The notes below the pieces were generated by a model that did not search any database, was not told where the DNA came from, and saw only the letters and a list, made by a program, of their open reading frames with translations. Positions 1 through 44,516 of a stretch of DNA of 44,516 nt are shown here, one piece after another (position 1 is the stretch's first letter; each line of letters begins with the position of its first letter). The position numbers and the translations under genes are program-made. This DNA comes from a bacterium. GTDB lineage: Bacteria > Chloroflexota > Chloroflexia > Chloroflexales > Kallotenuaceae. The stretch covers positions 1 to 44,516 of the forward strand of contig JADDQF010000078.1 of assembly GCA_016781505.1 (NCBI GenBank), written 5' to 3'.

Positions 1-461
1 AAGCTATTCCGGTCGCGCTGTTTGAGCAGCCCGTCACCCGCTACGACCTCGCCAACCTCGCGCGGGTGACCGGCGAAGGCGGTGTGCTTGTGGCCGCCGA
101 CGAGTCCGTCACGACGGCCGAAGATGCGCTGCGCGTCGCTCAGATGCAGGCGTCGCATGTGGTCAATATCAAGCTGATGAAAGCTGGCGTTGTGGAGGGC
201 TTGGCGATCGCGGCTATTTGCCGGGCGGCCGGGATCGAGCTGATGATTGGCGGCATGGTCGAGACGCTGCTGGCGATGAACATGAGCGCGCATTTCGCGG
301 CCGGTCTCGGCGGCTTTCGCTTTGTGGACCTGGATACCCCCATGTTTATGGCGGAACAACCTTTTCGTGGCGGCTGGCAGCAGACGGGCGGTCGCTTGTC
401 GGTGGGGCATGTGGCGGGAGGCCACGGCGTCGAGCCGATTAACATAACGCTGAACGATTGA
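1..461 (+). CDS. Dipeptide epimerase-like enolase-superfamily enzyme (5' truncated)
   Basis: The reading frame is open from base 3 and ends at the TGA at 459-461; the start lies outside the window. The visible C-terminal part is that of the muconate-lactonizing/mandelate-racemase group of the enolase superfamily. It shows the ADES segment that follows the last metal ligand, a VVNIKLMK segment carrying the general-acid/base lysine, the IGGMVET turn, the SAHFAAG segment and a closing VDLDTP strand. That combination is most typical of L-Ala-D/L-Glu or related dipeptide epimerases, which invert an alpha carbon of cell-wall-derived dipeptides in the cytoplasm. Substrate cannot be read from this piece; o-succinylbenzoate synthase or a cycloisomerase are the alternatives. 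The next genes are tRNAs on the other strand, so it is the last gene of whatever unit it belongs to. Confidence 0.8.
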   Translation, partial: AIPVALFEQPVTRYDLANLARVTGEGGVLVAADESVTTAEDALRVAQMQASHVVNIKLMKAGVVEGLAIAAICRAAGIELMIGGMVETLLAMNMSAHFAAGLGGFRFVDLDTPMFMAEQPFRGGWQQTGGRLSVGHVAGGHGVEPINITLND

Positions 462-493
462 CGAGGTCCACGAGACAGTGGTTAAACAAAATA

Positions 494-516
494 GCCGGTC
501 ACATCATGTGACCGGC
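494..516 (-). terminator. Rho-independent terminator of the tRNA operon
   Basis: A perfect ten-base stem (GCCGGTCACA / TGTGACCGGC) closes a three-base loop. Read on the minus strand it is followed by TATTTTGTTT, a fair U-rich tail, and it starts eight bases after the CCA end of tRNA-Phe. It may also stop the plus-strand epimerase transcript, but the plus-strand tail (GGTAGTTTGG) is poor. Confidence 0.8.
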
Positions 517-523
517 GGTAGTT

Positions 524-599
524 TGGTGCCAAGGACCAGGATCGAACTGGTGACCCCACACTTTTCAGGCGTGTGCTCTACCGACTGAGCTACCTTGGC
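524..599 (-). tRNA. tRNA-Phe (anticodon GAA)
   Basis: On the minus strand the sequence folds as a standard cloverleaf. The acceptor stem is GCCAAGG/CCTTGGC, with a D arm GCTC...GAGC and a TTCGATC T-loop. The anticodon stem CACGC/GTGTG closes the loop CTGAAAA, giving anticodon GAA. The discriminator base is A and CCA is encoded at 524-526. It is the last gene of a three-tRNA transcript. Confidence 0.97.
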
Positions 600-623
600 A
601 TATTTTCTCGATACGCGCGTCAG

Positions 624-699
<76 letters not shown>

Positions 700-711
700 A
701 CTATGCAACGC

Positions 712-796
712 TGGTGCCGAGGATGGGACTTGAACCCATACGGATTTCTCCACACGCCCCTCAAACGTGCGCGTCTGCCAATTCCGCCACCTCGGC
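712..796 (-). tRNA. tRNA-Leu (anticodon GAG)
   Basis: This is an 85-base class II tRNA with a long variable arm, as expected for leucine. The acceptor stem is GCCGAGG/CCTCGGC. The anticodon stem CACGT/GCGTG surrounds loop TTGAGGG, giving anticodon GAG. The T arm carries GGTTCAAGTCC, and discriminator A and CCA are encoded. It is the promoter-proximal gene of the Leu-Val-Phe unit. Confidence 0.96.
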
Positions 797-808
797 TCGG
801 TGGTGCGT

Positions 809-836
809 ATTATACAGACCAGCCCCTGTTTGTCAA
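809..836 (-). promoter_or_regulatory. Near-consensus sigma-70-type promoter of the tRNA operon
   Basis: The minus strand carries a perfect TTGACA (831-836) and a perfect TATAAT (809-814) separated by 16 bases. The -10 box ends 12 bases before the first base of tRNA-Leu. It is the strongest promoter seen in the window, as expected for stable RNA. Confidence 0.9.
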
Positions 837-845
837 GCAACGGAG

Positions 846-915
846 GCTACAGGTTATAGGCTACAGGCTACAGGTTATAGGCTACAGGCTACAGGTTATA
901 GGCTACAGGTTATGG
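846..915. repeat. Heptanucleotide tandem repeat array 1
   Basis: Ten consecutive seven-base units of the form G(C/T)TA(C/T)(A/G)G run without a gap: GCTACAG and GTTATAG alternate, and the last unit is GTTATGG. The higher-order period is 21 bases (GCTACAG, GTTATAG, GCTACAG), repeated three times exactly at 846-866, 867-887 and 888-908. All differences between units are transitions. The array lies just upstream of the tRNA promoter and contains no supportable gene. It resembles the short tandemly repeated heptamers (STRR) known from cyanobacteria. Confidence 0.9.
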
Positions 916-985
916 TGTTAGGTTAGTATATGTCCCAGGGGTATGTTCCTGCAGAACTAAGCAATAGTGGCAGGTTATACCTCCC

Positions 986-1020
986 GATGCCTGATACCTG
1001 ACGCCTGATGCCTGATGCCT
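986..1020. repeat. Heptanucleotide tandem repeat array 2
   Basis: Five gapless seven-base units read GATGCCT, GATACCT, GACGCCT, GATGCCT, GATGCCT, again differing only by transitions. The array lies between array 1 and the phosphoesterase promoter. Bases 916-985 between the two arrays hold nothing I recognise. Confidence 0.85.
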
Positions 1021-1032
1021 CCTACTGCCTCA

Positions 1033-1041
1033 TGTTACAAT
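1033..1041 (+). promoter_or_regulatory. Extended -10 promoter, leaderless arrangement
   Basis: TGT followed by TACAAT (1036-1041) forms an extended -10 element. Exactly nine bases separate it from the ATG at 1051, so transcription would start at or next to the start codon. No Shine-Dalgarno sequence precedes this gene, which fits a leaderless mRNA. Confidence 0.55.
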
Positions 1042-1050
1042 GTCCGTATT

Positions 1051-1791
1051 ATGCGCATCTGGGCTATCGCCGACCTCCACCTTTCGTTTGCCACGCCAAA
1101 GCCGATGGATGTATTTGGCGAGCGCTGGCGCAACCATCCCGGGCGGCTGGCGGCAGCGTGGCATGAGCGCATAGCCGACGACGATGTGGTGCTGCTGGCG
1201 GGCGATAATTCGTGGGCGCTCAAGCTGCCGGATGCGCTGGTCGATCTCCAATGGATTGCGGCGCTGCCCGGCCACAAGGTGCTGACCAAGGGTAACCACG
1301 ACTATTGGTGGGATGCGGCTCGAAAACGGCGCGCCGAGCTGCCGGCGTCCTTGACATTGGTGGAGGCAGACGCTGCTGTCTGTGGTGATTGGGTGCTGTG
1401 CGGCACGCGCGCCTGGCTCACGCCTGGTCATCCGACGTTCGATCCGGCTACAGATGAGCGGATTTACGCCCGCGAGCTGGGCCGCCTTGAGCGAGCTTTA
1501 GCCGCAGCGCAACGGTTGGCTGAAGGCTCCCGGCCGATCGGCGTGTTGCTCCATTACCCGCCCTTCTTTCCGGATGGTCGGCCGACGCGCTTTGCCGAAA
1601 TGTTATCCGCCGCCGCGGTCGCGTTCTGTGTGTACGGCCACTTGCATCGCCGGGCCGACTGGAATGTGGCGGTGCAAGGCGAACGAGGTGGCGTGCGCTA
1701 CCATCTTACCGCAGGTGACTTCCTCAATTTTGTGCCGTCGCTGATCGTGGACGAGCGCGGCCAGGTGCGCGAGCGCAGCTTCCAAGGCTAG
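1051..1791 (+). CDS. Calcineurin-like metallophosphoesterase
   Basis: This 246-residue cytoplasmic protein has the complete dinuclear-metal site of the calcineurin-like phosphoesterase fold. ADLH gives Asp8 and His10, LAGDNSW gives Asp52, GNHDYWW gives Asn82 and His83, followed by a LLHYPP histidine and a closing GHLH. The order and spacing match the COG1768-type predicted phosphohydrolases; the true substrate is unknown. An in-frame ATG twelve codons upstream (1015) lies inside the heptamer-repeat region and would add unconserved residues. The ATG at 1051 begins directly with the MRIWAIADLH strand and is preceded by a -10-like box nine bases away, so I use it. The gene is followed by pepF after about 100 bases and is probably monocistronic. 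Confidence 0.88.
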   Translation: MRIWAIADLHLSFATPKPMDVFGERWRNHPGRLAAAWHERIADDDVVLLAGDNSWALKLPDALVDLQWIAALPGHKVLTKGNHDYWWDAARKRRAELPASLTLVEADAAVCGDWVLCGTRAWLTPGHPTFDPATDERIYARELGRLERALAAAQRLAEGSRPIGVLLHYPPFFPDGRPTRFAEMLSAAAVAFCVYGHLHRRADWNVAVQGERGGVRYHLTAGDFLNFVPSLIVDERGQVRERSFQG

Positions 1792-1896
1792 CACCAGCTC
1801 CCCAGGCGGCGCAGCAGTCTCGGACGCATGTTGCTCCAGCGCGCTTCATGTAGAATAAGAGTATCCACATATCGCGATATCCTAAAGGAGTAACCC

Positions 1897-3729
1897 GTGG
1901 CGACGAGCGCACTACCCAAACGGCAAGACGTGCCCAAGGAACATACGTGGAATCTTGAAAGCATCTATCAACATGATGACCAGTGGGAACAAGATTTCAA
2001 AAAGCTCGCAGGCTTGATCCCGCAGCTCGCGCAGCTGTCAGGCACCCTTGGTGCGGACGGCGAGTCGTTGCTGGATGCGCTGCAACAGCGGGACGAGGCC
2101 AGCAAGCTGTTGTTTCAGATGTACGTTTATGTTCATCTGCGGCACTACGAAGACCTGACCAATCCGCACTATCAGGCGCTGACTGATCGGGCCTCGTCGA
2201 TGGCGGCCCAGTTCGGCGCGGCTACGGCGTTTTTCGAGCCCGAAATTCTGGCCATCCCGGATCAGCAGCTGGACGAGTTTTTTCAATCCGTGGATGCGTT
2301 AGGCGTGTACAAGCACGAGCTGAGCGACATTCGTCGGCAGCGCGAACATATTCGATCCGCCGAGGTGGAAGCGTTGTTGGCATCCGCCCAGGATGTCACG
2401 CGGTCACCGGATGACATTTTTGGGATGTTGGTGGACGCGGATCTTAAGTTCCCCGTGATCAAGGACGACAAAGGCAACGACGTCGAGCTCACGCACGCGC
2501 GCTACGTTCCGGTGTTCATGGAAAGCCCCAACCGCGATGTACGGCGCTCCGCGTTTGAGGCGCTCTACACTACGTATGGCAATTACCGCAATACCATCGG
2601 TACCTCGTTTGCCAGCCATATTCGCAGCCGAATGTTCTTCGCCAAAGCGCGCAACTACAAGTCCACCCTGCACGCTGCTCTGGAGCCGAACGCCATCCCG
2701 ATCTCGGTCTATACCAACCTGATCGAGACCGTTAACGATAACCTGCAGCATATGCATCGGTATATGCTGCTACGGAAGCGGCTGCTCCAGCTTGACGAGC
2801 TGCATATGTACGATCTGTTCACGCCGCTTGTGTCCAATATCGACGTGAAATACTCCTACGATCAGGCGCGGGAGATGGTTGTGGCCGGCCTTACACCGCT
2901 GGGTGGAGACTACGTCAACCATATGCGGCACGGTTTATACGAGGGGCGCTGGGTTGACGTGTACGAGAATGTCGGGAAGCGCTCGGGCGCGTTTAGCTGG
3001 GGCGCTTATACCACGCAGCCGTTCATCATGATGAACTACCAGGATAATCTGGACAATGTGCTGACACTGGCGCACGAGCTGGGCCACTCGATGCACTCGT
3101 TTTATACGCGCCGCACGCAGCCCTATGTGTACGGCAGCTACACCATCTTTGTGGCCGAGGTCGCGTCGACGTTGAACGAGGCACTGCTGACCCATCATCT
3201 GCTCCAAACCACTGGCGACCCGCGGCTACGGATGTATGTGCTCAACGACCAGATCGAAAAGCTGCGGGCAACGCTGTATCGCCAAACGATGTTTGCCGAG
3301 TTTGAGTACGAGGCGCATCGGCGGATGGAGGCGGGCGAAGCGCTGACCTCGGAGACCTTTAGCGCATTCTACTATGACCTCAACAAGCGCTACTTCGGCC
3401 CCGAGGTGGTGGTCGACGACCTGATCCGGCTGGAATGGTCGCGCATCCCCCATTTTTACAGCAGCTTTTATGTGTATCAGTACGCCACCGGCATCGCCGC
3501 CTCGACCGCGTTGGCGAAGCAGATTTTAAGCGAGGGCCAGCCGGCCGTGGATCGCTACCTTAAGTTTCTGAGCGGCGGTAGCTCCAAGCATTCGATCGAT
3601 CTGCTCAGGGATGCTGGGGTGGATATGACATCGCCCGAGCCGGTAGCGCAGGCCTGCCAGGTCTTTGGCGAGCTGGTGACGCAGATGGAGCAGCTTGCAG
3701 CCCAAATCGATGGGGAGCGCCGCAACTAA
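1897..3729 (+). CDS. pepF: Oligoendopeptidase F (M3B zinc metallopeptidase)
   Basis: The 610-residue product has the length and layout of oligoendopeptidase F, a cytoplasmic thimet-type protease that cuts peptides of roughly 7-17 residues during peptide recycling. The zinc site is intact: His393-Glu394-Leu-Gly-His397 (HELGH) is followed by the third ligand Glu421 in VAEVASTLNE. Toward the C terminus the substrate-binding segment HFYSSFYVYQYATG is conserved. The N-terminal PKEHTWNLESIY is also typical. The start is GTG, chosen because AAAGGAG lies just upstream at 1884-1890. Its own terminator follows at 3757. No peptide transporter is nearby to suggest a specific peptide source. Confidence 0.95.
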   Translation: MATSALPKRQDVPKEHTWNLESIYQHDDQWEQDFKKLAGLIPQLAQLSGTLGADGESLLDALQQRDEASKLLFQMYVYVHLRHYEDLTNPHYQALTDRASSMAAQFGAATAFFEPEILAIPDQQLDEFFQSVDALGVYKHELSDIRRQREHIRSAEVEALLASAQDVTRSPDDIFGMLVDADLKFPVIKDDKGNDVELTHARYVPVFMESPNRDVRRSAFEALYTTYGNYRNTIGTSFASHIRSRMFFAKARNYKSTLHAALEPNAIPISVYTNLIETVNDNLQHMHRYMLLRKRLLQLDELHMYDLFTPLVSNIDVKYSYDQAREMVVAGLTPLGGDYVNHMRHGLYEGRWVDVYENVGKRSGAFSWGAYTTQPFIMMNYQDNLDNVLTLAHELGHSMHSFYTRRTQPYVYGSYTIFVAEVASTLNEALLTHHLLQTTGDPRLRMYVLNDQIEKLRATLYRQTMFAEFEYEAHRRMEAGEALTSETFSAFYYDLNKRYFGPEVVVDDLIRLEWSRIPHFYSSFYVYQYATGIAASTALAKQILSEGQPAVDRYLKFLSGGSSKHSIDLLRDAGVDMTSPEPVAQACQVFGELVTQMEQLAAQIDGERRN

Positions 3730-3756
3730 AGCTCGCAGAATCCTGTGCGTATGCGT

Positions 3757-3794
3757 GCTGCGGAGTGTGGCGTAACCATGCTCCGCAGCGTTTT
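3757..3794 (+). terminator. Rho-independent terminator of pepF
   Basis: A nine-base stem GCTGCGGAG / CTCCGCAGC (3757-3765 with 3781-3789) is extended inward by GTGG/CCAT-type pairing and followed by GTTTT. It separates pepF from the trpB promoter. Confidence 0.75.
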
Positions 3795-3818
3795 GTCCAC
3801 AAACGGCGCCAGTCTCGG

Positions 3819-3824
3819 TATAAT
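3819..3824 (+). promoter_or_regulatory. -10 box of the trpB unit
   Basis: A perfect TATAAT sits in the context CGGTATAATGC. No good -35 is seen: TTGTCC at 3793 is 20 bases away. The predicted leader is about 45 bases and shows no T-box, tandem Trp codons or attenuator hairpin. Confidence 0.6.
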
Positions 3825-3877
3825 GCGTACAAGAACCAAACGTTGATATTTCCTAAACTATTGATAAAGGAATGCTG

Positions 3878-5065
3878 ATGGCAACTGCGACAACGGTTGG
3901 ACGGTTTGGCCCGTATGGCGGCGCGTACGTACCCGAAACGCTGATGCCGGCGCTGTTGGAGCTGCAACAAGCCTACGTTGAGCTACAGTCCAACTCTTCC
4001 TTCTATGCCGAGCTTGACCACCTCCAGCGCACCTACACCGGCCGGCCCACACCCATCACCTATGCCCAGCGGCTTACGGAAGAGTGTGGCGGCGCCCAAA
4101 TTTATCTGAAGCGCGAAGACCTGGCGCATACCGGCGCCCACAAGATCAACAACGCGCTTGGCCAGGGCTTGCTCGCCAAGCGGATGGGCAAGGAGCGCGT
4201 GATTGCCGAGACCGGCGCGGGCCAGCATGGCGTTGCAACGGCTACGGTGTGCGCGCTGCTGGGCCTGGAGTGTGTGGTGTACATGGGCACGGAAGATATG
4301 CAGCGGCAGCGGCCGAATGTGTTTCGGATGCGGCTGCTGGGCGCGGAAGTGCGCGGCGTGAACAGCGGCTCGTGTACGCTCAAAGACGCGATCAACGAGG
4401 CGATGCGCGACTGGGTGGCCAATCCTGACTCGTACTACCTGCTCGGCTCGGCGCTGGGCCCGCATCCGTATCCCACCATGGTCCGTGATTTTCAGTCGGT
4501 GATCGGCCACGAGGCACGCGAGCAGATGCTGGAGCGCACCGGCAAGCTGCCCGATGTGGTGGTGGCCTGCGTGGGCGGTGGCTCGAACGCGATCGGCATC
4601 TTTTACCCGTTTCTGCAAGATGCCGACGTTGCGCTGCGGGGTGTCGAGGCGGGCGGCTTCGGGCCCCAGACGAGCAAGCACGCCGCGCGCTTTGCGGGTG
4701 GGCTGCCGGGTGTGCTGCAGGGCACCTACTCGTATGTGCTGCAGGATGAGGACGGCCAGATCGCCCTCACGCACTCGGTCTCGGCTGGCCTGGACTACGC
4801 CTCGGTCGGGCCGGAGCACGCGATGCTGCACGACAGCGGCCGGGCGAGCTACACGCTGGCCACCGACGACGAAGCCTTGGCGGCTTTCCAAACATTGTGT
4901 CGGACGGAAGGCATTATTCCGGCGCTGGAGTCGGCTCATGCCGTGGCGGAAGCGATCAAGCTCGCGCCGACCCTAACCGCTGACCAAGTCATTCTGGTTA
5001 ATTTGTCGGGCCGCGGCGACAAAGATATTTTCACGGTTGCGGACCAGCTGGGGGTGACGATCTAG
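3878..5065 (+). CDS. trpB: Tryptophan synthase beta chain
   Basis: The 395-residue enzyme joins indole and L-serine to make L-tryptophan using PLP. The Schiff-base Lys89 lies in [14 protein letters not shown], the catalytic glutamate is in AETGAGQHG, and the phosphate-binding loop is GGGSNAIG. The N-terminal [15 protein letters not shown] is the alpha-subunit-facing segment of TrpB1 enzymes, so it is the standard TrpA-partner type rather than TrpB2. Two ATGs are possible; the one at 3878 has AAAGGA at the proper distance, while the one at 3872 abuts it. No trpA or other trp gene lies in the window. The stop codon directly touches the ATG of the next gene, so the two are cotranscribed. Confidence 0.96.
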
Positions 5066-5818
5066 ATGGTTGACGGGCACGACCAGCACCGGGAGGCGCC
5101 GCGACCAAATATTTTTTGGTGGCTGACGCTCGGCTACGCAGCGCTGGCAGGCATGGGCTGGTTAACGTTGGCGATGCGGCGTCTGCTGCAATGGCTGCAG
5201 TATAACCAGATCCTGCGCGCCACGGCCGGACAAGTCGATGCGGAAACGCTGCGCGCTCAAGTGGGCTTTGTGGGCGCCGTGAGGGTTGACCTGCTGTTCG
5301 CGGTCGGCACGGCGGCGGTGTTTGCGTATGCGGCGGCGGCATTGGTCCGTCGCACCTGGAACGCCTGGGATCATGCCACGTTGGCGATTGGCACTTTAAC
5401 CGTGTTTTCGTTGATCATGCTGTGTGCCAGTGGCCGTGTGATGCGCTTTATTCCGCTGTCGTCCGCTCCGCTGTTGGCGCTCTTGTACCTGCCGGGAACC
5501 AAAACAGCCTGCGGTGTGCAGAAAGGCGTTGAACCAGCTCCTCCTAACGACCTGCCGGTTACAGCCCTAAGTCGCGCGGAGATCGAGCAGGAGATTGCCA
5601 AAGAGCGCACGCTGATTGCTCAGCTGTCGCAAAATCTGGATGTTTTCGAGGTTGAGCGCGCCATGGATACCGACCGCTTTGTGGCGCGCTATACCGAGGG
5701 CTTGGAAGAAGAGAGCGCCGATAATGCCGAGTGGTTTTCGATTGCGCGCGCAGTGCGCCGCAGCCGCGAACGCTTAGCCGCGCTGCGGGCACAACTAGAC
5801 GTGGTGCCGGAACGGTAA
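5066..5818 (+). CDS. Hypothetical four-TM membrane protein with C-terminal coiled coil
   Basis: I do not recognise a family for this 250-residue protein. Four hydrophobic stretches are visible at about residues 14-36, 70-95, 102-122 and 125-145. A charged, helical region of about 80 residues follows (from SRAEIEQEIAKERTLIAQL onward), rich in Glu/Arg heptad-like spacing, which suggests a cytoplasmic coiled coil. The ATG follows the trpB TAG with no gap, so translation is probably coupled to trpB; that does not by itself imply a role in tryptophan synthesis. A strong bidirectional terminator follows. It could be a scaffold or an accessory protein, but nothing in the sequence decides this. Confidence 0.75.
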   Translation: MVDGHDQHREAPRPNIFWWLTLGYAALAGMGWLTLAMRRLLQWLQYNQILRATAGQVDAETLRAQVGFVGAVRVDLLFAVGTAAVFAYAAAALVRRTWNAWDHATLAIGTLTVFSLIMLCASGRVMRFIPLSSAPLLALLYLPGTKTACGVQKGVEPAPPNDLPVTALSRAEIEQEIAKERTLIAQLSQNLDVFEVERAMDTDRFVARYTEGLEEESADNAEWFSIARAVRRSRERLAALRAQLDVVPER

Positions 5819-5842
5819 GCCATCCCTACCTCATCCTGTAAA

Positions 5843-5873
5843 ACACCCCCGCTCCGTTTGGGAGCGGGGGTGT
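5843..5873. terminator. Bidirectional terminator between convergent genes
   Basis: A perfect 13-base stem (ACACCCCCGCTCC with GGAGCGGGGGTGT) encloses a five-base loop. It is followed by ACGTTTT on the plus strand and by TTTTAC on the minus strand, so it can end both the trpB unit and rlmN. Confidence 0.88.
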
Positions 5874-5906
5874 ACGTTTTGAATGAGACGAATCGCACCG
5901 CAGGTG

Positions 5907-7010
5907 CTAGGCGGGCTGTGGCACGGCGGCAAGCTGGCCACACGCGGCCGCTATGGCGACGCCGCGCTCCATCCGCACGGTGCACGCAATGCCCCGATTT
6001 TGCAAGACCTGTTGAAACTCCTGCACGCGCTTGCGGTGCGACCGCTCCAAAGGCGCTCCCGGCACAGGATTCCAGGGAATCAGATTAACATGGCACAGCA
6101 TGCCCTGGATCAGATCCGCCAGCTGCTCAGCGTGCTCAACCGTATCGTTCTGACCTTGCAGCAGTACATACTCAAAGCTGACCCGGCGATGCGTCTGCTC
6201 GATATACTCTTGCGTTGCGGCCATCAGCTCCGTGATCGGATATTTCTTGTTAACTGGCATCAAGGCCGAGCGCAGCTCGTCGTTGGGCGCGTGCAGCGAG
6301 ATCGCCAGGTTAATCGGTAATTTCTCGCTGGCCAGGCGGCGAATACCAGGCACCAATCCCACCGTCGAGACTGTCAGGTTTCGCGCGCCCAGGTTAAAGC
6401 CCTGCGGGTCGTGCAGTCGCTCCACGCTGGCGTACCAGCGGTCGTAGTTCGCGAAGGGCTCGCCCATGCCCATGAACACAATGTTGGTCACGCGTTCGTG
6501 GTGGGTGACGCTGTCGAAGGTGTCCTGCTTGAGGCCGCGGGCAAAGTACAAGACCTGCTCGACGATCTGTCCCGGTGTCAGGTTACGCAACAAGCCCATC
6601 CGGCCCGTCGCGCAAAAGACACAGCCCATGGCACAGCCCGACTGCGTCGAAATACAAACGGTGGCGCGGTCCGGGTACCGCATCAGCACCGACTCAAGCA
6701 CATTGCCGTCGGGCAGCTGCCACAGCACCTTGCGCGTATCGCCGTCGTCTGCTACCTGCTCGCGGGTAAGCTTGAGCACGCCAAGCTGAACCTCGGCCTT
6801 GAGACGCTCCCGCAAAGCCGCCGGCAGGTCGGACATGGCGTCGAAGGACGGCGCCAGGTTGCGGTACATCTGGGTCCAGATCTGCTTGGTGCGAAACGCA
6901 GGTTGGCCCCAGCGCTTCATTAAGTCGCCCAACTCCGGCAGCGTCAAGTCGTACAGGTTGACGGCGGGCGGGGTTTCAAGCGTCATCGGTTGTGTTTGCT
7001 GCATTAACAT
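5907..7010 (-). CDS. rlmN: Dual-specificity 23S rRNA/tRNA A2503/A37 C2-methyltransferase (radical SAM)
   Basis: RlmN methylates C2 of adenine 2503 in 23S rRNA and A37 of some tRNAs. The radical-SAM cluster motif is complete (Cys126, Cys130, Cys133 in [13 protein letters not shown]). The N-terminal helical domain with [11 protein letters not shown] is present. The C-terminal [11 protein letters not shown] supplies the second catalytic cysteine that forms the protein-RNA adduct. The length of 367 residues is usual. A longer frame extends upstream to 7145, but those 45 residues are unlike the family; the ATG at 7010 lies nine bases after a consensus -10, so the message is probably leaderless. 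Cfr is the alternative name for close relatives, but the RlmN-type N terminus favours the housekeeping enzyme. Confidence 0.95.
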
Positions 7011-7019
7011 AACGTGCGT

Positions 7020-7028
7020 ATTATACCA
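7020..7028 (-). promoter_or_regulatory. Extended -10 promoter of rlmN, leaderless arrangement
   Basis: On the minus strand TGG precedes a perfect TATAAT (7020-7025). Nine bases then separate it from the ATG at 7010. No -35 match is evident at 16-18 bases, consistent with an extended -10 promoter. Confidence 0.7.
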
Positions 7029-7149
7029 AATTCCATGCCGTGATGCTACTTTTATGGGTCGTACAGGACCTGGTAACGACACTGTAAAGCAACACCGGCT
7101 GACCTTATCTGATTCGTGAAAGGCAGGCGAACAGCTTGTAGCCATACTG

Positions 7150-7257
7150 CTACAGCTGGTCTAGAATGTAGGTGTAGTCCTTGGTTGCGAGGCCATGGAC
7201 GACGTCATCCTGAGTCTCGAAGCCGTACCACCAGATTTCGCTCTCGAAGGCGATCAC
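7150..7257 (-). pseudogene. Probable 3' remnant of an unidentified gene
   Basis: Between the rlmN promoter and the next gene, the minus strand holds 35 sense codons bounded by TAG on both sides. They translate to a protein-like string containing IAFESEIWWYGFETQDDVV and ending YTYILDQL. Composition and aromatic/acidic pattern look like real protein, yet there is no ribosome-binding site and an in-frame stop immediately precedes it. I read it as the tail of a decayed gene. A GTG-initiated microprotein is possible but less likely. No family is recognised. The rest of 7029-7333 shows nothing else. Confidence 0.35.
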
Positions 7258-7333
7258 CTAAGCATAACGTGTACCCGACAGCTGTTATTCCGCGGCAGAT
7301 GTTGCACGTACACCAATTCATCAAGGAGGGAGC

Positions 7334-7771
7334 ATGAGTACGCTGTTTCCGTTTCGCCTGTATCAAGTTGACACTGACGGCCGGCTCTTTATCTCCGGTG
7401 AAGTGACCGATTGGGCGCCTCTGGCTGCCGCTGGTATTACCGCCGTGATCGACCTCGACTGCAAGCTCGACATCGGCACGCCCCAAGTGCCTAATTCGGT
7501 CGTGTACGTTTTCTGGCCGATTGAGGACCTGCAAATACTGCCCGACGTCAATATTCTGCAGGATCTCGGCCGACTCGGCGCATCTCTGCTGAGCCAAGGA
7601 CACAAAGTTTTGTCGCAGTGCGGAATGGGGCTCAATCGCAGTGCATTGGTGGCCGGAATGATTCTGCGGCAGCGTGGGCTTAGCGGTAGCGCTGCGGTTG
7701 ACCAGATCTGCCGCCAGCGAGAAGGCGCGCTGTATAACACGGTCTTTCGCGACTACCTGCTGTCGCAATGA
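7334..7771 (+). CDS. Dual-specificity/tyrosine phosphatase-like protein
   Basis: This 145-residue protein has the small Cys-dependent phosphatase layout. The N-terminal half has beta strands around ITAVIDLDCKLD, followed by FWPIEDLQILPD, and then the P-loop QCGMGLNRS with Cys96 and Arg102 in the C-x5-R spacing. The usual HC of the signature is replaced by QC (Gln95), which would be expected to raise the cysteine pKa. The rest of the loop, including the final Ser, is intact. A strong AAGGAGGG precedes the ATG. It ends five bases from the convergent gene, with no terminator between. The substrate is unknown; activity is likely but may be reduced. Confidence 0.75.
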   Translation: MSTLFPFRLYQVDTDGRLFISGEVTDWAPLAAAGITAVIDLDCKLDIGTPQVPNSVVYVFWPIEDLQILPDVNILQDLGRLGASLLSQGHKVLSQCGMGLNRSALVAGMILRQRGLSGSAAVDQICRQREGALYNTVFRDYLLSQ

Positions 7772-7775
7772 CGTA

Positions 7776-8543
7776 TCAACGTCCTCGGATTCTGATACGC
7801 TTCAACAACATGTCAAGGGCGGGCGACGAGCCAACCACAACGGGCTCCGGCGCCGATTGACCGGCCAGCATGGTGCGCAAATCTAGCGGCCGCTGCGAAT
7901 GAAGCAGCCGTGCACCGCCACCGGCTCGCTCCAAGACTGCCATACCTGCCGCAATGTCCCACAGCTTGGGCCGGCCAAGCAGCGCTCCGACCGCGGTGCC
8001 CCGCGCGACATACGACACGTACGCCGCCATGGAGCCCAGTGAGCGGACTTTGCCGGGATAATCGATGCTGTAGCGCCGATGGATGTTGGATGGCACGCAT
8101 ATCCAGGCTTCGGAGTCGAGCAAGCCGTCGCGCAGCACCTCTATGGGCTGACCGTTGAACAACGCCGGCCCACTCAGATCCGCCTCATACCACTCGTCCA
8201 GCACAGGCATGTAGAAGCAGCCCAACACAGCGTGCCCACGCTGCAGCAGTCCGATCGAGATGCCCCAGATCGGCAGACCGCTCACAAATGCGCCGGTACC
8301 GTCGATTGGATCGATCACCCACAGGTACTCGGCGTCGGTATGGTGCTGGCTACCCTCCTCGCCCAGAATGCCGTGCTGGGGATAGGTGTCGCGAATCCTT
8401 GCCCGCAGCAGCTGCTCGATCTCGACGTCGGCGGCAGTGACCACGCTGCGGTCCGGCTTGCGCCGTACTTCAACGGCATTGTAGTAGCCCAGCCCGATCG
8501 CGCCGGCCTCGTGTGCCCATGCCCGCACCTGCTCAAGTTCCAT
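7776..8543 (-). CDS. Inositol monophosphatase-family phosphatase
   Basis: The product (255 residues from the ATG at 8543) has all the metal-binding motifs of the Li-sensitive phosphatase family. These are ILGEEG (Glu62/Glu63), WVIDPIDGT (Asp78, Asp81) and LWDIAAG near residue 200. Members dephosphorylate myo-inositol-1-phosphate, histidinol phosphate, PAP or fructose-1,6-bisphosphate, and the sequence alone does not separate these. An upstream in-frame extension to 8594 is open but lacks family similarity; GGGGAGG lies about ten bases before the ATG at 8543. The lipoprotein gene lies upstream on the same strand with a gap of about 100 bases. Confidence 0.88.
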   Translation of the reverse strand: MELEQVRAWAHEAGAIGLGYYNAVEVRRKPDRSVVTAADVEIEQLLRARIRDTYPQHGILGEEGSQHHTDAEYLWVIDPIDGTGAFVSGLPIWGISIGLLQRGHAVLGCFYMPVLDEWYEADLSGPALFNGQPIEVLRDGLLDSEAWICVPSNIHRRYSIDYPGKVRSLGSMAAYVSYVARGTAVGALLGRPKLWDIAAGMAVLERAGGGARLLHSQRPLDLRTMLAGQSAPEPVVVGSSPALDMLLKRIRIRGR

Positions 8544-8645
8544 TGTGCTGCTGCCTCCCCGTGCTATGCCTGCCGGATCGCTTAGCAAGATCATCGCCCC
8601 AATGGAGGTAGCACAGGCTATGTAGTGGCCCGAGGTCTATCCGTC

Positions 8646-8837
8646 CTACGGCTCATTCAAAAACTGCTGGGTTGTGCGTTGGGCGTCGAAGCGAAGCGCC
8701 GCCCATGTTCGCGGCCCCACAATGCCGTCGACGGCCAGCCCTGCTGACTGTTGGAAGTCGCGCACGGCCCGCTGAGTACGCTCCCCGAAAATGCCATCAA
8801 CCGGACCAACATCAAAACCTTGCGCGGCAAGCAGCTG
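8646..8837 (-). pseudogene. Severed C-terminal peptidoglycan-binding domain of the lipoprotein
   Basis: Directly after the lipoprotein's TAA (8838-8840) the same frame stays open for 63 codons to a TAG at 8646-8648. The translation is a clear PG_binding_1 domain: QLLAAQGFDVGPVDGIFG, then ERTQRAVRDFQQSAGL, then AVDGIVGPRTWAALR. The preceding residues AVNEL are the start of the same domain, so the family pattern needs a residue, most simply Gln (CAA), where TAA now stands. The domain has no start codon or ribosome-binding site of its own. Either the stop is a recent C-to-T nonsense mutation, a base-call error, or it is read through. Confidence 0.85.
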
Positions 8838-9554
8838 TTACAGCTCGTTGACCGCCGCGCCCTGTATCGGTGGTGTAGTGAGCGTGAGCCGAGGGCTGCG
8901 GTCGGCGAGTGGTGTGGGCGGGGGCGAGCCGTGTGGCTCGGGACGCCAGGCTGCCGCAAGGCCTGGGCCAAGCTGAGTCTCAATCCCACCGTCCGCTAGC
9001 CGCACAATAACCAGCATGTTATCGCTAGTCAGAGCGATCATGCGCTTGCCATCGGACGCCAGGTCGCACAGCTGATGGGGCGAAATAAGCTTGGCCGTGC
9101 CGTCGCGGACGAGGTACGTTCCTCCGCCTTCAAGCAGCACGGCGGGTGGCAGCGCTAGCAGGAGGCCAGCGCCAGCTGGCAACCAGTGCAGTCGCGCTCG
9201 ATCAATTTCGACAGGCACCGCCGCCGCGCCGGGCAGCGGTACGGCGATGGTGCCAAGGGTTGCCGCAGTGCCATCCATAATCGAGGTAATCGTGATCGTT
9301 CCAGTCACTCCATCCGTCGTGCTGGTAGTCCAAACCATTGCCTTACCGTCAGGCGACCACACTTGTGCCGCCACCTTTGTCGCAGCTGGTTCGGCCTCGG
9401 GATCGCCGCCATTCGTGTCGGCTGACGGTGCTGGAGCAGCACTATCCGTTGGTGATGTTTGTGCGACCGGAGGTGCTGCGCTGCCACAGGCTGCTAGCAG
9501 GCCGACCAGGAGCATAATCGCTAGGAAACGAAATCTACGCCGTCTACGAATCAT
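8838..9554 (-). CDS. Exported lipoprotein with propeller-like segments, truncated by an in-frame stop
   Basis: The visible product is 238 residues. A basic N terminus and hydrophobic core end in the lipobox LLAAC (Cys23), so it should be a membrane-anchored lipoprotein. A low-complexity Ala/Pro/Thr linker follows, then beta-rich sequence with VWSPDGKAMVWTT, a TolB/WD40-like blade motif. The intact gene would run on to 8646 (302 codons) and end in a peptidoglycan-binding domain, giving a surface protein clamped to the wall. The frame is open upstream to 9695, but only the ATG at 9554 starts a signal peptide. Without the wall-binding domain the protein may be non-functional or simply not wall-anchored. 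Confidence 0.75.
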   Translation of the reverse strand: MIRRRRRFRFLAIMLLVGLLAACGSAAPPVAQTSPTDSAAPAPSADTNGGDPEAEPAATKVAAQVWSPDGKAMVWTTSTTDGVTGTITITSIMDGTAATLGTIAVPLPGAAAVPVEIDRARLHWLPAGAGLLLALPPAVLLEGGGTYLVRDGTAKLISPHQLCDLASDGKRMIALTSDNMLVIVRLADGGIETQLGPGLAAAWRPEPHGSPPPTPLADRSPRLTLTTPPIQGAAVNEL

Positions 9555-9792
9555 GCCATGCTGTCCTGATAAAGCTCGATTGAGTGTGCCTCCACTACCA
9601 TAGCTTCGCGCAGGCTGGCGTGCTATGGTCCTTTGATGGATGCACGGTGAGGTGTAGCTCACGGCTAGCTGTTGTTGCGGCTTATACGGTAGCAAATGCT
9701 TGCTTGATCGCCAGCAGCGGAACGCTCCGCGGTACAGCAGATGCTAGATTAAATCACTTCCCGCTGAGCAATAATGTGGGAGGAGTAGCCGC

Positions 9793-10656
9793 GTGGAGGA
9801 TTTTAATTTTCTTAACCTGATCTGGATCTTCTTTCTGATCTCGTCGATCATTCCGGTGATTCAGCGGGCGCTACAAACCGGCTCTCGGCAGGGGCTGATC
9901 CGCCAGCTGGAGCGCAAGCGCAGATCGCGCGTGATCGTGCTGATTCACCGTCAGGAAAGCGTCTCGTTTCTGGGTATTCCCATCGCGCGCTATATCGACA
10001 TCGAAGACTCGGAGCAGGTGCTGCGCGCTATTCGCCTAACCCGGCCGGATGTGCCGATCGACATCGTGCTGCATACGCCGGGTGGTCTGGTGCTCGCCGC
10101 CGAACAGATTGCGCACGCGCTGGTCCGCCATCAAGCGCCGGTTACCGTGATGATCCCGCACTACGCGATGTCGGGCGGTACGCTGCTGGCGCTGGCCTCC
10201 GACCATATCGTGATGGATCCTAACGCCGTGCTAGGCCCCGTCGACCCGCAGCTCGGCCAGTATCCCGCCGCGTCGATCATGGCGGTGCTGGAGCGCAAGG
10301 ATATTAATCACATCGACGACCAAACGTTGATTCAGGCCGACATGGCGGCGAAAGCATTACGCCAGGTCAAGGATTCCGTCACCAATCTGCTGGTGGCCAA
10401 TGGCGCGGCGCGCGAAAAAGCGGAAGAGTTGGCCGACGTGCTCGCAACCGGACGCGTGACCCACGATTACCCGATTGATGTTGAAGAAGCGCGCGCCCTA
10501 GGTCTGCCGATCACTACCGACTTGCCCGAAGAAGTATACAAGCTGATGGATCTGTATCCACAGCCAGCCGCGCGTCGGCCCTCCGTCCAATACATTCCGC
10601 TGCCGTATCGGCGGCAGCCAGAAAGTGAGCCAGCATCCGCGCCACAGGGACGGTAG
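9793..10656 (+). CDS. SDH/ClpP-crotonase-fold membrane serine protease
   Basis: The 287-residue protein belongs to the serine dehydrogenase proteinase (SDH, PF01972) family of ClpP/SppA-like enzymes. An N-terminal membrane segment (about residues 7-24) is followed by the fold's signatures. HTPGG forms the oxyanion region, Ser127 in AMSGGT is the nucleophile, and VMDPNAVLGPVDPQ matches the structural loop seen before the dimer helices. The C terminus is a Pro/Arg-rich tail. Such proteins are thought to act at the membrane in signal-peptide or membrane-protein turnover; the exact role is unknown. The start is GTG with GGGAGGAG upstream. The gene stands alone between divergent and convergent neighbours. 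Confidence 0.85.
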   Translation: MEDFNFLNLIWIFFLISSIIPVIQRALQTGSRQGLIRQLERKRRSRVIVLIHRQESVSFLGIPIARYIDIEDSEQVLRAIRLTRPDVPIDIVLHTPGGLVLAAEQIAHALVRHQAPVTVMIPHYAMSGGTLLALASDHIVMDPNAVLGPVDPQLGQYPAASIMAVLERKDINHIDDQTLIQADMAAKALRQVKDSVTNLLVANGAAREKAEELADVLATGRVTHDYPIDVEEARALGLPITTDLPEEVYKLMDLYPQPAARRPSVQYIPLPYRRQPESEPASAPQGR

Positions 10657-10681
10657 GCCCAAGCGGGCGGTGGCGCGAAGC

Positions 10682-10729
10682 CGAAGGTCAACGGTTATTG
10701 CCGCTAATCCACGCAACCGTTGACCTTCG
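10682..10729. terminator. Long inverted repeat between convergent genes, likely bidirectional terminator
   Basis: CGAAGGTCAACGGTT and its exact reverse complement (15 bases each, 10682-10696 and 10715-10729) flank an 18-base loop. Position between two converging genes suggests termination or mRNA 3'-end protection. No T-tract follows on either strand, so intrinsic termination is uncertain. Confidence 0.5.
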
Positions 10730-10762
10730 ACGCTTAACTTGGCCGTCTTGGAACAACCTGCC

Positions 10763-11632
10763 CTATGCTTGTGGCCGCAACGCCTCCACAACCGCAACAA
10801 AATCCTCGTCGGCATGCCCTTGGCCCATGGCCATGCCGAACACCTCACGTGCCGCGGCGACGAGTGGCAGCGGCACCTTGTGCTGCACAGCCTCGTCCAG
10901 AGCGTAGGTCAGGTCTTTGTGCATCCAGCGCAGCGCAAAGTTGGTGGTGTAGTCACGCGCGACGATCCGGGCAGCTGCGCCCTTCACAATCGGGCTACCC
11001 GGTGCGCCATTGATCAGGAGCGGCACAACCTTGTCCATGTCGAGCCCGGCCCGTTCGGCCAGCAGCAGCCCCTCCGCCAGCAGCGCGATCTGCGAGCCCG
11101 ACAGCATATTGTTGACCAGCTTCATGGTCGTGCCGCTGCCGACCGGCCCTAAATGATCAATGCGGCTGCCCATTGCTTCCAACACCGGCCGGACCTGTTC
11201 CAGCACTGCCGCCGCTCCGCCCACCAGAAAACTGAGCTCGCCGCCCGCCGCTTGAACTTTGCTGCCGCGTACCGGCGCGTCTAAAAATGGGCAGCCACGT
11301 TCCTGCGCTGCCGCGGCCAGCTCGCGGACCCAGCCGGTTGTCAGCGTGCTCGACTCGATCAGCACTGTGCCGGGCTTGGCTCCGGCGAGTGCTCCATCTT
11401 GCCCTAGCCACATCGCCCGCGACGCGTTATCCTCGGCTACCATGCTCAGCACCACATCGGCGTTCTGCGCTGCGTCGCGTGGCGTTTGTGCGATTTGCGC
11501 GCCCTGGTCGGCAAAAGGGTGCGCTTTGGCCGCGGTACGGTTGTACACCGCGACATCAAACCCGGCTTTGAGGAGATTGCGGGCCATACCGCCGCCCATA
11601 ATGCCCAAGCCCAGAACTGCTATCCGCTGCAT
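10763..11632 (-). CDS. 3-hydroxyisobutyrate dehydrogenase-family beta-hydroxyacid dehydrogenase
   Basis: The 289-residue protein has the NAD(P)-binding GLGIMGGGMARNLLKAG at the N terminus. The substrate-binding signatures are VLIESSTL and DAPVRGS, and the catalytic lysine is Lys171 in GSGTTMKLVNNML. This defines the beta-hydroxyacid dehydrogenase family, whose members oxidise 3-hydroxyisobutyrate, tartronate semialdehyde, glyoxylate/succinic semialdehyde or related compounds. Nothing nearby fixes the substrate. AAGGAGG lies five bases before the ATG at 11632, so I prefer it to the longer open frame reaching 11701. Confidence 0.9.
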   Translation of the reverse strand: MQRIAVLGLGIMGGGMARNLLKAGFDVAVYNRTAAKAHPFADQGAQIAQTPRDAAQNADVVLSMVAEDNASRAMWLGQDGALAGAKPGTVLIESSTLTTGWVRELAAAAQERGCPFLDAPVRGSKVQAAGGELSFLVGGAAAVLEQVRPVLEAMGSRIDHLGPVGSGTTMKLVNNMLSGSQIALLAEGLLLAERAGLDMDKVVPLLINGAPGSPIVKGAAARIVARDYTTNFALRWMHKDLTYALDEAVQHKVPLPLVAAAREVFGMAMGQGHADEDFVAVVEALRPQA

Positions 11633-11823
11633 CCTCGCCTCCTTGTTCCCTATGGCCGCGAGTGTAGCACAACTAGCCGTGGACGTGGTTCTGCGATGCA
11701 TTTAAGGGTGATCTTTGGCCTAACCTGTGGCCCAACTTTCGGCGCATGTTTTGGGACAAGCAACGCGCTACCATCACTCGTATGGTCCCATCGTGTGCAC
11801 GATATTCTGCAAGGAGGACGTAG

Positions 11824-13527
11824 GTGTTGCGGTTTCGATTCGCCGCATTGGCGATTTTGACTACATTAGCGTTTGCAGTGCTTGCGCCCGTAGCGGCGCA
11901 TTCGGCGCAGGCTGCTCCTGGCGACCTGTGTTTCAAGGAGACCGGCCAGTGCATCAACGGCCGGTTCCGCGAGTATTGGGAACGGAATGGTGGTTTGGCG
12001 GTGTTTGGCTTTCCGATCACGGCGGCGCGCAATGAGCGTAACCGCGATACCGGGCAAAGCTACCTGACCCAATGGTTCGAGCGCAACCGCTTCGAGCTGC
12101 ATCCCGAAAACAAAGCGCCGTATGATGTGCTGCTCGGTCGGCTGGGCGACGACCGGTTAACACAATTTGGCGTCAATTGGAAGAAGGAAGGCCGCGCCAG
12201 CCAGCAAAATGGCTGTCTCTTTTTCGCCGAGACAGGGCACAACGTCTGCGATCAGGCCAATGGCCTGGGTTTCAAGACCTACTGGTCAACGCACGGGCTG
12301 GAGTTCAACGGCAAGCGGGGCGTGTCGTTCCCCGAGAGCCTCGCGCTCTTTGGTTTGCCGTTGACCGAGCCCCGCATGGAAATTAACACCAGTGGTGACC
12401 GCGTGCTGACGCAGTGGTTCGAGCGTGCTCGCTTTGAGTGGCATCCCGCTCAGCGCGATCCCGCCTTCCGTGTGCTGCTTGGCCGCCTCAGCAGCGAAGT
12501 GCGCAACCCACAAACGGCGTACCGGTTGCCCACCAATGTTCCCTGGGTCTATCAGGATAACAAGGTTGTCGCCTTGACCAACGGCGCGCCCCAGTTCGAC
12601 GTTCCCCGCTCGGATCCTAACAACCAGCCGGCGGAGATCCAGGTAGCGCCCAATGGCAAGCTGCTGAGCTACACCGAGCGGACGGCGTCGGGTGAGCAGT
12701 ATCTGGTCGTGCTGTATCTTGAAAGCGGCTACAAGCGGGTCTTGCCGGTGGCGAGTGGCGGCATCATTTTGGGCGGTATGTGGTCGCCGGACAGCCGGCA
12801 GTACATGTACACGGTGATTTACCAAGGCCGAGATACTCGGTATGAGCTCCGCTTGTTCGACGTGGAGGGCAGTACCGTCGCCATCCGCCGCAACGAGACT
12901 GCCAACAATGTTCCGCTGCCGTTGCTGTGGAACGCGAGTGGCGCTTATCTGACCAACATCATCTTTGCCTCGGACGCGCCATCCAGCGACATCCTGAAAG
13001 TCGATCCCCAGACGGGACGGCTGGAAACATTGGCGCAAGGCCCGCACTATGGCACAGCGATCAGTGCGGATGGACGCAAGATCGCGATGGTGACGGTCGA
13101 GTATCCACTCGGAGAAGCTCCCAAGCTCGCATTGACCGTGCTCGACCGCACCACCGGCCGCACCCAGACGATTGTGCCACAGGCTGCGCAGTACATTTCG
13201 TCCCTGCGCTGGTCGCCGGATGGTACGAAACTTGTGCATGTCCGCACCGCTATTAACGATACGCAAGCATCCGGGATTTATGTAACCAATCCGGATGGCA
13301 GCGGCGAGCAGATGCTGCGGCTGGACAGCGGCGCGTTCCCCGGCGCGCTGGAAGACGTGGCCTGGCGCAACAACGGAGCGTTGCTGGTTATGACACAGGA
13401 TGGACCGCGCAACTTGTCGGTATTCGAGGTTCCGCTGAGCAACTTCCACCCGGCGCAGGCCAAGACGCTGCAAACGATTGGCCGCGACAGCGACTTCTGG
13501 GGCATTTTTGTGTACGTACCGCGCTAG
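11824..13527 (+). CDS. Secreted protein with two ETG/TQWFER modules and a TolB-like propeller
   Basis: The 567-residue protein begins with a signal peptide (basic MLRFRF, hydrophobic core, AQA cleavage near residue 31). Two similar modules follow at about 34-112 and 129-225. Each has a Cys-F...ETG start, a YW...GL..FG.P segment, a TQWFER.RFE.HP block and a closing VLLGRL. The remainder (about 230-565) is a series of propeller blades with WSPDS/WSPDG motifs, as in TolB. Modules of this kind are frequent in exported proteins of Chloroflexota; their function is not established and may be ligand or wall binding. The start is GTG after AAGGAGG. A good terminator follows. Confidence 0.8.
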   Translation: MLRFRFAALAILTTLAFAVLAPVAAHSAQAAPGDLCFKETGQCINGRFREYWERNGGLAVFGFPITAARNERNRDTGQSYLTQWFERNRFELHPENKAPYDVLLGRLGDDRLTQFGVNWKKEGRASQQNGCLFFAETGHNVCDQANGLGFKTYWSTHGLEFNGKRGVSFPESLALFGLPLTEPRMEINTSGDRVLTQWFERARFEWHPAQRDPAFRVLLGRLSSEVRNPQTAYRLPTNVPWVYQDNKVVALTNGAPQFDVPRSDPNNQPAEIQVAPNGKLLSYTERTASGEQYLVVLYLESGYKRVLPVASGGIILGGMWSPDSRQYMYTVIYQGRDTRYELRLFDVEGSTVAIRRNETANNVPLPLLWNASGAYLTNIIFASDAPSSDILKVDPQTGRLETLAQGPHYGTAISADGRKIAMVTVEYPLGEAPKLALTVLDRTTGRTQTIVPQAAQYISSLRWSPDGTKLVHVRTAINDTQASGIYVTNPDGSGEQMLRLDSGAFPGALEDVAWRNNGALLVMTQDGPRNLSVFEVPLSNFHPAQAKTLQTIGRDSDFWGIFVYVPR

Positions 13528-13552
13528 TGGCGGCACCGGAACGAGGCCCAGT

Positions 13553-13585
13553 GGGCGACGTGGTATCAATCCGCGTCGCCCTTTT
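13553..13585 (+). terminator. Rho-independent terminator
   Basis: GGGCGACG (13553-13560) pairs with CGTCGCCC (13574-13581), extended inward by a T-G wobble and two G-C pairs. TTTT follows directly. It ends the secreted-protein gene. Confidence 0.85.
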
Positions 13586-13637
13586 CGTGCTCCTTGCTGT
13601 CGAAGTGATCATTGATGCTCAGTGTTGATCTGGGCGA

Positions 13638-15584
13638 TCATTGCTGGGCAGGTGATGCTAACAGCTCCACAAAGTCGCCGTGAGCTCCCGAGCCGCTAGC
13701 GGGCAAGCGTGCGCCCGTTATCACGTCGTACAGGCCGACCACAAGCCGCAGGTTGCCCGCGGGCAGCGTTGCAGGTAATTGCAGATCGTGAAAGCTGATG
13801 AATTGGTCGCCGGGCTGCCATTCCCGGGCGTCATAGCCCAGCGCATCCTGCTGGGCAACGACCCGATACTGCTCGTCTTCGAGGTGGACAAAAAAGCGCA
13901 GCTCGCGGCCGGGTGGCTGCAAGACCCGGTTGAACAGCTGGACGTGGAGGGTTGTATTTGGCGCAAAGGATCCAGATACGTCCATGCCTTGCAGCTCCAC
14001 CGCCGTGCCGAAACGAGCGCCAAGGAGGGTAGGCGGCGTGAACGGCGGTAGCGTATCCCCTTGCAGCCGCATGTAGGCGAATAATCCATCCGGCGTGAAG
14101 GGTTGGCCGCGGGCTTGGGCCAGCAAAGGCTGAATATCAGCTGTGGTGGGCGTACTCGCGCTGATAATCGCGGTCCAGGGCGCAGTACGGGGCCAGACTA
14201 CCGCGCTGCGTGCATCAAACCATTGGCCAGTTCGGCTGCGTGGGGCCAGATACAGGTATGTGGCATGGCGGTAATATTCTTCCGAGATGAGCAAGGTTTG
14301 CTCAGGAGGCACAGCTTCCGCAGCACGCGCCGCATCCGTAGCATACTGCATATACGCGTAGTACAGCCCCGGCTGGCGGGCCCACACGCCAAAATACTCG
14401 CGCGCGGTCGCCTGCGTCCACCAGCCTATCAACAAGCTGAACACTAGCACGCCGACGACCGGGCCGTTGCTCAAACGCCGCAGCGCCATCACTCGTTCGA
14501 GCGCTTGCCAGAGCGCAGCCGTGCCATGGCCCCACAGCAGGTATGTTGCCGGTGCTGCGCCGATCGCGCGGAGCCAATGGGGCGCGTCCGCGGCAAGGAT
14601 CGTGGGCAGCAGCATCACACCCAGCCACAGCAGCACCAGGGCATGGGCGAGCTGCCGCCAGCGGAGCAATGCCACAAGCACGCCGGCATAGAATGGCACC
14701 GCCGCAATGCCGGGAAACACCGGCCGGTACGGCAGATTAAAGAACACATCACGCGCGCCACGCAGGCCGAACATACGCAGCGTTGCGCCCATGTTGTGCA
14801 GCAGCAGCGACTGCGTGCCCGGCTGGGCTTCGGTGACGGCGATTTGCTCGAAGCGCTCCCAAAAATCGGACGGGACGCGTACCATGTGGTAGATGAACGG
14901 CGTGCTGACGACCAACAGCGCCAATGAGAATAGTGCTAGTCCGGCGGCGCTGCGGCGCAGGAGTGACCTATGCCACATTGCCAGGTAGATCAACAGCAGC
15001 GGCGCTAGCAAGGGCAGCAGCCGTACCGCGAGGTAGGTGTATAAGCTGAGGCCAAACAGCGCGCCGCTGAGCAGCCAATCCCGACGGCGCTGCATCGTAA
15101 GCGCCTGGTACAGCAGCAGCACCGCCAGGCCGGACACCACCGGCAACGTATTGGCCCGAAACCCAATCCGGCCAACATGCACCAGCCAGCTACCACAGGC
15201 CACGGCGATAGCCGCGAGCAGCCCTGCGCGCCAGCTCCACAAACGCGTACCAAGGAAGTACACCACGGGCACCAGCGCAACGCTCCAAAGTGCGGCCGGT
15301 AGCCGGAGCGCCAAGATGGTCGGGCCGAGCGCAGCCAAAAATGGGGCAACCGTGTAATGAAATAGCGCCTCGTGGCCGGTATAGGCTGAAAAAAACACCG
15401 GCGTCTGGCCCCGAAAGATCGTGCCCTGCACCAGCAGACCATGCGCCGCCTCGTCGAAATGCAGGCCGGCCGGCAATTCATGGAGCCGCCATACACGCAG
15501 TCCCAACGCGATCAGGCCAAGCGCGAGCAAAGCTGCCTGGACGCGCCAACGTCGAGCCTTCGATGGAAGGGATGTAGAACTCAT
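13638..15584 (-). CDS. Multipass membrane glycosyltransferase-like protein (GT39/ArnT type)
   Basis: The 648-residue protein is very hydrophobic with about ten or more membrane spans. The first extracytoplasmic loop carries HFDE (Asp44-Glu45) after LPAGL, the position of the catalytic acidic residues in protein-O-mannosyl and ArnT-type transferases that use polyprenyl-linked sugars. The last 150 or so residues form a soluble beta-rich domain (VELQGMDVSGSF and LHVQLFNRVLQPPG). It probably moves a sugar onto an exported protein or lipid. No adjacent sugar pathway identifies the substrate. ATG at 15584 is preceded by a TGC-TACCAT box nine bases away and no Shine-Dalgarno; a TTG at 15605 is an alternative start. 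Confidence 0.78.
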   Translation of the reverse strand: MSSTSLPSKARRWRVQAALLALGLIALGLRVWRLHELPAGLHFDEAAHGLLVQGTIFRGQTPVFFSAYTGHEALFHYTVAPFLAALGPTILALRLPAALWSVALVPVVYFLGTRLWSWRAGLLAAIAVACGSWLVHVGRIGFRANTLPVVSGLAVLLLYQALTMQRRRDWLLSGALFGLSLYTYLAVRLLPLLAPLLLIYLAMWHRSLLRRSAAGLALFSLALLVVSTPFIYHMVRVPSDFWERFEQIAVTEAQPGTQSLLLHNMGATLRMFGLRGARDVFFNLPYRPVFPGIAAVPFYAGVLVALLRWRQLAHALVLLWLGVMLLPTILAADAPHWLRAIGAAPATYLLWGHGTAALWQALERVMALRRLSNGPVVGVLVFSLLIGWWTQATAREYFGVWARQPGLYYAYMQYATDAARAAEAVPPEQTLLISEEYYRHATYLYLAPRSRTGQWFDARSAVVWPRTAPWTAIISASTPTTADIQPLLAQARGQPFTPDGLFAYMRLQGDTLPPFTPPTLLGARFGTAVELQGMDVSGSFAPNTTLHVQLFNRVLQPPGRELRFFVHLEDEQYRVVAQQDALGYDAREWQPGDQFISFHDLQLPATLPAGNLRLVVGLYDVITGARLPASGSGAHGDFVELLASPAQQ

Positions 15585-15593
15585 GCACAGGGC

Positions 15594-15602
15594 ATGGTAG
15601 CA
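15594..15602 (-). promoter_or_regulatory. Candidate extended -10 promoter, leaderless arrangement
   Basis: On the minus strand TGC precedes TACCAT (15594-15599), with nine bases to the ATG at 15584. The geometry matches that of rlmN and the phosphoesterase, but the hexamer is weaker. Confidence 0.4.
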
Positions 15603-15687
15603 CAAGCGTAATCACTCAGGGCAGGCTGTTCAGAAGGAGGGTGCTTTTGTCCTCAACGGTTCGGACATTGGCGCGACTGTTTGTAGG

Positions 15688-15794
15688 CTAGTGCGCCGAC
15701 GGGCCGGCAGTTTGGGGGTGTGTCCCGATCATTTCCCTGCCTACAACCTCAGACAACTCGGCGAAACCAAAAAGAACTGTTGCTGATGCACGAG
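15688..15794. repeat. MITE-like element, copy A (107 bp)
   Basis: The element begins CTAGTGCGCCGACGGGCCGG and ends with GATGCACGAG, whose reverse complement CTCGTGCATC resembles its own left end, giving imperfect terminal inverted repeats. A second, shorter copy at 29072-29149 shares the left end (one mismatch in 20), an internal AAACC(A/G)AAAAG, and the right end. The interior differs in length and sequence. TTGTAGGC (15681-15688) and GCCTACAA also form an eight-base inverted repeat across the left part. It lies just upstream of the molybdoenzyme promoter and has no coding capacity. A conserved structured RNA is the alternative reading. Confidence 0.6.
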
Positions 15795-15812
15795 CATGGC
15801 AGCAAATGCCGC

Positions 15813-15821
15813 TGGTATAAT
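15813..15821 (+). promoter_or_regulatory. Extended -10 promoter of the molybdoenzyme gene
   Basis: TGG followed by a perfect TATAAT (15816-15821) lies 26 bases before the chosen ATG. No -35 is evident. Unlike the leaderless cases, a Shine-Dalgarno (AAAAGGA) follows. Confidence 0.7.
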
Positions 15822-15847
15822 GGCGGGCGCACCAAAAGGAAATGCGT

Positions 15848-17917
15848 ATGGCACCCGCGACTGATCCTTCAATATACATGATTCGCGCCACTTGTCCGCA
15901 TGATTGCCCCGACACCTGCGCTATGTTGGTAACCGTTCAGGACGGCAAGGCGATCAAAGTTGGCGGCGATCCGACGCATCCCGTGACCCAAGGCTTTTTG
16001 TGCGCCAAGGTGTCGCGCTACATCGAGCGTACGTATCACCCTGACCGGCTGCTGTATCCTATGCGGCGGGTCGGGCTGCGGCGCAGTGGGCAGTGGGAGC
16101 GCATAACCTGGGACGAGGCGCTTGGGGAAATTGCCGACAAGTTCAAAGGCATCATCGCCGAGTACGGGCCACAGGCAATTCTGCCCTACTCTTACTCCGG
16201 CACGCTGGGCCTCCTGAATTACGGCTCGATGGACCGCCGCTTCTTTCATGTGCTGGGCGCCTCGCTGCTCGACCGCACGATCTGCGCCACGGCGGGCTCC
16301 GTCGGCTATAAGTACACGGTGGGCGCGAGTATCGGCACTGATCCTGAGCAATACGCAAACGCGCGGCTGATTTTGCTGTGGGGTACCAACACGCTGACCT
16401 CCAATCCGCATCTGTGGCCATTCATCAAACGGGCCCGGGCGAAGGGCGCCCGCGTTATTGCCATCGATCCGTACCGCTCACGGACCGCCCAGCAATGTGA
16501 TGAGCATATCGCGCTCAACGTGGGAACCGACGCCGCATTAGCGCTGGGGCTGCTCCACGTGATTTTTGCCGATGGCTTGGAAGACCAGGCTTATCTGCGG
16601 GATTACACCGTGGGCGAGGCCGAGCTGCGGGCGCGTGCGGCTGAGTTTCCGCCGGAGCGCGTCGCCCAGATTACCGGCCTGGAGCCGGAGCGGATTATTT
16701 CGCTCGCCCGAGAGTATGCCACCACCCAGCCTGCCGCGATCAGGATTAACTATGGAATGCAGCGTCATGCCGGAGGTGGTATGGCCGTCCGCACGGTGGC
16801 GACCTTGCCGGCCGTGGTGGGCGCGTGGCGGCATCCGGCCGGCGGTATTCTGCTGAGTACCAGCGGTACCTATCCGCTCAACTTCAGCACACTGGAACGG
16901 CCTGATCTGATTCGGCCCGGCACCCGCACCATTAACATGAACGCGCTCGGCAATGCGCTCACCGCCGTCGCCGATCCGCCGGTCAAGGCCTTGTTCGTCT
17001 ACAGCTCGAACCCGGCGGCGGTTGCGCCGGATCTGGAACGCGTCCACCAGGGGCTGATGCGCGATGATTTGTTTGTGGTGGTGCACGAGCAGTTCCCGAC
17101 CGATACGGCTGAGTACGCCGATATCTTGCTGCCCGCCACAACGCAGCTGGAGCAGGCCGATATCCATAAAGCCTACGGTCATTTGTACATGTCGTGGAAC
17201 GAGCCGGCGATCGCGCCTTTGGGTGAGTCGGTCTCCAACACGGAGCTGTTTCGACGGCTGGCAGCCCGGATGGGATTGACCGAGCCTTGCTTGCGCGACT
17301 CAGATGACGACATGGCGCGGCAACTGCTGGCGTCGGACCATCCAGCGCTGCGCGGCATCACGCTGGAAGCGCTCAAAGAACACGGCTGGCTGCGGCTCAA
17401 CGTGCCCGAGGAGTTCGCGCCCTTCGCTGCCGGCAATTTCCCGACGCCAAGCGGTAAGTGTGAGCTACGATCGGAGCGCATGACTGCCGATGGTTTTGAT
17501 CCGGTTCCTGCGTTCACGCCGCCCGCCGAAAGCCTGCAAAACGCACCCGAGCTTGCCGCCAAGTATCCGCTAGCATTGTTGACGCCGCCGGCGCATCACT
17601 TTCTCAATACCACCTTTGTTAACGTGCTCAATCGCTACGAGGACGGTCCGAAGCTTGAGATCAATCCAGTGGATGCGGTGGCACGTGGCATCGCGAATGG
17701 CGACATGGTGCGCGTCTTCAACGACCGGGGTGCGTTCCAGGTGCCGGCGTCGATTACGGATCGCGCCAAGCCGGGTGTGGTCGTCGCGCCCTCGATCTGG
17801 TGGCGCAAGCTCACGCCTGACGACAAAGGCGTTAATCACACCACGTCGCAAGCGTTGAGCGACATGGGCGGCGGCGCTACCTTTTATGATAATTTGGTGG
17901 AGGTCGCCAAAGTGTAG
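15848..17917 (+). CDS. Molybdopterin-dependent oxidoreductase with [4Fe-4S] domain
   Basis: The 689-residue protein is a member of the DMSO-reductase superfamily. The N terminus binds a [4Fe-4S] cluster through Cys16, Cys20 and Cys24 (CPHDCPDTC) and Cys52 (GFLCAK). Three further domains for two pterin cofactors follow, with LLWGTNTLTSNP and SSNPAAVAPD segments and a C-terminal beta-barrel (NPVDAVARGIANGDMVRVFNDRG, cofactor-binding). No Tat signal is present, so it is probably cytoplasmic. The Cys in DRTICATAGS may be the metal ligand but I cannot confirm that. It is a stand-alone gene without electron-transfer subunits, so the substrate is unknown; thiosulfate/polysulfide or formate-type activities are only possibilities. 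ATG at 15848 is chosen because AAAAGGA fits it and crowds the ATG at 15842. Confidence 0.88.
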   Translation: MAPATDPSIYMIRATCPHDCPDTCAMLVTVQDGKAIKVGGDPTHPVTQGFLCAKVSRYIERTYHPDRLLYPMRRVGLRRSGQWERITWDEALGEIADKFKGIIAEYGPQAILPYSYSGTLGLLNYGSMDRRFFHVLGASLLDRTICATAGSVGYKYTVGASIGTDPEQYANARLILLWGTNTLTSNPHLWPFIKRARAKGARVIAIDPYRSRTAQQCDEHIALNVGTDAALALGLLHVIFADGLEDQAYLRDYTVGEAELRARAAEFPPERVAQITGLEPERIISLAREYATTQPAAIRINYGMQRHAGGGMAVRTVATLPAVVGAWRHPAGGILLSTSGTYPLNFSTLERPDLIRPGTRTINMNALGNALTAVADPPVKALFVYSSNPAAVAPDLERVHQGLMRDDLFVVVHEQFPTDTAEYADILLPATTQLEQADIHKAYGHLYMSWNEPAIAPLGESVSNTELFRRLAARMGLTEPCLRDSDDDMARQLLASDHPALRGITLEALKEHGWLRLNVPEEFAPFAAGNFPTPSGKCELRSERMTADGFDPVPAFTPPAESLQNAPELAAKYPLALLTPPAHHFLNTTFVNVLNRYEDGPKLEINPVDAVARGIANGDMVRVFNDRGAFQVPASITDRAKPGVVVAPSIWWRKLTPDDKGVNHTTSQALSDMGGGATFYDNLVEVAKV

Positions 17918-18033
17918 GCCGGATACACTGTGGTGGGCGAGCAGCGATCTGCTCGTCCCGCAGGCTGCCACGGCCGCGTATAGCCGGCGCCATCTATGCT
18001 CATAAAGACTGCCGCGACCGTATCATGCCGTAG

Positions 18034-18075
18034 CAGCAAGCGATCATGCCCTGATGGCAGGCATGATCGTTGCTG
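18034..18075 (+). terminator. Strong hairpin after the molybdoenzyme gene
   Basis: CAGCAA-G-CGATCATGCC pairs with GGCATGATCG-TTGCTG (ten plus six base pairs with one bulged G) around a nine-base loop. No T-tract follows, so it may stabilise the 3' end or act with Rho rather than terminate intrinsically. The rest of 17918-18127 shows nothing else. Confidence 0.4.
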
Positions 18076-18127
18076 TGCAGAAACGCGAGATGGTTCGGGG
18101 CGGCTGCTTCCAGATGGCAGCTTACAG

Positions 18128-18154
18128 TTGGCATGAAAGCAGCTATGGTAAGAT
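18128..18154 (+). promoter_or_regulatory. Promoter of the ECF sigma operon
   Basis: TTGGCA (18128-18133) and TAAGAT (18149-18154) are separated by 15 bases, and TGG before the -10 gives an extended element. It looks like a housekeeping-sigma promoter rather than an ECF (AAC-type) one, so autoregulation is not evident. Confidence 0.5.
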
Positions 18155-18213
18155 AGCCGCCTGAGAAAACCATCCCACGACTCAATGCGTACATTCAACA
18201 AGGAAGCCGAAGC

Positions 18214-18810
18214 TTGGCGCAGGTACAACAACCTCCCGCAGATGCGATTCGCGATGAGCAACTGATCGAAGACGTAGCTCGGGGGGATCGCCATGCCATC
18301 GAAGTTTTGTACGATCGCTACTCATCGGCCGTCTTTGGCCTCGCGCTAAAAACGCTGCGCGACCGAGAGGCGGCTGAAGAAGCCGTACAGGAAGTCTTTT
18401 GGCGCGTCTGGCAGCGCGCGAAAAGCTTTGACCGCAATCGCTCGTTTGCGCCCTGGCTTTTTGGTATTGCTCATAACTACTGTATTGACGAGTTACGGCG
18501 GCGACGTGCTCGGCCGCAGTCGGTTTATGAAGACGATGAACATCCAATCCTCAGTGGTATTGCCGATAGTACGGATGTTTCGGAGGCGGCGCTGGAGTCG
18601 GAGCAGCGGCGGATCGTGCAAAGCGCGCTGCAGCAGCTGCCTGTGGAGCAACGGCAGGCGCTGGAGCTGGCCTATTTTGGCGGTCTAACGCAGCAAGAAA
18701 TAGCGGCGCGGCTCGGCAATCCCCTGGGAACCATAAAAACGCGGATGCGGCTTGGGCTTCAAAAACTACGCGGCATTTTGCAGGGGCAATACGTTCCGGA
18801 ACAAGGTTGA
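18214..18810 (+). CDS. ECF-type RNA polymerase sigma factor
   Basis: The 198-residue protein has only sigma regions 2 and 4. Region 2 includes YDRYSSAVFGLALKTLRD, AAEEAVQEVFWRVW and APWLFGIAHNYCIDELRR. Region 4 is LPVEQRQALELAYFGGLTQQ followed by EIAARLGNPLGTIKTRMRLG, a helix-turn-helix that reads the -35 element. The start is TTG at 18214, supported by AAGGA about ten bases upstream; no ATG fits the N terminus. The anti-sigma gene follows after 41 bases, the standard arrangement, so the factor is probably held inactive at the membrane until a signal releases it. Its regulon cannot be told from the window. Confidence 0.93.
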   Translation: MAQVQQPPADAIRDEQLIEDVARGDRHAIEVLYDRYSSAVFGLALKTLRDREAAEEAVQEVFWRVWQRAKSFDRNRSFAPWLFGIAHNYCIDELRRRRARPQSVYEDDEHPILSGIADSTDVSEAALESEQRRIVQSALQQLPVEQRQALELAYFGGLTQQEIAARLGNPLGTIKTRMRLGLQKLRGILQGQYVPEQG

Positions 18811-18851
18811 GGCCTGAGTACGGGACTGTACGAAGAGGGTAGATCACATCC

Positions 18852-19646
18852 ATGGAGATGCACGCGGAGCACATTGAGGAGCTGGCTGAGGGCTATGCGC
18901 TGGGAGCGCTCGAGCCAGGGGAGCGCGTCCGTGTCGAACAACATATCGCCGCTTGCCCCCCTTGCAAGCGGCATATCGATAGTGTTGAAGATACGACGCA
19001 TATGCTGGCGTTTGTCGCTACGCCGGTTGCGCCACCGCCTCGGTGCAAGTTGAAACTAATGGAAAAGGTAGCGCGCGAGCAGTTTTTGCAAACGCCTACT
19101 CGTCGGTCGCGAACCGTCAACGCTATGTCGATGTGGGCAGCCGTCGCCACAGTTGCGTTTATCATGAGTGGCGCGTGGAGTATGCGGCTGCAACAACAGT
19201 TATCCGAGGTAACTGGAGCGCAAAATCAAATACAGGGTCAGCTGGCGTCGCTGCAAACAGAGCGCGCAACCATGACGGCGCAGATTGCGCAGCTAACGAC
19301 GCTGGAATCGGTGGTGGTCGCGGCCGAGGCAGTCCGTTCGCTCCATGGCGCGGGTTCTGCCGCCAACGCCTCCGCCAAAACATATATGACACCCGGCAAA
19401 AATGAAGCTGTGTTGATCGTCCATAATTTGCCGCAATTGCCGCCCGGCAAGATCTATCAGGTCTGGGTTGCACGACCGGAGCTGCAGCAGCCATTGACGA
19501 TGTTTAATCCGGTCGACACAACGGAGCCGGTGCCACTTCAGCCGCCTGAGCCAATGGATAGCTACAATTGGATCATGGTGACGATTGAGGATGCTGCGGG
19601 TGCTCAGCAACCCAGCAAAGACACGGTGCTCTTCGGCGAGTTGTAA
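18852..19646 (+). CDS. RskA-type membrane anti-sigma factor with ZAS domain
   Basis: The 264-residue protein has an N-terminal zinc anti-sigma domain with the H-x3-C-x2-C motif (His31, Cys35, Cys38 in HIAACPPC). One membrane segment at about residues 93-110 follows, then a coiled-coil stretch (QQQLSEVTGAQNQIQGQL). The C terminus is an extracytoplasmic RskA-like domain with KIYQVWVARPE. The ZAS part should bind the sigma factor encoded just upstream; the outer domain should sense an envelope signal. ATG at 18852 is used; 18858 is also possible. Release would require site-1/site-2 proteolysis or a redox change at the zinc site, which cannot be decided here. Confidence 0.9.
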   Translation: MEMHAEHIEELAEGYALGALEPGERVRVEQHIAACPPCKRHIDSVEDTTHMLAFVATPVAPPPRCKLKLMEKVAREQFLQTPTRRSRTVNAMSMWAAVATVAFIMSGAWSMRLQQQLSEVTGAQNQIQGQLASLQTERATMTAQIAQLTTLESVVVAAEAVRSLHGAGSAANASAKTYMTPGKNEAVLIVHNLPQLPPGKIYQVWVARPELQQPLTMFNPVDTTEPVPLQPPEPMDSYNWIMVTIEDAAGAQQPSKDTVLFGEL

Positions 19647-19673
19647 TCCCAATCTCCCTTTACGCCTAAATCG

Positions 19674-19708
19674 CAACCTCCTGCGAGCGACAAGCTCGCA
19701 GGAGGTTG
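19674..19708 (+). terminator. Perfect 15-bp hairpin after the sigma/anti-sigma operon
   Basis: CAACCTCCTGCGAGC and its exact complement flank a five-base loop (GACAA). The downstream tail (TGTGGTGC) is not T-rich, so it is a terminator only on position and stem strength. Confidence 0.6.
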
Positions 19709-19961
19709 TGTGGTGCTGGGCTGAAGCTCGTGTCCTGACCCTTAAGCATAGGTGCTGAGCTGCCCGTGTGCCGCTAGCCTAGGCTTTGCCAGGGTGCGTG
19801 TGATTTCGGACCATTCTGGCAGGATGTTCTCTAGGTGTACACCGGCTGCTAGGGGTGCAGCCGGCACTTCGTTGTTCGCCTTTTGCCTGCCGGATTGCGT
19901 CGTAGCGGCCATTCGGTATGTGGCAATTGGCCCTGGCTCTGCCGGCGTGGCCAGCCCACAA
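19709..19961. other. Gap with an uncertain small minus-strand ORF
   Basis: The stretch between the hairpin and the hydrolase gene has no recognised feature. On the minus strand a 56-codon frame starts at ATG 19912 and ends at 19742 (translation includes AGVHLENILPEWSEITRTLA). It reads like plausible protein and follows the hydrolase gene, but has no ribosome-binding site and no known family. I leave it uncalled as a gene. Confidence 0.25.
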
Positions 19962-20651
19962 TCACAATCGTAGCGTGTCGGGCCAATGTTGCTGCAGTAC
20001 GCGCGCCTCTTCATCCGCGATCACGGCGATGCCAAGGGGATTGGGATGAATATTGGTCCACCAGCGTACATCGCCGGCGTGCAGGTGATCCTGGCCTGCC
20101 CCCAGCACCGGTATCTCCTCGTCCACCACGCCATACCCCCGCACGCGCAGGTCCCAGTTGCCCTGGGCGGTTTCTTGCCGCATGCGCTCGTACACGTCCA
20201 CCACGGGGTAGCCATCACGCTGGCCGAGCTCGCGAATAACTTCATAGATTGGCTGCAAAACGGGGTTGCGGTCGAACTCGTAGTGCGCGGGATAGTCTAC
20301 GTACATACCGGTTTCAAGCAGCAGCCGGACATTGGGAAAGTCGGTTCGCAGCTGGTGGCACAGTTGATTGAGGTAGGTGCGAAAGCCATCAACACCATGC
20401 GCCTTGCGATCGTTTACGCCATACCGTACAAAAACATAGTCTGGCGCGGCGTTACGTCTAAATGTGCGCTCGTAGCGCTTCAAAAACTGCGCAACGGTCT
20501 CGCCATCCAAGCCCTCGTTGGTGACCACACATTCATCTTGCGGGTAGCGCTGCCGGAGCAGTGTTGCGAGAACCTGCTCGTTCTTGAGGCGCGGCGGCAA
20601 GTAGGAGGTCGCCAATGTACAATCGCCAATCATGATCAGATGCACAGCCAT
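19962..20651 (-). CDS. SGNH/GDSL-type hydrolase with Cys at the nucleophile position
   Basis: The 229-residue protein follows the SGNH block pattern. Block I is MIGDCTLATSY at residues 7-17, where a GDS-T-x-A motif is usual. NEGLDG is block II and YGVNDRK is block III with its Gly and Asn. The C-terminal TNIHPNPLG supplies the catalytic His, preceded by Asn where Asp is common. The nucleophile serine is replaced by Cys11 (TGT, one base from a serine codon). There is no signal peptide. It is the last gene of a leftward unit behind the membrane regulator, 48 bases away. Activity on esters may be weak or altered, or the protein may have become a binding protein; the fold assignment itself is good. 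Confidence 0.8.
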   Translation of the reverse strand: MAVHLIMIGDCTLATSYLPPRLKNEQVLATLLRQRYPQDECVVTNEGLDGETVAQFLKRYERTFRRNAAPDYVFVRYGVNDRKAHGVDGFRTYLNQLCHQLRTDFPNVRLLLETGMYVDYPAHYEFDRNPVLQPIYEVIRELGQRDGYPVVDVYERMRQETAQGNWDLRVRGYGVVDEEIPVLGAGQDHLHAGDVRWWTNIHPNPLGIAVIADEEARVLQQHWPDTLRL

Positions 20652-20699
20652 AGGTTTCCAAGAACGTGGAGGAAAAGCTTCGTGCCGGTGCGCTCGTCG

Positions 20700-22607
20700 T
20701 TACCGCTCGTGTTCTTCCATCAAGGCCAGCTGCCGTGCCACTTCTTCCACGGCCACGCGCTGCTTGCGATAAAAGTCGGACTCGCTCATGGCCAGCTTGA
20801 GGGCAATGTCGCGAATGCGCAGGCCTTGCAAAAAGCGCAGATGCAGGATGTTGTACAACATCCATTCCTGGGCAGTCGCGTCCAATTGATCGTCCGGCCG
20901 CAGATTCTCAATCGCCCGCCGCAGAACGGCCTGGAGGGCTTTGGTCGAGCTGCCGGTTTCGTGGAGGCCGTTACGCACGGCGCGCATGCCCAGCAGCGGG
21001 CTTTCGGAAAGCTTGGGCCCGCCCCAGTAATGCTTGAGCGCATCCTGGACAAGTTGGTCGAAGTTGGGCAGAAGCGCCACGTCGGCTTCAAGCTGCTCCA
21101 GCGTGGCCGGTGTTACCGTTTCTAGGTGGGCTGAAAGTTGCTGCAAGGTTTGCATTTCCGGGGTCAGGCCGCGCAGCGCGCCATAGATCCGCTCTTGGAG
21201 CTGCACGTTTTCAAGGGCGAGCTCCATTTGGTGCGCCAGCGTGCCGATCAGGCGGCGCACTTCCAATGTCGCGCCAGAGGTGGGACACGCCACGCCAACG
21301 ACGCCCAGAAACTCGCCGGCCGCCGTGGTCAGCGGCAGGATACAATACCCATCGACGGGCAGAAAATCCAGCTCGTCGGGCACGGCGTTGCGCTGCCGCG
21401 GCGGTAGCTGGCGCGCTTGTTCCAACAATTCAACCAGCTTGTGCTGGGCGAAAAAACGCTTGATCTCATGCCGCGGCCCGACCGATGCCTTGACCAGCGC
21501 GCCGTCACCCTCGGGCGCGGCCACAAATCCACGCTCCGCCCGCATCGCGCCACAGATCGTTACCAGCGTATTTTCAAGCAGGCGCCGCAGGTCGGTCCGG
21601 GTAAAGGCTTTGCGGTCGAACCGGCGCAGCAGCTGCAGCTGATCCCGATCGCGCCACAGCAGGATATTGTCCAGCCGCGGCCGTAAATAGTCGATCAGGT
21701 TAGGGATCACCACGGTGAACATCATGATGCCGAAGATCACGATTGTATCGCGCGGCAAGCCCACGACATTCTCAAGCAGTGGCAGCACCTGAAAGCAAAA
21801 GATGACCATCACGCCGACGAAAGGCCCAACCAGGAGCCAGCGGATAAAATCTTGCTTAACGACCCGATCCGGCAGCAGCGCACCCTGGTAAGCCACGCTG
21901 TAGGTCAGCACCAAAATCATGGCGCCCACGCCGATATTGGTGATGATTGCCAAAAACAGCACAACCGAAGGCGGCAACGCCGCGGCGAAGCCAGCAACGA
22001 TCAGATAAGGAAACACGCCGAGGCCGGGCGCTAAAAACGACAAGCCCAGGTAGATTAAGCGGCGGCGTGAGGCTGGAGTGGTATGGAGCCGACGGGCTCG
22101 ATAAATATTGTACAGCCCGCCAATGGTGACCACGCCAAACCAGACCGCAAACAGGCCAAAGAGCGGGCCGGCCATCAGTTGCTCTAATGGGCCACGTTGA
22201 AAGCGTGCTCGCACCAGCAAACCTGTGGCCGCGGCTAGTCCAAAAAAGACGGCGGCGGCAAGATAGCCGCCGAGCACCGCCCAGCGCCGTCGGAGCGACT
22301 GGAGCCCAACCGAGGTAAGCAGCGCATCAGAAAGATGGAGGTAGGCAGCCGGCACCAGAACAATGCCCAGCCATTGCGCCCGCAGCAGAAATTGACGGGT
22401 ATCGGGCCGGCTGGCCTTGTCGATCAGCACATCGCCACTAAACACAATCACAACGCCAAACAGCAGCAGGGCCGTTGCCCGCGCTACCGGATTGCGCCAG
22501 TTACGCGTGGTGATATAAAACAGAAGCGAAAATGTAACGACAAGAATCGCCTGCGAAACGAGAATATTAAAGCGCAGCAGCGCGTCTGTGATCGACAAAA
22601 ATTGCAT
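20700..22607 (-). CDS. Membrane sensor with GAF domain and C-terminal helix-turn-helix
   Basis: The 635-residue protein starts with about eight to nine membrane spans (residues 10-310) resembling the N-terminal membrane sensor module of some histidine kinases. A short amphipathic link (LDNILLWRDRDQLQLLRRFD) leads to a GAF domain (about 345-475, with ERGFVAAPEGDGALV and YCILPLTTAAGEFLGVVGVA). There is no HisKA, ATPase or GGDEF domain. The C terminus has a helical region and a sigma-4/HTH-like end, LRFLQGLRIRDIALKLAMSES then DFYRKQRVAVEEVARQL. I infer a membrane-tethered transcription regulator. An extended -10 box lies 35 bases upstream; no Shine-Dalgarno is clear. Confidence 0.75.
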   Translation of the reverse strand: MQFLSITDALLRFNILVSQAILVVTFSLLFYITTRNWRNPVARATALLLFGVVIVFSGDVLIDKASRPDTRQFLLRAQWLGIVLVPAAYLHLSDALLTSVGLQSLRRRWAVLGGYLAAAVFFGLAAATGLLVRARFQRGPLEQLMAGPLFGLFAVWFGVVTIGGLYNIYRARRLHTTPASRRRLIYLGLSFLAPGLGVFPYLIVAGFAAALPPSVVLFLAIITNIGVGAMILVLTYSVAYQGALLPDRVVKQDFIRWLLVGPFVGVMVIFCFQVLPLLENVVGLPRDTIVIFGIMMFTVVIPNLIDYLRPRLDNILLWRDRDQLQLLRRFDRKAFTRTDLRRLLENTLVTICGAMRAERGFVAAPEGDGALVKASVGPRHEIKRFFAQHKLVELLEQARQLPPRQRNAVPDELDFLPVDGYCILPLTTAAGEFLGVVGVACPTSGATLEVRRLIGTLAHQMELALENVQLQERIYGALRGLTPEMQTLQQLSAHLETVTPATLEQLEADVALLPNFDQLVQDALKHYWGGPKLSESPLLGMRAVRNGLHETGSSTKALQAVLRRAIENLRPDDQLDATAQEWMLYNILHLRFLQGLRIRDIALKLAMSESDFYRKQRVAVEEVARQLALMEEHER

Positions 22608-22642
22608 ATATACGTTAGCTGGGATGCCGCTACGGCAATTGT

Positions 22643-22651
22643 ATTATACCA
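22643..22651 (-). promoter_or_regulatory. Extended -10 promoter of the membrane-regulator unit
   Basis: On the minus strand TGG precedes a perfect TATAAT (22643-22648). The predicted leader to the ATG at 22607 is about 28 bases. The box lies 20 bases after the end of the small membrane-protein gene. Confidence 0.65.
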
Positions 22652-22668
22652 TCCACCGTCAGCCGGCT

Positions 22669-22932
22669 TTACCCGACGATGGTCATGCGTAACGCAAGCA
22701 CCAAGGCTAGCCCCCCGCTGGCTAGCCCAAGGACGAGCAGCAGGCGCTGCAGCTGCGGTAACACGTCCAGCATCAATGCGCCATAGCAAGCCATAAAGCC
22801 GGCAAGCGACAGCCAAAAGGCAGCGTCCCACCATGCGTGTTGCCCCACGCCCACAAACAGCCCAAAGCCGAGCATCAGCCCGGCGAACAGCAGGAGTCCT
22901 CGGCCAGTGGTTGGATCGCCTGGGTTTAACAT
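22669..22932 (-). CDS. Small three-TM membrane protein
   Basis: The 87-residue product has three hydrophobic helices at about residues 13-30, 36-56 and 62-84 with short polar turns, and no recognised domain. GGAG lies about 12 bases before the ATG, a rather long spacing. It precedes the membrane regulator on the same strand and might be its partner, but a separate promoter between them weakens that idea. The 290 bases upstream, to the kinase gene, hold no supportable gene; TACAAT near 23077 is the only promoter-like box seen there. Confidence 0.55.
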   Translation of the reverse strand: MLNPGDPTTGRGLLLFAGLMLGFGLFVGVGQHAWWDAAFWLSLAGFMACYGALMLDVLPQLQRLLLVLGLASGGLALVLALRMTIVG

Positions 22933-23222
22933 GCAGGACTCAAGCTCCTATGCTGATGCGCCTGGTGGACGCTGGGAAGTTTGGATTGGTGTACAGCACG
23001 CGCCGCGCCGCTGCTAGTAGCTATATTGGGAGCTTGCTTGTGTTACCAGGCTGTCTCGCATATACATTGCGCTTTGGATTACAATGAAGATCTGGTACCA
23101 CGAGGCTCCTGCAGGCTTGGTTTGAGGCCAGCACTCAGGAGGGTGGCAGCTGCCGCGGCTACTTTGCGTTTGGGCATCGTTCGGCGCTGAGACCTTAAGG
23201 TTGGCTACAAGGAATAGTATGT

Positions 23223-26200
23223 ATGGCGGATATGACACTTGAGGCCGGTCCTGCCGTTTCGTCGCGTTGGACGCAATGGGCCGGCCCGCTCGTCACGCTT
23301 GCAACGCTCCTCATTATTGAAGCGTTGTCGCAGACGGTGCTGGTCATCCCTAATCCTGCACCCATTTACCTGATGGCTGTTGTGTATGCGGCCTTTGTCG
23401 GTGGGCTGCTCCCAGGCTTAGTGAGCGCAGGCCTGACCTTTGTGTATGCGCTGTACTTTTTTGCCACGCCTGGGCAGCTCCTGGGCTACACTCCCGATAA
23501 CCTTGCTCGGATTTTCGTGCTGGCGATTGTTGCCCCGGCCATGGCCGTGCTGGTGGGTATCTTGAAGCAGCGCGTCATGCGGGGGCAAATGTCGCGCACA
23601 GCCGCCGAGCGGACGCAGCAACAACTGAATGATGTTGCTGCGCAGCATCTTAAGGAGCTGCAAGATCAACAGCGCTGGCTGGAAACGATCTTGAATGTGA
23701 TGCCCACACCGCTGCTCTTGATCGAGCCAGGCACGGCGCGTGTGAGATTTGCCAACAAGGCCGCGGATAGACTGGCCGGCGGCACCTTTCCCAAAGACGC
23801 GCCCGCGGAAGACTATCACCAGGTCTATTATTGTACCTATCCAAATGGTGAACGTATCCGGGACGAGGAGATGCCGGGAGTACGGGCTGCTCGCGGCGAG
23901 CGTCTCGAACATTTTGAGATGGATTGGCAAACCCCCACTGGCAAGCTTTCGCTGATTGTGCAGTCGGAAACGCTGCCCGCGATTCATGGGCATGATGCGA
24001 TGGCCGTCGTGTCATTTCAAGATGTGACGCCTGTTAAACGGGCTGAAAGTCTTTCTGCCCGCCTTGGACGTGTTTTGGATCAATCGTCCAACGAAATTTA
24101 TATTTTTGACGCAACGACCTTGCGCTATATTCAGGCTAATCAAGGTGCCCGCCATAATTTGGGCTATACCATGGATGAGCTGGCCGCGCTCACTCCGCTC
24201 GACCTTAAGCCCGCCTATACCGCCCCCCAGTTCGACCAGCTGCTCGCTCCTCTCCGGAATGGTGAGCGCGAGCAGATCGTGTTTGAGACGCTGCACCAGC
24301 GCAAAGCTGGAACCTGTTATCCGGTTGAGGTCCGGCTGCAGCTGTCACACGCGGAAGAACCGCCGGTCTTTGTGGCCATTACTCAAGACATTACCGCGCG
24401 GGTGCGATCTGAAGCTGCGCTGCGGGAAAGCGAGGCGCGTTTTCGGGTCATGGCTGATAACGCGCCGGTACTCCTTTGGATGACTGATACGACGGGAAGC
24501 TGTACCTTTTTCAACCAGCAGTGGCTCGATTTTACTGGCCGGAACTTGGCGCAGGAGCTGGGCGAGGGCTGGCTGACGGGAGTTCATCCGGAGGACCGTG
24601 AACGTAACGAACGATCCTTTCTGCAGGCAATTCACGCGCGGGAAAAGTTCAGGATGGAATATCGCCTGCGCCGGGCCGACGGACAGTACCGCTGGGTTTT
24701 GGATACAGGCGCGCCGTTGTTCGGGGACGATGGCACGTTTGCTGGCTATATCGGCTCATGCGTTGATCTGACCGAACGCCACCAGCTTGAAACGGCGTTG
24801 AAGCAAAAAACAATCGAGCAGGAAGTTCTGCTGAATTCGATGCCCGCAGTGGTCTACTACAAAGACCGAGATTGTCGCTATGTCGCCGTTAATCAGGCGT
24901 TTGCGGAGCTTACCCAGCAACCGCTCGATGCGATCCCAGGCAAAACGGACTTTGAGCTCTTCGCACATGAGGAAGCTAGCGCCTATCGGCGTGATGATCT
25001 CGCGGTAATGGAATCCGGCCAGCCCCTGCTTAATATCGAGGAGCCAATAATCAGTGCGGATGGTTCAACCATGTGGGTTGCCTCGCATAAAACGCCGTAT
25101 CGTGATCCCCAAGGCCATGTTGCCGGCCTGGTGGGTATCAGTACCGATATTTCGGTGCGCAAGCAGGTCGAGCAGGAGCTGCGGACTCAAACCGAGACCT
25201 TAGCCATGGTGAATCGGGTCGGTCAGATCTTGTCGGCCGAGCTCGATCTGCAAAAGCTGGTGCAGGCGGTGACTGACGCAGCCACCACCTTAACTGCTGC
25301 TGCGTTTGGGGCGTTCTTTTACAACGTCAACAACGAGCATGGCGAGTCGTACACGCTGTACACCCTGTCGGGCGTGGATCGCGCAGCCTTTGCCCAATTT
25401 CCCATGCCCCGCAATACCCATGTGTTTGGGCCAACCTTCAGAAATGAAGGCATTATGCGCGTCGACGACATTACCAAAGATCCGCGCTATGGCCAGAATC
25501 CCCCGTTTGCGGGCATGCCTGCCGGTCACCTGCCGGTCGCCAGTTACATGGCTATTCCGGTCGTTTCGCGCACCGGCGACGTCCTTGGCGGTTTGTTTTT
25601 TGGCCATCCGGAGCCGGGGCGGTTTACCGAGCGTGAAGAGCAGATCATTGTCGGGCTCGTGGCCCAGGCGACGGTTGCAATGGATAATGCCCGCCTGTAT
25701 CAGGCCGAGCAGCTTGCGCGCCAAGCGGCCGAGCGCGCAACCGAACGGGTTGGCCGGCTGCAAGCGATCACCGCCGCGCTAGCGGAAGCGCTCACCACGG
25801 AGGACGTGGCCGAGGTTATTGTTGCGCAGGGCATTCCGCCATTAGGAGCTTATGCTGGCTCCGTGGCCTTGTTGGCACCCGACGGCGAAGCGCTGGAAAT
25901 TATTCGCTCTGTTGGATATGGGGCGGCCGTGATGCGCGAGTGGGGCCGCTTTCCACTCAATGCGCCCGTGCCTCTCGCCGAGTCGGTTCGGACCGGCGAG
26001 CCGATCTGGCTGTCCTCGCCGGAGGACTACCAGGCCCGCTACCCCAACTTAACAACCGTTACCTCGCAGACACAGAGCCAGGCGATTGTCAGCCTTCCGC
26101 TGTTAAGCGCCGGGCGTGCGATTGGTTCATTAGGCTTTAGCTTTGCCAAGCCTCAGGACTTTACCGCGGATGATCAAGCGTTCATGCTGGCGCTTGCGCG

Positions 26201-27905
26201 GCAGTGTACGCAAGCCCTGGTACGCGCTCAATTGTATGAATCGGAGCGCCAAGCACGTGCTGGAGCGGAGGCGGCCGAGCGTGAAAAGGAAAAAGCCCGC
26301 GCGTTGCTTGATACATTGTTCCAAGCGGCGCCGGTCGGCCTCGGCTTTCTCGATCAAGAATTGCGCTATCAGCGCATCAACGAAGCGTTGGCGGTGATCA
26401 ACGGGCTACCCGCGGCGGATCATCTGGGCCGGCCGATCAAGGAGGTGCTGCCTGATATACCGGACGCGGTGCTGGTAGCCTTGCGGCAGGTGCTGACAAC
26501 CGGCGAGCCGATTGTGAATCGCGAGGTAGCTGGCGAAATACGAACATCCCTAGGGCAGCGGCGCTATTGGCTGTCTAGCTATTATCAGGTGCCTGGGCAA
26601 CACGGCGAAGCGCAGGGCATCGGCGCGGTGGTGCAGGAGATTACGGAGCGCAAGCGAGCCGAGGAAGCGCAGCGCTTTATCGCGGAGGCGAGTGCGCTGC
26701 TGGTTGCGTCGCTCGACTACAAGACCACATTGCAAAACGTAGCACGCCTGGCCGTGCCGCGTCTGGCCGATTGGTGTGCGGTCGATATGGTGGAAGACGA
26801 CGGCACGCCGCGCCGCGTAGCTGTGATTCATGTCAATCCGGCGAAGGTCGAGCTGGCACTTGAGCTGCAGCGGCGTTTCCCAACAGATCCTCAGGCGCCA
26901 CGCGGCCTCGGTGCCGTTATTCGGAACGGGCGGTCCGAGCTCACTTCCGACATCCCGGACGAGCTGCTGGTGTCGGTTGCACCCAACCAGGAGTGGCTTG
27001 AGTTAGTGCGCCCCCTCGGCCTTGCGTCGGTGATGATTGTGCCATTGACGACGGGTGGCCGTACGCTTGGCGCCATCACCTTTGCATCAGCCGAGTCGGG
27101 GCGTCACTTTGATGCGGCCGACCTAGCCCTGGCTGAGGAGCTGGGTCGACGCGCCGCCGTCGCGGTCGATAATGCGCGCCTGTATCAGGATGCCCAGGAA
27201 GCAATTTTAGCGCGTGACGATTTTCTGTCGATCGCGTCGCATGAGCTGAAGACGCCGATCACAGCGCTCCAGCTCCAAGCGCAGAGTTTGTTGCGCCTGG
27301 CCCAGAAAGGTGACATCAGCAGGCTGTCGCCGGAACGCCTGATTACCAAGCTGCAGCTGGTCGATGAGCAGACGAGTCGCTTGACGCACCTCACCAACGA
27401 CCTGCTTGACGTGGCACGTATCCGAACGGGCCGCATCGATTTTCGCCCGGAAGAGTTCGATTTGGCGCAAGTTGTGCGTGAGGTGGTCGCGCGCTTTGAC
27501 GAGCAATTGGCCCTGGCAGGGTGCGCCGTGTCACTTCAGGCTCCGATGTCGATTTCGATCTGGTCGGATCGGTCGCGGCTTGAACAGATTATCACCAACT
27601 TGCTCACCAACGCGATTAAGTATGGAGCGGGCAAACCGATTACGCTGCTAATTGAGCAGGAGCAAGGCGTCGTACGGCTCGTCGTTCGTGATCAAGGGAT
27701 CGGCATCGCTCCCGAGCATCTGGAGCGCATCTTTGTCCGCTTTGAGCGGGCGGTTTCGTCGCGTAACTATGGTGGGCTAGGCCTGGGCTTGTACATCGTG
27801 CGTCAGATTGTGGAGGCGCTGGGCGGCACCATTCGCGTGACCAGTGAGGTCGGAGTCGGCTCGACCTTTGTGGTCACATTGCCGCTTATATCAGTCCCGA
27901 ACTAA
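23223..27905 (+). CDS. Large membrane sensor histidine kinase with multiple PAS and GAF domains
   Basis: The 1560-residue protein begins with about four membrane helices (20-115, DUF4118/MASE-like). A coiled coil, four PAS domains (about 150-270, 280-395, 400-520, 530-650), two GAF domains (about 670-830 and 850-1010), a fifth PAS (about 1030-1145) and a third GAF (about 1150-1310) follow. The dimerisation/phosphoacceptor segment [20 protein letters not shown] has His1340. The ATPase domain has [18 protein letters not shown] and [13 protein letters not shown], so it should be an active kinase. There is no receiver domain and no response regulator gene adjacent, so its output partner lies elsewhere. 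AAGGA precedes the ATG. The many input domains suggest integration of light, redox or small-ligand signals, but no chromophore Cys or haem ligand can be assigned by eye. Confidence 0.93.
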
Positions 27906-27913
27906 CGTTGTTA

Positions 27914-27945
27914 AGCGCCGCAAGCGAGGCGTAGGCCGCGGCGCT
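27914..27945 (+). terminator. Candidate hairpin terminator after the sensor kinase
   Basis: AGCGCCGC (27914-27921) pairs with GCGGCGCT (27938-27945) around a 16-base loop; no clear T-tract follows. Weak support. Confidence 0.35.
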
Positions 27946-27991
27946 GGTTACAGCTGGCTACGGCTTGCGATAACTAGGGAAGACGTGAGGT

Positions 27992-28996
27992 ATGCAGATT
28001 GTCGTCTCGCTCGGCGTTCTGGTCGTCCAGCTGCTGCCGATCATGGTTTTCTTTGGCGCAGGTGTCCTCGTTCGTCGACGTTTGCTGCAACAGTGGCAAA
28101 GCGATCCGCTGCGATTGCGGAGCTTTCAGCGCGGGCTCAACCTGGTCTTGATGGATGTGTTGTTGCCGGCGATCGCCTTTTTGTCGATGGCGCGGTTGCC
28201 ACTCGCCGACGCTGCTGACCAGCCATGGCGCTTGCTGTGGGTGCCGGTGTTGGGTCTAGCGGTTGCGCTGTTGGCCCTGCTGATCAATCATCTGCTGCTA
28301 GGCTTGCCCCAGTTTCGTCCCACCGCGGAGCCCGAGCGGCGAGCGCTTGATATGCTCGCGCCCTGGAGCAACACCGTGATCGTGGGCCTGCCCACGGTTG
28401 CAACACTGCTTGGCCCTCAGTTTTTGTACGTGCCGTTTCTTGAATCGAGCTTTGTGTGGACACTTGTGCTTGGCCCACTGATTATTCATCGGGCGGCTGA
28501 TCGCCGCATCTTGTGGACCTCGATCCGGCCGCTGCTCACCACGGTCTGGTTCTGGGCCATGCCGCTTGGCTTGGTCTGGGGCCTGCTGGAGCTGCCGCTG
28601 GTAGGGGTTGGCCTCACGATTTTGGAGCGAGCCCGCGAAGCATTTCTGGCGCTGGGCCTGCTCGTGGTTGGGCTTGGCTTTGATCCGGCTCGCCTTCGAC
28701 CGCGGAATGTTCGGCAGCTCCCGCTCCTGTCGATTGGCATCAGCGGCGCAATCAAGCTGTTGCTCTGCCCCGTGCTCGCGTTGGTGTTGGCCTTGCCCCT
28801 CAATCTGCCGAACGGCGTGGCGGCAGCCTTGGCGCTCACGATCGCCACGCCCAGCTCGCTGACGGCCTACATTATCGGCGAGCGCGAAGGAGTCGATCCG
28901 GAGTTTATGAGCTTTGTTTTTGCCCTTTATGGCGTGCTCTTCTTCGGCACGATCCTGATCGTGCGTGGATTGCTGCTGCCACTTTTTCCCGCTTAG
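27992..28996 (+). CDS. AEC-family (auxin efflux carrier-like) permease
   Basis: The 334-residue protein has about ten membrane helices in two similar five-helix halves. APWSNTVIVGLP in the fourth helix and ATPSSLTAYIIGEREG in the ninth match the paired broken-helix motifs of the AEC/bile-acid-type transporters. These carry organic acids such as malate or malonate, or are efflux carriers of unknown substrate, at the inner membrane. GAGGT lies just upstream of the ATG. It follows the sensor kinase by 86 bases and could be cotranscribed, in which case the kinase may sense its substrate, but this is only positional inference. Confidence 0.82.
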   Translation: MQIVVSLGVLVVQLLPIMVFFGAGVLVRRRLLQQWQSDPLRLRSFQRGLNLVLMDVLLPAIAFLSMARLPLADAADQPWRLLWVPVLGLAVALLALLINHLLLGLPQFRPTAEPERRALDMLAPWSNTVIVGLPTVATLLGPQFLYVPFLESSFVWTLVLGPLIIHRAADRRILWTSIRPLLTTVWFWAMPLGLVWGLLELPLVGVGLTILERAREAFLALGLLVVGLGFDPARLRPRNVRQLPLLSIGISGAIKLLLCPVLALVLALPLNLPNGVAAALALTIATPSSLTAYIIGEREGVDPEFMSFVFALYGVLFFGTILIVRGLLLPLFPA

Positions 28997-29038
28997 TGCT
29001 CGTTGTCGGGGAGGTGTTTCACAGCGTCCGGTGGCAAC

Positions 29039-29067
29039 TTGGCACCACTGCAGCGCCGTGCTATCAT
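29039..29067 (+). promoter_or_regulatory. Promoter upstream of deoC
   Basis: TTGGCA (29039-29044) and TATCAT (29062-29067) have 17-base spacing, and TGC precedes the -10 as an extended element. The start point would fall at the left edge of repeat copy B, so that element would lie inside the deoC leader. Confidence 0.6.
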
Positions 29068-29071
29068 GGCC

Positions 29072-29149
29072 CTAGTGCGCCGACAGGCCGGGGGTTCCCT
29101 TCCTAAAACAATGTTGTAAAACCGAAAAGGTCTGTCGATAATGCACCAG
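29072..29149. repeat. MITE-like element, copy B (78 bp)
   Basis: The left end CTAGTGCGC-CGACAGGCC and the reverse complement of the right end, CTGGTGCATTATCGACAGACC minus its last base, form imperfect terminal inverted repeats. CGACAGGCC can pair with GGTCTGTCG as a nine-base stem with one G-T pair. It matches copy A (15688-15794) at both ends and in AAACC(A/G)AAAAG. The core holds ACAATGTTGT. No coding capacity. It sits between the promoter and the start of deoC, so the transcript would carry the hairpin. Confidence 0.6.
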
Positions 29150-29210
29150 CTACCCGCAACGACGTCGTTGGAGGGGAACATTGTTTGTACGGAGTGTGAG
29201 GGCGAGATAG

Positions 29211-30221
29211 ATGATTGACGAACGACAACGTGAGCGGGTTGTGCCTGCGCATCATGAGCCGGCCCCTCCTCACGTCGAGCGCAATCCTGGGCGAGATCTG
29301 GATTTGGGCTGGATCGAAAGCGTGCGGGTTAACCGCAGTGCGGTAGAGCGGCGCGTGGCTACATTGCCGGGCCGCCGCACCGTGAAACAGGAGTGGCAGG
29401 CAGCCTGGTTGCTGCGGGCGATCAGCTGCATGGACTTGACGACGCTTGCCGGCGACGATACCGTGGGCACGGTCCAGCGGCTATGCGCCAAAGCTCGGCA
29501 TCCTGTGCGGGCGGATATTCTTGAAGCCGTGGGCATGGCGCAGCATGGTCTGCAGGTTGGCGCAGTGTGTGTATACCATACATTTGTGTCCACGGCAGTC
29601 GAAGCGCTACGGGGGACTGATATTCCCGTTGCCGCGGTCTCGACGGGCTTTCCCGCCGGGCTCAATCCTTTCGAGCTGCGGGTGCGCGAGATCGAAGCGT
29701 CGGTGGCTGCCGGTGCGCGTGAGATCGACATTGTGATTGGACGCCACCATGTGTTGGGCGGCGACTGGCAGGCGCTCTACGACGAGGTCAAAGCCTTTCG
29801 GCAGGCATGTGGTGAAGCTCATATCAAGACCATTTTGGCGACCGGTGAGCTGGGTACGCTCCGCAATGTCACCAAGGCGAGCCTGGTGTGTATGATGGCC
29901 GGCGCCGACTTTATCAAAACGTCCACGGGCAAGGAGTCGGTCAATGCCACGGCGGCCGTCAGCCTGGTGATGCTGCGCGCCATTCGTGATTATTACGTCC
30001 GAACAGGCTACCGCGTCGGCTTCAAGCCAGCCGGCGGCATCAAGACGGCCAAGCAAGCGCTCGAATGGCTGATCCTGATGAAAGAGGAGCTCGGCGATGA
30101 GTGGCTGCGCCCACATTTGTTCCGCTTCGGCGCAAGCTCGCTGCTGGGTGACATCGAGCGCCAGCTGGAGCATCATGTGACCGGCCAATACTCGGCTGCG
30201 TTCCGTCATCCGCTGGCATAG
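29211..30221 (+). CDS. deoC: Deoxyribose-phosphate aldolase (long form)
   Basis: DeoC cleaves 2-deoxy-D-ribose-5-phosphate to acetaldehyde and glyceraldehyde-3-phosphate. The Schiff-base lysine is Lys236 in ADFIKTSTGK, the proton-relay lysine is Lys272 in GFKPAGGI, and the catalytic aspartate is Asp173 in EIDIVIG. At 336 residues it is longer than E. coli DeoC (about 259), with an extra N-terminal region of about 70 residues. That puts it with the long, eukaryote-like DERA branch. GAGGGCGAG precedes the ATG. The ALDH gene follows after 80 bases and would oxidise the acetaldehyde made here, so the pair forms a sensible deoxynucleoside catabolic unit. Confidence 0.93.
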   Translation: MIDERQRERVVPAHHEPAPPHVERNPGRDLDLGWIESVRVNRSAVERRVATLPGRRTVKQEWQAAWLLRAISCMDLTTLAGDDTVGTVQRLCAKARHPVRADILEAVGMAQHGLQVGAVCVYHTFVSTAVEALRGTDIPVAAVSTGFPAGLNPFELRVREIEASVAAGAREIDIVIGRHHVLGGDWQALYDEVKAFRQACGEAHIKTILATGELGTLRNVTKASLVCMMAGADFIKTSTGKESVNATAAVSLVMLRAIRDYYVRTGYRVGFKPAGGIKTAKQALEWLILMKEELGDEWLRPHLFRFGASSLLGDIERQLEHHVTGQYSAAFRHPLA

Positions 30222-30301
30222 CATCATTTCAGATTTTCGGGCTGGGTTTGGGCTGGTGATGGGTTAGCTTAGCCTCCGCCAGCTGAAATTCAGTAGCCAA
30301 C

Positions 30302-32737
30302 ATGGTATCGCGTATGACCTCCTCCGTGGCACAGATATTCGAGACGATGGAATACGGCCCGGCGCCCGAAAGCCCGTCGCTGGCGCATGCCTGGTTGGAC
30401 GGCCACAACCGGCGCTTTGGCATGTTTATCGACGGCAGCTGGACCGCACTCGACGACGACCGACTTTTTGACAGCGTTAATCCTGCCAATGGCCAGCCAA
30501 TTGCCCGCATCACCCAGGCGACCGAGGGGGAGGTGAACCGCGCGGTTGCTGCCGCGCGGCGCGCATTTGAAAGCTGGTCCCAAATCTCGGGGCATGTACG
30601 GGCGCGCTACCTGTACGCGCTTGCGCGTCAGCTCCAAAAACACTCCCGCCGGCTCGCCGTGCTCGAAACGTTGGACAATGGCAAGCCGATCCGGGAAACC
30701 CGCGACCTTGACATTCCCCTGGCTACGCGCCATTTTTATCACCACGCGGGCTGGGCCCAGCTGATGGCTACCGAGCTGCCGGGATATCAGCCACTGGGCG
30801 TTGCCGGCCAAATCATTCCGTGGAATTTCCCACTGCTGATGCTGGCCTGGAAGATCGCGCCGGCGCTGGCGATGGGCAACACGGTGGTGCTTAAGCCTGC
30901 GGAGTGGACCTCACTGACGGCCCTGGCGTTTGCCGAAATATGTGCTGAGATTGGTCTGCCGCCGGGCGTAGTCAACATTGTGACGGGCGATGGCCAGGTT
31001 GGCGAGTTGATCGTCAAACACCCGGATATCGACAAGATCGCCTTTACCGGCTCGACCGAGGTTGGGCGGATTATTAGGGCGGCGACAGCCGGCAGCGGCA
31101 AGAAGCTTTCGCTTGAGCTAGGTGGCAAGTCGCCGTTTGTTGTGTTCGAGGATGCCGACCTCGACAGCGTGGTGGAGGGCGTCGTCGACGCGATCTGGTT
31201 CAATCAGGGCCAGGTGTGTTGCGCCGGCTCGCGGCTGCTGGTGCAGGAAGGCGTTGCGCCGCGGCTGATCCACAAGCTACGCACCCGCATGGAGCGCTTA
31301 CGCATCGGCGATCCGCTCGACAAAGCGATCGATATCGGCGCAATCGTGGCGCCGACGCAGCTGCAAAAGATCCGGCAGCTCGTGGCTCAGGGCCAGGCCG
31401 AGGGCGCAACCATGTGGCAGCCGTCATGGGCTTGTCCGACCGAAGGCTACTTCTATCCGCCGACGCTCTTTACCGACGTCGCTCCTGCTGCAACAATCGC
31501 CCAGGTTGAGATTTTCGGCCCAGTGCTTATCTCCATGACCTTTCGGACGCCGGCTGAGGCGGTTGCGTTGGCTAATAACACACGCTTCGGGCTGGCGGCA
31601 AGTGTATGGAGCGAGGATATTAACCTGGCGCTTGATGTTTCGCGGCAGATCAAGGCAGGCGTGGTCTGGGTCAACAGCACCAATCTTTTCGACGCGGCGG
31701 CCGGCTTCGGTGGCTATCGTGAAAGTGGTTTTGGGCGCGAGGGTGGCAAGGAAGGACTGTACGAGTATGTCAAGCGAACCGCTGGGCCGTCGTCACGGGC
31801 TAACATCCAGGCGCTAAGCGGTACCGTCGAGCCGGACGATGGGCAGCAGGCGAACGGCAATGGCCAGCATGGAGCGCTCCCAACTCTGCTGCCCCCGATT
31901 GATCGTACGCCCAAGCACTATATCGGCGGCAAGCAAGCGCGGCCGGACTCGGGCTACAGCCGTACGGTGACCGATCCGCATGGCCGCATCATTGGCGAAG
32001 TCGGCGACGGCAACCGCAAAGATATCCGCAACGCCGTCGAGGCGGCGCGCGCCGCTGGCAAGTGGGCCGATCAAACAGCCCATGCGCGGGCTCAAATCTT
32101 ATACTACATTGCCGAAAACTTGAGCTCGCGCTCCGCCGAGTTCGCCCAACGCATCGTGAGCCAGACGGGCCGAGGGCTTGCAGCGGCCGAGGCCGAAGTC
32201 GAAGCTGCGCTGGAGCGCTTGTTTACCTACGCTGCGTGGGCCGACAAGTACGATGGTGCCGTACATGCCACGCCACTGCGGAACGTAACGCTGGCGGTGC
32301 CCGAGCCGATTGGGGTGATCGGCGTCGTTTGTCCGGATGAGTTTCCGCTGCTTGGCTGCATTTCGCTGCTGGCGCCGCCGATTACCATGGGCAATACGGT
32401 GGTGCTGGTGCCTTCCGAGCGGCATCCGTTATCGGCGACGGACCTGTATCAAGTGCTGGATACCAGCGACGTTCCCGCTGGTGTGGTCAACATCGTTACC
32501 GGGCCGCGGGATGCGCTGGCCAAGGTTTTGGCCGAGCACAACGATGTCGATGCGCTGTGGTATGGCGGCAGCGCTGCCGGCTGCGCGCTGGTGGAGCGGG
32601 CATCCGTGGGCAATCTGAAACGAACCTGGAGCTGGAGCGGCCAGCGTGATTGGCTCGATCGCGCGAGCGCCGAGGGCGAGGAGTTCTTACGCCAGGCGAC
32701 GCAGGTCAAAAATATCTGGGTGCCGTACGGGGCGTAA
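30302..32737 (+). CDS. Double-domain aldehyde dehydrogenase (ALDH16-like)
   Basis: The 811-residue protein holds two ALDH units. The N-terminal unit is complete: Asn175 in IIPWNFP, Lys198 in VLKPAE, general base Glu272 in LELGGKSP and nucleophile Cys306 in NQGQVCCAGSR, with the Glu-to-Cys spacing of 34 seen in active ALDHs. A Gln/Gly/Asn-rich linker near 510-530 leads to a second unit. That unit keeps the Rossmann part (PEPIGVIGVVCPDEFPLLG, MGNTVVLVPSE, VVNIVTGPRDAL) but ends at NIWVPYGA and has no GQxC nucleophile segment. This is the ALDH16 architecture, in which the second domain is structural. With deoC upstream, acetaldehyde is the natural substrate candidate. No clear Shine-Dalgarno precedes ATG 30302; ATG 30314 is possible. 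Confidence 0.9.
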   Translation: MVSRMTSSVAQIFETMEYGPAPESPSLAHAWLDGHNRRFGMFIDGSWTALDDDRLFDSVNPANGQPIARITQATEGEVNRAVAAARRAFESWSQISGHVRARYLYALARQLQKHSRRLAVLETLDNGKPIRETRDLDIPLATRHFYHHAGWAQLMATELPGYQPLGVAGQIIPWNFPLLMLAWKIAPALAMGNTVVLKPAEWTSLTALAFAEICAEIGLPPGVVNIVTGDGQVGELIVKHPDIDKIAFTGSTEVGRIIRAATAGSGKKLSLELGGKSPFVVFEDADLDSVVEGVVDAIWFNQGQVCCAGSRLLVQEGVAPRLIHKLRTRMERLRIGDPLDKAIDIGAIVAPTQLQKIRQLVAQGQAEGATMWQPSWACPTEGYFYPPTLFTDVAPAATIAQVEIFGPVLISMTFRTPAEAVALANNTRFGLAASVWSEDINLALDVSRQIKAGVVWVNSTNLFDAAAGFGGYRESGFGREGGKEGLYEYVKRTAGPSSRANIQALSGTVEPDDGQQANGNGQHGALPTLLPPIDRTPKHYIGGKQARPDSGYSRTVTDPHGRIIGEVGDGNRKDIRNAVEAARAAGKWADQTAHARAQILYYIAENLSSRSAEFAQRIVSQTGRGLAAAEAEVEAALERLFTYAAWADKYDGAVHATPLRNVTLAVPEPIGVIGVVCPDEFPLLGCISLLAPPITMGNTVVLVPSERHPLSATDLYQVLDTSDVPAGVVNIVTGPRDALAKVLAEHNDVDALWYGGSAAGCALVERASVGNLKRTWSWSGQRDWLDRASAEGEEFLRQATQVKNIWVPYGA

Positions 32738-32778
32738 GCCGCCTGCTCCAGAGCATTGCGGTGAACTGCAGCACGCTT

Positions 32779-32808
32779 TTGGCGCGTTGGTCAGCACCTT
32801 GCTACAGT
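32779..32808 (+). promoter_or_regulatory. Candidate promoter of the glgC-like gene
   Basis: TTGGCG (32779-32784) and TACAGT (32803-32808) are spaced by 18 bases. It lies in the 128-base gap after the ALDH gene. Moderate support only. Confidence 0.4.
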
Positions 32809-32865
32809 GTAGCGTAGCAGGCAGTTGTGTGAACTGAGCACATCATCGCACGGTGAGGAGTAACC

Positions 32866-34143
32866 ATGAACGTTCTCACTCTGATTCTGGCCGGTGGTCG
32901 TGAGCGACGGCTAAGTATTCTGGCAGCGCATCGGGCTAAGCCAGCCTTGCCCTTTGCCGGCAAGTATCGCATCGTCGACTTTGCGCTGTCGAACTGCGTC
33001 AACTCCGGACTGCGCCGCGTCGCTTTGCTCACCGACTACCGACCCCAGTCGCTGCTCGACCACGTGGGCCTGGGCGATCCATGGGACCTTAACCGGCGTC
33101 GGCCCAATGGCTTGTTCATCTGGCAGCCCTTTCGCGATGAATTCAACGAGGATATTTACCGCGGTACAGCGGGAGCACTGCTGCAAAATCGGCGCTGGCT
33201 GGCCGATGCCGAAAGCGATGTAACGCTGGTCTTGTCCGGTGACCAAATCTATACCATGGATTACCGCCCGCTGCTGGAGGCGCATGCCCAACGCGGCGCG
33301 GATTTGACCATCGGCGTAGTGCCGGTGCCGCCGGATCAGGTTGATCGCTTTGGCATGGTGACGCTGGACGACCAAATGCGCGTGGTGGGCTTTCAAGAAA
33401 AGCCCCGGCAGACCACCAGCACACTTGGTTCGATGGGCGTGTATGTCTTCAACACCAAAACGCTGCTGCAGCGCTTGCAGGAAGACGCCCGCGATCCCGC
33501 GTCGTCGCACGATATCGGGCGCAATCTGATCCCACGGATGGTCCAGTTTGATCGCGTCCATGCCCATGTTTTTGATGGCTACTGGCAGGATGTCGGCAGC
33601 TTGCAGGTGTACTGGCGCTCCCAGCTCGACCTGCTGGCCGAAGAGCCGCGGCTGGATCTGAACAATCCCCACTGGGTGATCCATACCCGCTCGGAAGAGC
33701 GCCCGCCCGTCAAGTTGTTGCCGGGGGCGCGCGTGCAACGCAGCTTGATCTCGAATGGCTGCATTATCGAGGGGCAGGTGATCAACAGTGTGTTGTCGCC
33801 GGGTGTGCGGGTTGCGCCGGGCGCGGTCGTACGTGACTCGATCGTGATGTTGGATACCGTGATCGATGCGGATGCCGTGGTTGATCGCTGCATCGTGGAC
33901 GAACAGGTGCGCATTGGCACGGGCGCGCGCGTTGGCGTGGACGAACAGGTCCGTCCCAATATGACCGAGCCGGAGCATATCACCGACGGCCTTACCGTGA
34001 TCGGCTATGGAGGGCATATTCCGGCCAGCGCCACGATTGGCCGCCAATGCCGGATCGATCCTGAAACAACGGTGGACGATTTGCCCGGACTCCACGTGCC
34101 GAGCGGCACCACCGTGATGCACGCGCTGCAGCTTGCCCGGTAA
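32866..34143 (+). CDS. glgC: Glucose-1-phosphate adenylyltransferase family protein
   Basis: GlgC makes ADP-glucose from glucose-1-phosphate and ATP for glycogen synthesis. The 425-residue product has the family's RAKPALPFAGKYRIVDFALS, LSGDQIYTMDY, GFQEKP and GYWQDVGS motifs. A C-terminal left-handed beta-helix of hexapeptide repeats follows (RSLISNGCIIEGQVINSVLS and on). The nucleotide loop is unusual: AGGRERRL stands where AGGxG(T/S)RL is usual, so the second conserved glycine is Glu. It may therefore be a paralogue with altered activity. GAGGAG precedes the ATG by five bases. No other glg genes lie in the window. Terminator follows at 34161. Confidence 0.85.
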   Translation: MNVLTLILAGGRERRLSILAAHRAKPALPFAGKYRIVDFALSNCVNSGLRRVALLTDYRPQSLLDHVGLGDPWDLNRRRPNGLFIWQPFRDEFNEDIYRGTAGALLQNRRWLADAESDVTLVLSGDQIYTMDYRPLLEAHAQRGADLTIGVVPVPPDQVDRFGMVTLDDQMRVVGFQEKPRQTTSTLGSMGVYVFNTKTLLQRLQEDARDPASSHDIGRNLIPRMVQFDRVHAHVFDGYWQDVGSLQVYWRSQLDLLAEEPRLDLNNPHWVIHTRSEERPPVKLLPGARVQRSLISNGCIIEGQVINSVLSPGVRVAPGAVVRDSIVMLDTVIDADAVVDRCIVDEQVRIGTGARVGVDEQVRPNMTEPEHITDGLTVIGYGGHIPASATIGRQCRIDPETTVDDLPGLHVPSGTTVMHALQLAR

Positions 34144-34160
34144 GCGGAGCTAGGTCTTTA

Positions 34161-34204
34161 ACGCCAATGGATCAGTTTCTACGAGCTGATCCATTGGCGT
34201 TTCC
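34161..34204 (+). terminator. Rho-independent terminator of glgC
   Basis: A perfect 15-base stem, ACGCCAATGGATCAG with CTGATCCATTGGCGT, encloses a ten-base loop and is followed by TTCCTCTC. It also serves as the end point of the leftward gene that stops at 34306. Confidence 0.85.
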
Positions 34205-34305
34205 TCTCACCAGCAGGGTAAGTCCACGATAATCCGCATGCGTCGGCCCGTGATGTACAAGCATACTGTAGCTCGTCCTCCTCCGGTGGCGACGTTCCCC
34301 ATCCC

Positions 34306-34932
34306 TTACGAATCTCGCTTTGGACCGTTAAGCTGTGCGAACCATGCAGCGGCGGCAAGCGTTCGGCGCCAAGCATCCCGTGAATCGTCCAGTCCGGTAG
34401 CGCTGGTTCCGCTATTGGTCAGCGTATCCAGAAATCGAATAACATCGGCGAGCGAGCCTTGGATCAGATTCGCCGCCGCTGGCCGTCCGATCTCCTGAAG
34501 GCTGACGTGGAACGCGTGGATCAGCCGGTCGATGAGCAGCATCTTCGCCTGGGGTGTTTGTGCCTGCGGAAAGGCCTGGTGATACTGCTTGAAGACATCA
34601 ACCGCGTTGGCGCCAAAGAGCTGTTTACCGCGGTAGGTGCGGTGGTAGTCGGCCCACGGCGTGGTCCAGCCACACATTGGACAGGCGATCATTTCGGCGG
34701 TGAACCCGCGGCTGTGGCGTTCAATGATGGTGTCGCACGCCGGACAACCCACCTGGCCGTAATGCGCTGCGGTAACGGTCAGAATGCTGTCGCAGCGCTG
34801 CCACAGGGCCCAGCCAACTGCAGCGATCTGCTCCTCGTCGACGATACCCCGAGCGTCCGTTTCATACAAGCGGCGCAGCTTCCATTGCGGCACTTTGGAC
34901 GCCCATTGGATGGTTTGATCATGACGAGTCAT
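34306..34932 (-). CDS. Hypothetical zinc-ribbon protein
   Basis: I do not recognise the family. The 208-residue product has a central zinc ribbon, CPAC with CPMCGW about 23 residues later, flanked by aromatic, charged sequence (DYHRTYRGKQLFGANAVDVF). Mostly helical sequence surrounds it. A zinc-ribbon of this type often binds nucleic acid, but nothing proves that here. It starts just downstream of ftsK on the same strand and is probably cotranscribed with it. The frame is also open to a GTG at 34953, which would add seven residues and may be the true start since GAGGTGG lies upstream of it. Confidence 0.7.
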   Translation of the reverse strand: MTRHDQTIQWASKVPQWKLRRLYETDARGIVDEEQIAAVGWALWQRCDSILTVTAAHYGQVGCPACDTIIERHSRGFTAEMIACPMCGWTTPWADYHRTYRGKQLFGANAVDVFKQYHQAFPQAQTPQAKMLLIDRLIHAFHVSLQEIGRPAAANLIQGSLADVIRFLDTLTNSGTSATGLDDSRDAWRRTLAAAAWFAQLNGPKRDS

Positions 34933-34970
34933 AGGCGCACCGTTCCGGCCCACAGCAATTTGTTCCCACC

Positions 34971-37604
34971 TCAGAGCGAAAGGTTGGGACGATCATCCTC
35001 GCTCAGAACCTCGCGTGAACGGCTGCCTTCCGCCGGCCCGACCACGCCCTGCTGCTCCAGCAGCTCGATCAGCTGGGCTGCCTTGGAGTAGCCGATGCGC
35101 AGCCGCCGCTGCAACAGCGAGGCCGAAGCACGCTCATGCTGCCGCACCAGCTGAATTGCTTTAGGCAGCAACTCATCCTGCTCACTGTCGGTCAGGTGGC
35201 CGGTATGCGCATCCGGCAAAGCCGACACGGTAACGGTTGGCTGCTCGTGCTCCTCGGCAGCAGCACCATCACCAGGCTGGGTGTCGCGCTGGATGGGCTT
35301 GAGCGGCAAGGGCTTGGGGCCACTCTGCTCGCTCGTCGGCTTTTGGGCTGCCCGCCAGAAGCGCGCAATCCCCTCGATCTCTTTGTCCGACACGAAGGTG
35401 CCTTGCACCCGGATCGGCTTGGACGCGTCCGAGGCCAGGTACAGCATGTCGCCTTTGCCTAGCAGCTGCTCAGCGCCATTTTGATCCAAAATAACGCGTG
35501 AGTCGGTTTGTGAGGTAACAGCGAAAGCCATGCGGGTAGGGAAATTGGCCTTGATGAGGCCCGTCACTACATCGACCGAGGGCCGTTGGGTCGCCAAAAT
35601 CAGGTGGATGCCGATGGCACGGGCCATCTGTGCCAGCCGGCAGATCAACGTCTCAACTTCGTCGGGCGCCATCAACATCAGGTCGGCCAGCTCGTCGATA
35701 ATGATCACGATGTATGGCAGCGGATCACTCCCTGCCGTGCCTTTCCGTGCGGCAAGGTTGAACGATTCGATGTTGCGGTAGCCCTTTTGGGCCAGCAGCT
35801 TATAGCGGCGCTCCATCTCACGGACAGCCCATTTGAGCAGGCTCACAACGCGCTCCAGCTCCGTTACCACCGGCGCCAGCAGATGGGGTATGTGGTTGTA
35901 CATCACCATTTCCACCATCTTGGGATCGACCATGATGAACTTGAGGTCGTCCGGTGTGTAGTGGATGAGCAGTGTACAAACAATGGAATTGATGGCTGCT
36001 GATTTGCCCGCGCCGGTTGCCCCGGCGATCAGTAGGTGGGGCGCTTTGGTCAGGTCGGTGATTACCGGCGCGCCCGACAGGTCCCGCCCCAGGGCGAGCT
36101 TGAGCTTGCCCTTATGCTGTGCAAACGCATCGGTATCGATCACTTCCTTCATCGACACCGATGAAATAGCGGAGTTAGGCACTTCAATGCCGACGTACGA
36201 TGTGCCCGGAACCGGCGCTTCGATACGCACCGAAGGCGCGGCCAGGGCCAGGGCTAAGTCTCGCTCCAGACCGGTAATCCGGCTCACTTTGATGCCAATC
36301 GCCGGCTGCAGCAGATATTGCGTAACGGCCGGCCCGACCTTCATGTTGCGGACCTGTGCTTCGATCTTGAACGATGCCAGCGTGTCTTCGATGACCCGCG
36401 CCTTGGTGCGCTTCTCGTTGTCGTCGACCTCGCTCTCGCTGAAATCGTCCAGCAGCGCGACACTGGGGATGGGCCATGCTTGCCGCGGGCCGCTGGCGTC
36501 GATCGTGGCGATCTCGGCCTCTTCGGCCTCTTTCTTAAGCTGAGCCTCCTGCTTGTCGGCCGCGCGCTTGGTGTTGGCGGGCGGAGTAGCTTGGTAGCTA
36601 GCGCCATCTGCCTGTTCTGGCTTCACTGCTGGCGGCAGCTGAATGCGCTGGGTTTCGGCGTTGGCGAGGGCGGCTCGCTGCTCATTCGTCGGCACGTTGA
36701 CCTTGATCGTTTCCCCTGTTGCCGCCCCTTCAGCGCGGTTGAACAGATTGGCTTGGGTTGGCCGCGCGGCGATCGGGGTGAAAATAACCTGCTGGACCGG
36801 CTGTTCATTGCCAGCCTCGGAAGCAAGCCGTGTCTGAGCGCCGCCATTCAGTGCAGGTGGCTGCGTGCGTGGCAGGCCGCGCTTGCTCTTGAGTTCTTCG
36901 GCAAATGGCACGGGCTCCTGCGCAAGCTCGTCGTCAGGGTTGTGCTCCTCCACCTGCGGGCCACGAAGCGCCGTCCACAAGCTACTGAGCGCTGCCTGTG
37001 TATGGCTCAAGATTTGGCGCAGCGTCACGTTAAAGGTCAGCATCACGCCCAGCACAAAGACGAGCGTCAGCAGCACGCCCGCACCTGCCACCCCGAAGGA
37101 CTGCATCAGCAGCAGGTCGATCGCGCCGCCGATCGAACGTGGCGCATCGAGCTGGTCGGCGAAAATAACGGCGGTTGACGCGAACTCGGTTGCAGAAAGC
37201 AGCACAATCGCCAGCAGGATCACGCCCGTGATGTTGCCACCCGAGATCGGGGCGTCCACAAAGCGTTCTTGCCACAGGATCAGCCCACCCACCGCGATAA
37301 ACAGCACCGGCAGCACAATGCCGCTGTTGCCAAACGCACGCTGGACGATATCGACCAGGCCCTGCCCGACAACGCCCCGATTCGCGCTGCCCAGCAGAAC
37401 CAGCAACAGCAGGCCCAGGCCGATCAACACAAACGCAAACATTTCGCGCTGCTGCTGAGGCGATAGCCACGGTTTGTGCTGTGCGGCGCTGCGACTGCTA
37501 GCTTTCCGCGCCGAGCTGCTGCGGCTCGGCGCGGATTTGCGCTGCGTCGGGCTGCTTTTAGGCGACCCCGCCGCGGATTTGGATTGTGATCGCTTGTGGG
37601 CCAT
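34971..37604 (-). CDS. ftsK: FtsK/SpoIIIE-family DNA translocase
   Basis: The 877-residue protein pumps DNA through the division septum and loads chromosome-dimer resolution. A basic Ser/Lys-rich N terminus precedes four membrane helices (about 55-75, 90-112, 125-145, 170-195). A long, variable Gln/Ala/Pro-rich linker follows to about 360. The motor has Walker A GATGAGKS and Walker B VIIIDELADL, plus LATQRPSVDVVTGLIKANFP. The C terminus is the winged-helix gamma domain (LPKAIQLVRQHERASASLLQ and RRLRIGYSKAAQLIELLEQQ) that reads KOPS/SRS-type DNA signs. No Shine-Dalgarno is clear at ATG 37604. The gap upstream holds a heptamer-repeat array. Confidence 0.95.
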   Translation of the reverse strand: MAHKRSQSKSAAGSPKSSPTQRKSAPSRSSSARKASSRSAAQHKPWLSPQQQREMFAFVLIGLGLLLLVLLGSANRGVVGQGLVDIVQRAFGNSGIVLPVLFIAVGGLILWQERFVDAPISGGNITGVILLAIVLLSATEFASTAVIFADQLDAPRSIGGAIDLLLMQSFGVAGAGVLLTLVFVLGVMLTFNVTLRQILSHTQAALSSLWTALRGPQVEEHNPDDELAQEPVPFAEELKSKRGLPRTQPPALNGGAQTRLASEAGNEQPVQQVIFTPIAARPTQANLFNRAEGAATGETIKVNVPTNEQRAALANAETQRIQLPPAVKPEQADGASYQATPPANTKRAADKQEAQLKKEAEEAEIATIDASGPRQAWPIPSVALLDDFSESEVDDNEKRTKARVIEDTLASFKIEAQVRNMKVGPAVTQYLLQPAIGIKVSRITGLERDLALALAAPSVRIEAPVPGTSYVGIEVPNSAISSVSMKEVIDTDAFAQHKGKLKLALGRDLSGAPVITDLTKAPHLLIAGATGAGKSAAINSIVCTLLIHYTPDDLKFIMVDPKMVEMVMYNHIPHLLAPVVTELERVVSLLKWAVREMERRYKLLAQKGYRNIESFNLAARKGTAGSDPLPYIVIIIDELADLMLMAPDEVETLICRLAQMARAIGIHLILATQRPSVDVVTGLIKANFPTRMAFAVTSQTDSRVILDQNGAEQLLGKGDMLYLASDASKPIRVQGTFVSDKEIEGIARFWRAAQKPTSEQSGPKPLPLKPIQRDTQPGDGAAAEEHEQPTVTVSALPDAHTGHLTDSEQDELLPKAIQLVRQHERASASLLQRRLRIGYSKAAQLIELLEQQGVVGPAEGSRSREVLSEDDRPNLSL

Positions 37605-37615
37605 AGTTGAGCGGT

Positions 37616-37681
37616 CAGCTATCAGCTGTCAGCCATCAGCCGTCAACGCAGGGTTTTCAAGCTGAAAGCTGACGGCTGATG
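37616..37681. repeat. Heptanucleotide tandem repeat array 3 with inverted repeat
   Basis: Four gapless seven-base units CAGCTAT, CAGCTGT, CAGCCAT, CAGCCGT occupy 37616-37643, differing only by transitions. The last units also form the left arm of a 12-base perfect inverted repeat (CATCAGCCGTCA at 37634-37645 and TGACGGCTGATG at 37670-37681). The array fills the gap between RNase J and FtsK, 12 bases from the ftsK start codon. Confidence 0.85.
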
Positions 37682-37688
37682 CCTTCCG

Positions 37689-39374
37689 CTATACCTCCAT
37701 CACCACCGGTAAAATCATCGGCCGTCGGCGCGTCTGCTGATACAGATACTCGCCGACAGTATCTTTAATTTTGCGCTGAATATAGTTAAGATCGGTCGTG
37801 CCGCCGTTGCCATGCGACCGCGCCTCCGAGATTCCGTTCAACGAATCGCGCAGGCGCTGCTTGGTTGTTTCGATCAAGTCAGTTGATTGTCGCACATGTG
37901 TAAAGCCGCGGCTAACCACATCCGGTCCTGCTATCACCTTGCCGGTCGCCGCGTCGACGCTGACCACGACCATCAAAATGCCGTCCTTGGCCAACATCTG
38001 CCGGTCGCGCAGCACGGCGTTGGTCACATCGCCGCCGATCTGCGTGCCGTCCACATAGATCAGCCCGCCCGGACCTTTGCCGACGATCTCGCCGAAGTCC
38101 TGGCTGAACTCCATGATCGCCCCGGTCTCCGGCAGCAATACACGCTCGGCCGTGTAGCCCATGCTGGTCGCCAGCTTCTTGTAGATCGCCATGTGGCGAT
38201 AATCGCCATGGAACGGGACGACATACTGCGGTCGCAGCAGCGCCAGCGCCATCTTCAGCTCTTCCTGCGCCGCGTGCCCCGATACATGGATTGGCGAATC
38301 CGAGCCGTACACCACCTCGGCGCCCAAGCGGTACAGGTTGTCGATCACCTTGTGCACCGAGGTCTCGTTGCCAGGGATCGGCGTGGCCGAAACCACCACC
38401 GTATCGCCTTCCTTGATCTTGAGATGCTGGTAATCGCGGTTGGCCATACGGGCCAGCGCCGCCATGGGCTCACCCTGGCTGCCGGTACACACGACCACAA
38501 TCTCGTCGTCGTTGTACTCTGCCATCTGGGTGGGCCGAATCAGCAGCCCTTCCGGCGCTCGCAGGTAGCCCAGCTCCTGCGCAATCCGCACGTTGTTTTC
38601 CATCGAGCGACCCGCCGGCACAACCTTGCGGCCATACGCCTCGGCCGTGTCGATCACCATCTGTACGCGCGAAATGTTGGACGCAAACGAAGCGACAATG
38701 ATGCGGCCTTGGGCAACCGCAAAAATATTGTCGAAGGCCGTGCCGATCACGCGCTCGCTCGGCGTCACGCCCTTTGACTCGGCGCGCACACAGTCGGTCA
38801 GCAGCAGCAGCGGGTTGCGGCGGCCGAGCTCAGCCATCTTGCTCACATCAGTTGGCCAGTTGTCAACCGGCGTATGATCGAACTTCCAGTCGGTCAGATA
38901 CACCACCAGACCGGCCGGCGTGGTGATGCCAAACGCAACCGCATCCGGGATCGAGTGCGCGATATGGAAGGGCTCGATCGTGAACGGCCCGGCGACATAC
39001 TTGCCACCCGGCTCGATCTGCTTGCGCTCAAGCTTGTCCAGGAGCCTGTGTTCCTTGAGCTTCGGCTGGATCAGGCCGAGGGTAAGTTTGGTGCCGTACA
39101 GATCCGGAAAATCCAACAGCGGCAGCAAGTACGGCAGCGCACCGATATGGTCCTCATGGCCATGGGAAATAAAAATGCCATGAATCTTGGCCTTCCGCTC
39201 CTGCAAATAGGTCGGATCGGGCAGGATCAGATCCACGCCCAGCATTTCATTTTCGGGGAACATAACCCCCATGTCGAGTACCAGCACATCATCGCCGTAC
39301 TCGAGCGCCCAGCAGTTCCGGCCTACTTCGCCGGCACCGCCAAGCGGTATCACCCGTAATCGATTCTTCCCCAT
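37689..39374 (-). CDS. rnj: Ribonuclease J
   Basis: The 561-residue metallo-beta-lactamase/beta-CASP nuclease matures rRNA and decays mRNA, acting both as endonuclease and 5' exonuclease. The zinc motif HGHEDH (His71, His73, Asp75, His76) is intact. Downstream are the beta-CASP motifs, including VVCTGSQGEP, ATPIPGNE, VHVSGHAAQEEL-type sequence and VVPFHGDYRHM. The C-terminal domain (NYIQRKIKDTVGEYLYQQT) is complete. An open extension reaches 39437, but MGKNRLRVIPLGGAGEVG is the family's usual start, so ATG 39374 is used; it has no clear Shine-Dalgarno. Confidence 0.95.
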   Translation of the reverse strand: MGKNRLRVIPLGGAGEVGRNCWALEYGDDVLVLDMGVMFPENEMLGVDLILPDPTYLQERKAKIHGIFISHGHEDHIGALPYLLPLLDFPDLYGTKLTLGLIQPKLKEHRLLDKLERKQIEPGGKYVAGPFTIEPFHIAHSIPDAVAFGITTPAGLVVYLTDWKFDHTPVDNWPTDVSKMAELGRRNPLLLLTDCVRAESKGVTPSERVIGTAFDNIFAVAQGRIIVASFASNISRVQMVIDTAEAYGRKVVPAGRSMENNVRIAQELGYLRAPEGLLIRPTQMAEYNDDEIVVVCTGSQGEPMAALARMANRDYQHLKIKEGDTVVVSATPIPGNETSVHKVIDNLYRLGAEVVYGSDSPIHVSGHAAQEELKMALALLRPQYVVPFHGDYRHMAIYKKLATSMGYTAERVLLPETGAIMEFSQDFGEIVGKGPGGLIYVDGTQIGGDVTNAVLRDRQMLAKDGILMVVVSVDAATGKVIAGPDVVSRGFTHVRQSTDLIETTKQRLRDSLNGISEARSHGNGGTTDLNYIQRKIKDTVGEYLYQQTRRRPMILPVVMEV

Positions 39375-39516
39375 ACAACAAGTAGAGCACGGCCAAGCGC
39401 CGGCTCTGACACTCCTTTCTTGTGTGCTTCGCAGCACCCTAACAATGTTTGCGGCAGCCTAACGGGCTACCAGCGTTCTACAGCTCAATGCGCTCAACGA
39501 TTGCCTGCAGCTACCG

Positions 39517-40143
39517 CTACGCCGATGGTCGTTCCCCTTGGGCGCTGAAGGTGACGGGTTGAGCGCTGAAAGCAAGCCCGGCGCGGGCCACAATCTCGTC
39601 AAGCAGCTGATCGCGGTCAACGACGTGCGCATAGATCGGCACACGACTGCGGCCGAAAGCTTGACGATGCAGCCAGCGAAGGACGCGACTGTTAATCTGG
39701 CAAATGCCGGCTTGATCCACGATCAGCTCGTGTACGGGCTCGTCCGCCTCGGGATCGACGCGCCGGAGGCCTTTAATTGCGTGCCACGGATACAGGACCG
39801 AAATGCCCTGCACCGTATCGTAAAGCAGACCGTCATCCCGCACGGTGTAGCTCGTCGACCATTCTTCCACAACATTCCAAACGAGCAGCGGCGCCGCAAT
39901 GATCAACACCAGCAGCAGCACGGCCGGAACAATCTGGCTGGCCGTTAAGCCGCCTTCGACCACAGCTTGCAGCGTGGAAGGCAAATGCAGATAGCTGATG
40001 CCGAGCACGTCCGCCAGCTTCCATACGGCAAACAGCCATACCACGCCACCGCCAAGCGCGAGCAGCAGCGCAATTCTGCGTCCAGTTGTACTCAGTCGAT
40101 ATGTTTTCACAACAACGTTCGGTATGTTCCTGTTTTTCGACAT
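39517..40143 (-). CDS. Two-TM membrane protein with PH-like domain
   Basis: The 208-residue protein has two membrane helices at about residues 24-45 and 66-92. Beta-rich sequence with YTVRDDGLLYDTVQGISVLY and PWHAIKGLRRV follows, the pattern of the bacterial PH (bPH/DUF304-like) domain. These proteins are small membrane proteins of unknown role. It follows the UDG gene on the same strand after 56 bases and may be cotranscribed. GGAAC lies 11 bases before the ATG, a weak ribosome-binding site. Confidence 0.65.
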   Translation of the reverse strand: MSKNRNIPNVVVKTYRLSTTGRRIALLLALGGGVVWLFAVWKLADVLGISYLHLPSTLQAVVEGGLTASQIVPAVLLLVLIIAAPLLVWNVVEEWSTSYTVRDDGLLYDTVQGISVLYPWHAIKGLRRVDPEADEPVHELIVDQAGICQINSRVLRWLHRQAFGRSRVPIYAHVVDRDQLLDEIVARAGLAFSAQPVTFSAQGERPSA

Positions 40144-40199
40144 GACATAAGCAAGTTCCGCGCCAGCTATCGGGTCGCTGCCCGCTGCTTTTCCCTTGC

Positions 40200-40868
40200 T
40201 TAGAACAACGAAAGCTGTTCCGGCTCGTCCGGCGGGGGGGCGGACTCGGTCGCTGCCGGATTGGCCGCTTCTTCCGTCAACACCTGCTCCAAGCGTGCCA
40301 ACAAGCGCGGGATTTTGCGCATATCGCGCTTGGCATCCGGCAGCGCGTTCATGTTGCGCAGAACGTAGGCCGGGTGAAACAGCGGGATCAGCACGCGCGA
40401 GCCTTCACGCCGGGCTTGGCCATGGACCCGCGTGATCTTGGCGCCGGGGAAGAACTTCTCCATCGAGTAGCGACCCAGCGTCGCGATCAGCTTGGGCTGG
40501 AGCAGCTCGATCTGCCGCTCCAGGTAGCCTGCACACGCTGCAATCTCTTCGGGCCGCGGATCACGATTTTGTGGTGGCCGGCACTTGACCACGTTGCCGA
40601 TCCACACGTCGTCGCGGGTCAACTCCAGCTCGGCCAGTAATTCTTCCAACAACTTACCGGCCGCGCCAACAAACGGTCGACCTTGCTGATCTTCGTTGAA
40701 GCCTGGTGCCTCGCCGATAAACATGATCTCGGCATTGACTGGCCCTTCGCCGGGCACCGCATGGGTGCGGCCTTTGTGGAGCTCACACGCTGTGCAAACT
40801 TGTACTTCGTCCGCAATCGCTTGCAACGCGGCAATTAGGGCTTCATAATCGCGTGCTTCGTCCGTCAT
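40200..40868 (-). CDS. Family 4 uracil-DNA glycosylase with [4Fe-4S] cluster
   Basis: The 222-residue enzyme removes uracil from DNA to begin base-excision repair. It has the four cluster cysteines at Cys25, Cys28, Cys96 and Cys112 with the expected long-then-15 spacing. The active-site motif GEAPGFNED is at residues 52-60 and the HPAY motif is near residue 165. This is the thermophile-type UDG family (UDGa), distinct from E. coli Ung. An extended -10 lies 11 bases upstream of the ATG and no Shine-Dalgarno intervenes, so the leader is at most a few bases. Confidence 0.94.
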   Translation of the reverse strand: MTDEARDYEALIAALQAIADEVQVCTACELHKGRTHAVPGEGPVNAEIMFIGEAPGFNEDQQGRPFVGAAGKLLEELLAELELTRDDVWIGNVVKCRPPQNRDPRPEEIAACAGYLERQIELLQPKLIATLGRYSMEKFFPGAKITRVHGQARREGSRVLIPLFHPAYVLRNMNALPDAKRDMRKIPRLLARLEQVLTEEAANPAATESAPPPDEPEQLSLF

Positions 40869-40879
40869 GCCTGTGGTTA

Positions 40880-40908
40880 ATTATACCAAACTACCGTACA
40901 TCTGTTCA
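40880..40908 (-). promoter_or_regulatory. Extended -10 promoter of the UDG gene
   Basis: On the minus strand TGG precedes a perfect TATAAT (40880-40885), 11 bases before ATG 40868. TGAACA (40903-40908) is a four-of-six -35 match at 17-base spacing and overlaps the end of pgsA. Confidence 0.7.
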
Positions 40909-41523
40909 ACTACGAAACAGTGGCGCGGCTTTGCGCAGATACTCATAGCCCGAGTAGATCGTCAGCAACACGGCTGCCAGCATGACCCAGTAACCCAGGC
41001 TCAGAAAGAGTGCAACCAGCCGAAGCGGCCCGGCTGGATCAAACAGCGTCGGCAGGGTTGAGCTATCCAGACTGCCGTTCGCAAATCCGGCACTGGCCGC
41101 TACCAGCATCCACACAATGGCGATAATCGTGGTCAACATCTTGTGCTTGCCCCACTTGTCGGCCGGAATGACCATCCCTTCCGCCGCCGCGAACGATCGC
41201 ACTCCCGACACAATAAATTCGCGCGCGATGATCACAATGGCGATCCAGGGCGCGAGAATGCTGGCCGACACCATCGCGATCAGGGTGGCCGCCGTGTACA
41301 CTTTATCCGCTGTCAGATCAAGGAAAATGCCGATATTGCTGACCCATCCGTAGCGCCGCGCTAATCGGCCGTCAACTGTGTCGGTGATGGCCATCACCAC
41401 GAACAAAATCGCCGAGGCAAACAAGGTCCAAGGCGTAGCCATCAGAATAAGCACAACTAGTGGCACGGTGGCAATGAGCCGGCCAAAGCTTAATAAATTT
41501 GCAGGATTCCACGGAACATGCAC
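40906..41523 (-). CDS. pgsA: CDP-diacylglycerol-glycerol-3-phosphate 3-phosphatidyltransferase
   Basis: The 205-residue membrane enzyme makes phosphatidylglycerol phosphate from CDP-diacylglycerol. The CDP-alcohol phosphotransferase signature is complete: Asp48-x2-Asp51-Gly-x2-Ala-Arg-x8-Gly65-x3-Asp69-x3-Asp73. About five to six membrane helices and the N-terminal NPANLLSFGRL are typical of PgsA. GAGGA lies upstream of ATG 41523 at slightly long spacing. It is followed by a separate promoter for the UDG gene. Confidence 0.9.
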   Translation of the reverse strand: MHVPWNPANLLSFGRLIATVPLVVLILMATPWTLFASAILFVVMAITDTVDGRLARRYGWVSNIGIFLDLTADKVYTAATLIAMVSASILAPWIAIVIIAREFIVSGVRSFAAAEGMVIPADKWGKHKMLTTIIAIVWMLVAASAGFANGSLDSSTLPTLFDPAGPLRLVALFLSLGYWVMLAAVLLTIYSGYEYLRKAAPLFRS

Positions 41524-41670
41524 AGCCGATTCCTCACTTCGCGTTCAGTGTAGCCGATTCGCAAGGCAGCCGCAAGCGTTGCCGCCCAGCCCCGTATCGA
41601 CCGTGGCCCTGCTGCCAAGGCAGCCTGCGCGACTCGGGGCTGCTTGCAAACGTTGCGGCTCTGCCTGGTT

Positions 41671-43695
41671 TTAGTCGGGCACCACGGCCAGCTCGGGTTG
41701 ATCGCGGAACTGCGTATGGTACAGCTGGGCGTAAAGTCCTTGGCGGGCCATCAGCTCGCTATGCGTGCCCTGCTCGACCAGCTTGCCATGCTCCATGACC
41801 AGGATGCAGTCGGCCGCTAAAATTGTGGACAACCGATGCGCAATCACCAGCGTGGTGCGGCCCTTCATCACCTCGACGAGCGCTTCCTGAACTGCGCGCT
41901 CCGACTGGCTGTCGAGCGCCGAGGTCGCCTCGTCCAGCACCAGGATGCGCGGGTTTTTGAGGATGACGCGCGCCATCGCCAGGCGCTGCTTTTCGCCACC
42001 GGACATGCGGTAGCCCCGCTCGCCCACCAGGGTGTCGTAGCCTTCCGGCAGCTGGGCGATCAGGTCATGGATATTAGCCGCACGAGCCGCTGCTTCAAGC
42101 TCGGCCGGCGTCGCATCGGGTTTGGCATAGCGTAGATTGGCGGCAATCGTGTCGTGAAACAAGTAGGTCTCTTGGGTCACCATACCGATGTGCTGGGCCA
42201 GTGTATCCAACGCCAAATCCCGCAGATCGTGCCCGTCAAGCCGGATCGTGCCCTTGGTTGGGTCGTACAACCGCGGCAGCAGGTAGGTAACGGTGGTCTT
42301 GCCCGAGCCGCTCGGCCCAACCAGCGCAGCCATCTGCCCTGGCGCCACCGCAAACGATACATCGTCCAGGGCCCAGTAACGACTGGTGATGGGCTGGATC
42401 GGCGCATGAGGATCCACGGAGCCGACCGGCTTATCGCGTGGTGTGAGCGACGTTGCCGCGGTTGTGGGCGTGTGCAGATACGAAAAGGATACATGCTCAA
42501 ACGTGACGGCTCCCTGCACATCGTCGAGCTGCACGGCGGCGGGCTGGTCCTGAATTTCAACCGGCAGATCCAGCACCTCGAAGACGCGCTCAAAGCTCAC
42601 CAGCGACGTCGCCAATTCGACGCGCGCATTGACCAGGGCCGCCAAGGGACCATACAGCTGCGTGAGATAGACCGCGAACGCTACCAGCTGGCCGGTGGTG
42701 AAGGTACCTTGAATCGCAAAGTAGCCGCCGACCCAATAGACCATCGCGGCGCCCAACGCGCTTGCCAGTCCGACGCCCCAAAAGAACCAGCGCCCGATAA
42801 CCGCCGAGCGCACGCCGATATCGCGCACATCCGCGGCATGGCTGCTAAACCGTGCCACCTCATCCGCGCGCCGGCCAAACAGCTTGACCAGCAGGGCGCC
42901 GCTGACGTTGAGCGTTTCGCCCATCAGGGCGTTCATCTTGCCATTGTGCTCCATCTGCTCGCGGGTCAGGCGGCGCAGGATTTTGCCCACACGCCGGGAC
43001 GGCAGAATAAACAGCGGCAAGATAATAATCGCCAGCAGTGTCAGCTGCCACTGCAGATACAGCATGATCCCCAGGGTAATGGTGAGCAGCACCACGTTGG
43101 TAATGATCCCGACCAGCGTGCTCGTCACCGCCCGCTGCGCTCCCACTACATCGTTGTTGAGGCGCGACACCAGCTCGCCCGATTTGGTGTTGGTGAAAAA
43201 GCGCAGCCCCATCTGCTGCATGTGATCGTAGAGCGCGCGGCGTAGATCGTGGATCAAGCTTTCGCCGACCCAGGCGCTCATCCGCCGCTGGCCCACGCCA
43301 ATCAGCCCGCTGATGAAGGGCAGCGCCACCATGCCCAGGCCGATCCAGGTCAGTAGCTGGAGATCGCCGGGACGGTCGCCCTGCGGCAGTGCGCGGTCGA
43401 TCAAATAGCGTAACAACAAGGGCGGCAGCAGGTCGAGCAGCGACGTCAGCAGAATGCCGAGCAGCATGAGTGCGATCGCGCCCTTGTACGGCTTGGCATA
43501 CTCTGCCACCCGGCGCAGCAAGTGCCGGCTGATCGTCAGCCGGTCGCGCTCCTCGTCGAAGCGCACAAACGACCACCAGTTACCCCCGGGAGCTCCTCCA
43601 AACATAAGCGTGTACTTTCCCCCCAATAACTCTTGGTATTGTAGCGCGTTCTCGGTCGCCGCGCCCTGGCGAAGCTGGTAGCGCGGACTGGCCAT
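41671..43695 (-). CDS. ABC exporter (fused TM and ATPase half-transporter)
   Basis: The protein (674 residues from ATG 43695) has six membrane helices in an exporter-type domain followed by one nucleotide-binding domain. The latter has Walker A GPSGSGKT, signature MSGGEKQRLAMARV, Walker B ILVLDEATSALD and an IAHRLS switch. A Q-loop is visible in MVTQETYLFHDT. An extra insertion of about 35 residues near TPTTAATSLTPRDKPVGSVD lies between the TM domain and the ATPase. It should act as a homodimer or with a partner, in lipid, drug or peptide export; the substrate is unknown. The frame is open to 43863 but would overlap the divergent gene; GGAG about ten bases before 43695 favours that start. Confidence 0.9.
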   Translation of the reverse strand: MASPRYQLRQGAATENALQYQELLGGKYTLMFGGAPGGNWWSFVRFDEERDRLTISRHLLRRVAEYAKPYKGAIALMLLGILLTSLLDLLPPLLLRYLIDRALPQGDRPGDLQLLTWIGLGMVALPFISGLIGVGQRRMSAWVGESLIHDLRRALYDHMQQMGLRFFTNTKSGELVSRLNNDVVGAQRAVTSTLVGIITNVVLLTITLGIMLYLQWQLTLLAIIILPLFILPSRRVGKILRRLTREQMEHNGKMNALMGETLNVSGALLVKLFGRRADEVARFSSHAADVRDIGVRSAVIGRWFFWGVGLASALGAAMVYWVGGYFAIQGTFTTGQLVAFAVYLTQLYGPLAALVNARVELATSLVSFERVFEVLDLPVEIQDQPAAVQLDDVQGAVTFEHVSFSYLHTPTTAATSLTPRDKPVGSVDPHAPIQPITSRYWALDDVSFAVAPGQMAALVGPSGSGKTTVTYLLPRLYDPTKGTIRLDGHDLRDLALDTLAQHIGMVTQETYLFHDTIAANLRYAKPDATPAELEAAARAANIHDLIAQLPEGYDTLVGERGYRMSGGEKQRLAMARVILKNPRILVLDEATSALDSQSERAVQEALVEVMKGRTTLVIAHRLSTILAADCILVMEHGKLVEQGTHSELMARQGLYAQLYHTQFRDQPELAVVPD

Positions 43696-43813
43696 TGGAC
43701 CAGTAGCTCCGCGTCGCTGCCCGAGCATCCCGCGCTTGTGGACCAATCCTTGCTGCGCCGTCCACCAACGGTGGCAATAGCATGGCACAGCGATCTTCAA
43801 CAATGGAGGGGTG

Positions 43814-44392
43814 ATGGCACGCCAGACACGGCCGTGGTTCATGCTCTCGATCACGCACGGCAACCTCCTCCAAGGCGGTGGACTGCTGGGTAGTCTCGCC
43901 TTGCTGGCCTACGCACGTCGCCTAGCCGTGCCGCACCCCACCCGGCTCATGCTCACGAGCTGGTTCATCACCTACTTTTGCAACCATGCCATCGCGCATT
44001 GGGCGGTCGGACGCCTGCTCGGGATCCGCTTCGTCGGCTACGGGGTGCATGGCACGACCAGTCCGCACTGGTATCCGCCCGGGCTCCGCTGGCTGTTTTG
44101 CCATATCCCGTTCTTCAGCGCCCGAACGGATGGAGCATCCCTTCGCGCAGCTCACCCGGCCGCGCGCTTGGCGATGTATCTGGCAGCGCCCGTCTTTACC
44201 CTCGTTACCGGCCTAGGTATTCCTTGCTATGGCCGAGCTACACGAATTCCACGCTCGGACACCTTGCTTGTTGGCGCGAGTCTATGGTTCATCCCGATGA
44301 TCATCGTTGAGTCGCTCCGAGCGGGTGGTGACCTGCACCGTGCCTGGCGCGAAGTACGCGGGATAAGGGATCGAGGAACACGGCTGGTCTAA
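43814..44392 (+). CDS. Hypothetical multipass membrane protein
   Basis: The 192-residue product has about four hydrophobic stretches (near residues 21-33, 42-64, 117-135 and 148-165). It contains the block NHAIAHWAVGRLLGIRFVGY and a following HGTTSPHWYPPGLRW, a histidine-rich cytoplasmic or membrane-face segment. The HAIAH spacing recalls a site-2-protease HExxH but lacks the Glu, so I do not call it a peptidase. GGAGG lies four bases before ATG 43814; the GTG at 43811 is too close. It is divergent from the ABC exporter. No family is recognised. Confidence 0.6.
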   Translation: MARQTRPWFMLSITHGNLLQGGGLLGSLALLAYARRLAVPHPTRLMLTSWFITYFCNHAIAHWAVGRLLGIRFVGYGVHGTTSPHWYPPGLRWLFCHIPFFSARTDGASLRAAHPAARLAMYLAAPVFTLVTGLGIPCYGRATRIPRSDTLLVGASLWFIPMIIVESLRAGGDLHRAWREVRGIRDRGTRLV

Positions 44393-44516
44393 TGGGTGTG
44401 CGCCTAGAAGTTGGCACAGGGACAAAGTGTGGGACCTGCCCGCTGGTCCATAGCCGAGTACGGAACGATTGATGAAGTGGTTAAAACAAGCACCCTCCTC
44501 CGGACACTTCGGAGCA
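44393..44516. other. Window end without a recognised feature
   Basis: These 124 bases after the membrane-protein stop show no ORF, tRNA or clear promoter. Only a small inverted repeat (CTCCG...CGGAG near 44499) is visible. Confidence 0.3.

Follow-up and report, generated by a model that had tools for sequence, protein, structure and literature searches.

According to a survey of transmembrane (TM) transcription regulators (TTRs), such proteins, which were found via Pfam DNA-binding models, are widespread, and 56% of them are single-pass (PMC10269533). In E. lenta, the 12-TM LuxR regulators DadR, HcdR, and CadR were reported to activate genes, as determined by knockout (PMC9734109). A further article mentions HisKA_7TM in archaeal kinases (PMC5847659).

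The window, i.e., the whole 44,516-nucleotide stretch of DNA that was analyzed, carries a gene for a 635-aa protein with nine TM helices, a GAF domain, and a C-terminal helix-turn-helix (HTH) in one chain (Table 1). The ORF is intact and conserved in 126 aligned orthologues that are 28–87% identical; of the 129 orthologues available, this alignment leaves out three with fewer than 560 aa. The domain layout, the topology, the C-terminal fold, the absence of a kinase, and the wide, mostly single-copy conservation were all computed. The protein is interpreted, with a probability of roughly 0.75, as a membrane-embedded one-component transcription regulator with predicted DNA binding.

Table 1. Features of the window, with positions counted from its first nucleotide.
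Feature	Position	Strand	Basis or remark
Extended -10-like promoter TGGTATAAT	22643..22651	-	35 nt before the start codon of the regulator gene
635-aa 9TM-GAF-HTH protein	20700..22607	-	ORF; orthologues in relatives and phylum genomes
Membrane region, residues 1-320, nine TM helices, N-out/C-in	21648..22607	-	Hydropathy and loop charge, AF2 helices
HisKA_7TM-like part, residues 21-222	21942..22547	-	PF16927, E 2.7e-6
GAF domain, residues 339-465, cytoplasmic	21213..21593	-	PF01590, E 0.014; AF2 alpha/beta elements
Putative DNA-binding domain, C-terminal and sigma-4-like, extended by helices on its N-terminal side, residues 514-631	20715..21068	-	AF2, fold comparison, hhalign
Helix-turn-helix, residues 598-619, recognition helix almost invariant	20751..20816	-	126 orthologues aligned
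SGNH/GDSL-type hydrolase, GDC replacing GDS	19962..20651	-	PF13472, E 1.6e-16; 48 nt downstream
87-aa small membrane protein, upstream	22669..22932	-	ORF
1560-aa PAS/GAF sensor histidine kinase, divergent neighbor	23223..27905	+	HisKA and HATPase_c above cut-off
FtsK	34971..37604	-	Pfam
CDP-alcohol phosphatidyltransferase (pgsA-like)	40906..41523	-	PF01066, E 4.4e-33
ECF sigma factor, then RskA-type anti-sigma factor, convergent with the regulator gene	18214-19646	+	Pfam

The sequence-only reading had put the number of TM helices at about eight to nine. Nine segments were supported by mean hydropathy over the 126 orthologues, and the mean Lys/Arg content of the successive loops (0.1, 2.2, 1.0, 3.1, 1.0, 4.8, 0.2, 2.5, 0.4, and 2.1; loop borders set by hand from hydropathy and AF2 helices) alternates in the inside-positive manner, which places the N terminus outside and makes the C terminus cytoplasmic. 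The first seven helices are matched by HisKA_7TM, at 27.8 bits against the Pfam cut-off of 28.6 (0.8 bit below) in this protein and at E ≤ 0.01 in 29 of 31 orthologues, with a best value of 1.7e-14; a two-helix hairpin makes up the remaining pair. In Foldseek, the AF2 model of the TM part resembled many GPCRs (TM-score about 0.2–0.3 by query length), which was set aside as a common seven-helix arrangement and not homology.

The GAF domain, likewise noted earlier, is a weak match in this chain (16.4 bits against a cut-off of 22.4) and a better one in relatives, where GAF was detected in 13 and GAF_2 in 14 of the 31 orthologues, the best at 3.7e-6 (about 4e-6). Cys352, invariant in the first alignment, was found in 99 of 126 sequences of the larger one. 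Neither HisKA nor HATPase was matched in any of the 31 orthologues at E ≤ 0.01, in agreement with the kinase-less architecture proposed earlier, and the loss of a kinase domain by mutation in this one protein was ruled out by the same count. Receiver and phospho-acceptor domains are also absent from the chain (Pfam, 31 orthologues).

Conservation is distributed unevenly along the protein. The mean frequency of the majority residue in 31 diverse orthologues peaked at residues 601–631 (79%) and had its minimum, 48%, in the GAF region. The linker at residues 471–513 showed 49% in the orthologue alignment, compared with 68–79% in the C terminus, and was modeled with low confidence in the full-length AF2 prediction.

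By profile search, the C-terminal domain gave sub-threshold matches. Pfam DUF1492 and sigma-70 region 4 matched weakly at residues 585–622, below their cut-offs, the region 4 model at E 0.04–0.22, and the single NCBIfam match to the protein, sigma70-ECF, was also sub-threshold. No DNA-binding Pfam model reached its cut-off in the protein and no sigma-70 region 2 match was obtained. The GerE/LuxR HTH (PF00196) was matched in only one of 29 C-termini (E 0.042), and 18 of the 68 domain rows matched the ArpU model TIGR01637 at E ≤ 0.1.

Structure prediction gave a compact domain. In a first AF2 run on the full chain (23 rows), the C terminus had a pLDDT below 50, and this run was set aside for the HTH. 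AF2 prediction of the C-terminal domain from a 68-row alignment, divergent fusions included, reached a pLDDT of 92.7 and a pTM of 0.86 (protein residue = model number + 499). The HTH is formed in this model by helices 580–593, 598–604, and 609–633, preceded by helices 516–525, 542–551, and 554–568; the extra N-terminal helices of the domain are conserved (HYWGGPKL..SPLL). The region is thus not a plain coiled one, and the sigma-4-like HTH proposed from the letters alone was recovered by prediction, by fold comparison, and by profile–profile alignment with shuffle controls.

In Foldseek, the top rows for the C-terminal model were mostly sigma region 4, many with a probability of 0.97–1.00; none reached E ≤ 1e-3, and the best E was 0.12. 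VIA-align ranked the phage Q21 antiterminator first (Z 7.6), and sigma region 4 chains reached about 6–7.4; since Z values of this size can reflect a common arrangement, more weight was placed on the sequence comparison. When the domain profile was aligned by hhalign with 14 HTH sequences of the same genome (alignment A5, consisting of the genome's own sigma-4 sequences and three LuxR-type HTHs assigned by reading), a probability of 97.1% was obtained. The real score was 54.9, compared with 13.7 for the best of 100 column shuffles, 11.6 for the reversed profile, and at most 14.1 for the TM and GAF segments; the probability never exceeded 1% in the 100 column shuffles. Structure prediction, fold comparison, and profile comparison agree, and the C-terminal domain is predicted to be a sigma-4-like HTH that binds DNA.

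The putative recognition helix proved to be nearly fixed. Residues S608, E609, D611, Y613, R614, K615, Q616, and A619 are identical in 126/126 orthologues, and the mean entropy of residues 609–619 was 0.25 bit in 29 orthologues, as opposed to 1.90 bits in 39 rows from other fusions of the domain. These fusions were examined at 20 second-tier places in the phylum. The domain is N-terminal in AAA/STAND proteins (identified by Pfam in L146 and by reading in L143, L148, and L160) and in receiver-domain proteins (identified by Pfam in L144 and L152, by reading in L142 and L147). In L158 it lies next to TPR, as judged by reading, and in nSTAND2 proteins it is C-terminal (identified by Pfam in L153, by reading in L154). 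It also ends other 7TM or 7TM-GAF proteins (L145, L149, L150, L155, L156, L157, L159, and L161), where Pfam gave below-cut-off matches to HisKA_7TM in L155 and to GAF_3 in L145 and L156, the others being assigned by reading.

Such partners, i.e., STAND ATPases, receiver, TPR, and other 7TM proteins, are those that a transcriptional output domain would be expected to have. Neither Pfam nor NCBIfam yielded a family named for the domain, and this Chloroflexota output domain, common to STAND, receiver, TPR, and 7TM proteins, is apparently undescribed. The window's own genome encodes one distant paralogue (L002:399-1796, C28), a 465-aa protein with a TM region and the C-terminal domain and without GAF; it has an insertion in the HTH region, and a similar protein occurs in L159.

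An orthologue was found in 58 of 60 relatives at E ≤ 1e-10, usually as a single copy; relatives with two or more matches mostly had one gene split over contigs, and the two relatives without a match are represented by genomes that are 75% and 93% complete. The 9TM-GAF-HTH protein is near-universal and mostly single-copy in its own order. The assertion of the sequence-only reading that such proteins are rare fails on this count and also on the survey, which describes TTRs as widespread (PMC10269533).

Across the phylum, the C-terminal-domain profile matched 134 of 400 sampled genomes at E ≤ 1e-3. By hand count of rows, 95 of the 400 had matches at E < 1e-40, comprising 40 from the same order, none from the same class outside the order, and 55 from elsewhere in the phylum; a second tier followed at E of about 1e-20 to 1e-3. 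The protein is thus common in Chloroflexota but not universal. A scan of genome contigs yielded 373 confirmed relatives; the best 80 of 373, which were retained, include Chloroflexus, Roseiflexus, Herpetosiphon, Oscillochloris, Kouleothrix, Anaerolineae, and Caldilineales, and all 80 belong to Chloroflexota groups or to an unclassified bacterium. A plasmid origin was rejected (no plasmid match), as was a viral one (four pattern matches in viral contigs, none confirmed).

The word TGGTATAAT, which lies upstream of the regulator gene, occurs in four exact copies in the window as a whole (7020, 15813, 22643, and 40880), compared with 0.11 expected by chance. Of 34 non-redundant upstream regions from Chloroflexales, 21 contained GGTATAAT, compared with at most five for any 8-mer in shuffles. 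This word looks like an ordinary extended -10 promoter. In the same 34 regions, no inverted or direct repeat that could serve as an operator motif rose above shuffles.

The genes adjoining the regulator in the window had earlier been suggested as its partner (the small TM protein) and its target (the SGNH hydrolase). The hydrolase adjoins the orthologue only in the window's own family, and the 87-aa protein, which has no Pfam family, gave weak tblastn matches at two loci of the same family (L004 and L005). Since both adjoin the gene in that family alone, they cannot be general partners, and the suggestion was dropped. The Cys of the GDC motif is kept in the hydrolase homologues L032, L033, and L034, and GDC is therefore a stable variant of the window's own family. 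The histidine kinase next door on the other strand, which the earlier reading did not mention, contains DUF4118 and several PAS and GAF domains. FtsK and the CDP-alcohol phosphatidyltransferase lie 12–20 kb upstream of the regulator gene on the same strand.

Neighbors of the orthologues were compared in two samples: the best 80 of 373 loci (target called in 78) and 55 orthologues from parts of the phylum beyond the order (target called in 50). In the two and five loci omitted, respectively, no ORF fell into the target cluster. Pfam supplied the names of FtsK, PgsA, and the phosphatidyltransferase; all other genes were named by sequence reading. In the pooled samples, cdsA was directly upstream of the orthologue at 19 loci, at many of which it was preceded by rpsB-tsf-pyrH-frr-uppS, and a GNAT gene was directly upstream at 45. 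An S1-domain gene came next downstream at 31 loci, FtsK lay one to three genes downstream at 41, and a divergent pgsA-like gene stood within three genes at 10.

Downstream of the orthologue-S1-FtsK arrangement, tblastn detected a CDP-alcohol phosphatidyltransferase in 20 of 20 stretches examined, and a Lgt homologue (named by reading) was likewise present in 20 of 20. The phosphatidyltransferase directly followed FtsK in the 15 rows where the ORF caller had retained the gene; as the caller was a simple greedy one, some gaps in the neighbor rows are artefacts, and five missed phosphatidyltransferases were recovered by tblastn. A very stable string, e.g., in L226 and L267, consists of a purine nucleoside phosphorylase-like gene, a small TM protein, GNAT, the regulator, the S1 protein, FtsK, the CDP-alcohol phosphatidyltransferase, Lgt, and an ABC transporter. 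In 20 of the 78 loci of the first sample, a response-regulator or kinase gene began within 45 nt after the orthologue, and several overlapped it by 4 nt.

In the preferred reading, the nine-helix sensor (the HisKA_7TM-type bundle with its hairpin) and the cytoplasmic GAF domain would alter the activity of the C-terminal HTH, which would bind DNA with the protein still anchored in the membrane, probably acting there rather than after cleavage. No phosphorelay would run through the chain. Because the recognition helix is almost fixed across the phylum and the neighbors of the orthologue differ by clade, one ancient conserved DNA site serving a core regulon is most likely, rather than a local partner gene. 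The E. lenta 12-TM LuxR proteins, which activate transcription, offer a precedent for a regulator of this layout (PMC9734109). Against a regulator stand the lack of any DNA-binding Pfam model at its cut-off, the middling fold scores, with VIA Z values below 8, the low pLDDT of the C terminus in the full-length model, and the absence of an operator motif from the upstream regions searched.

The sigma-4-like fold could bind protein instead of DNA. One such scheme, in which the C terminus mimics sigma region 4, binds RNA polymerase or an anti-sigma factor without any specific operator, and lets the protein tether or modulate RNA polymerase at the membrane, would suit the nearest folds (sigma region 4 and antiterminator Q21), the ECF sigma and RskA-type anti-sigma genes of the window, and a near-invariant surface, which a conserved protein target would also explain. 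It is nevertheless improbable, as region 2 is absent, the receiver and STAND fusions with their varied recognition helices fit DNA readers better, and homologues of the ECF/anti-sigma pair accompany the orthologue chiefly in the closest relatives. The two-component genes that closely follow the orthologue in part of the order suggest that the regulator may not work alone. It might even be the output or auxiliary of a two-component system, acted on by a neighboring kinase and a receiver-only protein and so not truly one-component; the divergent histidine kinase in the window would fit as well. This is considered unlikely, given that most other clades have cdsA or GNAT/S1/FtsK beside the gene instead and that the chain offers no domain to receive a phosphoryl group.

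Release of the HTH by regulated proteolysis within the variable linker, followed by action in the cytoplasm, would be consistent with the low conservation and low model confidence of that segment. No protease site or partner was identified, and the 12-TM LuxR precedent is discussed as a relay from the TM domain to the HTH (PMC9734109), so that cleavage also appears to have a rather small chance of being correct. A degenerate sensor kinase, left with a functionless C terminus, is scarcely credible. HisKA_7TM and GAF are usual components of histidine kinases and would be expected in such a relic, but conservation of the protein is highest in its C terminus, and none of the 31 orthologues carries a kinase domain.

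Within the preferred reading of a one-component regulator, a more specific proposal can be put forward only tentatively, with the odds somewhat against it: the core regulator might read the membrane state through its 7TM-type bundle and, acting directly at the DNA with no phosphorelay, adjust the supply of phospholipids and lipoproteins. It draws on the linkage, in separate clades, to cdsA, pgsA, the CDP-alcohol phosphatidyltransferase, and Lgt, the first three being CDP-diacylglycerol enzymes. Other causes may keep FtsK and pgsA together, and the loci lack independence; the lipid link is therefore suggestive only.

If the regulator reading is true, a single conserved transcription regulator bound to the membrane is shared by much of Chloroflexota, the cultured Chloroflexus and Herpetosiphon among them. 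Given its fixed recognition helix, the same DNA site is predicted throughout the phylum, and determining that site once could give the regulon of all. The C-terminal domain would be a mobile output module in a phylum with poorly annotated regulators, and naming it would suggest what many STAND, receiver, and 7TM proteins probably do. The family would also offer a system in which to ask how a membrane-held transcription factor finds its DNA site.

No description of the 9TM-GAF-HTH family was found in the literature searched (subscription journals lay mostly outside its coverage). With the TTRs of the survey, the protein shares the union of TM helices with a DNA-binding domain (predicted here) in a single chain and the lack of a separate kinase; those TTRs are mostly single-pass, in contrast to the nine TM helices here (PMC10269533). 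At least one TM helix and an HTH fold are present in the chain, and no Pfam DNA-binding model reaches its cut-off; since the survey, judging from its methods, relied on such models, the family was probably missed (PMC10269533). With the 12-TM LuxR regulators of E. lenta it shares a multi-pass N-terminal membrane domain and a C-terminal HTH. Those proteins have a LuxR/GerE HTH and 10–12 TM helices, number dozens per genome, and lie beside their target enzymes (PMC9734109), whereas the family described here combines a HisKA_7TM-type bundle and hairpin, GAF, and a sigma-4-like HTH, mostly in one copy per genome over much of the phylum.

The 7TM sensor bundle is common to HisKA_7TM sensor kinases (PF16927), which have HisKA/HATPase where this protein has a TM hairpin, GAF, and HTH. 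The C-terminal domain has the HTH fold and profile similarity in common with sigma-70 region 4 and ArpU-like DUF1492; unlike sigma-70, the 635-aa protein lacks region 2 and has extra conserved N-terminal helices in this domain. The Chloroflexota STAND, receiver, and 7TM proteins (L142–L161) carry a homologous domain of 110–130 aa, with other sensors and other recognition helices. The 9TM-GAF-HTH protein is best filed among the transmembrane transcription regulators, as a variant form.
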